From contig JASBUS010000020.1 in assembly GCA_030147745.1 (NCBI GenBank), positions 1 through 55,025 of the forward strand: a stretch of DNA of 55,025 nucleotides. Reading direction: 5' to 3'. Shown here in pieces: positions 1 to 55,025 of this stretch. Positions within the stretch are counted from its first letter, which is position 1, and every line of letters starts with the position of its first letter. This stretch comes from Alphaproteobacteria bacterium. Its GTDB lineage: Bacteria; Pseudomonadota; Alphaproteobacteria; Micavibrionales; Micavibrionaceae. The notes below the pieces were generated by a model that saw only the letters and a program-made list of their open reading frames with translations, did no database searches and had not been told where the DNA came from. The position numbers and the translations under genes are program-made.

Positions 1-65
1 ATAAGAAATTATAATTCATAAAATTTAATATTGCAAACTTTTACATATAAACAATTGAATTAATT

Positions 66-1607
66 TTAAGCAAAGCGGCGACGATAAGATAAAGCCTCAG
101 CAATATAAGCTTTTTTCAGCATGACATCACTATCACCATAAAGGTCAGCAATACTGCGCGCCACACGCAAAACACGGTAATAACCGCGCGCCGACATTTT
201 GGTTTTTTCGGCAAAATCATTGACCATTTTACGTGTCGGCTCATCCAAAACACATAATTCTTCTATCTGCGCTGTCGAGAGGCGGCAGTTTAAAATTTCT
301 GCATCCTTAAAATAAGTGCGGCTTCTTTTATATTGTATATCGCGCGCGGCGATGACGCGCTGCTTTATAATGTCAGAGCTTTCAGATGGGCGGGCAGAGG
401 TAATATCAGCTAAGGACACCGCAGGCACTTCAATTTGTATATCTATACGATCCATAAAAGGGCCCGAAATTTTATTTTGGTAATCCTGCCCACATTTCGG
501 GGCGCGGGTGCATTCTTGTTCAGCATCCCCCATATAACCACAGCGGCATGGGTTCATCGCGGCGATTAATTGAAACTCAGCAGGATAAGTCGCATGCATA
601 TTGGCGCGCGCTACCAAAGTTTGTCCAGTTTCTAAAGGCTGCCGCAGCGATTCCAATGTCGTGCGCTGAAATTCTGGTAATTCATCCAAAAATAAAACAC
701 CATGATGGGCAAGCGAAATTTCCCCTGGTTTAACCTTTTGTCCGCCGCCAATTAATGCGGGCTGCGAGGCTGAATGATGCGGGTCACGATAGGGGCGGCG
801 GCGTAAGAGCCCGCCTTCAGGCAAAGCGCCCACCAAAGAATGGATCATTGATACATCCAAAGATTCTTTAGCGGTTAGATCAGGGAGAATCCCCGGTAAA
901 GCGGCGGCCATCATCGATTTACCTGCCCCTGGCGGCCCGACCATTAATAAGTTATGGCCACCCGCCGCGGCAATTTCGAGGGCACGTTTGGCATTTTCCT
1001 GCCCTTTAATTTGCGCCATATCAGGCGTGCGGCTTGGCGCGGTATGAGCTGCGTCATCCTCTGCATCATGTGACAGGGCGCTATAATCAGCGATAATTTG
1101 CGTACCTTTAAAGTGATTAATTAACGGCAGCAGGCCATCAGCTGTGATAATCTCTAAGTCGCCTGCCCAGCGCGCTTCATTGGCACATTGCTTAGGGCAA
1201 ATTAACCCAAGGTCATGGCCATTGGCATGCATCGCGGCAGGTAATATGCCTGATACATCCCGAATACGCCCATCTAAAGATAATTCACCCAAGACAAGAT
1301 ATTGTGCCAAGTCTTCTTTGGGGATGATCTCCATCGCGGCAAGCAAGCCAAGCGCAATTGGTAAATCATAATGTGAGCCTTCTTTGGCGACATCTGCAGG
1401 GGCAAGGTTAACGGTTAAGCGTTTCGGCGGAAGGGAAAGTCCCAAAGCATGTAAAGCCGCGCGCACGCGTTCTTTACTTTCTGCGACAGCTTTATCCGCA
1501 AGGCCAACTATTGAAAAGGCCGGCAGGCCAGAGGCAATTTGCACCTGAACATCAATATCCAACACATCCATGCCTTGGAATGCGACTGTTCTTACTTCTG
1601 CCACCAT
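66..1607 (-). CDS. comM: YifB/ComM family Mg-chelatase-like AAA+ ATPase
   Basis: Hexameric AAA+ helicase-like ATPase; in transformable bacteria ComM drives branch migration during integration of incoming DNA, in the cytoplasm. The N-terminal S5/Lon-like ChlI domain spans about residues 1-165. Walker A GPPGAGKS is near residue 224, Walker B LFLDELPEF near 311, and a C-terminal Mg-chelatase domain contains a CRCG...C cysteine cluster. The 513 residues are normal family length. I chose the ATG at 1607 because GGGGAGG lies about 10 bases upstream; the TTG at 1616 almost abuts that ribosome site. It stands alone, with no competence genes nearby. Family assignment is firm; the role in this organism is inferred. 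Confidence 0.95.
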   Translation of the reverse strand: MVAEVRTVAFQGMDVLDIDVQVQIASGLPAFSIVGLADKAVAESKERVRAALHALGLSLPPKRLTVNLAPADVAKEGSHYDLPIALGLLAAMEIIPKEDLAQYLVLGELSLDGRIRDVSGILPAAMHANGHDLGLICPKQCANEARWAGDLEIITADGLLPLINHFKGTQIIADYSALSHDAEDDAAHTAPSRTPDMAQIKGQENAKRALEIAAAGGHNLLMVGPPGAGKSMMAAALPGILPDLTAKESLDVSMIHSLVGALPEGGLLRRRPYRDPHHSASQPALIGGGQKVKPGEISLAHHGVLFLDELPEFQRTTLESLRQPLETGQTLVARANMHATYPAEFQLIAAMNPCRCGYMGDAEQECTRAPKCGQDYQNKISGPFMDRIDIQIEVPAVSLADITSARPSESSDIIKQRVIAARDIQYKRSRTYFKDAEILNCRLSTAQIEELCVLDEPTRKMVNDFAEKTKMSARGYYRVLRVARSIADLYGDSDVMLKKAYIAEALSYRRRFA

Positions 1608-1854
1608 GCGCGACAAGCCTCCCCGTAAATCCCCTATAAAAATATTGTGTCACAGATATAACGAAAAGATTTAAATCTCTCAACCAAAAAGGCATATAAG
1701 ATTTATGCACTGTCTTTAAGCGTGCAAATAGCGAACTTTTTTTAAAAAAATTTATTTTCTTAATTTTGTTAAGAGGTTGATAACTTTTATAGCTTAAAAA
1801 TTATTCTCAAGGGACATGAAGAATGTCGGGTTTACAGATTTTTGGGGTAGAACC

Positions 1855-2493
1855 ATGAGAAATATTAAGGCTGTAGAAAAACTAACAGATCAACAAACAG
1901 CGCTATTAATGGCGAAGTTGACTGTACCGGTTGCTGTATCGGAAATTCTTCTAGAAGGCCGAGCGCTCGCTGAAGATGAATGTTTAGCGCTGCATCAGAT
2001 TTTAAGTGATATGGAGCCAGACACAGCGTTTTTGGCGATGTCGATGGCCATTGCTGAACTTGGTTATTTCCAAGGCATCCGCAAGACACCATTAATGGGC
2101 ACTTTAACATTACAAGCCCGTCAATATGTCAGTGAATATGCGCCGCTTTGGTTAGAAAACGCGCAAAGCACAACACATGTGATGGATGAGCGTAATGTTT
2201 ATGACTTGCTGTGTACCTTACCAGAAGATTTAGAAGCCCTAAATGAAATGATCGTGATTGTCTTGTCATCATCGGCTGTTGATGAAACTGCACGTCAGAT
2301 TTTGCGTGTTTTCCAAATCCAGTCGAATGCACATCGCATTATCGCTGAAACATTATTAGAAGAATTTGAAAATCTTGGTGGCTGCCACGATATGTTGCCA
2401 AGCTTTGATGAAATTGAACAGGCTTACCAAGCCAATGCGCTGAACAAGGAACAAAACCAAAATAATATTATTGCCTTCCCAGCGCGCAATTAA
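1855..2493 (+). CDS. Hypothetical helical protein
   Basis: Not recognised. About 212 residues, predicted almost wholly alpha-helical and acidic, with no signal peptide or membrane segment, so probably cytoplasmic. The tail ends IIAFPARN after an Asn/Gln-rich linker, a hydrophobic-Phe-Pro tail that loosely resembles the end of the DUF6782-like protein at 22117 (VIQFRPKQ). Start: the ATG at 1855 has GGGG seven bases upstream. An in-frame ATG at 1816 has its AAGGGA almost touching the start codon and is less likely. The upstream 240 bases hold no gene. A strong hairpin terminator follows. No function is proposed. Confidence 0.75.
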   Translation: MRNIKAVEKLTDQQTALLMAKLTVPVAVSEILLEGRALAEDECLALHQILSDMEPDTAFLAMSMAIAELGYFQGIRKTPLMGTLTLQARQYVSEYAPLWLENAQSTTHVMDERNVYDLLCTLPEDLEALNEMIVIVLSSSAVDETARQILRVFQIQSNAHRIIAETLLEEFENLGGCHDMLPSFDEIEQAYQANALNKEQNQNNIIAFPARN

Positions 2494-2555
2494 GAATTCA
2501 TTTTAAACGCGGATTAAAGTTCTCCCCGCGTTTATGTGCATACTCCCTGAAACTT

Positions 2556-2597
2556 GAAACCCCTTATGAAGATTGCTTCTAAGGGGTGTTTTTTTGT
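2556..2597 (+). terminator. Rho-independent terminator after the 1855 gene
   Basis: ACCCCTT pairs with AAGGGGT, and inside it GAAG pairs with CTTC around an ATTG loop, giving a long two-part stem followed by a run of seven T. A second, weaker inverted repeat (AAACGCGG/CCGCGTTT, 2505-2533) lies just upstream. The orientation fits the upstream (+) gene; the next gene is convergent. Confidence 0.8.
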
Positions 2598-2630
2598 TTG
2601 CATCAAGTTTATTAAGATTGCGTGCGCCGC

Positions 2631-3350
2631 CTATTCAATGCGCTCCATTGTCCAGCTTTCGATTATGCCACCATCAGCGCCTTTGGTGGATGGGCTGCGG
2701 CCAACGCGCATTTTGACCTGCATAACAATCGTATGCTCACTCGCGTTTTTACGGGCATTTTTACCCGTATAACGGAAAGTAATTTTCACAGGAAAGTCAA
2801 ATAACCAACGATATACGCCTTCAAAATTGCCTTTGTTAATAACGACAGGCATTTCATCAAACATTGCGACGCTGACCAAACCATTTTGGCGCATGGCTTT
2901 GACAATGTCAGATTTATTCATTTCGTTGACATATTGGATCAGCGCTGGGCGTTCAAACAGGCCTTGATATTTATTAATATGGTCCTGCGCTGTTTTATAA
3001 TCAAAGCTCATTAAATTCGTGACAACAATTTGCACCCACTCACTCATTTGCGCATCTGTGCGGTGCGGTTTAGATAAAATATTCCCGTCCTTAGAGCCTG
3101 TTAATTCCTGATCATATAAAAACATCAGCGAATTTTTATTTTTCTTAGTGGTTGGCGCATCAATCTGACCATCTGTAGCAAATGGTGCTTCTAATGTTTC
3201 ATGTGGCTTTAACTTGCCATCATCTTCCTTGGCAAATACACCTTTGATTTTATCGATCGGGCTTTGTGCCGATGCCGATATCGCGCCAAAGCATAATGCG
3301 CCTGCCGTGAATAATAATAATGCTGATTTATGTTGGATAAATTTACGCAT
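2631..3350 (-). CDS. IcmL/DotI-like periplasmic protein
   Basis: About 239 residues with an N-terminal hydrophobic segment ending ISASAQS, a good signal peptidase I site. The mature C-terminal half resembles the periplasmic domain of IcmL/DotI: a helical stretch near residues 103-150, then GVYRWLFDFPVKITFRY, reminiscent of the GxYxWxxxxPxxxTY block of that family, and a final beta strand with GRSPST...IESW. IcmL/DotI is an inner-membrane VirB8-like component of type IVB secretion systems and normally keeps its membrane anchor; here a cleavable signal seems likelier. No other dot/icm gene is in the window. It lies 15 bases downstream of coq9 on the same strand. Fold assignment is from recall of the family, not a search. 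Confidence 0.5.
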   Translation of the reverse strand: MRKFIQHKSALLLFTAGALCFGAISASAQSPIDKIKGVFAKEDDGKLKPHETLEAPFATDGQIDAPTTKKNKNSLMFLYDQELTGSKDGNILSKPHRTDAQMSEWVQIVVTNLMSFDYKTAQDHINKYQGLFERPALIQYVNEMNKSDIVKAMRQNGLVSVAMFDEMPVVINKGNFEGVYRWLFDFPVKITFRYTGKNARKNASEHTIVMQVKMRVGRSPSTKGADGGIIESWTMERIE

Positions 3351-3365
3351 TGTTTGTCTATACTC

Positions 3366-3977
3366 CTACACCGCTTGCGCCGTGGTTTTTTTATTACATT
3401 TTAATTTGCCGATGAATTGCCCCATTTTCATGATGCGTTCAATTTTTTGATCTAAATGTTTATGGGTGTCGGCCAAATCTTCGCTATCATCTTTTAACCA
3501 TGTATATGTAGTGGATGCCAATAAGGCCGAAAGCAACGCGCGTTTGCTATAACGGTTATAATCGGTTGAAACATCGCCCGCCCATTGCCAGATACGGTCT
3601 GCTGTGTGCCAAAGGTTTTTCCCTGCTTTTGCCCCACGATGCGGCGCAGCCCAATAATGCATAGCAAGGCGCACAGCTTCTTTATGCGGCGCTAAAACAT
3701 CAAGGCGCGTTAAGACGCCGCGGCGGATGCGGTCACGTATGCGCATATCTTCTATATTGGTTGCGTCTAGTTGATCCAGCATTTGGCGGTCCGCCCAATC
3801 CGAAAAATGGGCAATCACATCGGCCACGCCCGCAGGAAAGGTCGCGCGGTAAATATCCTTATCCAGCCCAAGTGTATCAATCGCCTTGGTTAGGGTCAGG
3901 TCGCTCCAGCCGTCAAATACAATATCAGGCAGGGCGGCTTCAAGGATTTGGTCTTTTAATTGGCAGCTTGCGTTCAT
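3366..3977 (-). CDS. COQ9 family ubiquinone biosynthesis protein
   Basis: COQ9 is a lipid-binding, TetR-fold helper protein for ubiquinone synthesis that works with the COQ7 hydroxylase in mitochondria; alphaproteobacteria carry the same family. About 203 residues. The N-terminal TetR-like helical segment (ILEAALPDIVFDGWSDLTL) and the characteristic block MHYWAAPHRGAKAGKNLWHTADRIWQWAGD are clear, as is DYNRYSKRALLSALLASTTYTWL near residues 135-160. The start is the ATG at 3977; an upstream GTG at 3983 is possible. It is divergent from ubiB (COQ8 family), which supports the quinone role. Confidence 0.88.
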   Translation of the reverse strand: MNASCQLKDQILEAALPDIVFDGWSDLTLTKAIDTLGLDKDIYRATFPAGVADVIAHFSDWADRQMLDQLDATNIEDMRIRDRIRRGVLTRLDVLAPHKEAVRLAMHYWAAPHRGAKAGKNLWHTADRIWQWAGDVSTDYNRYSKRALLSALLASTTYTWLKDDSEDLADTHKHLDQKIERIMKMGQFIGKLKCNKKTTAQAV

Positions 3978-4035
3978 GGTCACTTTTAAGATCTATGTTC
4001 AAAACCATTATAGAATAACACAAAGATATAAACTC

Positions 4036-4097
4036 TATAAAGCGTAATTACCGCTTTACACTTTACCTTTTGCCATTAAGGTATATTTTATAAAGCG
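4036..4097. promoter_or_regulatory. Repeated TAAAGCG boxes between coq9 and ubiB
   Basis: TATAAAGCG occurs at 4036-4044 and again at 4089-4097. Between them, CGCTTTA at 4052-4058 forms a perfect 7-bp inverted repeat with the first copy (loop TAATTAC). Three copies of one heptamer in a 124-base divergent intergenic region look like a shared operator, but no regulator is identified. Confidence 0.35.
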
Positions 4098-4101
4098 TTT
4101 A

Positions 4102-5478
4102 ATGGATATGTGGCCAGAAGTGATGAGTGAATATAAAGACAATACCAATATTGCCAAACGTGGCCTGCGCTATGGTCGCGTATCAGCGACTATGGCGGGT
4201 TTAGGGGCGCGTTTAGCAGCAGATAAATTCCTCGGCCTAAAAATTGATCAACCAAAACATGCGGAACAATTAACTGCAGCGCTCGGTAATCTTAAAGGGC
4301 CATTGATGAAGGTTGGCCAAATTTTGGCGACCATCCCTGAAGCCCTGCCGGCTGAATATGCGCAGGCCTTCCAAAGTTTACAATCCGAAGCGCCATCCAT
4401 GGGCTGGCCTTTTGTCAAACGCCGTATGCGTACCGAGCTTGGCACAGATTGGCAAAGTAAATTTGAAGATTTCGGACAAAGCGCAAGCGCCGCGGCGTCC
4501 CTTGGGCAAGTCCATAAAGCACGCCTTCATGACGGGCGTGATGTTGCCTGTAAATTGCAATATCCAGATATGCGCGCCGCGATTGAAGCCGATTTAAAAC
4601 AGCTTAAAATGATTTTCTCAATTTATGAGCGCTACGATAAAGCAATCTCGACTGTTAATGTTCATCATGAGCTTGCTGAACGCCTTTATGAAGAATTAGA
4701 TTACGAATTAGAAGCCAAGCATATGCAGCTTTATCGCTATATGCTGCGTGATGAACCAAATGTCCATGTCCCTGAAGTGGTTGAATCGCATTCAAGCGAC
4801 CGCCTGTTAACCGCGACATGGCTTGACGGCGATAAAATCATGAATTTTATTGATGCGGATACAGAAATTCGTAATCAAATTGCGCTGAATATGTTTAAGG
4901 CGTGGTATATCCCGCTTTATTATTACGGCATTATTCATGGTGACCCGCATTTGGGCAATTACACCATCCGCGAAGATTTAAGCATTAACCTGTTGGATTT
5001 TGGCTGCGTACGTATTTTCCCAGCGCGCTTTGTGCAGGGCTCGGTCGATTTATATCACGCTTTAATGACCCAAGATAAAGACCTTGCCGTGCATGCCTTC
5101 GAAAGCTGGGGCTTCCATAATTTAAGCGATGAACATATCGAAATATTAAGTGTCTGGGCAGGCTTCCTCTACGGCCCATTAATGGAAGATAAGATCCGCC
5201 CAATTGGTGAAGTAACCAATGGCGTTTATGGCCGCGAAACAGCTGAAAAAGTTCATAAACGCCTGAGTGAAATTGGCGGCATCACTATTCCGCGTGAATT
5301 TGTTTTCATGGATCGCGCCGCGCTGGGGTTAGGGTCGGTCTTCCTCCACCTCAAAGCGGAAGTAAATTGGTATCGCATTTTCAATGAAATGATTGACGGC
5401 TTTAGTGCAGACCAACTGAAACAAAACCAAGACGCTGCGCTTGCTAAGTTTGAATTAGATAACAAACACGCTGAATAA
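4102..5478 (+). CDS. ubiB: ABC1/UbiB/COQ8 family atypical kinase
   Basis: UbiB/COQ8/ADCK proteins are atypical protein-kinase-like ATPases needed for ubiquinone synthesis, probably assisting the membrane biosynthetic complex. Visible motifs are the family signature KVGQ near residue 70, the Ala-rich loop that replaces the glycine loop (SAAASLGQVHKA, about 129-140), the lysine in VACKLQYPD near 151, the catalytic-loop-like HGDPHLGNY near 279 and LDFG near 298. At 458 residues it lacks the C-terminal membrane helices of E. coli UbiB and is closer to the COQ8/ADCK3 type. In-frame ATGs at 4102, 4108 and 4123 leave the exact start uncertain. Divergent from coq9. Confidence 0.9.
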   Translation: MDMWPEVMSEYKDNTNIAKRGLRYGRVSATMAGLGARLAADKFLGLKIDQPKHAEQLTAALGNLKGPLMKVGQILATIPEALPAEYAQAFQSLQSEAPSMGWPFVKRRMRTELGTDWQSKFEDFGQSASAAASLGQVHKARLHDGRDVACKLQYPDMRAAIEADLKQLKMIFSIYERYDKAISTVNVHHELAERLYEELDYELEAKHMQLYRYMLRDEPNVHVPEVVESHSSDRLLTATWLDGDKIMNFIDADTEIRNQIALNMFKAWYIPLYYYGIIHGDPHLGNYTIREDLSINLLDFGCVRIFPARFVQGSVDLYHALMTQDKDLAVHAFESWGFHNLSDEHIEILSVWAGFLYGPLMEDKIRPIGEVTNGVYGRETAEKVHKRLSEIGGITIPREFVFMDRAALGLGSVFLHLKAEVNWYRIFNEMIDGFSADQLKQNQDAALAKFELDNKHAE

Positions 5479-5480
5479 TC

Positions 5481-6656
5481 TTACTTCTTCGGCAGCATCA
5501 CCACCAAAGTGCCTTCGGATTTCATTGGGCCGGCGTTGCGTTCGGCGTCGGCCCCGTAGCCCCAGAAGACATCGCCGCGCACTGGGCCACGAATGGCGCC
5601 ACCTGTATCTTGGCCGATCATCACACGCTGTAACCGTTGGTTCGGTACGGTCGGATGCGGCGCATCGAGCCAGAAGGGCAAGCCATACGGATAATAAGTA
5701 TGGTCAATCGCCAAAGAACGTTCAGGCGTTAATACCACACCTTCACCGCCTAGTGCGCCATCTTGCGTTAATTCATGGAAAAAGACATAGGATGCGTTTT
5801 TATTCATTAAGGCGGCACTTTGATCAGGATTATCATTCAGCCATGTGCGGATCGCCTGCATCGACATATCTTCTTTTTTAACGGCATCCATTTCGATCAA
5901 GAATTTACCGATTGCGGTATAGGGATGGCCATTTTGCCCTGCATAGCCAATGAAGCGCGTTGAACCATCAACCATGCGGACACGGCCTGAGCCTTGAATA
6001 TGCATGAAAAAGACTTCAACTGGGTCATCCGCCCAAAGCAAGACGGGCACATCACCAAGGCCTTTGGTTTCGATATCGGCGCGGTCAGCATAAGGGTAAA
6101 GGCGTCCATCACGCACTGTACCCGCAATACGGCGGCCTTTTAAATCATCACGGAATAGGCCTAAATCCACCATCACCAAATCATCTGGCTTGGCATAGAC
6201 AGGGTATTTAAAGCGTTCCGTTTCAACATCTGCGCCGCTTAATTCAGCGACATAGTATCCTGTAAATAAGCCGTCTTTTTCATCATCCGCCAAGACCCGA
6301 TGCGGCGTGAAATGGGTTTCAAAGAATAAGCGAGCATCTTGGTCATCAGTGATATGCGCTTCGGTTAAATCCTGACATATTGCGCGCCAATCATCCCATG
6401 TGCCGAAACGGGCATCGTCTTTATCAAGATCACCCGTTTTTTTAGATTTTAGAAAACGCGCGCAGGTCACAGCAAAAGCATCAAGCGCCGCTTTATGTTG
6501 GTCTTTCTCCCAAGCGGGCACATCAGAAAAAGCCAAAGCCTGTAAATTTAAGACAGCGCGCATATCTTTTTTTTCCTTCTTTTCACAGGCGGTCAATACA
6601 CAAATAGCAATGACCACAGGCAATATGAAACTGATACGGGGTTTAATAAACAACAT
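5481..6656 (-). CDS. mltA: Membrane-bound lytic murein transglycosylase A
   Basis: Lipoprotein that cleaves the MurNAc-GlcNAc bond of peptidoglycan with 1,6-anhydro ring formation, acting at the outer membrane. The N-terminal signal ends in the lipobox VLTAC (Cys near residue 24). The MltA domain includes FTGYYVAEL near 145, VFFMHIQGSGRV near 215 and the C-terminal 3D domain with GQDTGGAIRGPVRGDVFWGYG, which carries the catalytic Asp of the family. The 391 residues are standard. It lies directly downstream of the Tim44-like gene on the same strand, a pairing I recall from other alphaproteobacteria. Confidence 0.95.
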   Translation of the reverse strand: MLFIKPRISFILPVVIAICVLTACEKKEKKDMRAVLNLQALAFSDVPAWEKDQHKAALDAFAVTCARFLKSKKTGDLDKDDARFGTWDDWRAICQDLTEAHITDDQDARLFFETHFTPHRVLADDEKDGLFTGYYVAELSGADVETERFKYPVYAKPDDLVMVDLGLFRDDLKGRRIAGTVRDGRLYPYADRADIETKGLGDVPVLLWADDPVEVFFMHIQGSGRVRMVDGSTRFIGYAGQNGHPYTAIGKFLIEMDAVKKEDMSMQAIRTWLNDNPDQSAALMNKNASYVFFHELTQDGALGGEGVVLTPERSLAIDHTYYPYGLPFWLDAPHPTVPNQRLQRVMIGQDTGGAIRGPVRGDVFWGYGADAERNAGPMKSEGTLVVMLPKK

Positions 6657-6712
6657 ATTTAACTTTCTCGAAAAAACCCGCCTTGAATGTGGCGGGTCTG
6701 TAATTCTTGGTT

Positions 6713-7426
6713 TTATTTATCGGACGCCTCAGGTATTGGCGTTTTATGATCTTCGACTTCATCGTCACGTGTTTCAAACAGCAACCATGTTGGCTCTTTC
6801 GCTTTGATCTTACGGCCGAATGTCCAAACGTCGACCATTTCCGTGATGCGTTCAGGATCGCCAGAAAGAATATTGCCGTCTTTATCACGGATAATACATG
6901 TTTCATCAGCCGTGAAGCGGATTGACACATAAGCCACACCGTTTTTCTGTTGAATATCGACAATATCCGCCTTACGTACAGCATGAATTTCAGTAGATAC
7001 GGTTTCGCCTTTTTCTTCGCGCGCTTTAATCGCAGCTTCAAAAGATTCATAAACGCTTGGCGCTAGCAGCATTTCAAGCACGTCTTTTTCACCTTTGGCG
7101 AAGGCTTCAACCACCATAATAAATGCTTTTTCGGCATTCTCGACAAATTGAATGGCGTTAAAGTCGCGCATTTGACGTGAAAGATCTTCCGCTTCTTTGA
7201 TCAACGCATCGGATAAATCAAGCTTTTTTAATGGGTTCTCCATGTCGACGACAAAAGGCTGCCCATCAAGGCCAACAATATTTTTCGGTTTGGCTTTATC
7301 ACGCTCCGATTCCACATATGGGTTTGGGCGTTGCTGTTCATCATTGCTGCGTGTGCCTAAAATATTACGGAGCCACACCACCAACACGGCGGCAATAATT
7401 GCATAAATCAGTATATCTGTTTCCAC
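6713..7426 (-). CDS. Tim44/TimA-domain membrane-anchored protein
   Basis: Bacterial Tim44-like protein: one N-terminal membrane helix (ILIYAIIAAVLVVWL), a charged linker, and the C-terminal Tim44/NTF2-like domain from about residue 95 to the end (KAFIMVVEAFAKGEKDVLEMLL..., VYESFEAAI, VDVWTFGRK). Alphaproteobacterial TimA is the counterpart of mitochondrial Tim44; its bacterial role is not settled. The start is GTG at 7426, with AGGA nine bases upstream giving METDILIYAI; the longer TTG-initiated frame to 7447 would include that ribosome site. 237 residues. Divergent from secB, a classic alphaproteobacterial arrangement. Confidence 0.9.
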   Translation of the reverse strand: METDILIYAIIAAVLVVWLRNILGTRSNDEQQRPNPYVESERDKAKPKNIVGLDGQPFVVDMENPLKKLDLSDALIKEAEDLSRQMRDFNAIQFVENAEKAFIMVVEAFAKGEKDVLEMLLAPSVYESFEAAIKAREEKGETVSTEIHAVRKADIVDIQQKNGVAYVSIRFTADETCIIRDKDGNILSGDPERITEMVDVWTFGRKIKAKEPTWLLFETRDDEVEDHKTPIPEASDK

Positions 7427-7597
7427 TAAATTTGATCCTTGGTACAAATTAAAATCTGTAATTTATATAGTATAGACGTTAATAGAAGAAAACCCAAGAT
7501 TAGATTAACGCTTTTTGTGGTGATGCTTGAGTTTGCGTATCGAGCATGCTAAACCAAATGCAGTTAATTATTTACCCTTTAATGAAGAGAATGAGAT

Positions 7598-8074
7598 ATG
7601 GCTGATCAAGAAAACGCCCCACAAGAAAAAAGCCTGCCTGTGATGATTCACGCGCAATATATCAAGGATATGTCTTTTGAAAACCCATTAGCGCCAGATA
7701 GCCTGCGTGTTGGTCAAAACAAACCTGAAATGGACATTGATATTTCAATGGAATCCACACCGATTGAAGATGATAAAATCAAAAATCTTTATGAAGTTGT
7801 TTTGAACCTATCGGCAACCGCAAAACGCGAAGGCGAAGTGGCCTTTATCGCGGAACTTGCTTATGGCGTCACCGTATCCCTTGGTGACTTACCAGAAGAC
7901 CAACATCACCCATTTTTGTTGATTGAAGTGCCACGTCAGGCCTTCCCATTTGCACGCCAAATTTTGGGCACAATCACACAGCAAGGCGGCTATGCGCCAT
8001 TATTGTTGAACCCAGTTGATTTCCAAGCAATGTATATGCAGCGCTTTGGCAAAAAACAAAATGATGCGGCTTAA
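7598..8074 (+). CDS. secB: Protein-export chaperone SecB
   Basis: Tetrameric cytoplasmic chaperone that keeps precursor proteins unfolded and passes them to SecA. The 158 residues match the family. The order is recognisable: an acidic N-terminus, IHAQYIKDMSFENP near residue 17, a central beta sheet (NLYEVVLNLSATAKREGEVAFIAELAYG) and the conserved helix LIEVPRQAFPFARQILGTITQQGGYAPLLLNPVDFQAMY. It starts at ATG 7598 and is followed by a bidirectional terminator shared with the convergent mnmE. In many alphaproteobacteria secB sits next to dnaQ; here dnaQ is 18 kb away beyond the origin. Confidence 0.96.
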   Translation: MADQENAPQEKSLPVMIHAQYIKDMSFENPLAPDSLRVGQNKPEMDIDISMESTPIEDDKIKNLYEVVLNLSATAKREGEVAFIAELAYGVTVSLGDLPEDQHHPFLLIEVPRQAFPFARQILGTITQQGGYAPLLLNPVDFQAMYMQRFGKKQNDAA

Positions 8075-8093
8075 TTAAGTTTAAAGCCTATAA

Positions 8094-8127
8094 ATAAAAA
8101 CCCGCTGATTATGGCGGGTTTTTTTAT
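8094..8127. terminator. Bidirectional terminator between secB and mnmE
   Basis: AAAAACCCGC (8096-8105), loop TGATTATG, GCGGGTTTTTTT (8114-8125). It has A and T tracts on both sides and separates two convergent genes, so it can serve both strands. Confidence 0.85.
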
Positions 8128-8132
8128 GGGCT

Positions 8133-9494
8133 TTATTTGCCAATACAAAAATCACGGAAAATTACGTCGAGGAGGTCTTCGACATCTACACGGCCAGTAA
8201 TGCGGCCAATCGCGCGCATGGCGAGGCGCATATCTTCAGCCGCGAGTTCTGGCAAGCCAATTTCAAGGGCACGATCAATTGATTCCAGCGCGTCATTTAA
8301 TGCTTCACGATGACGAGCGCGGGTCAGACTTGGGGCTTCGCGCGTGCCGATGATTTTTTCGATGCGCTCGCTGAGGCGTTTAATCAGGCGCTCTAGGCCT
8401 TCGCTTTCTTTAACCGAAATACAAATTGGGTTTTGATCGGCAATTTGCGGCACAACGCCATCATAAAGGTCGATTTTATTGACGACGAATAAATCATCTT
8501 CGCCCGCGAGCTGCAAGGTATGCAGGTTTAAATCTGGCAATTCCGTACCATTAAAGACCAAAAGTTTAATATCCGCTTTTTTCGCGCGTTCAATGGCACG
8601 GCGAATACCTTCGCTTTCAACCATATCATGGCCGTCTTGTGAATCTTCAAGCTGTTCAGGGCGCAGCCCCGCCGTATCCGCCAATACGACAGGGTAACCA
8701 TCCAGATTTAAATGCGCTTCGATAATATCACGCGTTGTGCCGGCCATTTGCGAGACAATCGCGACATCACGTTTGGCGAGGGCGTTTAATAATGATGATT
8801 TACCGGCATTCGGCGCACCGATAATCACGACCTGCACCCCGTCACGCAGCCTTTCGCCGCGGCGGTTATCATCGAGATGTTCACGAATTTCGCCGCCTAG
8901 CGCCACTAACTTATCGCGCATACGAGAGAATGCGGTTTCTTCGATATCTTCGTCTTCGGCGAAATCAATATCGGCTTCCATATAAGCGAGCATTTTTTTA
9001 AGGCGATCCGCCCAATCAATATAAATCGCACTTAATGTGCCATCCATTTGAATGAGCGCTTGTTTATGTTGCTCTTCGGTTTCAGCGTGGATAAGGTCGG
9101 AAATCCCCTCAGCCTCGATCAAATCCATCTTGTCATTTTGGAAGGCGCGTTTTGAAAATTCACCCGCTTCAGCCATGCGGTGGCCATCAAGTTTAGAGAG
9201 GACTTCCAACAAAATTTTACGTACGGCTAAACCGCCATGAATATGATATTCAACAACATCTTCACCCGTGAAGCTATGCGGGGCGACAAAGGGGATAATC
9301 ATCGCCTTATCAATTAAGCTTTGATCTTTTGGATTATGTAGGCGGCACAAGAAGGTACGGCGCGGTACAAAAAAGCCCTCCGCTTTGCCCGTCAATATCT
9401 GTAAACCTTTAAATGCATCTGGGCCTGATACCCGAATAACGGCAACGCCGCTTGTGCCGGGTGGGGTTGAAAGGGCATAAATTGTCTGTTTCAC
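8133..9494 (-). CDS. mnmE: tRNA modification GTPase MnmE (TrmE)
   Basis: GTPase that, with MnmG, installs the (carboxymethyl)aminomethyl group at C5 of wobble uridine 34 in certain tRNAs. The N-terminal folate-binding domain spans about residues 1-120, followed by a helical domain. The inserted G domain has G1 GAPNAGKSS at 226, switch AGTTRD, DTAGLR and NKID. The protein ends FCIGK, the invariant C-terminal motif with the catalytic Cys. 453 residues, full length. Its partner mnmG lies 31 kb away on the other side of the origin, although the two genes are neighbours in many alphaproteobacteria. Confidence 0.97.
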   Translation of the reverse strand: MKQTIYALSTPPGTSGVAVIRVSGPDAFKGLQILTGKAEGFFVPRRTFLCRLHNPKDQSLIDKAMIIPFVAPHSFTGEDVVEYHIHGGLAVRKILLEVLSKLDGHRMAEAGEFSKRAFQNDKMDLIEAEGISDLIHAETEEQHKQALIQMDGTLSAIYIDWADRLKKMLAYMEADIDFAEDEDIEETAFSRMRDKLVALGGEIREHLDDNRRGERLRDGVQVVIIGAPNAGKSSLLNALAKRDVAIVSQMAGTTRDIIEAHLNLDGYPVVLADTAGLRPEQLEDSQDGHDMVESEGIRRAIERAKKADIKLLVFNGTELPDLNLHTLQLAGEDDLFVVNKIDLYDGVVPQIADQNPICISVKESEGLERLIKRLSERIEKIIGTREAPSLTRARHREALNDALESIDRALEIGLPELAAEDMRLAMRAIGRITGRVDVEDLLDVIFRDFCIGK

Positions 9495-9575
9495 TGCGTT
9501 TTACACTCCGCCATAACCGCATTAATATCTGCGCTCTAGTGTATCAGCTTTGCGGGTTTAGACAATTAAATTACG

Positions 9576-9612
9576 CATAAAAAAACACGCCGCAAATTTT
9601 GGGCGTGTTCTT
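9576..9612 (-). terminator. Terminator of the DUF6489 gene
   Basis: On the minus strand ACACGCCC pairs imperfectly with GGCGTGT around an AT-rich loop, followed by a run of seven T (A tract at 9579-9585 on the plus strand). It lies just past the stop of the gene at 9628-9891. Confidence 0.65.
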
Positions 9613-9627
9613 AAAACTGCCTAAGCT

Positions 9628-9891
9628 CTATGCGTCGTCAGCTTTTTTCTTAGCGGTTGGATTTTGCATGCCCATTTGCTGCCAGAACATTTTCTGCATT
9701 TCACCAAAGCCCTGCATCGTCGCCGGCATCCATGTCTTAATCAGCTCTTCAGCGCTAACGGCGCGGATATTTTCTTCTAAGCGCTCTTGCAGTTCCGCCA
9801 TTAACTTTTCCTGCATCGGCACAACATCTGGCAAGCCAAAGAATTTACGTGCTTCTTCAGGTGTACATTCAATTTCAAATTCGATTTTCAT
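9628..9891 (-). CDS. DUF6489 family small protein
   Basis: An 87-residue cytoplasmic protein. MKIEFEIECTPEEARKFFGL followed by PDVVPMQEKLMAEL and the later KTWMPATMQGFGEMQKMFW match a small alphaproteobacterial family I recall as DUF6489. It is predicted as a short beta strand followed by amphipathic helices, with a basic Lys-rich tail. Function unknown. It lies upstream of mnmE on the same strand but has its own terminator between them, so it is probably a separate unit. The family name is from recall; the reading frame is secure. Confidence 0.8.
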   Translation of the reverse strand: MKIEFEIECTPEEARKFFGLPDVVPMQEKLMAELQERLEENIRAVSAEELIKTWMPATMQGFGEMQKMFWQQMGMQNPTAKKKADDA

Positions 9892-10039
9892 GTTTTATCC
9901 TTTTTAAATTCTGTCTTCTTTTTTAGCATATTATTGCCGTGCTCGCATGCGAAAATATAATTTTTATGAAAAATATTTGCTTTTTAGGTTATTTTATTTT
10001 AAAAAATTCAGAAATATAAAAATAATAAGATACAGGGCA

Positions 10040-10681
10040 ATGAATTTAAAAAATTTTCTCATTGGTAAAACACCAATATATATCCAATTTTTTCGCGGTT
10101 GCATACTCGGTATGGGTTTAAGTGCGGCCGCTTATACCTCTCTTCAGTTTCTTCCTGGTGAAGACCTTTCTGATGGCGATAAACAAAGTCTAACTGATGT
10201 TTTTAATGATAGCATTAATATTGATGATATCAACTATCATCGTTCACCTTTTGGCAATAAACTCCTGCGTTTCTTTGGCGCTGATGGTGTAACTGTGGGT
10301 AATACGGTTATTACAAATTATAAATATTCTAAAGGCACTGATGTTTATAAATATGTTTTAATCCATGAAGCTGCGCATATTTGGCAAAATCAGAATTGTC
10401 CGTTTAATATATTCAATAATCTAGGTGATGAAATTCGTAATGCTTTTTCAGAACAGATCGATATGTATAAATATCATCTAGATGACAGCAAAGATTTACG
10501 TGATTACAACCACGAACAGCAAGCTAGCATCATAGCTGATTATTTTATGCCTCATATTGGCGCAAGCTTTGGCCTTGTTAAAAATAAATTTTCGTCTGAT
10601 GCTGAAAAACAAGCTGTATATGATGCCGTGATGAAAAACTTCCTGAACGACCCGAAATACATACAGAAACACTGTTTATAA
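10040..10681 (+). CDS. Putative HExxH metallopeptidase-fold protein, copy 1
   Basis: About 213 residues. An N-terminal hydrophobic segment (FRGCILGMGLSAAAYTSLQFL) is probably a membrane anchor or uncleaved signal. A region resembling Vgr-related/eCIS-core (DUF4157-like) proteins follows: LSDGDKQSLTDVFNDSINIDDINYHRS, then VLIHEAAHIWQNQNC with an intact HExxH zinc site near residue 112, and later RDYNHEQQASIIADYF. The start at 10040 is chosen because it aligns with the paralogue's start; a longer frame from 9947 would add an AT-rich, Lys/Phe/Tyr-rich leader that looks non-coding. The ribosome site is weak. It lies 88 bases upstream of its paralogue. Substrate unknown; protease activity is inferred only from the motif. 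Confidence 0.65.
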   Translation: MNLKNFLIGKTPIYIQFFRGCILGMGLSAAAYTSLQFLPGEDLSDGDKQSLTDVFNDSINIDDINYHRSPFGNKLLRFFGADGVTVGNTVITNYKYSKGTDVYKYVLIHEAAHIWQNQNCPFNIFNNLGDEIRNAFSEQIDMYKYHLDDSKDLRDYNHEQQASIIADYFMPHIGASFGLVKNKFSSDAEKQAVYDAVMKNFLNDPKYIQKHCL

Positions 10682-10769
10682 TGCGCTTAAGCAAAAATCT
10701 TGACGGCTCACCTAAAAATATATATGTTATGTAAATTATTTTATGGGAGATAAAAGGGGAGCCCAGAAA

Positions 10770-11477
10770 ATGCTCAGTCAGATTTTTAGCAAAGATGCAT
10801 CAAAATCAATCAAAGCTTTACGCTATGCCGCCTATACGGCGCTTGGGCTTTATGGCGCATCACTCACATTTGAATATGCGACAGAAGCTGATTTTAGCCC
10901 TGAGCAGGAACAAACCCTGAAGGCCGTTTTTCAAGATAGTTTGGATATAGACGCCATCACTTATCGTAAATCAAAAGTCACGGATTATTTAATTGAACAA
11001 AATGGCGCAGAAGCATTTGCACTGGGCAATGACATGCAAATTCACACGCGATTTTATGAACAAAAAGACCCTTATAATATGAAATCATGGTTATTCCTGC
11101 ATGAATCAACCCATATTTGGCAGCATCAAAATTGCCATACGCCCGCGCCACATTTCTTATATGCTATGGCACATGACCTTTATATGTTGCACTGGGGAAA
11201 TGACAACGGCGAAGAACATCAAAATGTTTCGTATTTCTATCGTTTAACGGCGGATCGTGATTTGGCTGATTATAACCGTGAACAACAGGCAAGCCTTGTT
11301 GCCGATTACTTCCGCATAAAAAATGGTGGCTATCCCGTTTATCTCCACTTTAACCAAAACTATAAACGCGATATGCATTTATATGAATCTGTCATGGCGA
11401 AATTTTTGAAAGACCCAAGCTATATTCGCGAAAATTGCACGAATATTCTCTATTTCGATGCGAAAGCTGGATTATAA
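10770..11477 (+). CDS. Putative HExxH metallopeptidase-fold protein, copy 2
   Basis: About 235 residues and clearly paralogous to the preceding gene. It has an N-terminal hydrophobic segment (YAAYTALGLYGASLTF), FSPEQEQTLKAVFQDSLDIDAITYRKS, LFLHESTHIWQHQNC (intact HExxH near residue 114), then LADYNREQQASLVADYF. A conserved Cys follows the HExxH helix in both copies and another lies near the C-terminus (RENC here, QKHC in copy 1), so a disulfide is plausible. The start at 10770 has AGGGGAG eight bases upstream; the ATG at 10743 precedes that site. It contains an extra segment after the motif relative to copy 1. It ends two bases before the convergent rho stop codon. Confidence 0.7.
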   Translation: MLSQIFSKDASKSIKALRYAAYTALGLYGASLTFEYATEADFSPEQEQTLKAVFQDSLDIDAITYRKSKVTDYLIEQNGAEAFALGNDMQIHTRFYEQKDPYNMKSWLFLHESTHIWQHQNCHTPAPHFLYAMAHDLYMLHWGNDNGEEHQNVSYFYRLTADRDLADYNREQQASLVADYFRIKNGGYPVYLHFNQNYKRDMHLYESVMAKFLKDPSYIRENCTNILYFDAKAGL

Positions 11478-11478
11478 C

Positions 11479-12735
11479 TTACTGGTTCATTGACCCGAAG
11501 AAGTCATCATTATTCTTAGACCCACGAAGTTTGTCGAGCAAGAATTCAACTGCATCAACTGTGCCCATTGGGTTAAGAATACGGCGCAATACCCACATTT
11601 TCTGTAGGTTATCTTTACCGACCAGAAGTTCTTCTTTACGTGTACCAGATTTCTGAATATCAATCGCTGGGAAGACGCGTTTATCCGCAATCTTACGATC
11701 CATAACGATTTCAGCGTTACCTGTACCTTTGAATTCTTCGAAAATGACCTCGTCCATACGTGAGCCTGTTTCGACCAAAGCTGTCGCGATAATCGTCAAT
11801 GACCCGCCTTGTTCAATGTTACGCGCCGCACCGAAGAAGCGTTTTGGACGTTGCAAGGCGTTGGCATCAACACCACCCGTCAAAACTTTACCTGATGAAG
11901 GCACAACAGTGTTATAGGCACGCGCCAGACGCGTAATCGAGTCAAGTAGGATCACCACGTCGCGTTTATGTTCCACCAAACGCTTGGCTTTTTCCATGAC
12001 CATTTCGGCGACCTGTACGTGACGCGATGCTGGTTCATCGAATGTTGATGAAATCACTTCGCCGCGTACGCTACGCGCCATGTCGGTTACTTCCTCTGGA
12101 CGTTCGTCGATCAACAAAACGATCAAATAGGCGTCAGGGTGGTTTTGCGCAATAGATGTCGCAATATTTTGCAGCATCACTGTTTTACCTGTACGTGGCG
12201 GCGCGACCAACAATGCACGCTGACCAAAACCCATAGGCGCAACCAATTCAATCACGCGTTGGGTGAAGGCTTTTTTGGTTGGGTCTTCAATTTCAAGTTT
12301 GATTTTACGGTCTGGATATAGCGGCGTTAAGTTATCAAAGTTGATACGGTGACGCAGCTTTTCAGGTGTTTCGCCGTTAATTGAACCGACTTTTAACAAT
12401 GCGAAATAACGCTCAGAATCTTTAGGGGCGCGAATTTCGCCTTCAACAATATCACCTGTACGCAAGCCAAAGCGGCGCACTTGCGATGGTGATACATAAA
12501 TATCATCTGGACCTGGAAGGTAGTTTTCTTCTGGTGAACGCAAGAAGCCGAAACCATCTTGCAATACTTCTAACACGCCGGTGCCGGAAATTGGCACATC
12601 TTGATGCGCGAGTTGTTTAAGGATCGCGAACATCATGTCCTGTTTGCGCATTGACCCGCAATTTTCAATTTCGAGTTCTTCTGCAAAGGCAAGCAGTTCA
12701 GCCGGAGAGCGTGTTTTCAATTCTTGTAAGTTCAT
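11479..12735 (-). CDS. rho: Transcription termination factor Rho
   Basis: Hexameric RNA-dependent ATPase that terminates transcription. An N-terminal helical domain is followed by the cold-shock-like primary RNA-binding domain ([22 protein letters not shown], about 61-82), Walker A APPRTGKT at 178-185, the Q-loop/R-loop region and Walker [17 protein letters not shown]. The 418 residues are standard, with no inserted domain. Upstream are about 300 non-coding bases, long enough for the attenuating leader known for rho genes, though I see no specific element. Rho-hem genes-oriC order resembles Caulobacter. Confidence 0.98.
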
Positions 12736-13037
12736 GTGTTTAACTTTTAATGATTGATGGTTTTCGAGTGTAAGGGAGATTTAAGAAAATTAGACGATTG
12801 AAGTAAGAAGGCCTAGTTTCGTTAAGTTAAATTTTAGAGGGTAAGTTTTAAAAAACTTTTAATTATACATATTCAAACCCCGAACCCTCTGACCATTGCA
12901 CCCTTGGGCGCGCACACAAATTCCTAAATTTTGGGGGTTTGTTCTTTAGACTTTTCCACAATTATCAAAATAAATTTGTCGAGTCAAGCTTAAACAACTA
13001 TAATGAATAGAGTTTTTTATTACGGGGTTATCAAATT
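12736..13037. other. Divergent intergenic region rho / 13038 gene
   Basis: About 300 bases without a supportable ORF. It holds the rho 5-prime leader on the minus side, a pyrimidine-rich, Rho-utilisation-like C-rich patch around 12876-12910, and a good sigma70-type promoter for the (+) gene at 12976-13004. Nothing else is seen. Confidence 0.5.
12976..13004 (+). promoter_or_regulatory. Sigma70-type promoter for the 13038 gene
   Basis: TTGTCG at 12976-12981, a 17-base spacer, and a perfect TATAAT at 12999-13004. The expected transcript start near 13011 leaves a short leader with GGGG (13024-13027) before the ATG. Confidence 0.7.
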
Positions 13038-13811
13038 ATGTCTGTTTTTCGTTTTTTTTCCGCTTTGCTTTGCTGTTTTGCGCTGATGCCTGTATCTGCT
13101 CATGCCGCTAAAGACACCCCAGCGCGGATCGTGAAACATAAAATTTATCGTAGCTATGATAAAATGGCCGAAGAGCAAAAATTCCCTATGGTCATGCAAA
13201 GTATTCAACAGCGCCTGAATACACCATATGCATCGCGTAATGATTTGAATGTCGCGATGTTTTGGCTGCGTGATCAATATCTTTATGATAATGGCGACCC
13301 CAAATACGGCCTTGGCTATGTTCAGTTTTTGGAAAGCCTGACCCGTAACACCAAAGATTCAGACCCTGTGCAATCCGACAACCTGAAACAAAATGGTGTA
13401 ATTCATTATTTTGTGTCTGAACATTTTATCATCAGCGATATTGCACGCTGCGCCGACCCAACAGCGGGACAAAATACCCGCCGAGAATTGGAACAAATGC
13501 GCCAAAATTATCTGCGCCGCTTTGCCGCCATGACCTATGAGAATAAAGAAAAGACGTTTAAATCAATCTTTGATTTAATCACGGAACGCAAAGACCGCGC
13601 ACCATACACCGAAATTTGTAAAAGCGGCGAAGCGCATATGAAAAAAGCGCTGGCCAGTGGTCAATTCACACAAGATTTGCAAAGTAAAGATGGCTCACAA
13701 GCCTTCATTGATGACAATTTGCCACCAGAACTCATCGATGACAAAACATGGGCGCAGCGTTATGGCAGCATCTTTAATGCGTTGAAAAACGATCTATTGG
13801 CTTTGCAATAA
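13038..13811 (+). CDS. Hypothetical secreted protein
   Basis: Not recognised. 257 residues with a clear signal peptide (FFSALLCCFALMPVSAHAA, cleavage near residue 24), so periplasmic or exported. The mature part is helical and rich in Lys, Asp and Gln. A Cys pair is possible between DIARC near 141 and TEICKS near 195. The pattern of N-terminal YRSYDKMAEEQKFPMVMQSIQQRLN and a C-terminal DDKTWAQRYGSIFNALKNDL matches no family I know. It has its own strong promoter and a GGGG ribosome site, and ends one base before the convergent xthA. Confidence 0.8.
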   Translation: MSVFRFFSALLCCFALMPVSAHAAKDTPARIVKHKIYRSYDKMAEEQKFPMVMQSIQQRLNTPYASRNDLNVAMFWLRDQYLYDNGDPKYGLGYVQFLESLTRNTKDSDPVQSDNLKQNGVIHYFVSEHFIISDIARCADPTAGQNTRRELEQMRQNYLRRFAAMTYENKEKTFKSIFDLITERKDRAPYTEICKSGEAHMKKALASGQFTQDLQSKDGSQAFIDDNLPPELIDDKTWAQRYGSIFNALKNDLLALQ

Positions 13812-13812
13812 A

Positions 13813-14622
13813 TCAGCCAAAAGCAAAATCGACCATAACAGGGACGTGATCGGATGGTTTTTCGACATCGCGCATATCGAGTAGAATATCATGCGCTTTG
13901 AGATGTGGTTTTAAATCAGCGGTGACCCAAACATGGTCAAGGCGGCGGCCGCGGTTTGATTTACGCCAATCGCGGTTACGATAAGACCACCATGTATAGC
14001 ATTTTTCATCTTCAGGAATAAAATGGCGCATCGCATCAACCCAGTTAATGCCTTGCTGCATTTTGTTCAGGGCATCAACCTCGATTGGGGTATGCGAAAC
14101 AATCTTCAATAATTGTTTATGTGACCATACATCATGTTCAAGTGGGGCGATGTTAAAATCACCAACAGCGATCATAGCTTTCTCATCGCTATGGTTCGCG
14201 CGGAACCAATCATCAAGCTCAGCCACAAAATCAAGTTTATGGGCAAATTTGTCATTGATTTCACGGTCTGGTTCATCGCCGCCCGCTGGGATATAAATAC
14301 AGTGCACTTCAATAGGTTTGGCAAAGCCAGGCATGTTAAGCATAGCCGAAATATGACGCGCGTCTTCACGCTCAACGCGGTTATAAATTTTAACATCACT
14401 GATCGGATGCTTTGATAAAATTGCGACGCCGTTATAACCTTTAATCCCTTCAATATGATTATAAATATAACCAAGTTCAGTGAAGGCCTCATAAGGGAAT
14501 TTATCATTCGGCGTTTTGGTTTCCTGTAAACAGACAACATCGGGGGCGTGGTCACGCATTAAGTCTTGCACGATTGCCGCGCGCATACGCACCGAGTTAA
14601 TATTCCATGTACAGATACGCAT
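13813..14622 (-). CDS. xthA: Exodeoxyribonuclease III (AP endonuclease)
   Basis: Mg-dependent EEP-family nuclease acting in base-excision repair: cleaves 5-prime to abasic sites and removes 3-prime blocking groups. Motifs: RICTWNINSVRMR at the N-terminus, CLQETKT (metal-binding Glu) near residue 35, YIPAGGDE near 110, GDFNIAPLEHDVW near 155, and the C-terminal RRLDHVW and SDHVPVMVDF (catalytic His). 269 residues, full length. Start ATG at 14622; the preceding TTG adds one residue and is less likely. The next gene upstream on the same strand is an unknown helical protein. Confidence 0.95.
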   Translation of the reverse strand: MRICTWNINSVRMRAAIVQDLMRDHAPDVVCLQETKTPNDKFPYEAFTELGYIYNHIEGIKGYNGVAILSKHPISDVKIYNRVEREDARHISAMLNMPGFAKPIEVHCIYIPAGGDEPDREINDKFAHKLDFVAELDDWFRANHSDEKAMIAVGDFNIAPLEHDVWSHKQLLKIVSHTPIEVDALNKMQQGINWVDAMRHFIPEDEKCYTWWSYRNRDWRKSNRGRRLDHVWVTADLKPHLKAHDILLDMRDVEKPSDHVPVMVDFAFG

Positions 14623-14668
14623 CAATATTGCCTTTTGTCATTGTCTGTTAAAAATTAATAGACGCCGC

Positions 14669-15190
14669 TTATATATCAAAATTTCTAAGCCACGCGTCGA
14701 TATCTCTATCAGGGCGGTAAGGTGGCGGCAAGCTTTTATCATGTTTATAGAAGTCAAACATTTGCTCAACGACATGTTCTTGCTCTGGCGGCAGCTTCAC
14801 ATATTGCAGCAAAAAATAACGCTGAAGATAGTCTTTGCGCAATTCTTCGGTCGCATAGACCATTGGCCAGCCCGGAGATTCTTCTTCGCGTTTGCGTTTA
14901 TAAGCGGCATAGCGCTTGTGGAAATCACCATCTGTGCCTGAGGCTTGTTTTAAAACAGTCAGGGTGAATGCTTTGACAACTTCAAGCTGTTTACCGCGCA
15001 CACTGGCGATACGGCTTTCAAGGCCTTCGCGCGATTCTGGGTCACCGAAACCATTAAAAATAGACCAAAAACCTTCAGCGCGTTTTTTCGGGCATTTCGC
15101 TAATTTTAAAATCAGCTCACGTTCTTTTTCGATTAGGGGTTTGGCTTGCAAATCCCAATGCTTGACCAGTTTTTCTGTGAGTTCGGCCAT
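14669..15190 (-). CDS. Hypothetical helical protein between glnB and xthA
   Basis: Not recognised. 173 residues, highly charged and probably all-helical, no signal peptide, so cytoplasmic. The start at 15190 has AGGG eight bases upstream. The longer frame to 15343 runs antisense-like through glnB and is not used. Visible segments are LVKHWDLQAKPLIEKERELILKL, FWSIFNGFGDPESREGLESRI and a C-terminal Pro/Asp-rich end with PPPYRPDRDIDAWLRNFDI. It lies 34 bases downstream of glnB and 46 upstream of xthA on the same strand, so co-transcription is possible. No function proposed. Confidence 0.75.
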   Translation of the reverse strand: MAELTEKLVKHWDLQAKPLIEKERELILKLAKCPKKRAEGFWSIFNGFGDPESREGLESRIASVRGKQLEVVKAFTLTVLKQASGTDGDFHKRYAAYKRKREEESPGWPMVYATEELRKDYLQRYFLLQYVKLPPEQEHVVEQMFDFYKHDKSLPPPYRPDRDIDAWLRNFDI

Positions 15191-15224
15191 ATCTTCATCC
15201 CTGTTTATTTTTTTGTTTTTATTA

Positions 15225-15575
<351 letters not shown>

Positions 15576-15671
15576 TTATTTGGCTAATAAAGTCCTTGTA
15601 TAGGCGCTTGGAAGTTTTATATTACATTCTGCAATATAGCCTTATTCGGCAGATAAATGAAGGTATGATTT

Positions 15672-16943
15672 ATGCAGAATTCAGATGCTGCACAGAAGAA
15701 AAATATTCTTAAAACCCAAGTCGCCATTATTGGTGGCGGGCAGTCCGGTTTAACCTTAGCCGCCATATTGGGTCGCCATGGCATAAATGTCATATGTGTT
15801 GACCGCGACCCGCCCGCGTTACATCAATCCGAAAATTTTGATCTACGCACGACGGCCATTTCTTATGGTTCATCGCAGGTCTTAAAAGCCGCTGGCGTAT
15901 GGGATATTTTATTAGGTGATGCCTGCGCCATTAAAGATATTGATATTTTAGACAGCGATTCACCCGTATTGTTAAAATTCCTGATTGATGATGTACAAAA
16001 AGATGCCTTTGGCTGGATCATCAATAACCGTGATATGCGTATCGCCCTGCAGGAAGAGATCAGCAAGCAAGATAGCGTCAATCACATCGCCCCTGACCAA
16101 GCGACCGCCTTTACCGCGCATGATGATTATATTGAAATTACATTGGCAAGCGGCCTAACCATTCAGGCTGATTTATTGGTCGGTGCTGATGGGCGCGCGT
16201 CTTTTGTGCGTAAACATGCCAATATTCCAACACGAAAATGGCCGTATAATCAACGCGCCGTTATTTGTACTTTAGCGCATGAACACCCGCATAACAATGT
16301 CGCGATTGAACATTTTAAAGCCGAAGGCCCATTTGCGGTTTTACCGATGAGTGATGACCAAGATGGCACATATCGCTCATCCCTCGTCTGGACTGAAGAA
16401 TATGACGGCAGCCGTTATGCAGATGAACATAGTTTAATGGCGCTTTCTGATGATGAATTTAATGCTGAATTAAACAAAAGATTCCCTAAATTTTATGGTC
16501 ATGTACGCATGATATCCCAGCGCCGCGCTTTCCCGCTCGGCCTTGAACATGCCGTTGATTATATCGCGCCGCGCCTTTGTTTAATTGCTGATGCCGCACA
16601 TGGTATCCACCCGATTGCGGGGCAGGGGCTGAACTTAGGGATGCGCGATATTGCCGCCCTTGCCGAAATATTGGTTGATGCACATGACCGCGGCCAAGAT
16701 CTTGGCGCTGAAGATTTGCTCGAAAGCTATCAACGCAAACGCCGTTTTGACAATATGGCGATGGCGGCTGTGACCGATGCTTTGGTCAAAATATTTGCTG
16801 TATCTTTCCCGCCTTTCCGCGCGGCACGTCAATTGGGGCTGAAAGCCGTTGACCGCATAAATCCCGTGAAAAGATTTTTTATGAAACAAGCCATGGGGAC
16901 ATCAGGCTTGCTACCAAATTTAATTAAAGAAGATAAAGAATGA
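15672..16943 (+). CDS. UbiH/UbiF/COQ6 family FAD-dependent monooxygenase
   Basis: Flavoprotein hydroxylase of the ubiquinone ring. Motifs: FAD-binding GGGQSGLTLAAILG near residue 20, the family segment FDLRTTAISYGS near 56, VGADGRASFVRK near 173, and GDAAHGIHPIAGQGLNLGMRDI (FAD/ribityl binding and UbiH signature) near 300. 423 residues, full length. Start ATG at 15672 with GAAGG eight bases upstream. Its stop overlaps the next gene's start by four bases, implying translational coupling. The ring position it hydroxylates cannot be read from sequence, so no symbol is given. It joins coq9 and ubiB as the third quinone gene here. Confidence 0.93.
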   Translation: MQNSDAAQKKNILKTQVAIIGGGQSGLTLAAILGRHGINVICVDRDPPALHQSENFDLRTTAISYGSSQVLKAAGVWDILLGDACAIKDIDILDSDSPVLLKFLIDDVQKDAFGWIINNRDMRIALQEEISKQDSVNHIAPDQATAFTAHDDYIEITLASGLTIQADLLVGADGRASFVRKHANIPTRKWPYNQRAVICTLAHEHPHNNVAIEHFKAEGPFAVLPMSDDQDGTYRSSLVWTEEYDGSRYADEHSLMALSDDEFNAELNKRFPKFYGHVRMISQRRAFPLGLEHAVDYIAPRLCLIADAAHGIHPIAGQGLNLGMRDIAALAEILVDAHDRGQDLGAEDLLESYQRKRRFDNMAMAAVTDALVKIFAVSFPPFRAARQLGLKAVDRINPVKRFFMKQAMGTSGLLPNLIKEDKE

Positions 16944-17953
16944 AAACGAATGCATCATTTTTAACGCTGCTTGCGGCGGGGTTTTTAAGTTTCGCGCCTG
17001 CGGCTTATGCTAATTTTGATTATGGCCATACATGCCCAACCGTAGAAGCGGCTTTAGAACGCTTGGCGCTTGAGCGCGAAGATGCCGCGGCTGAAGCCTT
17101 AAAAAGCGGGAATGCTTTTGCTGGCACATTAAATAATCACCTGCCTGTCCCAGGGAATTTCCAAGGTTATTGGGCGCTTGATAATTGTGAAGACCCTGAT
17201 GTTACGACGATCTATACAAAATATTTCTCTTATTCATTAATTTACGGCGCGGAAGCTTGTTTACAAAAAGTCCGTAATGTTCAACAAGGCCAAGATTTCA
17301 CTGAAATAAATATCCCAAGTGATAATTTAATTTTACAGCAAAAACAAAGCGACGCATTAATCACGGGCTTCACGCAAGATGATGCGCCTGCAGATTTGAC
17401 CAAAGACTGGCAAAATAATTTAAGCAAAGAATCGCCAACCTTTACATTCAAATACTGCCAAACAGCGCCAGATCCCGAACGCTATCCTTTACATGCACCG
17501 GGCCTAAAACTTATCCGCTATATGGATCATGCCCTAGAACTTTGTGATCAGCGTAGTGATTTAGCTTTTGCGGATAATGATGATTGTCACCATTTGCTTT
17601 ATGTTATGGCAGATAGCGACATTAATTTTGAACTTGATAAAGACGAAATTAAAAAAGCTGTGTTGATGCTGAATTATCTGGCCTTTATTAACCACAATGG
17701 CGCAGAGATTGATAATTTAACGGTATCGATGGAAAAAGCTGAAGAGCGCGCGGCTGAAATGGCAGACATCGCTGTAACGATCATGGATAGCGATGGAAAT
17801 GGCACATTAACGCGTCAAGAAATCGAAGATAGTTATAAAAAGCTGCCGCAAAACTCACCGGCATGGTATTTCGTCCAAAAGAAATTTAAAGAGATTGCAA
17901 ATATCTTCCCGACTTTTGATCGTGACAATCTAGGGCAAACGAAAGCCGAATAA
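16940..17953 (+). CDS. Secreted protein with one EF-hand
   Basis: 337 residues. The signal peptide (LLAAGFLSFAPAAYA, cleavage near residue 25) points to the periplasm. Most of the mature protein is unrecognised, with paired Cys (CPTVEAALERL near 30, NCEDPD near 88, ACLQKV near 112, CQTAPD near 173, LCDQRSDLAFADNDDC near 200-215). A canonical EF-hand loop, DSDGNGTLTRQE, lies near residue 285 with all usual calcium ligands; a second, weaker acidic segment (DSDINFELDKDE, near 227) looks like a degenerate EF-hand. ATG overlaps the ubiH stop by four bases, yet no functional link to quinone synthesis is known to me. Confidence 0.8.
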   Translation: MKTNASFLTLLAAGFLSFAPAAYANFDYGHTCPTVEAALERLALEREDAAAEALKSGNAFAGTLNNHLPVPGNFQGYWALDNCEDPDVTTIYTKYFSYSLIYGAEACLQKVRNVQQGQDFTEINIPSDNLILQQKQSDALITGFTQDDAPADLTKDWQNNLSKESPTFTFKYCQTAPDPERYPLHAPGLKLIRYMDHALELCDQRSDLAFADNDDCHHLLYVMADSDINFELDKDEIKKAVLMLNYLAFINHNGAEIDNLTVSMEKAEERAAEMADIAVTIMDSDGNGTLTRQEIEDSYKKLPQNSPAWYFVQKKFKEIANIFPTFDRDNLGQTKAE

Positions 17954-17955
17954 AC

Positions 17956-18219
17956 TTATTTCATATAAGGTTCACAAATGACCCAAGCGCGCTTTACATC
18001 ATCCGCCGCTTGGTCAATATTTTGTGCTGCGTCATGCAGCGCCTTCGCCAGCTGTGCGCGACCACGCGCGCCATCAGCATCACCGTCTTGTTCAAGCTTA
18101 TCTGAAAGCAGTTTCAAAAAAGCGGCTAATTCATCATATTTTAAATTACCAAGGCTTTGCGCCATAAATTCAGGCGTAAGCGGAATGACTTTATCCCAAT
18201 CTGGATGTTTATCGCTCAT
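17956..18219 (-). CDS. Hypothetical small acidic helical protein
   Basis: Not recognised. 87 residues, soluble and helical, opening MSDKHPDWDKVIPLTPEFMAQ and ending CEPYMK. The middle (YDELAAFLKLLSDKLEQDGDADGARGRAQLAKALHDAAQNI) looks like two helices joined by a Gly/Asp turn. It is 11 bases downstream of hemJ on the same strand, so it may be the last gene of the heme operon. It is convergent with the EF-hand gene, only two bases apart. Confidence 0.7.
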   Translation of the reverse strand: MSDKHPDWDKVIPLTPEFMAQSLGNLKYDELAAFLKLLSDKLEQDGDADGARGRAQLAKALHDAAQNIDQAADDVKRAWVICEPYMK

Positions 18220-18230
18220 AAGATTAATCC

Positions 18231-18680
18231 TTAAAAAGGTTTAGCAACAGCAAGCAAGACGATAACAATCATCAGCACGGTTGGGACTTCATTCCAAATT
18301 TTATAGAATTTCGCCGTTTTTTGATTGGCATCTGCCGCAAAGACCTTAACCCATTTTGAGAACACGCCATGAATGCCACTCATGATGAAGACCAATAAGA
18401 ACTTCGCGTGGAACCAACCAGACTGCATCAAAGTTTCGCTATTCGCGACAATCATCAAAATGGCGAATAACCATGTTGCGATTAACGCAGGCGTCATTAT
18501 GAATTTCAGTAGACGGCGTTCCATGGTTTTAAACGTTTCAGATTGAACTGAGCCTTTTTCAGCATCAACGTGATAGACAAATAAACGCGGCAGATAAAGC
18601 ATACCTGCCATCCATGCGATAACCGCTATAATGTGTAAAGCTTTAAACCACTGATAATGCGTTAAGATAAAATCACTCAT
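18231..18680 (-). CDS. hemJ: Protoporphyrinogen oxidase HemJ
   Basis: Membrane protein that oxidises protoporphyrinogen IX to protoporphyrin IX, the step before ferrochelatase, in bacteria lacking HemG/HemY. 149 residues, four predicted membrane helices. The family landmarks are present: WFKALHIIAVIAWMAGMLYLPRLFVYH with the conserved His near residue 16, LLKFIMTPALIATWLFAILM, and WFHAKFLLVFIMSGIHGVFSKW. Its start overlaps the hemH stop by eight bases. The chain hemE-hemH-hemJ makes the assignment strong. Confidence 0.93.
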   Translation of the reverse strand: MSDFILTHYQWFKALHIIAVIAWMAGMLYLPRLFVYHVDAEKGSVQSETFKTMERRLLKFIMTPALIATWLFAILMIVANSETLMQSGWFHAKFLLVFIMSGIHGVFSKWVKVFAADANQKTAKFYKIWNEVPTVLMIVIVLLAVAKPF

Positions 18681-19725
18681 TTTCTGAATTCCAAATTATT
18701 TTACGTTTTAAACTATCGTCATATATATCGACATCAATCAAAGATTCTTCATTGATAATCTTACTGGCAAGCGCAGACATAAAGTCAGGTTGGTTAGATA
18801 CCGTCGGGGCACGTTCATAAAGCGGTACACCAATTTTTTCAGCAAATTCAGCATAAAGCTGATCCATATGAATTAGTGTTACGGGGTCTTCAACCACATA
18901 GCTGATTGGGACAATTAACGCAGGGACTTGATCATCCGCAGCTTCTTTTAACACATCAAAAATTGTTGGGCCAATGGTTGATGAAAATGTTGGCGCAGGC
19001 TGATAGCAAACGCGATAGTCATGTTCACCGCCCAAAGCTTTAACAATAGCAGCTGCCGTTTCATTTAATTCAGCTTCGTAAGGGTCGCCTATTTTTTTAA
19101 AACGTGGCTGATGATAACGGCCAATAAAAATCATGCGCGGCTTAGGTAAATTTGCGCGGCGGGCTTTATCCGATATACGATATATCGACGAAGACATTTG
19201 CGCACATAAGCCCTCGACAAAGCCTTGCGAGTCATAAAATTTATCAATGACCTGTGTTTTAATGCCAAGCTTCTCTTGCGACGCTGTCACCAACCAATCT
19301 TTCACCATCGCATAGGTCGTTTTAAATGATTTCTGTGGAAACATCGGCAACAAGATAATACGGTCAGCTTTATAGCTTTTAATTTCATCCATGACTTCGT
19401 CAGAAAAAGGATGCCAGTAAATCATCGATGCATAACAGCGATAATGAATATCTTTTAACTTGGTGCTATTTAACACGCGCTCAAGGCTAATCGCTTGCGC
19501 TTTGGTATTTTGCAAAAGTGGAGATTGAAACGCCAAACGGCGATAGCTTTCACGCATAGTGGTAAAACGCTGTACCAAGGCAGTGAAAAACGCCCCCAAA
19601 GTCCTTAGACCAAGAGGGAGCGGTAAGTTTTGAGGGTCTTTATAATAATTGAAAAGATAAGGCAAAATCGCCTTTTTATTATCCGGCCCCCCGGTATTGA
19701 TTAATACAACGGCTACGCGTTCCAT
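18673..19725 (-). CDS. hemH: Ferrochelatase
   Basis: Inserts Fe(II) into protoporphyrin IX, the last step of protoheme synthesis. Features: VAVVLINTGGPDNKKAILPYLFNYYKDP at the N-terminus, ESYRRLAFQSPLL, ILLPMFPQKSFKTTYAM near 128, the metal-site segment GRYHQPRFKKIGDPYEAEL near 200 with the catalytic His kept, and ISYVVEDPVTLIHMD near 275. In the last segment the usual (S/A)EH triplet reads VED, an odd substitution at the Glu-His pair. The rest is typical and 350 residues is normal. It overlaps hemJ by eight bases and is 77 bases downstream of hemE. Confidence 0.93.
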   Translation of the reverse strand: MERVAVVLINTGGPDNKKAILPYLFNYYKDPQNLPLPLGLRTLGAFFTALVQRFTTMRESYRRLAFQSPLLQNTKAQAISLERVLNSTKLKDIHYRCYASMIYWHPFSDEVMDEIKSYKADRIILLPMFPQKSFKTTYAMVKDWLVTASQEKLGIKTQVIDKFYDSQGFVEGLCAQMSSSIYRISDKARRANLPKPRMIFIGRYHQPRFKKIGDPYEAELNETAAAIVKALGGEHDYRVCYQPAPTFSSTIGPTIFDVLKEAADDQVPALIVPISYVVEDPVTLIHMDQLYAEFAEKIGVPLYERAPTVSNQPDFMSALASKIINEESLIDVDIYDDSLKRKIIWNSENE

Positions 19726-19802
19726 TTACCCTGCCTTAAAATTAATTTTCACTGCCCAGTAAGCATAGAAAAAAATAACAAAAAATCAATCTATTGCATG
19801 CG

Positions 19803-20828
19803 TTAATCTGCACGTATGATTTTTAATGCTTGCTCGACATGTGCGATTGGCGTGTCTTTATGAATGCCATGACCCAAATTGAAAATATAAGGTTTTTCGC
19901 CCAATGTATCACAAATATTTTTAACTTCACGGTCAAGCAAAGCGCCGCCTGCATATAAAATACCAGGGTCTAAATTCCCTTGGACAGGCATGATGGTTTG
20001 TAGTTCATCGCGAATATAATTTAGCGGCAAAGTGAAATCACAGCCCAGCGCATCAATGCCCGTTTTATGCATGTAATCTTTCAGATAAATTCCTGCCGCT
20101 TTCGGGAAACCGATAATCGGAATATGCGGATGAACGGCTTTCACTTTAGCAATAATTTTCTGATTGGCTTCAATCACATATTTTTCGAAGGCGAAACCAC
20201 CAACAGCGCCTGCCCAGCTTTCAAAAAGCTGTAACACTTCAGCGCCAGCTTCAACCTGTCTGATTAAATATTGAGCGGTGGCCTCAATCAATAAATTCAT
20301 CAAACGATCGAATTCTTGCGGTTGTCCATAAAGGAATTTCTTAAATTGCATGAAGTCCTTTGTACCGCGCCCTTCAATCATGTAGGTTGCTACGGTTAAT
20401 GGCGCACCTGCAAAACCGATCAAGGTGGTATCGGTGAAATTCTCTGCAATTAACGCTGAACGAATTTGGCCAATTGCCGCATAAACGGGGGCAAGGTGAT
20501 CATGCAAATGATCTAAGCTAAGCTGATCAAGATTTAGATCTTCGAGTCTTGGGCCTTCGCCAGTTTCGAAGCGGACTTTTTGTCCTAAGGCATCAGGGAT
20601 AACCAAGATGTCTGAAAACAAAATCGCTGCATCAAAACCGAATCGTCTGATCGGCTGTAATGTAACTTCTGTTGCGTAATCGGGCGTATAACACATGGTC
20701 AGGAAATCACCTGCTTTAGCACGTAATTCCCTGTATTCTGGTAGATAACGTCCGGCCTGACGCATAAACCAGATAGGTGGTTTATCCGTGTTAACCTTTT
20801 GTAAAGTTTTTAGCATTAGCTTTGTCAT
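19803..20828 (-). CDS. hemE: Uroporphyrinogen decarboxylase
   Basis: Decarboxylates the four acetate side chains of uroporphyrinogen III to give coproporphyrinogen III. The N-terminal signature PPIWFMRQAGRYLPEYRE begins about residue 15. The mid motif GFAGAPLTVATYMIEG and the C-terminal FNLGHGIHKDTPIAHVEQAL are intact. About 341 residues from ATG 20828 (20816 would give 337). The open frame runs on to 20954, but that extension is AT-rich, unlike the family, and runs through origin elements, so it is rejected. No good ribosome site is visible. Position next to the origin matches Caulobacter and Rickettsia as I recall them. Confidence 0.95.
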   Translation of the reverse strand: MTKLMLKTLQKVNTDKPPIWFMRQAGRYLPEYRELRAKAGDFLTMCYTPDYATEVTLQPIRRFGFDAAILFSDILVIPDALGQKVRFETGEGPRLEDLNLDQLSLDHLHDHLAPVYAAIGQIRSALIAENFTDTTLIGFAGAPLTVATYMIEGRGTKDFMQFKKFLYGQPQEFDRLMNLLIEATAQYLIRQVEAGAEVLQLFESWAGAVGGFAFEKYVIEANQKIIAKVKAVHPHIPIIGFPKAAGIYLKDYMHKTGIDALGCDFTLPLNYIRDELQTIMPVQGNLDPGILYAGGALLDREVKNICDTLGEKPYIFNLGHGIHKDTPIAHVEQALKIIRAD

Positions 20829-21214
20829 GAACACAAACATAGAAGAAAACAAAAAAAAATAAATATATAATTTATAGGTATTTGTTATTTGTAGGGGGTG
20901 TGAGTCATGGGGATAGAATCTTATGCACGATTCTGTCCACAACTCGTCATACAAAGCGAATCCGAAAGTTTTAAAGGATCACGTTTTTTGCTGATCAAAT
21001 TACCCATATCGTGATTTTGATGTTATTCACTATGGAGAAGTCACTAAACAACTTGTACCGATTTTGGGTATAAGTTTTGTACACAGAGTTATCCACCCAG
21101 TTATGAAGAATTTAATCACAATTTTACGCACACAATCTATACGTTGTATGTATTAGTAAATTTCTATATATTTTTAGGCGATAAATGAATTAACTTTCTT
21201 AAAGATACAGGCTG
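20829..21214. other. Candidate chromosomal replication origin (oriC)
   Basis: Intergenic region of 386 bases between divergent hemE and the 21215 gene. It carries near-consensus DnaA boxes (TTATNCACA): TTATGCACG 20921, TTATTCACT 21023, TTGTACACA 21077, TTATCCACC 21089, TTAATCACA 21112, TTACGCACA 21124, each one mismatch and all on the plus strand. A weaker CTGTCCACA is at 20933. An A/T-only stretch near 20846-20878 could be the unwinding element. An IHF-like AATCACAATTTTA (one mismatch) overlaps at 21114-21126. The hemE neighbour is that of the Caulobacter origin. Gene orientation diverges here. Functional proof is absent. Confidence 0.7.
21023..21132 (+). promoter_or_regulatory. DnaA-box cluster of candidate oriC
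   Basis: Five 9-mers within 110 bases, each one base away from TTATNCACA and all in the same orientation: 21023-21031, 21077-21085, 21089-21097, 21112-21120, 21124-21132. Spacing between the last four starts is 12, 23 and 12 bases, close to one and two helical turns. Confidence 0.6.
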
Positions 21215-21835
21215 ATGTTTCAGGAATTATACGAAAAACTCGATAAAAAGAAGAAAAGCGACATCCTTAATTTAATTGCGAAGGATATTGTTCCTGTCGT
21301 TTTGGATGAAGAAAACGCGACCGTCATTCGCTGCCCTGTCGATTTTTATCCTGATTATAGTCTCTATGAAATTGCAGATAATAATGTCATGCCGCCAATG
21401 CGTCGTTTCTTTATGATTAACGATGATCATGACAAAGTTTTTGCCGTGGAATATAGCCGCGCCAGTATTCATGAATTAAACGAGGCCTGCGGTTTATATT
21501 TGACTGAAGATAATGTGCGCGCCTATTTAAAGTTCTTTTTTAATTTTTCGCGTGGGCGTCATGGGCGTTTCTTGGTTTTGGACAATGTTGATGATATTCA
21601 ATGGCAAGAAGATCCACCATTAGCTGCGCGCCGCGCCATTGCTTCGATGATTATGCCGATTGAGATTTATAAAGTGGGCGCGGATCAGAGTTATGATTGT
21701 CATGCCTGCTTTGTTTTTAAAGATTCATTGATCATGGCAAATGTCAAAATTCATCAAAATGGCCAGATTGAAATTCACAATGAAGAAATTCTTGTCGAAG
21801 ATATGCCAATTATTGATGACAGTTTTGCTGCCTGA
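21215..21835 (+). CDS. Hypothetical origin-adjacent protein
   Basis: Not recognised. 206 residues, acidic, soluble, no signal peptide. It opens with a Lys-rich helix (MFQELYEKLDKKKKSDILNL) and continues with mixed alpha/beta segments (RFFMINDDHDKVFAVEYSR; GRHGRFLVLDNVDDIQW; HACFVFKDSLIMANVKIHQNGQIEIHNEEILV), the last a probable beta meander. The position right of oriC is where Caulobacter and Rickettsia carry the RP001-type gene (a PPDK regulatory kinase family) and maf; this protein has no P-loop and is neither. Only a weak CAGG lies upstream of the ATG. No function proposed. Confidence 0.75.
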   Translation: MFQELYEKLDKKKKSDILNLIAKDIVPVVLDEENATVIRCPVDFYPDYSLYEIADNNVMPPMRRFFMINDDHDKVFAVEYSRASIHELNEACGLYLTEDNVRAYLKFFFNFSRGRHGRFLVLDNVDDIQWQEDPPLAARRAIASMIMPIEIYKVGADQSYDCHACFVFKDSLIMANVKIHQNGQIEIHNEEILVEDMPIIDDSFAA

Positions 21836-22116
21836 CGCAAAAAATTTTCAACTTATAAAAGAATCAAAAATTAACATTAGGAAAGAGGGATGTATAAAAA
21901 CGCCCCCTATTTTCATAATGCGTTAACTTATTGCAAAAATTAGCTATTTCTTTTCATAAAACCCGATTTTTTATGGTTTTTTCTGCATTTTGGTAGGAAA
22001 GAATTAACACTCTCACCGCATAATTGACTCATATGCCGATCAATTCGGCGTTGTGGGTTTAAAAATTATTGTGAGTGGCTTTAAGCCAAAAAAGAAAAAA
22101 GAAGTGGTTGGGTTCC

Positions 22117-23349
22117 ATGTCCGTAGAAAATGAAAACAGCATTGAAATTGTAATTGCACCTAAAAAGGATTGCGTAGTGTCTTATACACTTAATAACGCG
22201 CAGCCGGTGCGTTCGACACATATTGGCAATCAGCCTCTATTTTATATGGAGTTTGAAGATCACTATGAAGAAGAAGAAAACTTTATGGAGTCTTTCTCTG
22301 AAGAATTAGGCAATTTTAATCCTGAATTTATGAATGTTACACAAGGTCTTAATAAATATGATGTTGTGTCAAAACACTTCACAAAGGATGCCAGCTGGCG
22401 TGAAAAGCTGTTGTCAGAAAATATTGATGACTTAACAGGCTGTACAAATACAAAGCTTAATTTGGATGATGTCCTCGCATTAATGCAAAAAAGCCGTAGC
22501 TTTGCCGCACATTACGAATTTGCCTTGGAAAAAGGTGTAAAAGTTGAACTTAGCAATGCCTGTAGCTCAAGCGAGTTTATTCGTTCATCAAAGATCATTT
22601 TGATTAATGAAGCGATTAGCACAGAAGACGCGGCATTGGTTTTGGCGAAAGAAGTACGTTCGTTCTGGCAAAAAGAACATGGTACCCAAATTAATCCATT
22701 AAATTTCCACCCTGATCAGGCGATTGTAATTAATCGTGCACAAATTGCCGATTTGAGCGTCTTTATGGTTCGCGTTGGTTGGGAACTGCAATTGGCGGAT
22801 GAAAAAACGCTATGGAATTATATTGAACATTCATCACTGGCAGATATTGGCCGTGCCTATGCACGCGAAGCCTGCGCAGACTTTAGAACAATTAATAATG
22901 GTGAAGCCGCACAAGCTGCGTTTGAATCATGGTTCTTGTCTGAGCGTTGCCGCCGCGCCGATAAAATTTTGATCCAGCAAATGCTGTCAGAATATAACGG
23001 TTATGTCTTTGGTGAAGATTCTGCCGCCTCTAAAGCAGTCGCTTTTGACCTACTTTCGAAGCTTGGTGCCTATGAGTTCGGCAAAAATTACCTTCAACCA
23101 TATGCCAATGTCATTTTGAATGACCCTGTTTTTACCGAGGTACGTGACCGTTCGAACGCGAATTTCCTTTGGTTTATTAAGTTTGAGCGCTCTTTCAAAG
23201 AAGCGGAACAGGAATTGCAATCCTCTGGCGCGACGAAAAATTCGGGTTTACAGGAAAAGCAAAATGACACAGCAGAAAATGTCTACTTCATCAATGACGG
23301 GTCAGATGAAGAGCAGAATAAAGTTATTCAATTTAGACCAAAGCAGTGA
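22117..23349 (+). CDS. DUF6782-like protein, copy 1
   Basis: About 410 residues. Residues 120-310 resemble the alphaproteobacterial DUF6782 putative metallopeptidase family as I recall it: FALEKGVKVELSN, a KIILINEAIS strand, then the helix ALVLAKEVRSFWQ near 175, where an AHExRHxWQ-like motif would be expected, followed by PLNFHPDQAIVINRAQIADLSVFMVRVGWEL and a helical tail. The His residues of the expected zinc motif are replaced, so catalysis is doubtful. An acidic N-terminal region and a C-terminal tail VIQFRPKQ flank it. Start: ATG 22117 (GTG 22075 possible); neither has a strong ribosome site. The preceding 280 bases hold only a small GCCGA/TCGGC inverted repeat (22035-22049). Paralogous to the next gene. 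Confidence 0.65.
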   Translation: MSVENENSIEIVIAPKKDCVVSYTLNNAQPVRSTHIGNQPLFYMEFEDHYEEEENFMESFSEELGNFNPEFMNVTQGLNKYDVVSKHFTKDASWREKLLSENIDDLTGCTNTKLNLDDVLALMQKSRSFAAHYEFALEKGVKVELSNACSSSEFIRSSKIILINEAISTEDAALVLAKEVRSFWQKEHGTQINPLNFHPDQAIVINRAQIADLSVFMVRVGWELQLADEKTLWNYIEHSSLADIGRAYAREACADFRTINNGEAAQAAFESWFLSERCRRADKILIQQMLSEYNGYVFGEDSAASKAVAFDLLSKLGAYEFGKNYLQPYANVILNDPVFTEVRDRSNANFLWFIKFERSFKEAEQELQSSGATKNSGLQEKQNDTAENVYFINDGSDEEQNKVIQFRPKQ

Positions 23350-23365
23350 TTTGGAGTTAGACTAT

Positions 23366-24481
23366 ATGCAGAATTCAGATGATGACATTCACAACGTAAA
23401 TCAAGGATCGACAACATCCTTCGATTTCGAGGAATGTTATGATCTAACTGTACAAGATTATTCAGTTGATAGCGCCGTGTCTTTATATACACATAGCAAT
23501 GATATTGATGTGATTGATTGTACAACTATTCCGCATATTGATCTGCGTGAAGTTTTGGCTGATGTTGCTGATTTTGAATTGGATGACGTTGAGCATTTAC
23601 AGCAAGACATTAAATGTTACGAAGATGTTGCCTATTGGGCGAGCGCGTTGTTGTTGCAAAGTGCAACAGGCGCACGTTTGCTAAAAAGCGCCGCTGATTA
23701 TGATTGGGCGCTGGGCTTTGATGATTTAGATGACAATGGCTGGGTTCTTGATAACCAAGACTATATTGCCTGCATCAATAAAGCGCAGATCAAAGTTGAT
23801 TCATTAGGCCGTTCACCATTTTTCCTGAACACAATTCTATGTGACCTTATTCGTGCGCAGCGTGATATCTGGCTTGAAGAGCGTAACGAGATTGATTACG
23901 CCGATCATCATCCAGAAACAGTTTTAAAAGTTGAGCGTATGCGCGCGGCGGATATTGAATCTTTGGTGATTCAAGTGGCGTGGGAATTGCGCAGCATTGG
24001 TTATGCAAGCCTATGGCGTCATCTGCTTGGTTCAGATATTGGCGATATGGCGATTTTATTTTCACGTTTCATGGAACGTGACCCTGCATCATTATTTGAT
24101 GGCAGCGCTTTGTTGGTTGCGTTCAAACAATGGTATGCCGATGAAGACCGTATCAATTTGATTGATCGTGTGGCGCTTGAAATTTGTGATGATATTTTGT
24201 TTACATCAACTGAAATGAAGCGCGTTTTTAAACAAAAGACTTTGGCCGATAAAAGCCTCTATGAATTTTTTGCCTTGCCAGAAGGTCGCCCATATTTAGC
24301 GCCAATTATGCAAGAAATTCTCCGTAGTCCTTATTTCGCAGCGATGCAAAACCCAATTAACGAAGCGCATCTTTATCATATTTTACGTGATTTGGAAGTT
24401 TGTTATGTTGGTAACGTGCCGTTTCGTGATCCAGTCCTTGCCGATAAGATTTTTCCTGATTACACTAAAATCCTTAAATAA
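23366..24481 (+). CDS. DUF6782-like protein, copy 2
   Basis: About 371 residues and paralogous to the preceding protein. The shared core includes PETVLKVERMRAADIESLVIQVAWELRSIGYASLWRHLLGSDIGDMA and a following GSALLVAFKQWYADEDRINLIDR. The helix aligned with the presumed zinc motif reads LCDLIRAQRDIWLEE, again without HExxH. The N-terminal 90 residues are acidic and Asp-rich. ATG 23366 has GGAG nine bases upstream and lies 16 bases after the previous stop. An alternative ATG at 23264, with AGGA eight bases upstream, would overlap the previous gene by 86 bases. Next comes aroE, 26 bases away, so an operon through coaE is plausible. Confidence 0.65.
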   Translation: MQNSDDDIHNVNQGSTTSFDFEECYDLTVQDYSVDSAVSLYTHSNDIDVIDCTTIPHIDLREVLADVADFELDDVEHLQQDIKCYEDVAYWASALLLQSATGARLLKSAADYDWALGFDDLDDNGWVLDNQDYIACINKAQIKVDSLGRSPFFLNTILCDLIRAQRDIWLEERNEIDYADHHPETVLKVERMRAADIESLVIQVAWELRSIGYASLWRHLLGSDIGDMAILFSRFMERDPASLFDGSALLVAFKQWYADEDRINLIDRVALEICDDILFTSTEMKRVFKQKTLADKSLYEFFALPEGRPYLAPIMQEILRSPYFAAMQNPINEAHLYHILRDLEVCYVGNVPFRDPVLADKIFPDYTKILK

Positions 24482-24507
24482 AAACGATTTTAGGGGTATT
24501 TCACTCT

Positions 24508-25326
24508 ATGGCTAAAAATGCGGCCGTGATTGGGCATCCAATTGCGCATAGTAAATCACCACGCATTCATAATTATTGGCTGCAGCAAAATGGTCTTGCA
24601 GCACAATATACGGCAATTGATATTGCGCCTGATGCACTCGCGGCGCAAATCCCCTTATTATTGGCGGATGAAAATCTGGCGGGGTTTAATATTACCCTGC
24701 CGCATAAAGAAAAAATCATGGCTTTTTGTGATGTGCTTGACCCCAGCGCGAAGGCGATTGGCGCGGTAAATACCATCTATAAAAATGACCAAGGTCAGGT
24801 TGTTGGCGCGAATACCGATGCTTATGGGTTTTGGCAAAATATTGCTGCAGCTTATCCGGATTTTTCTGTTAAAGATCAAACTGTATTTATATTAGGCGCA
24901 GGCGGCGCGGCGCGAGCTGTGATTTATGCTATAAAAGAACAAGGCGCTGGGCGCATTGTGATTTGTAACCGCACCCGCAGCAAAGCCGAATATTTAGCGG
25001 AAGAATTTGGCGCTGAAATTTGTGATTGGGCTGATGCGGCAGCGGCTTTGGCTGAATGTTGTTTATTGGTGAACACCACATCGCTTGGTATGTATGGGCA
25101 AGATCCGCTTTCCTTAGATATTTCAGCATTACCGCAAAATGCGTTGGTCAATGACATTGTCTATGCTCCGCTGCAAACTGAATTATTGCAAAAGGCGGCG
25201 GCGCGCGGTAATAAATACGTACAGGGGATTGGCATGTTGTTATATCAAGCGCAAAAAGCGTTTCATTTTTGGTATGGCATATGGCCTGAGGTAGATGCGC
25301 AGTTACAGAAAGATGTTTTGCAATGA
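24508..25326 (+). CDS. aroE: Shikimate 5-dehydrogenase
   Basis: NADPH-dependent reduction of 3-dehydroshikimate to shikimate in aromatic amino acid synthesis. Motifs: GHPIAHSKSPRIHN near residue 8 (substrate serines), FNITLPHKE near 61 with the catalytic Lys, NTDAYGF near 95, the nucleotide-binding GAGGAARAV near 130, NRTRSKAE near 154 and the C-terminal GIGMLLYQAQKAFHFW. 272 residues. Stop overlaps the coaE start by four bases. The aroE-coaE-dnaQ order beside the origin matches other alphaproteobacteria. Confidence 0.97.
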   Translation: MAKNAAVIGHPIAHSKSPRIHNYWLQQNGLAAQYTAIDIAPDALAAQIPLLLADENLAGFNITLPHKEKIMAFCDVLDPSAKAIGAVNTIYKNDQGQVVGANTDAYGFWQNIAAAYPDFSVKDQTVFILGAGGAARAVIYAIKEQGAGRIVICNRTRSKAEYLAEEFGAEICDWADAAAALAECCLLVNTTSLGMYGQDPLSLDISALPQNALVNDIVYAPLQTELLQKAAARGNKYVQGIGMLLYQAQKAFHFWYGIWPEVDAQLQKDVLQ

Positions 25327-25931
25327 AAGTAATTGGTTTAACAGGCTCAATCGGGATGGGAAAATCTACAACGGCGGCAATGTTTTCAAGCCTTGGCGTG
25401 CCGATACATGATGCCGATGAACATGCCCGCGCCGCTTTGGCGGTTGGTGGCCCAGCTGTTGCCGATGTTTTAAAAGTTTTCCCACAATGTGAAGATGATC
25501 AAAATAAAGGCGAGATTGATCGCAAAAAATTGCGTCAGATTGTCTTTAATGATGAAGCTGCACGTAAACAGCTTGAAGCGATTATTCACCCGCATGTCTG
25601 GAAGGCCGAAAAAGATTTTATCAAAGCCGCCAAAAATAAAGGTGCAGATTGTGTGATTTTGGATATTCCATTGTTGTTTGAAACAGGTGCAAATTTGCGT
25701 GTTGATTTTACATTGGTGGTCTCTGCTCCATTTTATGAACAAAAACGCCGCGTTTTGGCGCGCCCTGGTATGACCGAAGAAGTATTCAACAAAGTGCTAT
25801 CAACGCAAATGCCAGATCAACAAAAACGCCGCTTGGCTGATTTTGTGATTAATACCGGTTTAAGCAAGGCGGATACAATGAACCAAGTGCAAACCGTTTT
25901 GCGTGATATTCGCAGTAAACCAACCCCATAA
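25323..25931 (+). CDS. coaE: Dephospho-CoA kinase
   Basis: Phosphorylates the 3-prime hydroxyl of dephospho-CoA, the last step of coenzyme A synthesis. P-loop GSIGMGKST at residues 8-16, the acceptor-site DADEHAR near 34, HPHVW near 88, DIPLLFETG near 112 and the lid region QKRRVLARPGMT near 142. 202 residues, full length. ATG overlaps the aroE stop (ATGA). Confidence 0.97.
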   Translation: MKVIGLTGSIGMGKSTTAAMFSSLGVPIHDADEHARAALAVGGPAVADVLKVFPQCEDDQNKGEIDRKKLRQIVFNDEAARKQLEAIIHPHVWKAEKDFIKAAKNKGADCVILDIPLLFETGANLRVDFTLVVSAPFYEQKRRVLARPGMTEEVFNKVLSTQMPDQQKRRLADFVINTGLSKADTMNQVQTVLRDIRSKPTP

Positions 25932-25950
25932 TATGTAAGGCTTTAGTGAC

Positions 25951-26664
25951 ATGCGTGAGATTGTCCTCGATACCGAAACAACTGGGATGGACCCATTAGA
26001 CGGCGACCGAATTGTTGAAATTGGTTGTATTGAATTGCTCAACCAAATTCCGACAGGGCGGACATATCATCAATATATTAACCCTGAACGTGAAGTGCCT
26101 GAAGACGCTGTCGCGGTTCACGGTATTACGACCGAATTTTTGCAGGACAAACCTGTCTTTGGTGAAATTGTCGGCGAATTTATGGATTTTATTAAAGACG
26201 CCAAATTGGTCATTCATAACGCGGCCTTCGATATTAAATTCATTAATTTCGAAATTGAACTTTTTGGCTTTAAACCTATTCCTTTAAACACGGTTGAAGA
26301 TACATTAATGCGCGCGCGCCGTATGTTTCCGGGTTCGCCTGCAAATTTGGATGCGTTATGTCGCCGTTTTCAGATTGATAATACGAGCCGTACATTGCAC
26401 GGCGCGTTACTTGATGCCGAGTTATTGGCCGAAGTTTATTTGGAATTATTAGGCGGCCGTCAACATGGTTTGTCTTTGGCATCAAATAAAGGTGCGGGCG
26501 ATGATAAAGGCGATGCGAATGTTGAATTAATTAAAACGCGCGCTTATCGTGCGCCGCGCTTATATGAATTATCAGCCGATGATGCCGAAAAACATAAAGA
26601 ATTTCGCACAGGCCTGAAAAATCCATTATGGGATAACCTATCAGTAGAAAAAAATAAGGCGTAA
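25951..26664 (+). CDS. dnaQ: DNA polymerase III epsilon subunit (proofreading exonuclease)
   Basis: DEDDh 3-prime to 5-prime exonuclease subunit of the replicative polymerase. Exo I DTETTGMD at residues 7-14, Exo II VIHNAAFDIKF near 88, and Exo IIIe HGALLDAELLAEVYLELL near 149 with the catalytic His and Asp. 237 residues; the C-terminal tail beyond 190 that binds the alpha subunit is charged and diverged. It lies 19 bases after coaE and four bases before the SCO1 gene. In many relatives the next gene is secB; here it is not. Confidence 0.96.
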   Translation: MREIVLDTETTGMDPLDGDRIVEIGCIELLNQIPTGRTYHQYINPEREVPEDAVAVHGITTEFLQDKPVFGEIVGEFMDFIKDAKLVIHNAAFDIKFINFEIELFGFKPIPLNTVEDTLMRARRMFPGSPANLDALCRRFQIDNTSRTLHGALLDAELLAEVYLELLGGRQHGLSLASNKGAGDDKGDANVELIKTRAYRAPRLYELSADDAEKHKEFRTGLKNPLWDNLSVEKNKA

Positions 26665-26668
26665 GTAT

Positions 26669-27292
26669 ATGGGTAAGTCTTCAATAAAAATGCTTTTGAT
26701 TTGCACGGTTGTGGCGGCGGTTTTGATATTCGCCGCTTTAAATGTCATGAAACCGACGGCATCTTCACCTGCATCAGAAAATAAATCTTCGCGTGAAATT
26801 ACTGGCTCATCCATAGGTGGCGGTTTCTCATTAATCGGTGAAGACGGCGAAGTTTTTACGGATCAAGATTTAACGCGCCCATATCGTTTGATTTATTTTG
26901 GCTTTACCTATTGCCCTGCAATTTGTCCAACAGAGCTTGCTAAAATCGTCAATGCTTTTAATAAATTACCCGAATCATTACAGGAAAAAATCGATCTTGT
27001 GTTCATCACGATTGATCCAGAGCGTGATAATGCTGAAGTTTTAGCGCAATACACAGATATGTTTCACCCGCGTTTGATTGGTTTAGGTGGTGATCAGGCG
27101 CAAATAGATGCCGTGTTAAAGCAATATAAGGTCTATGCGACTAAGGTCCAAGATGAGACAATGTCTGATTATACTATGGATCATAGTTCATATATCTACT
27201 TGTTTAATAATGATAATCAGCTGCGCGCCATGTATCGTATGAGTGACGATGCAGATTTTATCGCAGCGGATTTACCTAAACTTCTGAAATAA
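26669..27292 (+). CDS. SCO1/SenC family copper chaperone
   Basis: Membrane-anchored, periplasm-facing thioredoxin-fold protein that delivers copper to the CuA site of cytochrome c oxidase. One N-terminal membrane helix (MLLICTVVAAVLIFAAL), then GGGFSLIGEDG, IYFGFTYCPAICPTE with the CxxxC copper ligands near residue 80, FITIDPERD, and the third ligand His in MDHSSYIYLF near 172. 207 residues. It starts four bases after dnaQ, so it is probably co-transcribed with it. Cytochrome oxidase genes ctaE and ctaG lie 26 kb away in the same window. Confidence 0.93.
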   Translation: MGKSSIKMLLICTVVAAVLIFAALNVMKPTASSPASENKSSREITGSSIGGGFSLIGEDGEVFTDQDLTRPYRLIYFGFTYCPAICPTELAKIVNAFNKLPESLQEKIDLVFITIDPERDNAEVLAQYTDMFHPRLIGLGGDQAQIDAVLKQYKVYATKVQDETMSDYTMDHSSYIYLFNNDNQLRAMYRMSDDADFIAADLPKLLK

Positions 27293-27441
27293 CAGCTAAA
27301 CTAACCTCTTTTATAGTTGTGCGACGCAGCACAGGTTGCCACTTTGCACCATGCGTACAATCCATTAAACTTACACGCGTAATGCGTCTTGTATGAGTGA
27401 TTCGCAGGGCAGAGATAAAAACAAAGAGAGGATCGGTTAAA

Positions 27442-28773
27442 ATGATTTTGCGTAAGTTATCGCTTTCATGCGCAGCACTTGCCATTATGGGCGCTGGCAT
27501 TGGTTTAGACAATTCTGCTGAGGCAGCAGGTTTTTATATTCAGGAACAATCTTCTTACCATTTGGGTATGTCATTCGCTGGTTCAGCGGCTGACCCTGTT
27601 GATGCATCAACAGTTTATTATAACCCAGCGGGCATGGCGCATTTGGATGGTAAGCAAATTCAAATTGGTACACATTTATTGGTGCCAAATTCTAAAATTA
27701 AAGATACGGGTTCAACAGCTACAACAATTGGTGGCTTTAACGGCACATTGAACGGTTCAAACGGTTCAAACCCATATGATCCCACACCAGTTCCAAACGC
27801 ATATGTTGCTTACCCAGTAACTGATGCACAAGATTGGTGGGTTGGTTTCGCCCTTACTGCACCTTTCGGTCTTTCGAACGAATATAATGATGATTTCTTT
27901 GGTCGTTACGATTCAACACAATCTGATTTGAAAGTTCTTGATTTTGCACCAACTGTATCATGGAAAATGAATGATAAATGGTCATTTGGCGCAGGTTTGA
28001 ACGTTCAATATGCAGACGCACATCTAGAAAACGCAATACCAAATACATTGGCAGGCGCAGCATCAGCTGGTCCAACACCTGAAACAGATGGCCGCCAAGA
28101 TTTGTCAGGTGACAATTTGGGTCTAGGTTATAATATTGGCGCACTTTGGACACCGACAGATGATTGGCGCGTTGGTCTTCACTACCGTCATGGCGTTGCG
28201 CATAATCTTGAAGGTCGTGTTGTGACTGTGTTGCCAGCTGCGCTTGGTGGTACAAAAAGCACTGTTGCAGGTCAGGCTGAACTTGACTTACCAGCGATCG
28301 CAACAATTGCCGCGGCACATGATTTTAGCGACCGTTTGACAGTACAAGGTCACGTGATTTGGTTCGGTTGGTCATCATTTGATGATATTCCAGTACAAAC
28401 ACCGATTGGTTCATCACAAACATTGCAAAATTATAATGACACTTATGCTGTTGCGCTTGGTTTCAAATATAAGCTAGATGACCAGTGGGAATTGAAAGCT
28501 GGTTTCCAATTTGACGAAACACCAACTGAAGATGGCTTCCGTTCAACACGTACGCCAGATGGCGACCGTAACTGGTACTCAGTCGGTGCGACATATAAAA
28601 TGAATGATCGTATTTCTTTCGACCTTTCAGGTACATATATTGACATTGATGATGAAGAAATTGATTTGACCAAACAATTTAGACTTGGTGCAACAACAGC
28701 TTCTGTTGATATCAACGGTAAAACTGAAGGCGATGTGGGCATCGTTGCATTGGGTATGAGCTATAAGTTCTAA
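27442..28773 (+). CDS. FadL/TodX (OmpP1) family outer-membrane transporter
   Basis: A 14-strand beta-barrel family that takes up long-chain fatty acids or other hydrophobic molecules. Signal peptide LSLSCAALAIMGAGIGLDNSAEA, then the hallmark AGFYIQEQSSYHLGMSFAGSAA with DASTVYYNPAGMAHLDG (hatch domain NPAG). Alternating amphipathic strands follow, and the protein ends GMSYKF with the terminal aromatic typical of barrels. 444 residues from ATG 27442, which has AGAGAGGA ten bases upstream; the longer frame from 27397 is not used. Codon use favours C-ending Asn, Asp and Phe codons, suggesting high expression. A bidirectional terminator follows. Confidence 0.92.
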   Translation: MILRKLSLSCAALAIMGAGIGLDNSAEAAGFYIQEQSSYHLGMSFAGSAADPVDASTVYYNPAGMAHLDGKQIQIGTHLLVPNSKIKDTGSTATTIGGFNGTLNGSNGSNPYDPTPVPNAYVAYPVTDAQDWWVGFALTAPFGLSNEYNDDFFGRYDSTQSDLKVLDFAPTVSWKMNDKWSFGAGLNVQYADAHLENAIPNTLAGAASAGPTPETDGRQDLSGDNLGLGYNIGALWTPTDDWRVGLHYRHGVAHNLEGRVVTVLPAALGGTKSTVAGQAELDLPAIATIAAAHDFSDRLTVQGHVIWFGWSSFDDIPVQTPIGSSQTLQNYNDTYAVALGFKYKLDDQWELKAGFQFDETPTEDGFRSTRTPDGDRNWYSVGATYKMNDRISFDLSGTYIDIDDEEIDLTKQFRLGATTASVDINGKTEGDVGIVALGMSYKF

Positions 28774-28792
28774 TCCATATGATATAAAAGAT

Positions 28793-28826
28793 TTAAAACG
28801 CGCCTGTTATCGGGCGCGTTTTTTAT
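28793..28826. terminator. Bidirectional terminator between the FadL gene and holA
   Basis: AAAACGCGCC (28796-28804), loop TGTTATC, GGCGCGTTTTTT (28812-28824). A GC-rich stem with an A tract and a T tract between two convergent genes. Confidence 0.85.
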
Positions 28827-28847
28827 GCGTTTCTTTAATGAAAAAAA

Positions 28848-29876
28848 TTAACGGGCGAGCGCCAAGATTGTTTGCGCTGTCAAAGTTGTGTCTTGATAGC
28901 CAGTGGTTTTACATTTGGCTTCAATATCATTTAAGCGCTGAATAGCCTGAATAAGGCGTGGTTTTGACCAGTTATTCACTTGGCGGAAAAATTGATCCTG
29001 CACTTTGAAAAATGGTGGCGGTTTAAGCTGTTTTGCGGCAACAAATAATTGTTCACCCGCCATTACGCGTTCTTTGGTGATCAGCAAACGGCGGAAATGG
29101 CGCTGTAAAGCACGTTGAATGGCAATTGTTGCCGTACCTTCGGCCGTTAGGCGGTCAAAAGCTTTAAGCGCTTCTTCACGGCGGCCATCCCCAAGGGCAA
29201 AGATGAGATCATCAAAATCTGTATTGCCGCCATCGCTAACAATGAAACGAACTTCATCAAGGCCAAGCTTGTAAGGTGCAGCAAAATTTTGCTCAAATGC
29301 ACCGAGATAAAGCGCGATTTTTTCAAGCTCCGCATACATAAAATTACGGTTACCCGTGAGGTTGCCCGCTAGGTATGTAACGCTGTCATTGTCTGGGGTT
29401 ATGCCATATTCGGTAAGCTTACTGCGGATCAATCCAGCGATGTCTCTTTCGCTCTCCATATAGCATGGAATTGCTGCAGCATTTTTATCTTTTTCGCAGC
29501 ATAAACGAAGCGATGATCTTGCATCTAAATCACCACCTTCGATCAGCACTAAATTATGCGCTGATGGGTTTTTTAAATATTCTTTGAGGGCGGTTGTTAA
29601 TGTATTACCTGCATCACGAATAATAATCAGGCGATCACCACCCATCATCGAAATCGACTGAGCTTCGTCTGATAGGCGCGCGGGATCTTCAATAATTTGG
29701 CTGGCATCAAGTTTTGTAACGTTGAATGGATCATTCAGATCAGGACAGATAAGTTTGCCGATTTTTTCAAGACGTTCAGATAATAAACCACGCTCAGGAC
29801 CGAAGAGCAAAATCACGCGCGCATTTTTATCGGGTGATTTGACGAATCTTTCAATGTCTTTTGCGGCTATCTTCAT
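28848..29876 (-). CDS. holA: DNA polymerase III delta subunit
   Basis: Clamp-loader delta subunit that opens the beta clamp. 342 residues. Family landmarks: VILLFGPERGLLSERLEKI near residue 21 (degenerate AAA+ core, no functional P-loop, as expected), LIIIRDAGNTLTTALKEYL near 83, YLAGNLTGNRNFMYAELEKIALYL near 167, and the collar region FDDLIFALGDGRREEALKAFDRL with AIQRALQRHFRRLL. It lies one base downstream of lptE on the same strand, the usual leuS-lptE-holA order. Confidence 0.92.
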   Translation of the reverse strand: MKIAAKDIERFVKSPDKNARVILLFGPERGLLSERLEKIGKLICPDLNDPFNVTKLDASQIIEDPARLSDEAQSISMMGGDRLIIIRDAGNTLTTALKEYLKNPSAHNLVLIEGGDLDARSSLRLCCEKDKNAAAIPCYMESERDIAGLIRSKLTEYGITPDNDSVTYLAGNLTGNRNFMYAELEKIALYLGAFEQNFAAPYKLGLDEVRFIVSDGGNTDFDDLIFALGDGRREEALKAFDRLTAEGTATIAIQRALQRHFRRLLITKERVMAGEQLFVAAKQLKPPPFFKVQDQFFRQVNNWSKPRLIQAIQRLNDIEAKCKTTGYQDTTLTAQTILALAR

Positions 29877-29877
29877 C

Positions 29878-30426
29878 TTATTTTATGCGATCCTGACTTT
29901 TCAGGGCAATTGCCGCTTGCTGTGTAATTTGATGGGCAATTTCTTTTAGGCCATTTTCACGGGCATCATTACGTGACACGCGAGTGGTGAACTGACTTTC
30001 AAGAATGTTGTAACTGGTTGTTGTCCAGAAAACTTTATCAAGCAATGTTTTGTTATCGCTTTTACGGATAAGTCTAACGCTGGTTTTTAAACGTAGCTGC
30101 GCAATGGTCGCATCAGATTCCTTGGTCAAATCGAGATCTTTACGTGTTTCATCAATCGCGCCAACGCTTAATTTATAAAGTGATGGGCGGATGGCGCCTG
30201 TGTTGTGCATTTGATCAACAAGCAAATTGCGCAAGACTTGGCCTTCGCGGTCGGCAATCAGGTCAATTTCAGTTTGTTTAAGCTGCGTTTCAATTGCGGC
30301 TGTTTTTACATCTGTGCCTAAATTGCCGTAAATTGGTTGAAAACCACAGGCCGATAGCATGAAAAACGCAGCCAAAATACCAAGAAAGTGGATTCTTATT
30401 TGATATATATTTTTTGCGTTTTTCAT
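29878..30426 (-). CDS. lptE: LPS-assembly lipoprotein LptE
   Basis: Outer-membrane lipoprotein that plugs LptD and helps place lipopolysaccharide in the outer leaflet. Signal segment with lipobox MLSACGFQPIYG (Cys near residue 27). The body includes DREGQVLRNLLVDQM and ATIAQLRLKTSVRLIRKSDNKTLLDKVFWTTTSYNILESQFTT, the LptE strand pattern. 182 residues. It sits between leuS (26 bases upstream) and holA (one base downstream), the conserved order in Gram-negative bacteria. Confidence 0.9.
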   Translation of the reverse strand: MKNAKNIYQIRIHFLGILAAFFMLSACGFQPIYGNLGTDVKTAAIETQLKQTEIDLIADREGQVLRNLLVDQMHNTGAIRPSLYKLSVGAIDETRKDLDLTKESDATIAQLRLKTSVRLIRKSDNKTLLDKVFWTTTSYNILESQFTTRVSRNDARENGLKEIAHQITQQAAIALKSQDRIK

Positions 30427-30452
30427 CGCTTTTCTCGCTTAATTTTTAGTGT

Positions 30453-33026
30453 TTAACCAACGACAATATTGACGACGCGCCCAGGGACAACAATGACTTT
30501 GCGTATGGTTTTACCATCTATCGCACGCTGTACCGCAGGCTCGCTTAACGCTTGTTCTTCGGCGACTTTCTGTTCGATGTCTTTTGGCATCTGCAATGTT
30601 GCGCGCAGTTTGCCGTTTACTTGAACCGCGATATTGACCTTGTCTTCAACGATTAATGACGCAATCGTTTCAGGCCAGTCCGACTCGTATAGATTTGTGC
30701 TATGGCCTAAATCTTTCCAAATCTGTTCGCTGATATGTGGAATCATTGGGTTCATGATGCGGGTCAGATATTCTAGACCTTCGCGGTAAACCCAAAGATC
30801 GGCATCGTTTTGCGGTTTGAACTTGGTCAATGCATTATAAAGTTCGCGGCAGCGTGCCACGGCTTTATTCATGTGGAAGTTCTGGAAGTCCGCTTTTACC
30901 TCACCGGCTGTTTTATGCGTCAGGCCGCGAAGCGCTTTCGAGTCATCTGCGAGTCCTGTTGGTGCATCTGCACCAAGGTTATGTCTGGCTTCAACAAAAT
31001 CTTGCACAGTGGCATAGAATTTATTGATGAAACGCCATGCACCTTCAAGACCTGCTTCTGACCATTCAAGGTCACGATCAGGTGGTGAATCTGACAAAAT
31101 AAACAGACGTGCGGCATCTGCGCCATAGCTATCCATGATTTCTTGCGGGTCGATGACGTTCTTTTTCGACTTGGACATTTTAATGACCGCGCCTTGGGTC
31201 ACGCTCTTGCCTGTTTCGGTGTGAATGAAACTGCCGTCATCTTGTTTCATGACGTCTTTTGGGAAAACCCATTTGCCATCAGAATCTTTATAGGTCGCGT
31301 GGTTAACCATGCCTTGTGTGTAAAGCGCTTTAAATGGCTCTTTCACATCTGAATAGCCACAAGCCGACAAGGCGCGCATGAAGAAACGTGCATAAAGCAA
31401 GTGCATGACCGCGTGTTCAACGCCGCCAATATATTGGTCAACAGGCAACCAATAATCTGCTTTATCTTTATCAAAACCCTTTGCGTCGTTTTTTGAATCG
31501 CAATAACGGGCAAAATACCAGCTTGATTCAAAGAATGTATCAAATGTGTCGGTTTCGCGTTGCGCATCTTTGCCACATTCTGGACAAGATGTGTGTTTCC
31601 ATGTCGGGTGGTTTGCAAGTGGGCTACCTGGTTTGTCAAATGTGACATCAGCTGGTAATTCAACAGGAAGCTGATTTTCAGGCACAGGAACAATCCCGCA
31701 ATCGCCGCAATGAACCATTGGGATTGGGCAGCCCCAATAACGTTGACGTGAAACACCCCAGTCACGGATACGATATTGCGTTTTGCCTTGGCCTTTGCCT
31801 AAAGCTTCAATACGCTTAATGACCTCAGCTTTGGCGGCTTCAATTTCTAATCCATCTAAAAATTCAGAATTTGCAAGCTTGCCTTCACCGTTATAGGCCT
31901 TGTCGCCTACGCTAAATGTCGCGGCATCTTCACCTTCAGGAATAACAACAGGTTTAATCGTAAGGCCATATTTTGTCGCGAATTCAAAATCGCGTTGGTC
32001 ATGCGCCGGCACACCAAAAATGGCGCCTGTGCCGTAATCCATCAAAATAAAGTTGGCAATATAGAGCGGTAGAGTCAAACCACTAATGAATGGGTGGTTT
32101 ACGGTATAGCCTGTATCAAAGCCAAGTTTATCGGCTTTTTCAATTGCCGCTTCGGATGTACCTAAAGCTTCACATTTTTTGATGAAGGCATCAAAACCAT
32201 CTTTATCACCAGCCAATGTTTTGGCAAGTGGATGGTCAGGTGCAATTGCGACAAAAGATGCGCCAAAGATTGTATCTGGGCGTGTGGTGTAGACGGTTAG
32301 GTCTTGGTCGTGACCATTAATATCCCAGTTAAATTCAAGACCCTGTGATTTACCAATCCAGTTATCTTGCATGATGCGGACTTTTTCAGGCCAGCCTTGT
32401 AATTCATCAAGCGCAGAGAGAAGGTCATCTGCATATTCAGAAATTTTCAAGAACCACTGATTTAATGTGCGGCGCTCAACAGGTGCGCCAGAGCGCCAAC
32501 CACAACCATCGACAACTTGTTCATTGGCCAAAACGGTGTTTTCAACTGGATCCCAGTTAACGACAGATTCTTTGCGGTAAGCAAGGCCGTGCTTGTAGAA
32601 ATCGAGGAACATTTTTTGTTCGTGACGGTAATATTCAGGTGCACATGTCGCAACTTCACGGTCCCAATCGAAAGAAAGGCCCATCGCTTTTAGCTGTTCA
32701 CGCATGACAGCGATGTTTTCATAGGTCCATTCCGCAGGGTGACGGCCATTTTCAATCGCCGCGTTTTCTGCAGGTAGACCAAATGCATCCCAGCCCATTG
32801 GGTGAATGACGTTATAACCTTCGGCACGACGGAAGCGCGCAACAACGTCACCTAATGTGTAATTGCGCACGTGACCGACGTGGATTTTACCTGATGGATA
32901 TGGGAACATTTCCAACACGTAATATTTATCCTTACCTGGGACATTTTCTTCCGAATGGAAGGCGTTATTTTCTGCCCAGATTTTTTGCCATTTCTTTTCA
33001 GTTTCCTGAATGTTGTAACGGGTCAT
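30453..33026 (-). CDS. leuS: Leucyl-tRNA synthetase
   Basis: Class I aminoacyl-tRNA synthetase. Motifs in order: KYYVLEMFPYPSGKIHVGHVRNY (HIGH-type GHVRN) near residue 40, the editing domain around 220-420 with TTRPDTIFGASF and DYGTGAIFGVPAHDQRD, a zinc region with CPECGK near 485, then KMSKSKKNVIDP near 620, and the anticodon-binding helical domain at the end. 857 residues, full length. Start ATG at 33026. It heads a four-gene (-) run following the DUF3576 lipoprotein. Confidence 0.98.
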   Translation of the reverse strand: MTRYNIQETEKKWQKIWAENNAFHSEENVPGKDKYYVLEMFPYPSGKIHVGHVRNYTLGDVVARFRRAEGYNVIHPMGWDAFGLPAENAAIENGRHPAEWTYENIAVMREQLKAMGLSFDWDREVATCAPEYYRHEQKMFLDFYKHGLAYRKESVVNWDPVENTVLANEQVVDGCGWRSGAPVERRTLNQWFLKISEYADDLLSALDELQGWPEKVRIMQDNWIGKSQGLEFNWDINGHDQDLTVYTTRPDTIFGASFVAIAPDHPLAKTLAGDKDGFDAFIKKCEALGTSEAAIEKADKLGFDTGYTVNHPFISGLTLPLYIANFILMDYGTGAIFGVPAHDQRDFEFATKYGLTIKPVVIPEGEDAATFSVGDKAYNGEGKLANSEFLDGLEIEAAKAEVIKRIEALGKGQGKTQYRIRDWGVSRQRYWGCPIPMVHCGDCGIVPVPENQLPVELPADVTFDKPGSPLANHPTWKHTSCPECGKDAQRETDTFDTFFESSWYFARYCDSKNDAKGFDKDKADYWLPVDQYIGGVEHAVMHLLYARFFMRALSACGYSDVKEPFKALYTQGMVNHATYKDSDGKWVFPKDVMKQDDGSFIHTETGKSVTQGAVIKMSKSKKNVIDPQEIMDSYGADAARLFILSDSPPDRDLEWSEAGLEGAWRFINKFYATVQDFVEARHNLGADAPTGLADDSKALRGLTHKTAGEVKADFQNFHMNKAVARCRELYNALTKFKPQNDADLWVYREGLEYLTRIMNPMIPHISEQIWKDLGHSTNLYESDWPETIASLIVEDKVNIAVQVNGKLRATLQMPKDIEQKVAEEQALSEPAVQRAIDGKTIRKVIVVPGRVVNIVVG

Positions 33027-33060
33027 TTATGCACCTAATTCTATTACTTATGATTTTTAC

Positions 33061-33612
33061 TTATTCGCCGCCGTTATCAGCCACGCGCAATTGACGTGCG
33101 CGTGTCAAAATGGCGTCTTCCATTTTGCGTGCGGTATCGTCTGTGACTTTTGTGTCAGCCCAACCTTGTGCTGTGCGCAGTTGGCGGAAGACACGTACGC
33201 GAATGCCATCGGCTTTCAGCTGTTCGCTCATGATGAATACATTGAGTTTCAAACGCTCATTTTGTGCGTTTTCTGGTACATACCAATCTGTGATGATCAC
33301 ACCGCCAAATGGGTCAACACTGGCAAGTGGCATGAAAGAAACTGTATCAAGCGCAGCGCGCCATAGGTAGCTGTTTACACCAATCGCGATGCCTTGACGT
33401 TTGTCTTGGTCTTTATCTTTACCAAAAAGGCCAATACCTTTGCTGCCGAAAATGCCATCTGGCTCTTCGTAAATATTGTCATCGCCTGTGATAGAGCGGT
33501 CATATCCTGTTGGATATTTTGCTTCACCTTTTTCAAGAACGCCGCAGCTTGTTAAGCTTGACGCAAGGACTAGGGCTGACAGAAATAAAGGCAGTTTAGA
33601 TTTTGTTTGCAT
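33061..33612 (-). CDS. DUF3576 family lipoprotein
   Basis: 183 residues. Signal peptide ending in lipobox ASSLTSCGVL (Cys near residue 24), so outer-membrane or periplasmic lipoprotein. The mature part shows GIGLFG, IAIGVNSYLWRAALDTVSFMPLASVDPFGGVIITDWYVPENAQNERLKLNVFI and VRVFRQLRTAQGWADTKV, the signature I recall for DUF3576, a family found upstream of leuS in many alphaproteobacteria. Function unknown. 34 bases upstream of leuS on the same strand, likely the first gene of the leuS-lptE-holA operon. Confidence 0.88.
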   Translation of the reverse strand: MQTKSKLPLFLSALVLASSLTSCGVLEKGEAKYPTGYDRSITGDDNIYEEPDGIFGSKGIGLFGKDKDQDKRQGIAIGVNSYLWRAALDTVSFMPLASVDPFGGVIITDWYVPENAQNERLKLNVFIMSEQLKADGIRVRVFRQLRTAQGWADTKVTDDTARKMEDAILTRARQLRVADNGGE

Positions 33613-33748
33613 GACTTCAGTTTCTTTAGATTTGAATTGAATTTTACACCAAGATTCTCAATAGCATGGCGCGCCTGTGACCTCAACCTTTTTAGGGGCT
33701 TAAATGCAAAAGAATCCGCTGTAAAATGGCGTTTTCGCGCAATCAGCC

Positions 33749-33776
33749 TTGTGTTGCGGGTCATTTTATCTATATA
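33749..33776 (+). promoter_or_regulatory. Candidate promoter for lolA
   Basis: TTGTGT at 33749-33754, a 16-base spacer and TATATA at 33771-33776, placed 38 bases upstream of the chosen lolA start. Reasonable but not perfect elements. Confidence 0.4.
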
Positions 33777-33814
33777 AGCTAATAATTAGGTTTTAAAGAT
33801 GGATGGAATTATTT

Positions 33815-34435
33815 ATGCGTTTTTTGGTTATATTGATGATGGCGTTGAGTGCGATATCCCCCTTCTCTGCTTATGCGGCGCAAAGCACTGAGGCTCTGCC
33901 GAAGGATGTTCAGCGTGCTGAAATGGCTTTGAATAATTTAAAGCAGGCGCAAGCTGATTTCGTGATGACGACAAGCGAAGGCTATAGTCTTGGTGGGACA
34001 TTTTATCTTAATCGACCAGGTAAACTGCGTTTTGACTTCAATCCACCTGTAGAAGATTTTATCGTGGCTGATGGCCGTTTTATTTATTTCTATGATGCAG
34101 ATTTGGGTGAACAAAGCAACGCGCCGATCGGCACAACTTTGGCAGATTTTCTTCTGCGCGATGATATTCGGTTGTCGGGTGATATTGCTGTGACGCGTGT
34201 GATGAAGGCTGCAGATTTAGTGCAAATCACCTTGACCCAACGTGATGACCCAGGTGCGGGTCAGTTGATTTTGGGGTTTGATGAAGAGTCATATGCACTC
34301 AAAAAATGGCGCGTTATCGACTCACTTGGTAATATTACTGAGGTCGCATTAAATAATATGGTGCAGAATCCCCAGTTTACTTCAGATTTGTTTTACTATG
34401 TCGATCCAAACAAGACACAAGGTTATAATGAATAA
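33815..34435 (+). CDS. lolA: Outer-membrane lipoprotein carrier protein LolA
   Basis: Periplasmic chaperone that carries lipoproteins from the inner-membrane LolCDE complex to the outer membrane. Signal peptide RFLVILMMALSAISPFSAYAAQ, then ALNNLKQAQADFVMTTSEGYSLGGTFYLNRPGKLRFDFNPP and FIVADGRFIYFYDADLGEQSNAPIGTTLADFLL, which match the LolA half-barrel. About 206 residues from ATG 33815, with TGGA seven bases upstream; an ATG at 33803 adds four residues. The stop overlaps the next start by eight bases. In relatives lolA often follows ftsK; here ftsK is 7 kb away on the other strand. Confidence 0.92.
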   Translation: MRFLVILMMALSAISPFSAYAAQSTEALPKDVQRAEMALNNLKQAQADFVMTTSEGYSLGGTFYLNRPGKLRFDFNPPVEDFIVADGRFIYFYDADLGEQSNAPIGTTLADFLLRDDIRLSGDIAVTRVMKAADLVQITLTQRDDPGAGQLILGFDEESYALKKWRVIDSLGNITEVALNNMVQNPQFTSDLFYYVDPNKTQGYNE

Positions 34436-35165
34436 TCAAAATCTGGCTTGTCCATTTGCTGCTGAAATTATTGATTTGTCGCCGCTTGGTGTTAGCATTT
34501 ATGCGCTGCGTGTGCGGACGGCTGACGATTATGCGTTTAAGGCGGGACAATATTGTTATCTCAGCTTAACGGATGATGGCGTTGCACGCCGCGCTTATTC
34601 TATTGCAGGCGCTAGTGATGATGGCTGTTTAGAGTTTCATATTCGTGATGGCGGTCAAGGTTTTTGCGCGCAGCTGCGTGCGAATGTCGCCAATGGTGAG
34701 CGTGTATTGTGGCTGTCTGCCCCTGAAGGTGATATGCAATATGTTGAAGATTGCACGCATGATTTGGTGTTAATGGCGGGTGGCACGGGTTATGCGCCTA
34801 TACGTGCGATATTGCAAGAATTAGCGCGCTGTGAAGATTTAGGGCGTGATGTTGAGGTTTATATTGGTGCGCGTGATGTTGATGCTTTGTATATGCGTGA
34901 TGAATTAAAGGCTTTTGAGAGTCGAATCGATCGTTTACTTGTGCGTTATGCGGTAGAATCAACAGTTGCGCCAGATGTGGCGCAAGGAAGCTTACTAGAT
35001 TTGCTGTCTTCAGCAGCGACAACATTCGAAGATAAGCGCCTATATATTGCGGGTCCGCCGGCGATGGTGCTGGACATTCATGATTTTGCATTAAATAATA
35101 ATGCATCTGAACATATGGTTCATTGGGATAAAGCGATTATTCAACGTAGCAATCTGACGCGATAA
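34428..35165 (+). CDS. Ferredoxin-NAD(P)+ reductase-family flavin oxidoreductase
   Basis: About 246 residues, cytoplasmic. FAD domain with KAGQYCYLSL near residue 40 and RRAYSIAGAS near 55 (FAD-binding RxYSxxxx), then the NAD(P) domain with LMAGGTGYAPIRAILQEL near 115, EVYIGARDVDALYMRDEL near 143 and YIAGPPAMVLDI near 205. No 2Fe-2S cysteine cluster is seen, so it is a Fre-like flavin reductase or an electron-transfer module needing a partner. Start ATG 34428 overlaps the lolA stop (ATGAATAA), implying coupling. Substrate unknown. Confidence 0.85.
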   Translation: MNNQNLACPFAAEIIDLSPLGVSIYALRVRTADDYAFKAGQYCYLSLTDDGVARRAYSIAGASDDGCLEFHIRDGGQGFCAQLRANVANGERVLWLSAPEGDMQYVEDCTHDLVLMAGGTGYAPIRAILQELARCEDLGRDVEVYIGARDVDALYMRDELKAFESRIDRLLVRYAVESTVAPDVAQGSLLDLLSSAATTFEDKRLYIAGPPAMVLDIHDFALNNNASEHMVHWDKAIIQRSNLTR

Positions 35166-35180
35166 GATACGAGCATTAAT

Positions 35181-35786
35181 ATGGCAAAAGAACTTTCAGC
35201 CTTAGAAAATTTAGTGAAGCACTTAGCGGCTTTGCCTGGATTTGGGCGCAGAAGTGCGCGCCGTGCAGCGCTTCATTTGTTGTTGCATAAGGATACGGCT
35301 TTAACGGCGCTGATTAATACCCTTGAAGCAGCACGTGAGAGCATAGTCGAATGCCCCGTTTGCGGTAACCTAGATGAACAATCACCTTGCAGCATTTGTG
35401 CCAATACCAAGCGCCCGCAAGATATTCTTTGCGTGGTTGAGGGGGTTTCAGATATTTGGGCTGTTGAACGCACTCAAAGCTATAATGGTCAATATCATGT
35501 TTTAGGCGGCGTGCTTTCACCGTTAGATGGTGTCTCGCCTGCTGATTTGCGTATGGATAGTTTGTTGATGCGCATCAATGAGGGCCAATTTAATGAGGTT
35601 ATCTTGGCGATGGGCGCGACGGTGAATGGGCAGACGACTGCGCATTATTTAGCTGATGAGATATTGGCGTTAGGGCGTGGCGTTAAAATTTCACGCCTTG
35701 CGCATGGCGTGCCTGTGGGCGGCGAGCTTGATTATCTTGATGAGGGCACAATTTCCACCGCCCTTAAGTCACGCGCAGCGATTTAA
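35181..35786 (+). CDS. recR: Recombination protein RecR
   Basis: RecR acts with RecO and RecF to load RecA on gapped DNA. An N-terminal helix-hairpin-helix (LAALPGFGRRSARRAALHLLL near residue 13), a four-Cys zinc finger (CPVCGNLDEQSPCSIC near 57), then the TOPRIM domain (LCVVEGVSDIWAVE near 80; YHVLGGVLSPLDGVSP near 107) and the C-terminal Walker-B-like region (RLAHGVPVGGELDYLDEGTISTAL). 201 residues. The usual upstream partners dnaX and ybaB are absent; it instead follows the flavin reductase by 15 bases. Confidence 0.96.
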   Translation: MAKELSALENLVKHLAALPGFGRRSARRAALHLLLHKDTALTALINTLEAARESIVECPVCGNLDEQSPCSICANTKRPQDILCVVEGVSDIWAVERTQSYNGQYHVLGGVLSPLDGVSPADLRMDSLLMRINEGQFNEVILAMGATVNGQTTAHYLADEILALGRGVKISRLAHGVPVGGELDYLDEGTISTALKSRAAI

Positions 35787-35788
35787 GC

Positions 35789-36127
35789 CTATTCTTTTTC
35801 AGAGATATAAACTGTACCGCTTGCCTCTGCTGATAAAATAGCCAGATAAGCATTTTGCGCGTTTTCATTTGGCCCAATCGCGAGGTCAAGATAGAGGCCT
35901 GCAGGTAAGAAATGGTCGCCTGTTGTCGCTGTGACGCTGTTATCACCGAATTTGATATAGCAATTTTCACTGCTATAAACGCTTATCACGTCCGTTTTGC
36001 TGTCAAATGCGGCGGCATTGCGCGTGCTTGTGACATTATCAATTGCAACTTGATGTGCGCCGCCCGTTTTTAGGCTTAAGGCTGGGATAGGGTTGCCGTT
36101 CGCGTCTTCTGGTAAAATGGAAGCCAT
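35789..36127 (-). CDS. Hypothetical beta-rich small protein
   Basis: Not recognised. 112 residues, no signal peptide. Predicted all-beta: short strands such as AVIDN-like HQVAIDN, DVISVYSSENCYIKFGD, ATTGDHFLPAGLYLDLAIGP and AYLAILSAEASGTVYISEKE alternate with turns. The HFLPAG-to-end pattern resembles small phage virion/decoration-type proteins, which often carry a similar short beta sandwich, but no other phage gene is nearby. It is convergent with recR (two bases apart). Frame is supported by good coding character; function is unknown. Confidence 0.65.
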   Translation of the reverse strand: MASILPEDANGNPIPALSLKTGGAHQVAIDNVTSTRNAAAFDSKTDVISVYSSENCYIKFGDNSVTATTGDHFLPAGLYLDLAIGPNENAQNAYLAILSAEASGTVYISEKE

Positions 36128-36163
36128 TTTAAATCCTTTCTTATCGATGTTTGGAATATAAAA

Positions 36164-36197
36164 AGAAAAAACCGCATAGCTGTTCGGGCCATGCGGT
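36164..36197 (-). terminator. Terminator of the 36234-36743 gene
   Basis: On the minus strand ACCGCAT, a 13-base loop and ATGCGGT, followed by TTTTTCTTTTT. It lies 38 bases beyond the stop codon of the upstream (-) gene and in front of the 35789 gene. Confidence 0.7.
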
Positions 36198-36233
36198 GCA
36201 TACAGTTTTGGTGTTTATGAAGGTATAATGTTC

Positions 36234-36743
36234 TTATTTTGTTCTTTTGTCAATAGCTTTTTTACAGTAATATCTGCGGCGTTTGCGTGCAGGGCTGTAA
36301 AGCTTAGCGCTGAGCGCCAGTAAGACGAGGCCAAGAATGTTATTGCTTTGGCTTATGAGATTTGTGTCTAACGCAAGGCATAATGGTACAATGCTGAGAT
36401 ATAAAATATTGTCTAATAATGGCAGTTTTGTACGGCTAATCAGGCTATAGCGGATATGTTTATCCCAAATATATAGCGCGCCGAGCCACGGGAGTGTCGC
36501 AAAAATAAAGCCGAAAATCTCAAGGCGCGTCATGAAATTTGCGACATTTAATATTTCTAGGTTGTTTTGCGTTATTAATACACTGCTAAAGCCTGTAATA
36601 GCTAGGCCGCGCGCATATTGCTGGCGTGATTTGCATGTCGTGAGTTTGTTTTTAAAGATGTCATATATAATATCTTTAAAATGCAATTTTGGTGCATTTT
36701 GACGTAAGCTTTGCGCTAAAGATGTTTTTTTAGCGAGGCTCAT
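36234..36743 (-). CDS. Hypothetical membrane protein downstream of parB
   Basis: Not recognised. 169 residues with three or four probable membrane segments: LAITGFSSVLI near residue 48, FMTRLEIFGFIFATLPWLGALYIW near 70, LLDNILYLSIVPLCLAL near 105 and NILGLVLLALSAKLY near 133. The C-terminus is strongly basic (RKRRRYYCKKAIDKRTK), consistent with a cytoplasmic tail under positive-inside topology. It starts two bases downstream of the parB stop codon, so it is likely co-transcribed with parAB, but no link to segregation is known. Confidence 0.75.
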   Translation of the reverse strand: MSLAKKTSLAQSLRQNAPKLHFKDIIYDIFKNKLTTCKSRQQYARGLAITGFSSVLITQNNLEILNVANFMTRLEIFGFIFATLPWLGALYIWDKHIRYSLISRTKLPLLDNILYLSIVPLCLALDTNLISQSNNILGLVLLALSAKLYSPARKRRRYYCKKAIDKRTK

Positions 36744-36745
36744 TT

Positions 36746-37663
36746 TTATGCAGCTTGTGATAGGCGGTGAACAATCTCATCAAGTTGATCATAATTTTTG
36801 AACTTGATTTTAACTTCGCCGCTTTGGCCTGATTTAAGATCAACTTTAACCTCTAGGCCAAGCTTGTTGCTGATTTCTTCTTCTAATGCCAATGTGTCAG
36901 CAGATTTCGCAGATTTTTTCTCTTTCGCGGCCCTGTCTTCACTGGTTGTGTAGTTGGTCTTTGTTTCTTTTGCGAGGCGCTCTGTCTCACGCACTGATAA
37001 ACCTTGATTAACAACCTTTTTCGCTAGTTCATGTGGGTTTTCAGCTGTAATTAGCGCGCGGGCATGACCTGCTGTTAAGCTGCCATCATTGACATAGGCC
37101 TGTACATTGTCTGGAAGCGATAAAAGTCGCAGTGTGTTGGCGATATGTGAACGGCTTTTACCAATCACGGCAGCCAATTTACCTTGTGTATGGCCAAATT
37201 GATCAATCAGGCGCTGATAACCTTCGGCTTCTTCAAGTGCATTGAGGTCTTCACGCTGTAAGTTTTCAATCAAGGCAATTTCAAGCGCTTCATCATCGCT
37301 CATTTGTGCTAGAATTACTGGAACTTCATGAATTTGTGCAATTTGCGCTGCGCGCCAGCGGCGTTCACCGGCGATGATTTCAAAGCGATCATCATTATCA
37401 TTGAGGCTACGCACTAAAATCGGCTGTAAAATGCCGTGTGTAGAAATAGACTCAGCAAGCTGTTTAAGCGCTTCCTGGTCAAAATGACGACGCGGCTGGA
37501 ATTGACCCGGTTGAAGCTGTTCGATGGATATTTCCATGCGCGTAAGCCCTGGTGTATGGCCAAATTCATCAGCCTGCGGGTATACACCCTCTTCATCTTC
37601 AAATAAGGCGGATAAACCACGACCTAGGCCACGTTTGCTTGCTGTTTTATCGTCTTGATCCAT
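36746..37663 (-). CDS. parB: Chromosome partitioning protein ParB (CTPase)
   Basis: Binds parS and spreads as a CTP-dependent clamp to organise the origin region. KRGLGRGLSALFEDEE at the N-terminus (ParA-activating basic motif), ISIEQLQPGQFQPRRHFDQEAL near residue 47, GERRWRAAQIA near 103 (CTP-binding GERRxRA box), the helix-turn-helix TQGKLAAVIGKSRSHIANTLRLL near 155, and a C-terminal dimerisation region. 305 residues. It follows parA by 36 bases. Three perfect parS sites lie 1.3-5.2 kb away. Confidence 0.97.
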   Translation of the reverse strand: MDQDDKTASKRGLGRGLSALFEDEEGVYPQADEFGHTPGLTRMEISIEQLQPGQFQPRRHFDQEALKQLAESISTHGILQPILVRSLNDNDDRFEIIAGERRWRAAQIAQIHEVPVILAQMSDDEALEIALIENLQREDLNALEEAEGYQRLIDQFGHTQGKLAAVIGKSRSHIANTLRLLSLPDNVQAYVNDGSLTAGHARALITAENPHELAKKVVNQGLSVRETERLAKETKTNYTTSEDRAAKEKKSAKSADTLALEEEISNKLGLEVKVDLKSGQSGEVKIKFKNYDQLDEIVHRLSQAA

Positions 37664-37699
37664 AAAACTCTTCCTTTTAAGGTCTTAAATATAATGTGT

Positions 37700-38569
37700 T
37701 TAAGCAATTTGTTGTTCTTGTGGGGCCATGAATTTCTTCTCACGACGCAAGATTTCACCAGCAAGCTGGATGTAAGCATGCGCACCTGGGCTCTTCATGT
37801 CATAGATAATCGCAGGCAAGCCGTAAGACGGCGCTTCTGAAAGGCGCACATTGCGTGGAATAACGGTTTTGTAAACAGTATCACCAAAATATTCACGGAC
37901 ATCGTCAGCGACCATAGAAGAGAGGTTGTTACGCTTGTCGAACATGGTGAGTAGAACGCCATGTATATTCAAGTTCGGGTTATAAGTGCGTTTGACGCGC
38001 TCAATTGTTTTTGTTAACTGCGATAGACCTTCAAGCGCATAAAACTCACACTGTAAAGGCACAATAACCGAATCAACCGCGACAAATGTGTTAAGGGTCA
38101 GTAGGTTTAGTGATGGTGGGCAATCAACAATCACATAATCAAACGGTAACGGCTTACGCAGCGCTTCACGTAGGCGGAATTCGCGGCGTTCAGCGGTAAC
38201 AAGTTCAATTTCAGCACCTGAAAGGTGGATGGATGATGGGAGAACGTATAAGCCTGGTACTTTTGTTGCCACAGCGGAATCTTCAGGATTGGCATCACCA
38301 AAGAGCAAGTCATATGAACTTTTACGAATGGCGCTACGACGCACACCTAGACCTGTTGATGCGTTGCCTTGTGGGTCTAGGTCAATAAGCAATACAGATT
38401 TACCGACAGCACAAAGCGCGGTCGCCAAGTTAATGGCCGTTGTTGTTTTGCCAACGCCACCTTTTTGGTTGGCAATAGCGAGTAAGCGTGGAATTTTCGG
38501 CGTGTTGCTTTTTTTTGCAAGCTTCGGGCGACGGAGAAAAACTTTTGGCAAGTTGTTTTTTTTGTCCAT
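37700..38569 (-). CDS. parA: Chromosome partitioning ATPase ParA
   Basis: Deviant-Walker ATPase that moves ParB-parS complexes. An N-terminal basic extension of about 27 residues precedes LLAIANQKGGVGKTTTAINLA, with KGGVGKT at 36-42. Later come LLIDLDPQGNASTG near 59, YVIVDCPPSLNLLTLN near 136 and RNVRLSEAPSYGLPAIIYD near 240. 289 residues. It lies upstream of parB and 114 bases downstream of rsmG on the same strand, the standard gidA-gidB-parA-parB order. Confidence 0.97.
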   Translation of the reverse strand: MDKKNNLPKVFLRRPKLAKKSNTPKIPRLLAIANQKGGVGKTTTAINLATALCAVGKSVLLIDLDPQGNASTGLGVRRSAIRKSSYDLLFGDANPEDSAVATKVPGLYVLPSSIHLSGAEIELVTAERREFRLREALRKPLPFDYVIVDCPPSLNLLTLNTFVAVDSVIVPLQCEFYALEGLSQLTKTIERVKRTYNPNLNIHGVLLTMFDKRNNLSSMVADDVREYFGDTVYKTVIPRNVRLSEAPSYGLPAIIYDMKSPGAHAYIQLAGEILRREKKFMAPQEQQIA

Positions 38570-38683
38570 GTGTACACCAATTCGTTTCTTGTTAGTTTAC
38601 AATGCGCCTGCAGTTTCTTCCGCAAGGCTGTTTTTATCTTTGAATAAGTGTATTGAATCAGTTTTTGGGGGTGTTGGTCAAGC

Positions 38684-39301
38684 TTACGCTGTACGCTTTT
38701 GTAGTTTATGCACAATGATCACATAACTTTCTTCGCTGACAATTGACGGCTGTACTTCGTAAGAAAAGTCATAATTTTTAAGGGCTGCGGCAATTTCGTC
38801 TTCGGCTGTACGCCCTTTTGGAAAAAGGAGCGTTAGGGCTGGATTTTCGTGAGCCCAGTGTAAGCACCAACCAAGTAATGTATCGAGATCCGCAAGGGCG
38901 CGTGCGGTGATCACATCAGGCGCAGGCAGGTTTGTTTCTTCGATGCGCTTGTTTTCAATTTGCGTTTTTATGCCTGTTTCACGTGAAACAGTCGCCAAGA
39001 AACTACATTTTTTGCGATCCGATTCGACCAATGTCACATCGATCTGTGGCGCAGCGATAGCCAGAACCATACCCGGAAACCCGCCGCCACTGCCGAGGTC
39101 GTAAAGGGTTTTTGTGCCTTCAGGAATATGCGAAAGAATTTGCAGCGAATCAATGAAGTGGCGCTGCTCTGAATCTTTCAGTGTCGACGGGCTAACAATA
39201 TTGATGGCTTTTTGCCACTTGTGTAGCAAAGCATCATATTGTGCAAGCTGTGAATCTGTTTCACGTGAAACATTTATGGCCGTATGGGAAATAAAAGTCA
39301 T
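38684..39301 (-). CDS. rsmG: 16S rRNA (guanine527-N7) methyltransferase RsmG
   Basis: SAM-dependent methyltransferase for 16S rRNA G527 (GidB). Family landmarks: WQKAINIVSPSTLKDSEQRHFIDSLQIL near residue 26, YDLGSGGGFPGMVLAIAAPQIDVTLVESDRKKCSFLATV near 63 (SAM motif I DLGSGGGFPG), ITARALADLDTLL near 127 and LLFPKGRTAEDEI near 153. 205 residues from ATG 39301; the longer frame to 39388 runs into mnmG and is not used. It begins four bases after the mnmG stop. Two parS palindromes lie inside it, encoding VSRET each time. Confidence 0.95.
   Translation of the reverse strand: MTFISHTAINVSRETDSQLAQYDALLHKWQKAINIVSPSTLKDSEQRHFIDSLQILSHIPEGTKTLYDLGSGGGFPGMVLAIAAPQIDVTLVESDRKKCSFLATVSRETGIKTQIENKRIEETNLPAPDVITARALADLDTLLGWCLHWAHENPALTLLFPKGRTAEDEIAAALKNYDFSYEVQPSIVSEESYVIIVHKLQKRTA
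38975..38990. promoter_or_regulatory. parS site 1
   Basis: TGTTTCACGTGAAACA, the perfect 16-bp palindrome recognised by chromosomal ParB/Spo0J. It lies within the rsmG coding region, 1.3 kb from parB. Confidence 0.95.
39257..39272. promoter_or_regulatory. parS site 2
   Basis: Perfect TGTTTCACGTGAAACA near the 5-prime end of rsmG. Its flanks (GTGAATC before, TTT after) are nearly the same as those of parS site 3. Confidence 0.95.
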
Positions 39302-39305
39302 AAGA

Positions 39306-41171
39306 TTACGCTGCTTCTCTGCGTTTAATTTGGCGCATGATCGATACAAGCGCTGCGGGCGTAACGCCCGGTAGACGCGAAGCAGCACCGATTGTTGCAG
39401 GCTTAGAATTGTTCAATGTTTGCACAATCTCAGTTGAAAGTGAGCCAACAGCGAGATAATCAAAATCATCAGGGATTTTTAAGGCTTCGTCTTTTTTGAA
39501 GGCGATAATATCGGCCTCTTGGCGTGCGAGATAGCCTGAATATAGGGCATCAATTTCGATTTGTTCTTTGATCTCCGCATCAATATTTGCTGTTTCTGGC
39601 CAGATGGTCGCGAGCACATCCCAGTCAATATTCGGATAAGAAAGCAATTCAGCGGCGCTACGCATTTTGCCGTCATGCTTAATTTGTATGCCGTGCTGTG
39701 TTAATGCATTTGGCGAAATTTTAAGCTCTTCACACATTAATTGACGGGCAGCCTCAAGCTTTGCTGCTTTTGCTTGCCATGCTGTTTTGCGTGCATCGCT
39801 TACTGCATTAATGGCAATGGCTTTATCCGTCAGGCGTTGGTCTGCGTTATCAGCACGCAGGCGTAAACGGTATTCAGCGCGTGAAGTGAACATACGATAA
39901 GGCTCTGGCGCGCCGCGTGTGATCAAATCATCAATCATTACACCAATATAAGCTTCAGAGCGGTCAAGGATGAAGGTTTCGCCCTCACCTTTGGCTTTCA
40001 ATGCAGCATTAATGCCGGCCATAACGCCTTGTGCGCCCGCTTCTTCATAGCCTGTTGTGCCGTTAATTTGGCCAGCCATGAATAGGCTTTCGATATAGGT
40101 GGATTCTAGTGTTGGCTTTAAGGCGCGTGGATCACAATAATCATATTCAACAGCATAGCCATATTCGAAAACTTCAACATTTTCGAGGCCTTTAATGCTG
40201 CGGATTAGCGCGTCTTGTACATCAATTGGCAATGAGGTTGAGATACCATTTGGATAGACCGTATCATCATCAAGGCCTTCTGGCTCGAGGAATATCTGGT
40301 GGCGCTCTTTATCTGCAAAGCGCATAATTTTATCTTCGATAGATGGGCAGTAACGCGGGCCTTTGCTCTCAATCTGGCCTGAATATATCGGCGCGCGATG
40401 TATATTGTCACGAATGGCTGTGTGTGTTGCCGCGTTCGTGTAAGTAATATAGCAAGAGATTTGTGGTGTTGTGACCTTATCTGTCATAAATGAGAATGGG
40501 ATAGGTTCTGCATCACCCGGCTGTTCTTCACATACCGTCCAATCAATTGTTTTGCCGTTTAAACGTGCTGGTGTGCCTGTTTTTAAGCGGCCAAGCGGCA
40601 GGCCGATTTTTTCTAAAGTCTCACCTAATTTTTGCGCTGGTTTTTCGCCAATACGGCCTGCTGGGCTTTGGTCTTCACCGCGGTGAATGATGCCGCGTAA
40701 AAATGTGCCTGTAGTGAGAACGACGGCTTGAGCCTGATAGCTTTGACCATCATCGGTAATCACGCCAGTGACTTGACCGTCTTCGATAATTAAGTCGTCA
40801 ACGCCTGCTTCTATGAAGTCTAGGTTATGTTGCGCTTTGATAAGCTCTTGTACCGCGGCGCGATATAATTTGCGATCGGCTTGCGCGCGTGGCCCTTGTA
40901 CAGCGGCGCCTTTTGAGGCGTTAAGCATACGGAATTGGATGCCGCCTTTGTCAATGGCGCGGCCCATAATGCCGTCCAAAGCGTCAATTTCGCGGACGAG
41001 ATGGCCTTTACCTAAGCCGCCAATGGCAGGGTTACATGACATTACGCCAATTGTATCAATCTTATGTGTGACAAGGGCTGTGCGCGCGCCGCAGCGCGCT
41101 GCGGCTGCAGCTGCTTCTGTACCGGCATGTCCGCCGCCAATAACAATGACATCATATATAATATTTTGCAT
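39306..41171 (-). CDS. mnmG: tRNA uridine-5-carboxymethylaminomethyl modification enzyme MnmG (GidA)
   Basis: FAD-dependent partner of MnmE in modifying wobble U34. N-terminal FAD motif [20 protein letters not shown] from residue 7, [23 protein letters not shown] near 45, [14 protein letters not shown] near 150, the two-Cys-region [37 protein letters not shown] near 345, and the C-terminal helical MnmE/tRNA-binding domain ending [18 protein letters not shown]. 621 residues from ATG 41171; an in-frame ATG at 41189 is possible. It is four bases upstream of rsmG. Its mate mnmE is not adjacent. Confidence 0.97.
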
Positions 41172-41254
41172 GGCGCGTTTATACTCCATTTAATATGAAA
41201 AAGCCAGAAGATTCTGGCCTGATCAAGTTTCAAATATTCTGACTATTTTAGGGC

Positions 41255-43729
41255 TTAGTAGTTATCGCCATGGTCGCCAACAAGAATCTCTCGTTTACCG
41301 ACATGGTTGGCTGGACCAACAACGCCTTGACGTTCCATTTCCTCGATAATACGTGCGGCACGGTTATAACCGATTTGCAGATGACGCTGAATAAAGCTAG
41401 TTGAGGCACGGCGTTCACGCGCAACAATGGCTACAGCTTGATCATATAGCTCATCAACATCGCTGCCGCCTTCGCCGTCTGCATCACCGCCAAAGCCCAT
41501 ATCAAGGTCAGCTTCGGTAATCTCATCAAGATAAGCTGGCGCACCTTGTGCTTTGATATGTTTGACGACTTTTTCTACGTCTGAATCGGTTGCAAATGGG
41601 CCGTGTACACGGGTAATACGGCCGCCTGCAGCCATATAAAGCATATCACCTTGACCAAGTAATTGTTCAGCGCCGCCTTCACCCAAGATGGTACGGCTGT
41701 CAATTTTAGATGTCACAGAGAAACTGATACGTGTTGGGAAGTTTGCTTTAATTACGCCTGTAATAACGTCAACAGATGGGCGTTGTGTTGCCATGATCAG
41801 GTGGATACCCGCCGCACGTGCCATTTGCGCAAGGCGCTGAATGGCGTTTTCGACATCTTTACCTGCAACAAGCATCAAATCGGCGAACTCATCAACAACA
41901 ACGACGATATATGGCAGTTCTTCCAAATCAAGTGGTTGATCTTCATATGTTGGTTTGCCTGTTTCTGCATCAAATCCTGTTTGCACTTTACGAAGAAGAA
42001 CTTCACCTTTTTTCGCAGCCTCTGTGACGCGTTTATTATAACCATCAATGTTACGAACGCCGAGTTTTGACATCGCGCGGTAACGGTTTTCCATCTCTTG
42101 AACAACCCACTTAAGGGCGACAACGGCTTTACCTGGTTCAGTCACCACTGGTGAAAGAAGATGCGGAATATCGTCATAGACAGAAAGTTCAAGCATTTTA
42201 GGGTCGATCATTATGAAACGACATTTTTCAGGTGGTAGGCGGAAGAGCAATGACAAGATCATTGTGTTTACCGCAACGGATTTACCTGAACCTGTTGTAC
42301 CTGCAACAAGCAAGTGCGGCATTTTTGCGAGGTCAGCAACAACGGCATGGCCGCCAATATCATTGCCGAGTATAAGCGGTAAATGAGCGGAACTCTTCAC
42401 ATAGTCACGGCTTTGAAGCAAATCACGCAGATAGACGGTTTCACGTATTTTATTTGGTAATTCAATACCAATCACGTTGCGACCCGGAACGACAGCCGCA
42501 CGCACGGATACGGCAGACATGGAGCGCGCAATATCATCAGATAGGCCGATAACACGTGAAGATTTTGTCCCTGGCGCCGGTTCAAGTTCATAAAGCGTTA
42601 CAACTGGCCCAGGGTGGATCGAAACAATATCGCCTTTGACGTTAAAGTCCCCGAGGACATTTTGTAGGCTTTCTGCGTTTTCTTCTAACTGCTTTGTATC
42701 ATGCTGGCCGTTTGTTTCTGTTTTTGGAACTTCGGCGAGTAATTCAATAGATGGTAATTCCCATTCAGTATCTGAATCTAGTGCCAGTGAGATTTGCGCC
42801 GTGCTACTGCTTTCTTTTGTCATTTTCTTAGGAGTCATGACTTTGAAGGTTTTTGGCTTATCTTCTCTCTGTGAGTCTGTTTCACGTGAAACATTTTGCG
42901 GTGGATCGATGTGATCATTGACCTTAGCTACAGGTTCTGAGGCGCGTGGCTGGGGCTGTTTTTTCGCGGCAGGCTTTATCGCCTTTGGCTTATTCATTTT
43001 AGGCCATAGCGGTTTTTTAGTGGGTGCGAAGTCATCAGCTTCATCAAATGCGCCATTCTTTTTGAGCCAGTAATGGATGTTTTGTACGGCCGCTATTATG
43101 AAATAAATGATGTTTATGGCAATATTCTGCGCTTTATGCAGGATGTTGAGCCATTCTTCCTTTTGTAGCGCGGTGGCGAGGCCTGCTGTAAAGGTTGCCG
43201 CCATTAAAAAGAGGGATGGAATAATGATATGTGCAACACTTGCCCAATGGTCAGGCATAAGGCCAGTAATTTTGTTGGTAATCAACAACCCGCTGCTGCC
43301 GCCTAAATAGGCTTGATTAATTAGGCCGCCTGCTGGGAATAGCGTGAGGCCGATAGATAGGCTGATGGTCGCGAAGAGCGTGAAGGCGATGCGCGCCGCA
43401 AAATTACGAAGTGGTTTGCGTTTAAACAGGCGTAAGCCCCAAATAATCGGCAAGAGGCCGAGTATAAGCGCGCCGAAGCCAAAGCTTTGCAATAATATAT
43501 CCGCAATATTTGCGCCGAAGAGACCGCCGATATTCTCAGTATGATTACCGCTCGCGGCAATATTAAAGGATGGGTCGTTACGATTATAGGTAAACAGGGC
43601 AAGGAGAAGAAAAGCGCCTGCTGCTAAAATGCCTAAGCTTAAGCTGTCGATAATGCGTCGTGCCAGAAAGCCGTGTAGCGAATCAGGTAGAATCTGTTTT
43701 TTACTTTTTGTTGTTTTTTGACGAGCCAT
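41255..43729 (-). CDS. ftsK: DNA translocase FtsK
   Basis: Septum-anchored hexameric dsDNA pump for terminus segregation and dimer resolution. Four to five N-terminal membrane helices (about residues 20-200), a Pro/Lys/Gln linker (about 210-330), then the RecA-like motor with GTTGSGKSVAVN near 480 (Walker A) and VVVDEFADLML (Walker B). The C-terminal gamma winged helix ends IQRHLQIGYNRAARIIEEMERQGVVGPANHVGKREIL. About 824 residues from ATG 43729; a TTG two codons earlier is less likely. A parS site lies within the linker coding region. Confidence 0.97.
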   Translation of the reverse strand: MARQKTTKSKKQILPDSLHGFLARRIIDSLSLGILAAGAFLLLALFTYNRNDPSFNIAASGNHTENIGGLFGANIADILLQSFGFGALILGLLPIIWGLRLFKRKPLRNFAARIAFTLFATISLSIGLTLFPAGGLINQAYLGGSSGLLITNKITGLMPDHWASVAHIIIPSLFLMAATFTAGLATALQKEEWLNILHKAQNIAINIIYFIIAAVQNIHYWLKKNGAFDEADDFAPTKKPLWPKMNKPKAIKPAAKKQPQPRASEPVAKVNDHIDPPQNVSRETDSQREDKPKTFKVMTPKKMTKESSSTAQISLALDSDTEWELPSIELLAEVPKTETNGQHDTKQLEENAESLQNVLGDFNVKGDIVSIHPGPVVTLYELEPAPGTKSSRVIGLSDDIARSMSAVSVRAAVVPGRNVIGIELPNKIRETVYLRDLLQSRDYVKSSAHLPLILGNDIGGHAVVADLAKMPHLLVAGTTGSGKSVAVNTMILSLLFRLPPEKCRFIMIDPKMLELSVYDDIPHLLSPVVTEPGKAVVALKWVVQEMENRYRAMSKLGVRNIDGYNKRVTEAAKKGEVLLRKVQTGFDAETGKPTYEDQPLDLEELPYIVVVVDEFADLMLVAGKDVENAIQRLAQMARAAGIHLIMATQRPSVDVITGVIKANFPTRISFSVTSKIDSRTILGEGGAEQLLGQGDMLYMAAGGRITRVHGPFATDSDVEKVVKHIKAQGAPAYLDEITEADLDMGFGGDADGEGGSDVDELYDQAVAIVARERRASTSFIQRHLQIGYNRAARIIEEMERQGVVGPANHVGKREILVGDHGDNY
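42878..42893. promoter_or_regulatory. parS site 3
   Basis: Perfect TGTTTCACGTGAAACA inside the linker-coding part of ftsK, again translated as VSRET on the minus strand. The linker is poorly conserved, so the site is tolerated there easily. Confidence 0.95.
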
Positions 43730-43907
43730 GACCAATGTTTTGATATGTAAAGTGTTGGTGGGTGTATGCTTATCCCGAACAGGATATGTGATATATGGAA
43801 TTATAGCAGAGCCGCACGGTCTTTACAATTCTGTTAATGGAATATTAAGGCTTTCCGCATAGATTGAGCCTATTGCATAAAGATATTTTTTATTTGTTTA
43901 GGATCAG

Positions 43908-44222
43908 ATGAAGAAGAAAGACTATTTTATCTATAAGATCATCTATAATTATGATGATGATCTAGGCGTATCCACGCAGAAATGGCAATTATTAGCGCGC
44001 GAAAACTGTCGCTTGCGTGCAGTTGATTTTGCGCGTGATTATCAGCCAGAAACAACGCAAACGTCAGATTATGCGATGGAGGTTGTCTGCCGCCATTATG
44101 ATGCTGAGAAAAAGGCTGGACGTTGCCGTGTGGTGTGGTCGAGCCGTAAAATACGACAATATCAGAGTTTATTTAGCGCCGTGCGGCGCTTTGCCCTGCG
44201 CCCGTTAAAGGATGTGGCATAA
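43908..44222 (+). CDS. Hypothetical small protein
   Basis: Not recognised. 104 residues, basic, soluble. It opens MKKKDYFIYKIIYNYDDDL, has a predicted beta-alpha-beta core (WQLLARENCRLRAVDFARDY; YAMEVVCRHYDAEKKAGRCRVVWSSRK) and ends with a basic helix (FSAVRRFALRPLKDVA). The ATG is preceded by AGGATCAG, a good ribosome site. It is convergent with rne across a strong bidirectional terminator. No neighbours on its strand, so no context for function. Confidence 0.7.
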   Translation: MKKKDYFIYKIIYNYDDDLGVSTQKWQLLARENCRLRAVDFARDYQPETTQTSDYAMEVVCRHYDAEKKAGRCRVVWSSRKIRQYQSLFSAVRRFALRPLKDVA

Positions 44223-44252
44223 AAAAACCGGCGATTAAGCCGGTTTTTTGTT
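44219..44252. terminator. Bidirectional terminator between 43908 gene and rne
   Basis: AAAAAAACCGGC (44221-44232), loop GATTAA, GCCGGTTTTTTG. Both flanks carry A/T tracts, and the flanking genes are convergent. Confidence 0.88.
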
Positions 44253-44273
44253 TTCAAATTTTAGCGATAAAGA

Positions 44274-47030
44274 TTATTCACCTTTGCTCCACCAGCCACG
44301 CTTTTTGCTTTTTGGGGCTTCGTTAACAGTTTCATGCTCTTTATGTGCGTCAGACGCTTTTGGCGCATCATCATTTGATGGCTTCGCAGCAATTTCAGCA
44401 GGTGCAGCTGTTTCTACTGCTGCTTCAGCTTTCGGCTCCGCCTTCGCTTTTGGCTCTTTTTTCGCCTTAGCTGGCTTCTTTGCTTTTGCTTTGCTGGCCT
44501 TGTCGTCTGTTTTTACTTCAGCTTTAGCCTCTGTCTTAGGCGCTTCAGCGACGGTTTCAGTTTTTACATCTGTTGCGTCTGTAGAATCGGTCGTTTCCGC
44601 AGCTGCGCCATCTTCCGTTTTACGATTACGGTTGCGGCGGTTGTTTTGGTTGCGACGATTACGGCCTTTTCTTGGTTGTGAATCTTCCGCTTTATCTTCT
44701 GTATCAGCTTCTGTTTGATCTGTTGCTGATGCATCATCGTCATTGGTTTCGTCACGTGTTTCACGTGGTGCGTTACGGTCACGACGGTTGCGGTTGCGAT
44801 CACGGCGATTACGGTTGTTGCGGCGTTTGCCGTTTTCATCCTCTTCACCTTGCGCTGATGTAGAATCATCTGTTTCCTCAATGGCTTTTGATGGTTCATC
44901 ACCTTCCGCTTCTTTGATCGGTTCAATGCTATATTGACGTGCGGCGATTTTGTCGTCGACTTGAATAAAGCATTTGAAGCTATAGCGGCTTTCAATATCA
45001 GCCAAAAGCTCACGCTTATGGTTGAGGATGTAAAGCGCTACATTTGGCGATAAATTCATGATAATGCGTGTTGAACGGCGTAATGTGCCCTCTTCTTCCA
45101 AGGCGCGAAGCGCTTGAATAGCGGCGGCATCAACCGTATGAACGGTACCAGTACCGTTACAGTGGCTACATGGCTCATATTGTGCTTCGGCTAGAGATGG
45201 GTTGAGGCGCTGACGCGATAATTCCATCAAACCGAAGTTCGAAATACGACCAATTTGAATACGTGCACGGTCACCAGATAAAGCTTCGCGCATTTTGCGT
45301 TCAACTTTATGGTTGTTGCGGTAATTCTCCATATCGATAAAGTCGATAACCACAAGGCCACCCAAGTCACGTAGACGCAGTTGACGTGCAACTTCTTCTG
45401 CCGCTTCAAGGTTGGTTTTAAGGGCTGTTTCTTCGATATGACGTTCTTTTGTTGCGCGACCCGAGTTGACGTCGATTGACACCAAAGCTTCGGTCGGGTG
45501 AATCACCAAAGAGCCACCAGATCTCAATTTAACGGTTGGAATACCGATTTCATTGATTTGGCCTTCAATTTGGTAACGTGTGAATAGCGGAATATTTGAA
45601 TCTTTATATTCCTGTACGCGCTTCGCATGAGATGGGATAAGCATCTTCATGAAGTTTTTGGTTTCTTTGTAGCCTTCAGCGCCTGCAACCAAAACTTCTT
45701 CGATATCGCGTGTGTAAATGTCACGGATAGAACGTTTCAGCAAATTGCCTTCTTCATATATAAGCTCTGGCGCTGTTGATTCTAATGTGGTTTCGCGAAT
45801 TTTGTTCCATAGACGAATGAGATAGTCTAAGTCACGTTTGATTTCTGTTTTGGTGCGCGCTGTACCTGCGGTACGCATAATCACTGACATGCCTTCAGGA
45901 ACTTGAAGGTCTGAAAGGATTTCGCGCATACGCTTACGTTCTTTGTAATTGGCGATTTTACGGCTAACGCCACCCGCGCGCGGGCTGTTTGGCATAAGGA
46001 CAGAATAACGACCAGGTAGTGATAAATAAGTTGTCACCGCCGCGCCTTTATTGCCGCGTTCTTCTTTAGAAACTTGAATCAGCATGATTTGGCCACGCTT
46101 GATGACTTCTTGAATTTTGTAATTCTTTTTCAAAGTTGGGCGTTGAATTTGATCGCCTTCGATGCCGTCACCGCCAACAACTTCGACGCGGCGTGCGCTT
46201 GACGCCATACGTTTGTTGCGGTTGTTGTAACGACCGCGGCCACGACCACGATTGTTGTAACGGCCACGACCACGACGACCGCGACGGTTTTGATCGCCCT
46301 CTTCGCCGTCTTCACTTTCTGCGCTATTAGATTCACCGTCAACGTCTTCGTCTTCATCGACATTGCCGTTTACTTGTGCGTCTAATTCTTCGTCAGATAG
46401 TTCGTTTTCAACATTGTTGCCTGCTGCTTCGCTTTCAGTTGTAGTGTTTTTGTTGCGGCCACCACGGCGACCACGACGGCCTCGGCCACGACGTGCAGGT
46501 TTTTCTTCTTCTTCAGTTTCAGACTTATCTTCTGTCTCTTCGCTGGCGTCTTTTTTGTCTGCTTTCTTAGCAATTTTTGCGTCTTCGCCTTCTTCGTCAT
46601 GATCTTCATCAAGAACTTCAAGACCACCTTCAAGCGTTGTGACCGCTTCTGGTGGTTCTTCGTCATGATCTTCATCTGAATCAGGGTTTTGTGCGTATTG
46701 TGCTTCGTCTTCTGCTTCTTCAGCGGCAAGACGCGCTTCCATTTCTTGACGCTGTGCTTCGATCAAAGCTTCGCGGTCTGAAATTGGGATACGAAAATAA
46801 TCAGGGTGGATTTCTGAGAAAGGAAGGAAACCATGACGATTTCCGCCGTAATTTACGAAGCAGGCCTGTAAAGACGGTTCAACGCGCGTAACTTTTGCGA
46901 GGAAGATATTGCCTTTTAATGGTTTTCTATATGTGCTTTCGTAATCATATTCTTCTAGACGGTTTCCGTCTACGACTGCAACGCGTGTCTCTTCAGCATG
47001 CATCACGTCAATCAGCATTCTTTTTGCCAT
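44274..47030 (-). CDS. rne: Ribonuclease E/G family endoribonuclease
   Basis: Main endoribonuclease for mRNA decay and rRNA/tRNA maturation. The S1 domain begins near residue 28 (PLKGNIFLAKVTRVEPSLQACFVNYG) and is split by a roughly 180-residue acidic/Arg-Gly-rich insertion (about 85-280; tracts such as RRGRGRRGRRGG and GRGRGRYNNR). It resumes with KRGQIMLIQVSKEERGNKGAAVTTYLSLPGRY. Catalytic SIDVNSG is near 518 and VVIDFIDM near 563; the zinc-link CSHCNGTGT is near 622. A long low-complexity Lys/Ala/Arg tail follows, the likely degradosome scaffold. 918 residues from ATG 47030 with AGGAG 11 bases upstream. It has a long non-coding leader. Confidence 0.95.
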   Translation of the reverse strand: MAKRMLIDVMHAEETRVAVVDGNRLEEYDYESTYRKPLKGNIFLAKVTRVEPSLQACFVNYGGNRHGFLPFSEIHPDYFRIPISDREALIEAQRQEMEARLAAEEAEDEAQYAQNPDSDEDHDEEPPEAVTTLEGGLEVLDEDHDEEGEDAKIAKKADKKDASEETEDKSETEEEEKPARRGRGRRGRRGGRNKNTTTESEAAGNNVENELSDEELDAQVNGNVDEDEDVDGESNSAESEDGEEGDQNRRGRRGRGRYNNRGRGRGRYNNRNKRMASSARRVEVVGGDGIEGDQIQRPTLKKNYKIQEVIKRGQIMLIQVSKEERGNKGAAVTTYLSLPGRYSVLMPNSPRAGGVSRKIANYKERKRMREILSDLQVPEGMSVIMRTAGTARTKTEIKRDLDYLIRLWNKIRETTLESTAPELIYEEGNLLKRSIRDIYTRDIEEVLVAGAEGYKETKNFMKMLIPSHAKRVQEYKDSNIPLFTRYQIEGQINEIGIPTVKLRSGGSLVIHPTEALVSIDVNSGRATKERHIEETALKTNLEAAEEVARQLRLRDLGGLVVIDFIDMENYRNNHKVERKMREALSGDRARIQIGRISNFGLMELSRQRLNPSLAEAQYEPCSHCNGTGTVHTVDAAAIQALRALEEEGTLRRSTRIIMNLSPNVALYILNHKRELLADIESRYSFKCFIQVDDKIAARQYSIEPIKEAEGDEPSKAIEETDDSTSAQGEEDENGKRRNNRNRRDRNRNRRDRNAPRETRDETNDDDASATDQTEADTEDKAEDSQPRKGRNRRNQNNRRNRNRKTEDGAAAETTDSTDATDVKTETVAEAPKTEAKAEVKTDDKASKAKAKKPAKAKKEPKAKAEPKAEAAVETAAPAEIAAKPSNDDAPKASDAHKEHETVNEAPKSKKRGWWSKGE

Positions 47031-47551
47031 ATGTATTAAACTCCTACGGGGCAAACGGTTATAACCCGGTAGTGACGATAAGCAGGTGGCCGCTTGCCGT
47101 TAAAATTGCAAAGTTCATTTTGCTGAAAATTAAGTTAGATGCTGAATTTAGACGGTTTTATATAACACAATTAGCTACAATGCGAAGAATCACATTATAG
47201 TTCTCGGGCGTATTCTATATGTATAGAGTATTGGATTGGCCACAGTGTTCATAAAATAAACAGTCTTATCAGTTCCTAGTTATTCTTAATTCTCTTCAAA
47301 ACGTTTTCACTGTCTGTGGCTAGCGAAACCTTAATTTTTCTAGCGCTTCTGATTTTGTTCCACTTTCATTATATATCTGGAACATTCAAAATATCGGTTC
47401 TTAAGCGCTTTAACCTACGAGTAAATGCTATAACCACAGGGTGTCACTACATTTGTTACAATACACAGGGTTTCGTTTTTACACAATAATAATTTTGTTA
47501 TTTCGAAAAAATATTTTGCGGCCTAATGCCGCTCGGTTGTATAGTATAACT
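47031..47551. other. Divergent rne/amiC intergenic region
   Basis: About 520 bases with no supportable gene. On the rne side an ATTATA at 47194-47199 (TATAAT on the minus strand) could be a -10 element, leaving a leader of roughly 160 bases. E. coli rne is autoregulated through a structured leader, so similar feedback is possible, but no specific hairpin is claimed. On the amiC side, TTGCGG (47516) and TATAGT (47540), 18 bases apart, would give an almost leaderless transcript. Confidence 0.4.
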
Positions 47552-48814
47552 ATGAAAACTTTATTTTCTTTCGCACCTGTTCTGCGTGCGTGTTTAACTT
47601 ATGTCTGTTTATCGTTCTGTGCCTTTGTTTTTTTGGCGCATGCTGCGCATGCTGCGCATGCTGCGCATGTCCAAAATTTACGGATTGGGGAGCATCCAGA
47701 TAAGACGCGCCTTGTGATTGAAACATCCGCAAAATTATCGGCGAATGTTTTTACATTGTCATCGCCTGATCGTTTGATTGTTGATTTTAAAGGATCAAAT
47801 TTAAGCTGCGGCGATATTCATGTCAGTGGGCAGGATTCCAAATTATTAAAGGCTGTGCGCCATAGTAGCGATGAACAAACTTTGCGCCTGGTGTTTGATT
47901 TGAAACGCCGTGTGAAGGTAAGGAGTCAGTTTAGTTTACCTGCGGAAGGTAAGAAGCCACATCGTTTAGTCATTGATTTGGCAGATGCGGGGGCGGTTTC
48001 CCAAATGCAGATGGTTGAAAAAAAGGCTGTCGAGATAAAAGCGCCATCAACACGTAATGCGGTTATAGTTCAAGATCCACCAAAGAACGAGAATGTCCCG
48101 CCATATATTCCGAATCGGAAATATGTTGTGGTGATTGATGCGGGGCATGGCGGTAAAGACCCTGGTGCGCCGGGTTCACATGGGGTGCATGAAAAGCATG
48201 TGACGTTGGCCACAGCTAAGAAATTACGGGATGCGTTGCAAGAGACGGGGCGCTATATTGTGCATTTAACGCGTGATGATGATCGATTCATCCGTTTGTC
48301 TGAGCGCGTGCGTATCGCACGCCGTCATAACGCTGATTTATTTGTGTCCATTCATGCAGATTCGGTGGAGTCAGCCGATGTGCGTGGTGCGTCTGTTTAT
48401 ACATTGTCAGAAAAGGCATCAGATGCGCAAACCGCCCGTTTGGCTGCGCGCGAGAATAAGGCTGATTTAATTGCGGGTATCGATTTATCAGATGAAGGCG
48501 AAGATGTCGCAACGATTTTGATTGATTTGGCGATGCGTGATACAAAAAACCAATCTATTTTTATGGCGAGTCAATTTGTTGACGCGTTTAAACAGTATAA
48601 TATTAAAACGCTCAAAACACCGATGCATTCAGCAGGTTTTGCGGTTTTAAAGGCGCCTGATATTCCGTCGGTATTGGTCGAAATTGGCTTTATGTCGAAT
48701 AAATCTGAAGCTGCATTGTTGCGCACGCCGCAGCATCAGCAAAAAGTGGCTCATGCGCTGCGTGACAGTATTAATAGCTATTTTGACAAGCAAACCCATT
48801 ATGCCGAACAGTAA
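47552..48814 (+). CDS. amiC: N-acetylmuramoyl-L-alanine amidase (AmiC type)
   Basis: Periplasmic zinc amidase that cuts the glycan-peptide bond, needed for daughter-cell separation. Signal peptide with hydrophobic core ACLTYVCLSFCAFVFLA, then an AMIN septal-targeting domain (VQNLRIGEHPDKTRLVIET to about 145), and the Amidase_3 domain: VVVIDAGHGGKDPGA near 190 (zinc His), HEKHVTLATAK (zinc Glu), LFVSIHADS near 263 (zinc His), and VLVEIGFMSNKSE near 370 (catalytic Glu). 420 residues from ATG 47552; the longer frame from 47441 has no family support. The signal-cleavage region is a 9-bp tandem repeat (HAA units). Divergent from rne. Confidence 0.93.
   Translation: MKTLFSFAPVLRACLTYVCLSFCAFVFLAHAAHAAHAAHVQNLRIGEHPDKTRLVIETSAKLSANVFTLSSPDRLIVDFKGSNLSCGDIHVSGQDSKLLKAVRHSSDEQTLRLVFDLKRRVKVRSQFSLPAEGKKPHRLVIDLADAGAVSQMQMVEKKAVEIKAPSTRNAVIVQDPPKNENVPPYIPNRKYVVVIDAGHGGKDPGAPGSHGVHEKHVTLATAKKLRDALQETGRYIVHLTRDDDRFIRLSERVRIARRHNADLFVSIHADSVESADVRGASVYTLSEKASDAQTARLAARENKADLIAGIDLSDEGEDVATILIDLAMRDTKNQSIFMASQFVDAFKQYNIKTLKTPMHSAGFAVLKAPDIPSVLVEIGFMSNKSEAALLRTPQHQQKVAHALRDSINSYFDKQTHYAEQ
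47636..47669 (+). repeat. 9-bp tandem repeat in the amiC signal-peptide region
   Basis: GCGCATGCT repeated three times perfectly with a fourth copy missing its last two bases. It encodes repeated Ala-His-Ala residues right at the expected signal peptidase cleavage site. Confidence 0.9.
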
Positions 48815-49029
48815 GACAGGCTTATTTTGCGTAATGTGGTTTGACCATATGGTTGTATAAAATTTATACGGCTATATTTTTAATTTTATTTATTTTTTTG
48901 CAATAAAATCAAAATACCCCCTGTGCAAGCCTTGTTTTTACGTGTATAAATTATAGGTAGTTTCGTGCCTCGGTGCGGGGCTTTTGGTCTTTTTATTACT
49001 CAATACTCATAAAAATGAGGGTTTATATA

Positions 49030-49224
49030 ATGAAAAAAATTCTTTCACTTGTTCTAGTAGCAGGTACTCTAATGGCAACAGCAGCTTGTAGCTCAAACGG
49101 CGACAAAGGCATGTACTCAAACGATGGTGCAGCTCCTTACGCGTCTGACCGTACAGCTGGTGCACAAAAAGCAGCTCCTGTTAAAACAGCTGAGCCAGTA
49201 TTCGAAAGCCGCCTAGTTAAGTAA
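49030..49224 (+). CDS. Small lipoprotein
   Basis: 64 residues. MKKILSLVLVAGTLMATAACSS is a lipoprotein signal with lipobox ATAAC (Cys at residue 19); the mature part of 46 residues is low-complexity, rich in Ala, Ser, Lys and Pro. Start ATG 49030 has GAGG about ten bases upstream; the longer frame from 48973 is not used. Codon use is strongly biased (GCA/GCT for Ala, AAC, TAC, GAC, TTC), typical of abundant proteins, so it may be a major small envelope lipoprotein. No family recognised. A strong terminator follows within 20 bases. Confidence 0.8.
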   Translation: MKKILSLVLVAGTLMATAACSSNGDKGMYSNDGAAPYASDRTAGAQKAAPVKTAEPVFESRLVK

Positions 49225-49243
49225 TTAGCGCGCAAGAATTTAT

Positions 49244-49273
49244 AAAAAAGCCCTCGAATAGAGGGCTTTTTTT
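49244..49273. terminator. Terminator after the small lipoprotein gene
   Basis: AAAAAAGCCCTC, loop GAATA, GAGGGCTTTTTTT. It can also serve the convergent gene at 49285-49680. Confidence 0.88.
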
Positions 49274-49284
49274 ATGTCTGCATT

Positions 49285-49680
49285 TTATGCTTTGCTGGCA
49301 ATAAATTTCGCAAAATCTTTTTCGTTTGATTTGGGAATATGTACGGGAATGGTTTTTTCGCCCTTATCAAATAAGGTCAGGAATATCGCACGCCCTGCGC
49401 CAATTTCGATATTTTCCATTAAACCAATGCCAAGGATCGGTGTTTCAAGGGTTTGGCCTGCGGCGATGTCTTCTTCCACGCGCTGGCGTTTTTCGCGCTC
49501 GGCATCATTTAAGGCCTCAATCGGCTTTACGGCGCCATTTGGAGCCAGCCATTCAAAGCTAAAGACAGATTCTTTCCAGCTTTTTATGACGGCGGCAGCA
49601 TCGACATGAACATTTAAATAACGTTCTGCTTTACCGGAGATAATTTTATTCTCGACAAATTTCAGGTTTGTTAATGTCAT
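49285..49680 (-). CDS. Hypothetical conserved-looking protein
   Basis: Not recognised. 131 residues, soluble, mixed alpha/beta. N-terminal strand-rich part (NLKFVENKIISGKAERYLNVHVDAAAVIKSW, SVFSFEWLAPNG), a charged helix (EALNDAEREKRQRVEEDIAAGQTL) and a C-terminal beta segment (PILGIGLMENIEIGAGRAIFLTLFDKGEKTIPVHIP). Ends KDFAKFIASKA. It lacks a signal peptide. Its start overlaps nothing and the region upstream to the zf-CHCC gene is short. No function proposed. Confidence 0.75.
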   Translation of the reverse strand: MTLTNLKFVENKIISGKAERYLNVHVDAAAVIKSWKESVFSFEWLAPNGAVKPIEALNDAEREKRQRVEEDIAAGQTLETPILGIGLMENIEIGAGRAIFLTLFDKGEKTIPVHIPKSNEKDFAKFIASKA

Positions 49681-49768
49681 TTAGACCTCATAAAAGGCTT
49701 TACCTTATCTTTTTATACAAATAAAATACGAATAAAGTGTAAATATTTAGCACATTGGATACCCTAAA

Positions 49769-49960
49769 ATGAGCAAAACTGCAAAGCCAGATTATAATAA
49801 ACCTGAAACCATCAGCGTTAAGGCCGATATTGATAGCGTAAGCTGTGATGGCGGCGGCGGTGCATTGGGGCATCCGGTCGTATACTACACATTCGAAGGG
49901 CAAGATCGCGTCGAATGCATGTATTGTGACCGTGTCTTTGTTAAAAAAATAGCAAAATAA
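49769..49960 (+). CDS. zf-CHCC zinc-finger protein (NDUFS6-like)
   Basis: 63 residues. The core VSCDGGGGALGHPVVYYTFEGQ...VECMYCDRVFV carries the C...H...CxxC zinc ligands of the zf-CHCC family, whose mitochondrial member NDUFS6 is an accessory subunit of respiratory complex I. Alphaproteobacterial homologues of this size are common. No complex I genes are in the window. It lies between two (-) genes. Family assignment is good; the complex I role here is inference. Confidence 0.85.
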   Translation: MSKTAKPDYNKPETISVKADIDSVSCDGGGGALGHPVVYYTFEGQDRVECMYCDRVFVKKIAK

Positions 49961-49972
49961 TAATTTTAAATC

Positions 49973-50257
49973 TTACGGGTTTGGTGCTTTTGGCTTTTGT
50001 GCATCGGCATCTTTATCGCCGTCTTGCCCCAATTTTCCTGTGAAACTGCGATAAGCTGTGAAACCAATCACCCCAAATGGCAACGCGGTTAGGCCAAATA
50101 ATACGCCTGCGGGTAAGGTCATGTCGACGCCGCCCATATCCAATTTTTCTTCTTGCGGGGTTGTGACTTCATCATAAAACCAAAGCCCTGTGGCAATTGG
50201 CAGGGGTGATGTAAGTACTAATGCGGCGGCAAAGAATGTTTTATTGAGTTTTTTCAT
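49973..50257 (-). CDS. Hypothetical small membrane protein A
   Basis: Not recognised. 94 residues: an N-terminal hydrophobic segment (FFAAALVLTSPLPIATGLWF), a short acidic loop, a second membrane segment (LPAGVLFGLTALPFGVIGFTAY), and a Lys/Asp/Pro tail. It lies 13 bases downstream of the next gene, which has a similar layout (LPAGFAAALFILGGPF in its centre); the two may be diverged duplicates. Convergent with the zf-CHCC gene. Confidence 0.65.
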   Translation of the reverse strand: MKKLNKTFFAAALVLTSPLPIATGLWFYDEVTTPQEEKLDMGGVDMTLPAGVLFGLTALPFGVIGFTAYRSFTGKLGQDGDKDADAQKPKAPNP

Positions 50258-50270
50258 TTTTATTTATTCC

Positions 50271-50603
50271 CTAAACCGTTAAATCGGTTTTTGTTTTGTT
50301 ATTATTTTTGGTTGTGAGGGCTTCTGGCAAGCTTGCTTCACGTTCATCAGCTACTTCTTCGTCTGTTTCTTTATAGTCTGGGTTTAATACGCGTTGTTGA
50401 TATGGGCTAAACGGACCGCCTAATATAAATAAAGCGGCGGCAAAGCCTGCAGGCAATGGCGGATTAATAGGGATTACACGGGCTTGTGCCGTATCAATCG
50501 CCGTCGGCTGTATATAAGTGGCATCACCCGTATCGTTTAATGCGGTCAATGTCATGGCTGTTAAACCAGCGGCGCAGGCGGCGGTTGTGAATTGTTTTAG
50601 CAT
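50271..50603 (-). CDS. Hypothetical small membrane protein B
   Basis: Not recognised. 110 residues: an N-terminal hydrophobic, signal-like segment (FTTAACAAGLTAMTLTAL), then INPPLPAGFAAALFILGGPFSPYQQRVLNPDY and an acidic/Asn-Lys tail ending KTKTDLTV. The PLPAG-hydrophobic block is shared with the downstream gene. It is divergent from hsp20, with about 157 bases between. No function proposed. Confidence 0.65.
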   Translation of the reverse strand: MLKQFTTAACAAGLTAMTLTALNDTGDATYIQPTAIDTAQARVIPINPPLPAGFAAALFILGGPFSPYQQRVLNPDYKETDEEVADEREASLPEALTTKNNNKTKTDLTV

Positions 50604-50650
50604 TGTTTTGCCCTGTATTATGTTTATTATTTTTCTGCAAATTAGCGAGG

Positions 50651-50678
50651 CTTGCTTTTTTTGTCAAGCTGATTATAT
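50651..50678 (+). promoter_or_regulatory. Candidate heat-shock (RpoH) promoter of hsp20
   Basis: CTTG at 50651-50654, a 17-base spacer and ATTATAT at 50672-50678. It matches the alphaproteobacterial RpoH pattern CTTG-N17-CYTATNT at every fixed position except the first base of the -10. It leaves a leader of about 75 bases. No clear RNA thermometer pairing with the ribosome site was found. Confidence 0.45.
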
Positions 50679-50760
50679 ATATTAGGAGATCGCATGATGC
50701 TTACAGATAAGGTTATGCGCCATATTCGTTAATACTCGCTCACCAGAGGAGATATGTATA

Positions 50761-51237
50761 ATGACCCGTTTACTTTTTGATAGTCCATTATTTTTGGGCT
50801 TTGACCATTTCGAGCGCACATTTGACCAGCTCAAAAAATCAGCGCATGAGGGCTATCCGCCCTATAACATCGAACAAATTGGTGAACATAAGCTACGTAT
50901 TACATTGGCTGTAGCTGGTTTTACCATGGATGATTTGGATGTCAGTATTGATCAGAACCAATTGGTTATTCGTGGCCGTGCATCAGAAGAACCGCAAGAG
51001 CGTATCTTCCTTCACCGCGGTATTGCGGCGCGTCAGTTCCAGCGTAGCTTTGTTTTGGCGGATGGGATTGAGATTCTGGGCGCTACACTGAAAAATGGCC
51101 TGCTTCATGTTGATATGGAGCAGATTGTGCCAGAATCTAAGATGCGTAACATCAAAATTACTGACGGCGATAAGAGCGAAAAAGCTTTGCTTGATCGTAC
51201 GATTGATGTAGAATCAAAACCATCTAAGACGTCCTGA
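50761..51237 (+). CDS. Small heat-shock protein (Hsp20/IbpA type)
   Basis: ATP-independent chaperone that holds unfolding proteins in oligomeric assemblies. 158 residues. The alpha-crystallin domain spans about 36-130: YNIEQIGEHKLRITLAVAGFTMDDLDVSIDQNQLVIRG, ERIFLHRGIAARQFQRSFVLADGIEILGATLKNGLLHVDM, with the C-terminal GLLHV strand. It ends without a canonical IxI tail near the stop. The ribosome site GAGGAG lies nine bases before the ATG. A CTTG-N17-ATTATAT element upstream suggests RpoH control. The DUF1150 gene follows, a common alphaproteobacterial pairing. Confidence 0.93.
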   Translation: MTRLLFDSPLFLGFDHFERTFDQLKKSAHEGYPPYNIEQIGEHKLRITLAVAGFTMDDLDVSIDQNQLVIRGRASEEPQERIFLHRGIAARQFQRSFVLADGIEILGATLKNGLLHVDMEQIVPESKMRNIKITDGDKSEKALLDRTIDVESKPSKTS

Positions 51238-51410
51238 CGACGGCGGTTCTGACGGATATTTTCAAACTAAATAATGATATAAAAATTGATCTTCGGATAA
51301 TTTAGATAAAATTTTATCTAATTAACCGGACATTAACCAATTTGTATCATGATCACTATATAAGGAAGTTCTAAAATTATCTTCCGTGGGTGCTATCAGG
51401 AGTAAAAATC

Positions 51411-51641
51411 GTGTTAAATAAAATTTCACTTGCCGATAAATCTATTCGTAATCTTTCTACCAAAGACTTCCTAAATTTTGGTATGCATGCTGTTGCTTAC
51501 CTGAAAGAGATTGAAGTTGAAGGCCGTATCGCGATTGCGATTTGCGCGGCAGATGGCACACCGATTATGGTCGAGCATGATATGCATGCCGCAGAGATCT
51601 GCGCCCGCCATAATGATTTAGAGCCACTGCATGTGCACTAA
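51411..51641 (+). CDS. DUF1150 family protein
   Basis: 76 residues, soluble. ISLADKSIRNLSTKDFLNFGMHAVAYLKEIEVEGRIAIAICAADGTPIM followed by MHAAEICARHNDLEPLHVH matches DUF1150, a small alphaproteobacterial family usually next to hsp20 genes. Starts with GTG at 51411, preceded by AGGAG eight bases upstream; the GTG at 51390 would place that site inside the gene. Function unknown; the link with the Hsp20 gene (173 bases upstream) suggests a stress role but does not prove it. Confidence 0.88.
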   Translation: MLNKISLADKSIRNLSTKDFLNFGMHAVAYLKEIEVEGRIAIAICAADGTPIMVEHDMHAAEICARHNDLEPLHVH

Positions 51642-51665
51642 GTTTTAGTTGTATTCCAAGCGTTT

Positions 51666-51690
51666 AAGCCCGGCTATGTGTCGGGCTTTT
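51666..51690 (+). terminator. Terminator after the DUF1150 gene
   Basis: AAGCCCG, loop GCTATGTGT, CGGGCTTTT; the stem is followed by a short T run. It lies 24 bases past the DUF1150 stop. Confidence 0.75.
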
Positions 51691-51848
51691 GTTTATCCAT
51701 AACACGTATAAGGCGAGTAATGCTTGTGAATGGCCAAAAGTTGTGATAACATAAACTTTACTACTAAAAGCGTTGATATAAAGGGTGTAAAAACGGGGGC
51801 CTTGGCCCGCGCTTTTCTTTGACCGTCTTTTTAGGGAGGACTACATTA

Positions 51849-51977
51849 ATGAAAGATATGACTGGCCAGAAAAACAAAGCAACGCGCACGTCAATTTATT
51901 GCAATAAGAAGATCATTGCTTCAATTACATCAGGACGCAAATTGGCGATTCCGCGTGATGTTGTGAAAGCGGTATAA
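51849..51977 (+). CDS. Small basic protein, 42 residues
   Basis: A 42-codon frame starting ATG 51849 with an AGGGAGGA Shine-Dalgarno (51833-51840) eight bases upstream, the strongest in the window, and a perfect terminator 23 bases after the stop. The product (start MKDMTGQKNKATRTSIYCNK, end IPRDVVKAV) is basic, with ten Lys or Arg residues and one Cys, and no membrane segment. The core IASITSGRKLAIPRDVV looks like a short strand-turn-helix unit of a small DNA- or RNA-binding protein, but no family is recognised. A GGGCC/GGCCC hairpin lies upstream. The isolated, well-bounded transcription unit is the main support. Confidence 0.65.
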   Translation: MKDMTGQKNKATRTSIYCNKKIIASITSGRKLAIPRDVVKAV

Positions 51978-52000
51978 ATAGATATGAATTCAAAGATTAA

Positions 52001-52025
52001 GGCGGCTGATAGCCGCCTTTTTTAT
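52001..52025. terminator. Terminator after the 42-codon ORF
   Basis: GGCGGCT, loop GAT, AGCCGCC, then TTTTTTATT. Perfect stem and T run; an A-poor left flank means it serves mainly the (+) strand. Confidence 0.88.
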
Positions 52026-52044
52026 TGTCTGTATATTTCGCCTA

Positions 52045-52455
52045 TTAAACACGCGGCGGTGGGTTATCATCCCAGTCGCTTTTGCGATATTTATATTGTA
52101 GGGCAATGACAAAAGCCTTGATTGGCTTTAAGGAGCCCAGCGTTAGGATTAAACCGAGTGTGCCCCAAATCAGGACATGTAGCCACACAGGCCAGCCAAA
52201 TTTTACTTCAACGATTAGGGCGAGCGGCACAAGTAAGAAGCCAAGGAAGAAGATTAAAAACACTGCAGGGCCATCGGCGCTATCGCTACGGCTTAAATCA
52301 AATCCGCATGTCTCGCATTTCTCTTTCAGCTCAAATGTAAAGAAACCAGAATGAAAGATTTTGCCTTCATGACATTTAGGGCATTTACAAAACAACGCCA
52401 TCTTAAGCAGACTTAAAATGGCGTTGTTATTTGTTTGTTTATCTGGCGCGTTCAT
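52045..52455 (-). CDS. DUF983 family membrane protein
   Basis: 136 residues with an N-terminal zinc-ribbon-like CKCPKCHEGKIFHSGFFTFELKEKCETCGFDL (two CxxC pairs) and DGPAVFLIFFLGFLLVPLALIVEVKF, the DUF983 signature, followed by two membrane helices and a basic tail. DUF983 genes commonly sit after ctaE in alphaproteobacterial cytochrome oxidase operons, with an unknown role in assembly. The start overlaps the ctaE stop by one base (TAATG), implying translational coupling. Confidence 0.9.
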   Translation of the reverse strand: MNAPDKQTNNNAILSLLKMALFCKCPKCHEGKIFHSGFFTFELKEKCETCGFDLSRSDSADGPAVFLIFFLGFLLVPLALIVEVKFGWPVWLHVLIWGTLGLILTLGSLKPIKAFVIALQYKYRKSDWDDNPPPRV

Positions 52456-53372
52456 TAATGCGCTACCGCGGCTGTTTTGGCTAATTCAGCGACAGCTGAA
52501 GCGTCACCCATGCCGATTTTATTACCCCACCAGTAGATGGCGATGAAAAGGAACAACCATACAACGTCGACGAAATGCCAATACCAAGCAGCTGCTTCGA
52601 AGCCAAAATGGCGCTCTTTCGTGAAGTGACCTTGGATTGCACGCAACCAACATACGGCAAGGAAGATTGTCCCGACCAAAACGTGGAAACCGTGGAAGCC
52701 TGTCGCCATATAGAATGCTGATGGATAAATACCTTCAGTAAAGCCAAACGCAGCGTGTTGATATTCGTAAACTTGGAAGCCAAGGAAAATGACGCCTAAA
52801 AGCACAGTTATGCCCAAAGCTTTAGCCATCTCTTGCTGTTTGCCTTCTAAAATTGCGTGATGTGCCCATGTCACAGTTGTGCCTGAAAGCAAAAGAATCA
52901 TGGTCATCATGAATGGAAGGTCAAATGGCTCAATAATTGTGATTTGTGGTGGTGGCCAAATGCCTTGTGTATATTCAACGCGTAAATATTGTTGAACTTC
53001 TCCTGCAAAGAGCGAGGCATCAAAGAACGCCCAGAAAAAGGCGACGAAGAACATAACTTCAGATGCAATGAACAAAAGCATGCCATAGCGGAAGCCAATA
53101 GAGGCAATCTCTGTATGGGCTTTTTCAACGACAGATTCGTGTATAACGTCTTTCCACCAGAAAAACATTACGGCGAGAATAGCAAGTACACCTAAAATTG
53201 GGCCGAATAAGCCAATTTTAGTGCCTGCGATTTCTGCATCATGCATAAACATGACCATACCTGTGGCAAAAACACCGCCTGCAAGCGCGCCCATAAGCGG
53301 CCAAATGCTTGGGTTAACCAAGTGATAAGGGTGCGGTTTGCCCGTGGTTGTATATTCTATTTCCTCAGCCAT
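52455..53372 (-). CDS. ctaE: Cytochrome c oxidase subunit III
   Basis: Third core subunit of the aa3-type oxidase, inner membrane. Seven predicted helices. Signatures: HPYHLVNPSIWPLMGALAG near residue 14, FRYGMLLFIASEVMFFVAFFWAFFDASL with the conserved Glu (SEVMFF) near 102, WPPPQITIIEPFDLPFMMTMILLLSGTTVTWAHHAI near 145, and GFHGFHVLVGTIFLAVCWLRAIQGHFTKERHFGFEAAAWYWHFVDVVWLFLFIAIYWWG near the end. 305 residues. It follows ctaG by 115 bases on the same strand. The subunit I and II genes are outside the window. Confidence 0.97.
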   Translation of the reverse strand: MAEEIEYTTTGKPHPYHLVNPSIWPLMGALAGGVFATGMVMFMHDAEIAGTKIGLFGPILGVLAILAVMFFWWKDVIHESVVEKAHTEIASIGFRYGMLLFIASEVMFFVAFFWAFFDASLFAGEVQQYLRVEYTQGIWPPPQITIIEPFDLPFMMTMILLLSGTTVTWAHHAILEGKQQEMAKALGITVLLGVIFLGFQVYEYQHAAFGFTEGIYPSAFYMATGFHGFHVLVGTIFLAVCWLRAIQGHFTKERHFGFEAAAWYWHFVDVVWLFLFIAIYWWGNKIGMGDASAVAELAKTAAVAH

Positions 53373-53487
53373 ACTTTTCTATTCCTGTTTTGAAGCTATT
53401 GGATAATCCGGATTTTGTTTATTATTCGTATTTATAATAAAATAATTTGTCTAATAAAACCATAAACTTGTTGATTTCACAAGAGGG

Positions 53488-54105
53488 TTATTCTGCATTG
53501 TAAAACGCATCCATGGCCTTTTCTAGTTCCTTACTCTCTGTGCGGTAGAAGGTATAGGATAATGTGATTAAGCTGACATCTTCCATATGTGGGTCATCGG
53601 CAAAGGCGGGATCAACATAAAAAAGCACAGGCATTTGTACTTCTTGCTCAGGTTCTAAAATTTGTTCGCCAAAGCAGAAGCATTCAATTTTGTGAAAATA
53701 TTTTCCAGCCTTTAACGGCGTGACATTATATATGGCTGTGCCTGCGCTGGGTTTATTATCAAGATTTTTGGCAATATAGTGGGTTAAGCCTTGTGCGCCG
53801 ATATTGACGGTGACGCTGCGTTCACCTGGTTTGAAATCCCAGTGCAAATTTTGATTAACGTCTGATGAGAAATTAATGCGTATCTGACGATCACGAATAA
53901 GGCTTTGGTCTGGCGCGGCTTCTGCGGTTTGTGGCGTTCCACCAAAGCCCGTAACGCGGCAAAATACATCGTATAAAGGGACAGAGGCATAAGCGAGGCC
54001 AATCATTGCGAAGACGGTAAGAAATACCGTGCGCGCTAATTTTTTGTTTTTGGCAGCAAGAAGTTCTTCGCGGCTTAGTTCAGGTTTTTCTTGATTATTC
54101 TGCAT
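53488..54105 (-). CDS. ctaG: Cytochrome c oxidase assembly protein CtaG (Cox11)
   Basis: Copper chaperone that inserts CuB into subunit I. One N-terminal membrane helix (TVFLTVFAMIGLAYASVPLYDVFC), then VTGFGGTPQ, the periplasmic beta domain with INFSSDVNQNLHWDFKPGERSVTVNIGAQGLTHYIAKN, and the copper-binding CFCF motif in FHKIECFCFGEQ near residue 145. 205 residues from ATG 54105; a GTG at 54117 adds four. The start overlaps the stop of the preceding gene by 11 bases. This small preceding gene takes the place where relatives have ctaB or a coxF gene. Confidence 0.96.
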   Translation of the reverse strand: MQNNQEKPELSREELLAAKNKKLARTVFLTVFAMIGLAYASVPLYDVFCRVTGFGGTPQTAEAAPDQSLIRDRQIRINFSSDVNQNLHWDFKPGERSVTVNIGAQGLTHYIAKNLDNKPSAGTAIYNVTPLKAGKYFHKIECFCFGEQILEPEQEVQMPVLFYVDPAFADDPHMEDVSLITLSYTFYRTESKELEKAMDAFYNAE

Positions 54106-54397
54106 GGTTTTCTTCACTTATTTTTTCGATCACAATTTTATATTTTGTTTTAAAGCCGAAGCCTTTGGTCATCAGCAATTTCATAAAGAAAATTAAAGAA
54201 AAGGTGACAACCATAATGCCGATAGCATTTGTGCCCGCATCAACTAAGGGCGCAGGGAATTGCCCTACGCGCGCAAGGATGCCCCACATCGCGGCAAAGA
54301 TACCGCCTAATATAAAAGATGTCCCCATTGCACGCCAATTATAGGCCCAGCAGAGCATGATGGCGTTTTTTAGGTTTGGTGGTAGTTTCTCACTCAT
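54095..54397 (-). CDS. Hypothetical membrane protein upstream of ctaG
   Basis: Not recognised. 100 residues from ATG 54397, with AGGA nine bases upstream. Two membrane segments (AMGTSFILGGIFAAMWGILA; NAIGIMVVTFSLIFFMKLLMT) and a basic, then acidic C-terminal tail (FGFKTKYKIVIEKISEENHAE). It overlaps the ctaG start by 11 bases and lies four bases after the mrp stop, so all three are probably one transcript. The position suggests a role in oxidase assembly or in the CoxF-like slot, but that is only context. Confidence 0.72.
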   Translation of the reverse strand: MSEKLPPNLKNAIMLCWAYNWRAMGTSFILGGIFAAMWGILARVGQFPAPLVDAGTNAIGIMVVTFSLIFFMKLLMTKGFGFKTKYKIVIEKISEENHAE

Positions 54398-54401
54398 ATA
54401 T

Positions 54402-55025
54402 TCATTCCTTTGCGATGATATTGTCTGCAATATCATTAAATGATTTGTCTGTGGCGGGTGTGCCGCCGTCAGCTGCTTCGCGAATGCCCATATTTAATGG
54501 GATCGCACCTAAAAATTTAATGCCAAGTTTTTCGGCCTCATGCATTGCGCCGTTATGGCCAAAAATCTCTGACACTTCACCGCATTTTGGGCAGGTGAAG
54601 AGGGACATATTCTCAATTAGCCCTAATATTGAGATATTGGTTTTTTTATACATCTCAAGCCCTTTGCGCGCGTCAATTAACGCAAGGTCTTGCGGCGTTG
54701 AGACGATAATCGCACCATCTGGTGGCATTTTTTGCGCCAAAGTCAGCTGTGCATCACCTGTGCCTGGGGGCATATCGATCAGAAGGTAATCAAGCCCATC
54801 CCATGCGACATCACGGAAAAGCTGAACAATAGCGCTTTGTACCATCGGGCCGCGCCAAATGAGCGGGCTTTCTTCATCAATCAGGAAGCCGATTGACATG
54901 ATTTTTAAACCATGAGCCTCAGGCGGAATAATTTTGCCGTCTTGATTGGTGTCGGGCTTACCTTGGGTATAATTTATATTTTGTAAGCCGCTGAGGCGTG
55001 GCTGCGATGGGCCGTAAATATCGGC
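54402..55025 (-). CDS. Mrp/ApbC/NBP35 family P-loop ATPase, partial
   Basis: C-terminal part of a scaffold-type ATPase that carries Fe-S clusters. The frame runs off the window edge at 55025 with DIYGPSQPRLSGL as the first residues seen, so the N-terminal domain and Walker A motif are missing. Present: IMSIGFLIDEESPLIWRGPMV, YLLIDMPPGTGDAQLTLAQ (Walker B region), IVSTPQDLALIDARKGLEMY, and the Fe-S-binding CPKCGE (CxxC) with IFGHNGA. Stop is at 54402. It is directly upstream of the ctaG cluster. Confidence 0.93.
   Translation of the reverse strand, partial: ADIYGPSQPRLSGLQNINYTQGKPDTNQDGKIIPPEAHGLKIMSIGFLIDEESPLIWRGPMVQSAIVQLFRDVAWDGLDYLLIDMPPGTGDAQLTLAQKMPPDGAIIVSTPQDLALIDARKGLEMYKKTNISILGLIENMSLFTCPKCGEVSEIFGHNGAMHEAEKLGIKFLGAIPLNMGIREAADGGTPATDKSFNDIADNIIAKE

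Follow-up and report, generated by a model that had tools for sequence, protein, structure and literature searches.

The origins of Caulobacter crescentus (Cori) and Rickettsia prowazekii both lie between hemE and another gene (PMC1914354), and that of Caulobacter is known to carry GANTC sites, with replication control remaining normal on deletion of ccrM (PMC3973325). As described in PMC10316083, the oriC of Thermotoga maritima has an unwinding region in which a TTATT motif occurs together with TAG repeats, besides boxes set in a row for oligomeric DnaA; the same source provides the TTGT/TTATT motif type, which is that of Escherichia coli, and the TAG motif type to which we refer below. The rule for the Bacillus subtilis BUS, as worded in the part of PMC8287927 on which we draw, asks for a DnaA box with two or fewer mismatches, a spacer of 16 or fewer and three or more trios with a middle A. 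Our literature search found no paper treating a Micavibrio replication origin.

Here, we analysed a window of 55,025 nucleotides (the whole stretch of DNA under study), which is contig C68 of the 101 contigs of a 2.39 Mb genome with a completeness of 98.6%. The sequence makes it very probable that this Micavibrio-like bacterium replicates its chromosome from a single origin, the gap between the divergent genes hemE and orfX (Table 1). The grounds are the excess of DnaA boxes and of the module described below, the conservation of the gap, the uniqueness of the module in the assembly, the switch of GC skew in relatives and the parS sites nearby. On box excess, skew switch, conserved module and parS proximity, the candidate oriC placed in this gap by the initial annotation is upheld; the IHF-like site that it listed found no support, and the unwinding module with its minus-strand boxes had been overlooked. 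The hemE-gap origin would be a DnaA-type oriC of the ordinary bacterial kind, with lineage-specific details in the DNA-opening parts and in the methylation sites. The AT content is 68.4% in the gap and 56.3% across the window.

Table 1. Features of the putative origin and its surroundings, in positions of the window.
Feature	Position	Strand	Remarks
hemE, uroporphyrinogen decarboxylase	19803-20828	-	PF01208, E 5e-109; left boundary
Probable oriC region	20829-21214	none	Intergenic gap, hemE (-)/orfX (+); boxes, skew, module, parS
Probable DNA unwinding element	20851-20890	none	Includes A/T-only 20851-20876; low stability
Conserved module of the putative origin	20864-20942	+	AT-rich end, trio place, GC run, back-to-back boxes; model R1
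DnaA-trio place GTATTTGTTATTTGTAG	20878-20894	+	One TAG plus TTGT/TTATT, no regular TAG repeat
GC run GGGGG	20894-20898	none	Between trio place and boxes
Trio-proximal DnaA box TGACTCACA	20899-20907	-	Two mismatches; order consensus TTATTCACA
Four GANTC sites	20902-20962	none	At 20902, 20916, 20929 and 20958; 61 bases of the module
Second minus-strand box CTATCCCCA	20908-20916	-	Two mismatches
DnaA box TTATGCACG	20921-20929	+	One-mismatch scan
DnaA box CTGTCCACA	20933-20941	+	12 bp past the preceding box; TTGTCCACA in both genus mates
Single DnaA box TTATTCACT	21023-21031	+	One-mismatch scan
Minus-strand box TTATACCCA	21065-21073	-	One mismatch
Head-to-tail array of five boxes	21077-21132	+	21077, 21089, 21101 (weak, TTATGAAGA), 21112, 21124
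Second AT-rich stretch, orfX side	21137-21176	none	Eighth among the listed least stable separate 40-mers of the window
orfX, 206 aa	21215-21835	+	Right boundary; no family match
parB	36746-37663	-	Pfam
parA	37700-38569	-	Pfam
Three perfect parS sites	38975-42893	none	38975, 39257, 42878; the sole perfect parS sites of the genome

Like the Caulobacter and Rickettsia origins, the gap has hemE on one flank and combines DnaA boxes with an AT-rich stretch within several hundred bases (PMC1914354). The length of 386 bases and the hemE assignment given initially both hold, as does the remark that a hem gene flanks the Caulobacter origin, hemE bordering Cori too (PMC1914354). Of the boundary genes that mark a Cori-type origin in that source (hemE or COG1806), hemE is the one found here; unlike in Caulobacter, the right-hand gene is orfX and not COG1806. 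Among the 29 genomes searched for COG1806 (PF03618), it was detected in 23, lying 3.5–8 kb from hemE in ten, and it was found neither in the genome holding the window nor in either genus mate. Also unlike Cori, as far as its published description was drawn on, the gap holds no strict CtrA site (TTAA-N7-TTAA) and IHF sites are not enriched. Over 74 homologous gaps and both strands, the CtrA motif occurs 16 times versus 8.5 (sd 5.1) in shuffled sequences, which is no clear enrichment. Because strict CtrA sites are absent, we do not file the locus as a Cori-type CtrA-controlled origin. The IHF-like site reported earlier is just one loose match to WATCAN5WTR, at 21114, which overlies boxes, and the stricter form WATCAANNNNTTR does not occur in the gap; the counts over the 74 homologous gaps are not above those in shuffled sequences (17 versus 18.8 for the loose form, 3 versus 4.0 for the stricter one) and give IHF sites no support as a conserved part of the origin.

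The pairing of the two flanking genes extends through the relatives. A hemE match was obtained in 48 of 58 relatives, and after G041 (35% identity) and the second hemE of G035 had been dropped, 47 hemE loci were examined for their neighbour; orfX adjoins hemE in 46 of these 47 genomes, the exception being G017, which nevertheless carries the module. A search of named genomes for orfX, made with an alignment of 14 of the 40 orfX members, gave 89 loci. The best 80 of these bear titles such as Micavibrio sp. or Alphaproteobacteria bacterium, with isolate ARS11 (79%) and Micavibrio sp. UBA2705 (61%) having the nearest orfX sequences, which marks the source of the window as a Micavibrio-like alphaproteobacterium of probable but not exact rank. 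Among the 80, a set that overlaps with that of the 58 relatives, hemE is the divergent neighbour of orfX in 73. Of the other seven, L179, L201 and L221 carry other genes there, and the remaining four end less than 450 bases upstream. In L221, at position 4953, orfX follows a dnaN-like gene and not hemE, so that the tie of orfX to the origin is not absolute. The orfX protein of the window matches no family in Pfam or NCBIfam; over its 40 members, the best Pfam E-value is 0.046, and scattered weak NCBIfam matches appear in 14 members. No PDB entry was found by sequence. An AlphaFold2 model of the protein is confident (pLDDT 90.7); with this model, the best Foldseek match (E 0.056) missed the threshold of E 0.001, and VIA-align gave a best Z of 5.8 over 80 residues, with no clear fold match.

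The six DnaA boxes of the initial annotation are real when scored on the plus strand against TTATNCACA with at most one mismatch (starts at 20921, 21023, 21077, 21089, 21112 and 21124), and they exceed chance; no perfect TTATNCACA occurs in the gap, and against the strict consensus TTATCCACA only the box at 21089 is at one mismatch. Counting both strands, the gap holds seven boxes; its 1000 dinucleotide shuffles average 0.87, and none of them matched the box total, the same-strand count or the presence of four boxes within 56 bases. The densest same-strand cluster in 200 bp has five boxes in the gap and three at best elsewhere in the window. The packing of four boxes into 56 bases was likewise borne out, with spacings of 12, 23 and 12, and together with the weak box between them they form a chain of five with steps of 12, 12, 11 and 12, the longest chain among 740 shuffled gaps being three. 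The statement that all good boxes face the same way is correct for the six, but minus-strand boxes exist as well, one at 21065 with one mismatch and two at 20899 and 20908 with two mismatches, the latter two within the most conserved part of the gap. Boxes are also in excess in the homologous gaps, with 150 in 46 gaps versus 25.9 shuffled (maximum 38) and 262 in 74 gaps versus 39.2 shuffled (maximum 52), these two sets overlapping and their shuffled controls treating as independent genomes that are kin. Same-strand pairs of boxes at 12 bp number 15 in the 74 gaps and are absent from all 40 shuffled sets, and chains of five boxes are seen in two of the 74.

The best-conserved part of the gap is a module of about 80 bp on the hemE side. 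Its consensus runs, in order, through an AT-rich stretch, AGGTTTTTG, TAG repeats, GG, CTGTGAATAA, CGGGGATAA, TTTATCC and TTTTATNCACAG, where CTGTGAATAA is a minus-strand box, CGGGGATAA a second minus-strand box and TTTTATNCACAG a plus-strand box. Word counts over the 74 gaps show the same elements, with TAGTAG in 37 (6.5 expected), GGGGATAA in 25 (0.8 expected) and TTATCCAC in 21 (0.3 expected). A sequence-only model, R1, was built from the modules of 56 relatives, with the window and its genus left out. In the genome holding the window, where the search scored 79 of 497 first-look candidates, R1 matches the module with 58.9 bits (E 9.6e-16), the next match being at E 0.012, and gives two faint echoes at the box array. 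The module is found at E 2.1e-5 or better in 46 of 58 genomes, adjoining a detected hemE in 45, while the 46th (G033) is without a hemE match; most of these 46 genomes fed R1, so that the independent test consists of the three genus members alone. In 12 of the 58, the module is weaker than this threshold or absent at E 1 (two of the 58 give no match), and several of these 12 genomes are incomplete or also without a hemE match. With a leave-one-out matrix, which drops one sequence and not its close kin, all 74 gaps scored above 99.5% of the shuffled controls and 72 above every control, L187 and L195 lying below the best shuffled sequence.

The A/T-only stretch noted initially is real and spans 26 bases (20851-20876) at the left end of this module. 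The 40-mer beginning at 20851 is the second least stable in the 55-kb window, and the least stable 40-mer lies directly left of the module in 70 of the 74 homologous gaps; the AT-rich stretch on the orfX side is not on the side favoured in relatives.

In the order and polarity of paired boxes, GC run, trio place and AT-rich stretch, the module resembles the B. subtilis BUS (PMC8287927, PMC6669920), and most relatives of the window resemble it also in carrying TAG repeats at the trio place. Unlike the BUS, the window has one TAG, two of its boxes are two mismatches off, and extra back-to-back plus-strand boxes are present. The trios of the window module read TAT, TTG and TAG, which departs from the three-trio rule, and a run that agrees with it occurs solely at an unrelated spot of the gap; somewhere in the gap, such runs are found in 61 of the 74 gaps and in 140 of 370 shuffles. 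By the rule as published in the part of PMC8287927 used here, the hemE-gap origin is not a member of the BUS class. The module also resembles the DUE-R1 end of E. coli oriC, with an AT-rich left side, plus-strand TTGT/TTATT and then a minus-strand DnaA box (PMC10316083). The best 22-bp match of the Micavibrio consensus core in E. coli oriC falls on the R1 site there, with 16 of 22 positions (two of 2000 shuffles reach 16), a resemblance that is due in part to the shared box. E. coli oriC was rejected as a homologous module because our model finds no match there. It differs further in that IHF is without support here and GANTC takes the place of GATC. From T. maritima, as represented in PMC10316083, the locus differs in the sequence of its DnaA box and in that, within one order, some species have the one motif type and others the other.

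This alternation between species is seen at the trio place itself. At least two TAG are found there in 53 of the 74 gaps, versus 0.8% in shuffles and one TAG in the window, and TTRTT in 22 of the 74, versus 8.6% in shuffles. All three members of the genus of the window, which is one fully supported clade on the hemE tree, have no TAG repeat and carry TTGT or TTATT in its place. Over the 72 rows of this tree, at least 15 changes are needed between 51 TAG-rich and 21 TAG-poor rows. Since the trio segment is 17 bases long, acquiring one motif in part precludes having the other.

Like the Caulobacter origin (PMC3973325), the gap contains GANTC sites. In the 74 gaps they number 321 versus 103 (sd 9) in shuffled sequences, which places GANTC first among 256 motifs of the same shape, and GATC is depleted. 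The 73 named gaps have 9.8 sites per kb and their flanks 2.0 per kb, the 1533 sites in the flanks comparing with 3114 in shuffled sequences; 163 other gaps of the same loci have 2.3 per kb (63 versus 66 shuffled). The GANTC excess is specific to the origin and extends throughout the order. A GANTC site coincides with the trio-proximal box in 23 of the 74 gaps, with two expected. Of 29 genomes, 28 have a CcrM-like methylase domain (PF18755) and 27 have GcrA; the genome holding the window has both. In the 74 gaps, the GANTC positions are bunched near -7, +60 to +79, +120 and +180 to +199 from a GGGGAT anchor, that is about 60 bp apart, an arrangement that shared ancestry may explain.

We tentatively put forward a joint proposal, which as a whole we regard as possible and yet rather doubtful. 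Its first part is that the origin is tied to CcrM methylation, such that DnaA binding or melting would be impaired on hemimethylated daughters as long as CcrM has not acted on them, as a counterpart of GATC/SeqA. Its second part is that TAG and TTGT/TTATT have been exchanged repeatedly, with the genus of the window now on the TTGT/TTATT side. Counting against the role of methylation are the prior knowledge of such sites in the Caulobacter origin, the normal replication control of Caulobacter without ccrM, the general preference for GANTC between genes in this class (PMC3973325) and the GANTC-rich origins also described for repABC replicons (PMC6090056). As an alternative, the GANTC excess might be caused by GcrA-linked promoters of hemE or orfX.

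A GC-skew minimum, which the initial annotation had named as a check on its origin call, was found at the hemE gap, locally in the window and as a switch in three one-contig relatives. In the window, the skew changes from -0.028 on the left of the gap to +0.061 on its right, and it reaches its cumulative minimum 450 bases before the gap, at 20379; with 101 contigs, this minimum is local only. The one-contig relatives G024 and G026 (same family) and G051 (same order) were sampled in 20 stretches of 20 kb each, and in all three the sole switch from negative to positive is in the hemE stretch, which for G024 lies at the join of the contig ends, a circle being assumed. The skew returns to negative about half-way round, with a few stretches near zero. 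Within the hemE stretch, the cumulative minimum is 2 bases from the module in G051, about 170 in G024 and about 230 in G026. The parS cluster lies 18–22 kb from the gap here and in both genus mates, and 9–21 kb from it in the one-contig relatives; besides parA and parB, rsmG and mnmG are also near the gap.

These observations bear on the sites at which the origin might otherwise lie. As the hemE/orfX gap is divergent, promoters must lie within it, and DnaA boxes also cluster at another gene start, in the ftsA|ftsZ gap, so that the boxes could mark the divergent promoters of hemE and orfX under DnaA control, with the real origin elsewhere. The skew switch, the parS neighbourhood and the order-wide unwinding-type module nevertheless indicate an origin, and the ftsZ-side cluster has none of them; we therefore consider a mere promoter region very unlikely. 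Still less likely is an origin in the ftsA|ftsZ gap itself (G000:C93:23877-24084), where four perfect TTATNCACA in 208 bases form the densest perfect-box cluster in the list for the assembly, between frames that we take from their translations to be ftsA-like and ftsZ-like. The initial annotation had named a better DnaA-box cluster elsewhere as evidence against its call, and in terms of perfect boxes this cluster is one, but it comes without a skew switch or module: over the 120 kb fetched, the skew stays below zero for the most part and shows no switch that lasts, R1 finds no match to the origin module there, and the one-contig relatives have their switch at hemE. A DnaA-responsive ftsZ promoter is known from Caulobacter, and the C93 cluster is in our analysis best read as such a promoter region; its boxes suggest DnaA control of ftsZ. 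The cluster also holds a perfect 12-bp doublet that resembles the one of the hemE gap.

The remaining candidate site, also named initially, is dnaA. No dnaA was detected in the assembly by PF00308 or PF08299; both genus mates have the gene, as do 55 of 58 genomes. The flanks of the rpsT–dnaA locus of the genus mate G001 match C54 through to its final base and C84 from base 1 onwards, so dnaA and rpsT are missing from the assembly because the locus falls in the gap between these contigs, and a real loss of DnaA was rejected. An origin at or near dnaA, hidden in this unassembled gap, is highly improbable, because dnaA lies far from the skew switch in the three one-contig relatives (at 385 kb in G024, at 546 kb with hemE at 224 kb in G026, and at 654 kb with hemE at 2602 kb in G051) and both genus mates have the boxes and the module at hemE.

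With the origin placed in the hemE gap, a course of initiation may be proposed, in which DnaA binding, the direction of melting and the role of the array are all predicted from the sequence. DnaA would bind in two places, at the back-to-back boxes in the module beside hemE (20899-20941) and at the 12-bp array of head-to-tail boxes. A filament would start at the trio-proximal minus-strand box, run left over the GC run and reach the plus strand of the trio place. The AT-rich stretch beside hemE would then melt and helicase would be loaded there, with the array on the orfX side feeding DnaA into the unwinding complex.

The result would give an order of mostly uncultured bacteria, the predatory Micavibrio included, a mapped origin that can be recognised by a unique sequence signature. 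The module signature could locate origins in fragmented genomes and serve coverage-based estimates of growth rate, and two testable mechanistic ideas follow, one from the GANTC load and one from the way in which trio motifs are exchanged within one order.

Several other genes were noticed. The genus mate G001 has two full-length DnaA proteins that are 74% identical: one, on C10, is encoded beside rpsT and is 93% identical to the DnaA of G002, and the other, on C8, is encoded near a dnaN-like gene on the origin-carrying contig. This second copy may be a paralog or contamination; G020 and G035 also have two strong DnaA matches. To the right of the putative origin, at 22075-24481, the window contains two overlapping, apparently tandem genes for DUF6782 putative metallopeptidases (PF20573). 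At 2631-3350 lies a protein with a type IVb secretion DotI/IcmL domain (PF11393), and at 9947-11477 are two neighbouring proteins of 244 aa with the look of tandem paralogs, the first of which weakly matches the eCIS core family PF13699 (25.8 bits).
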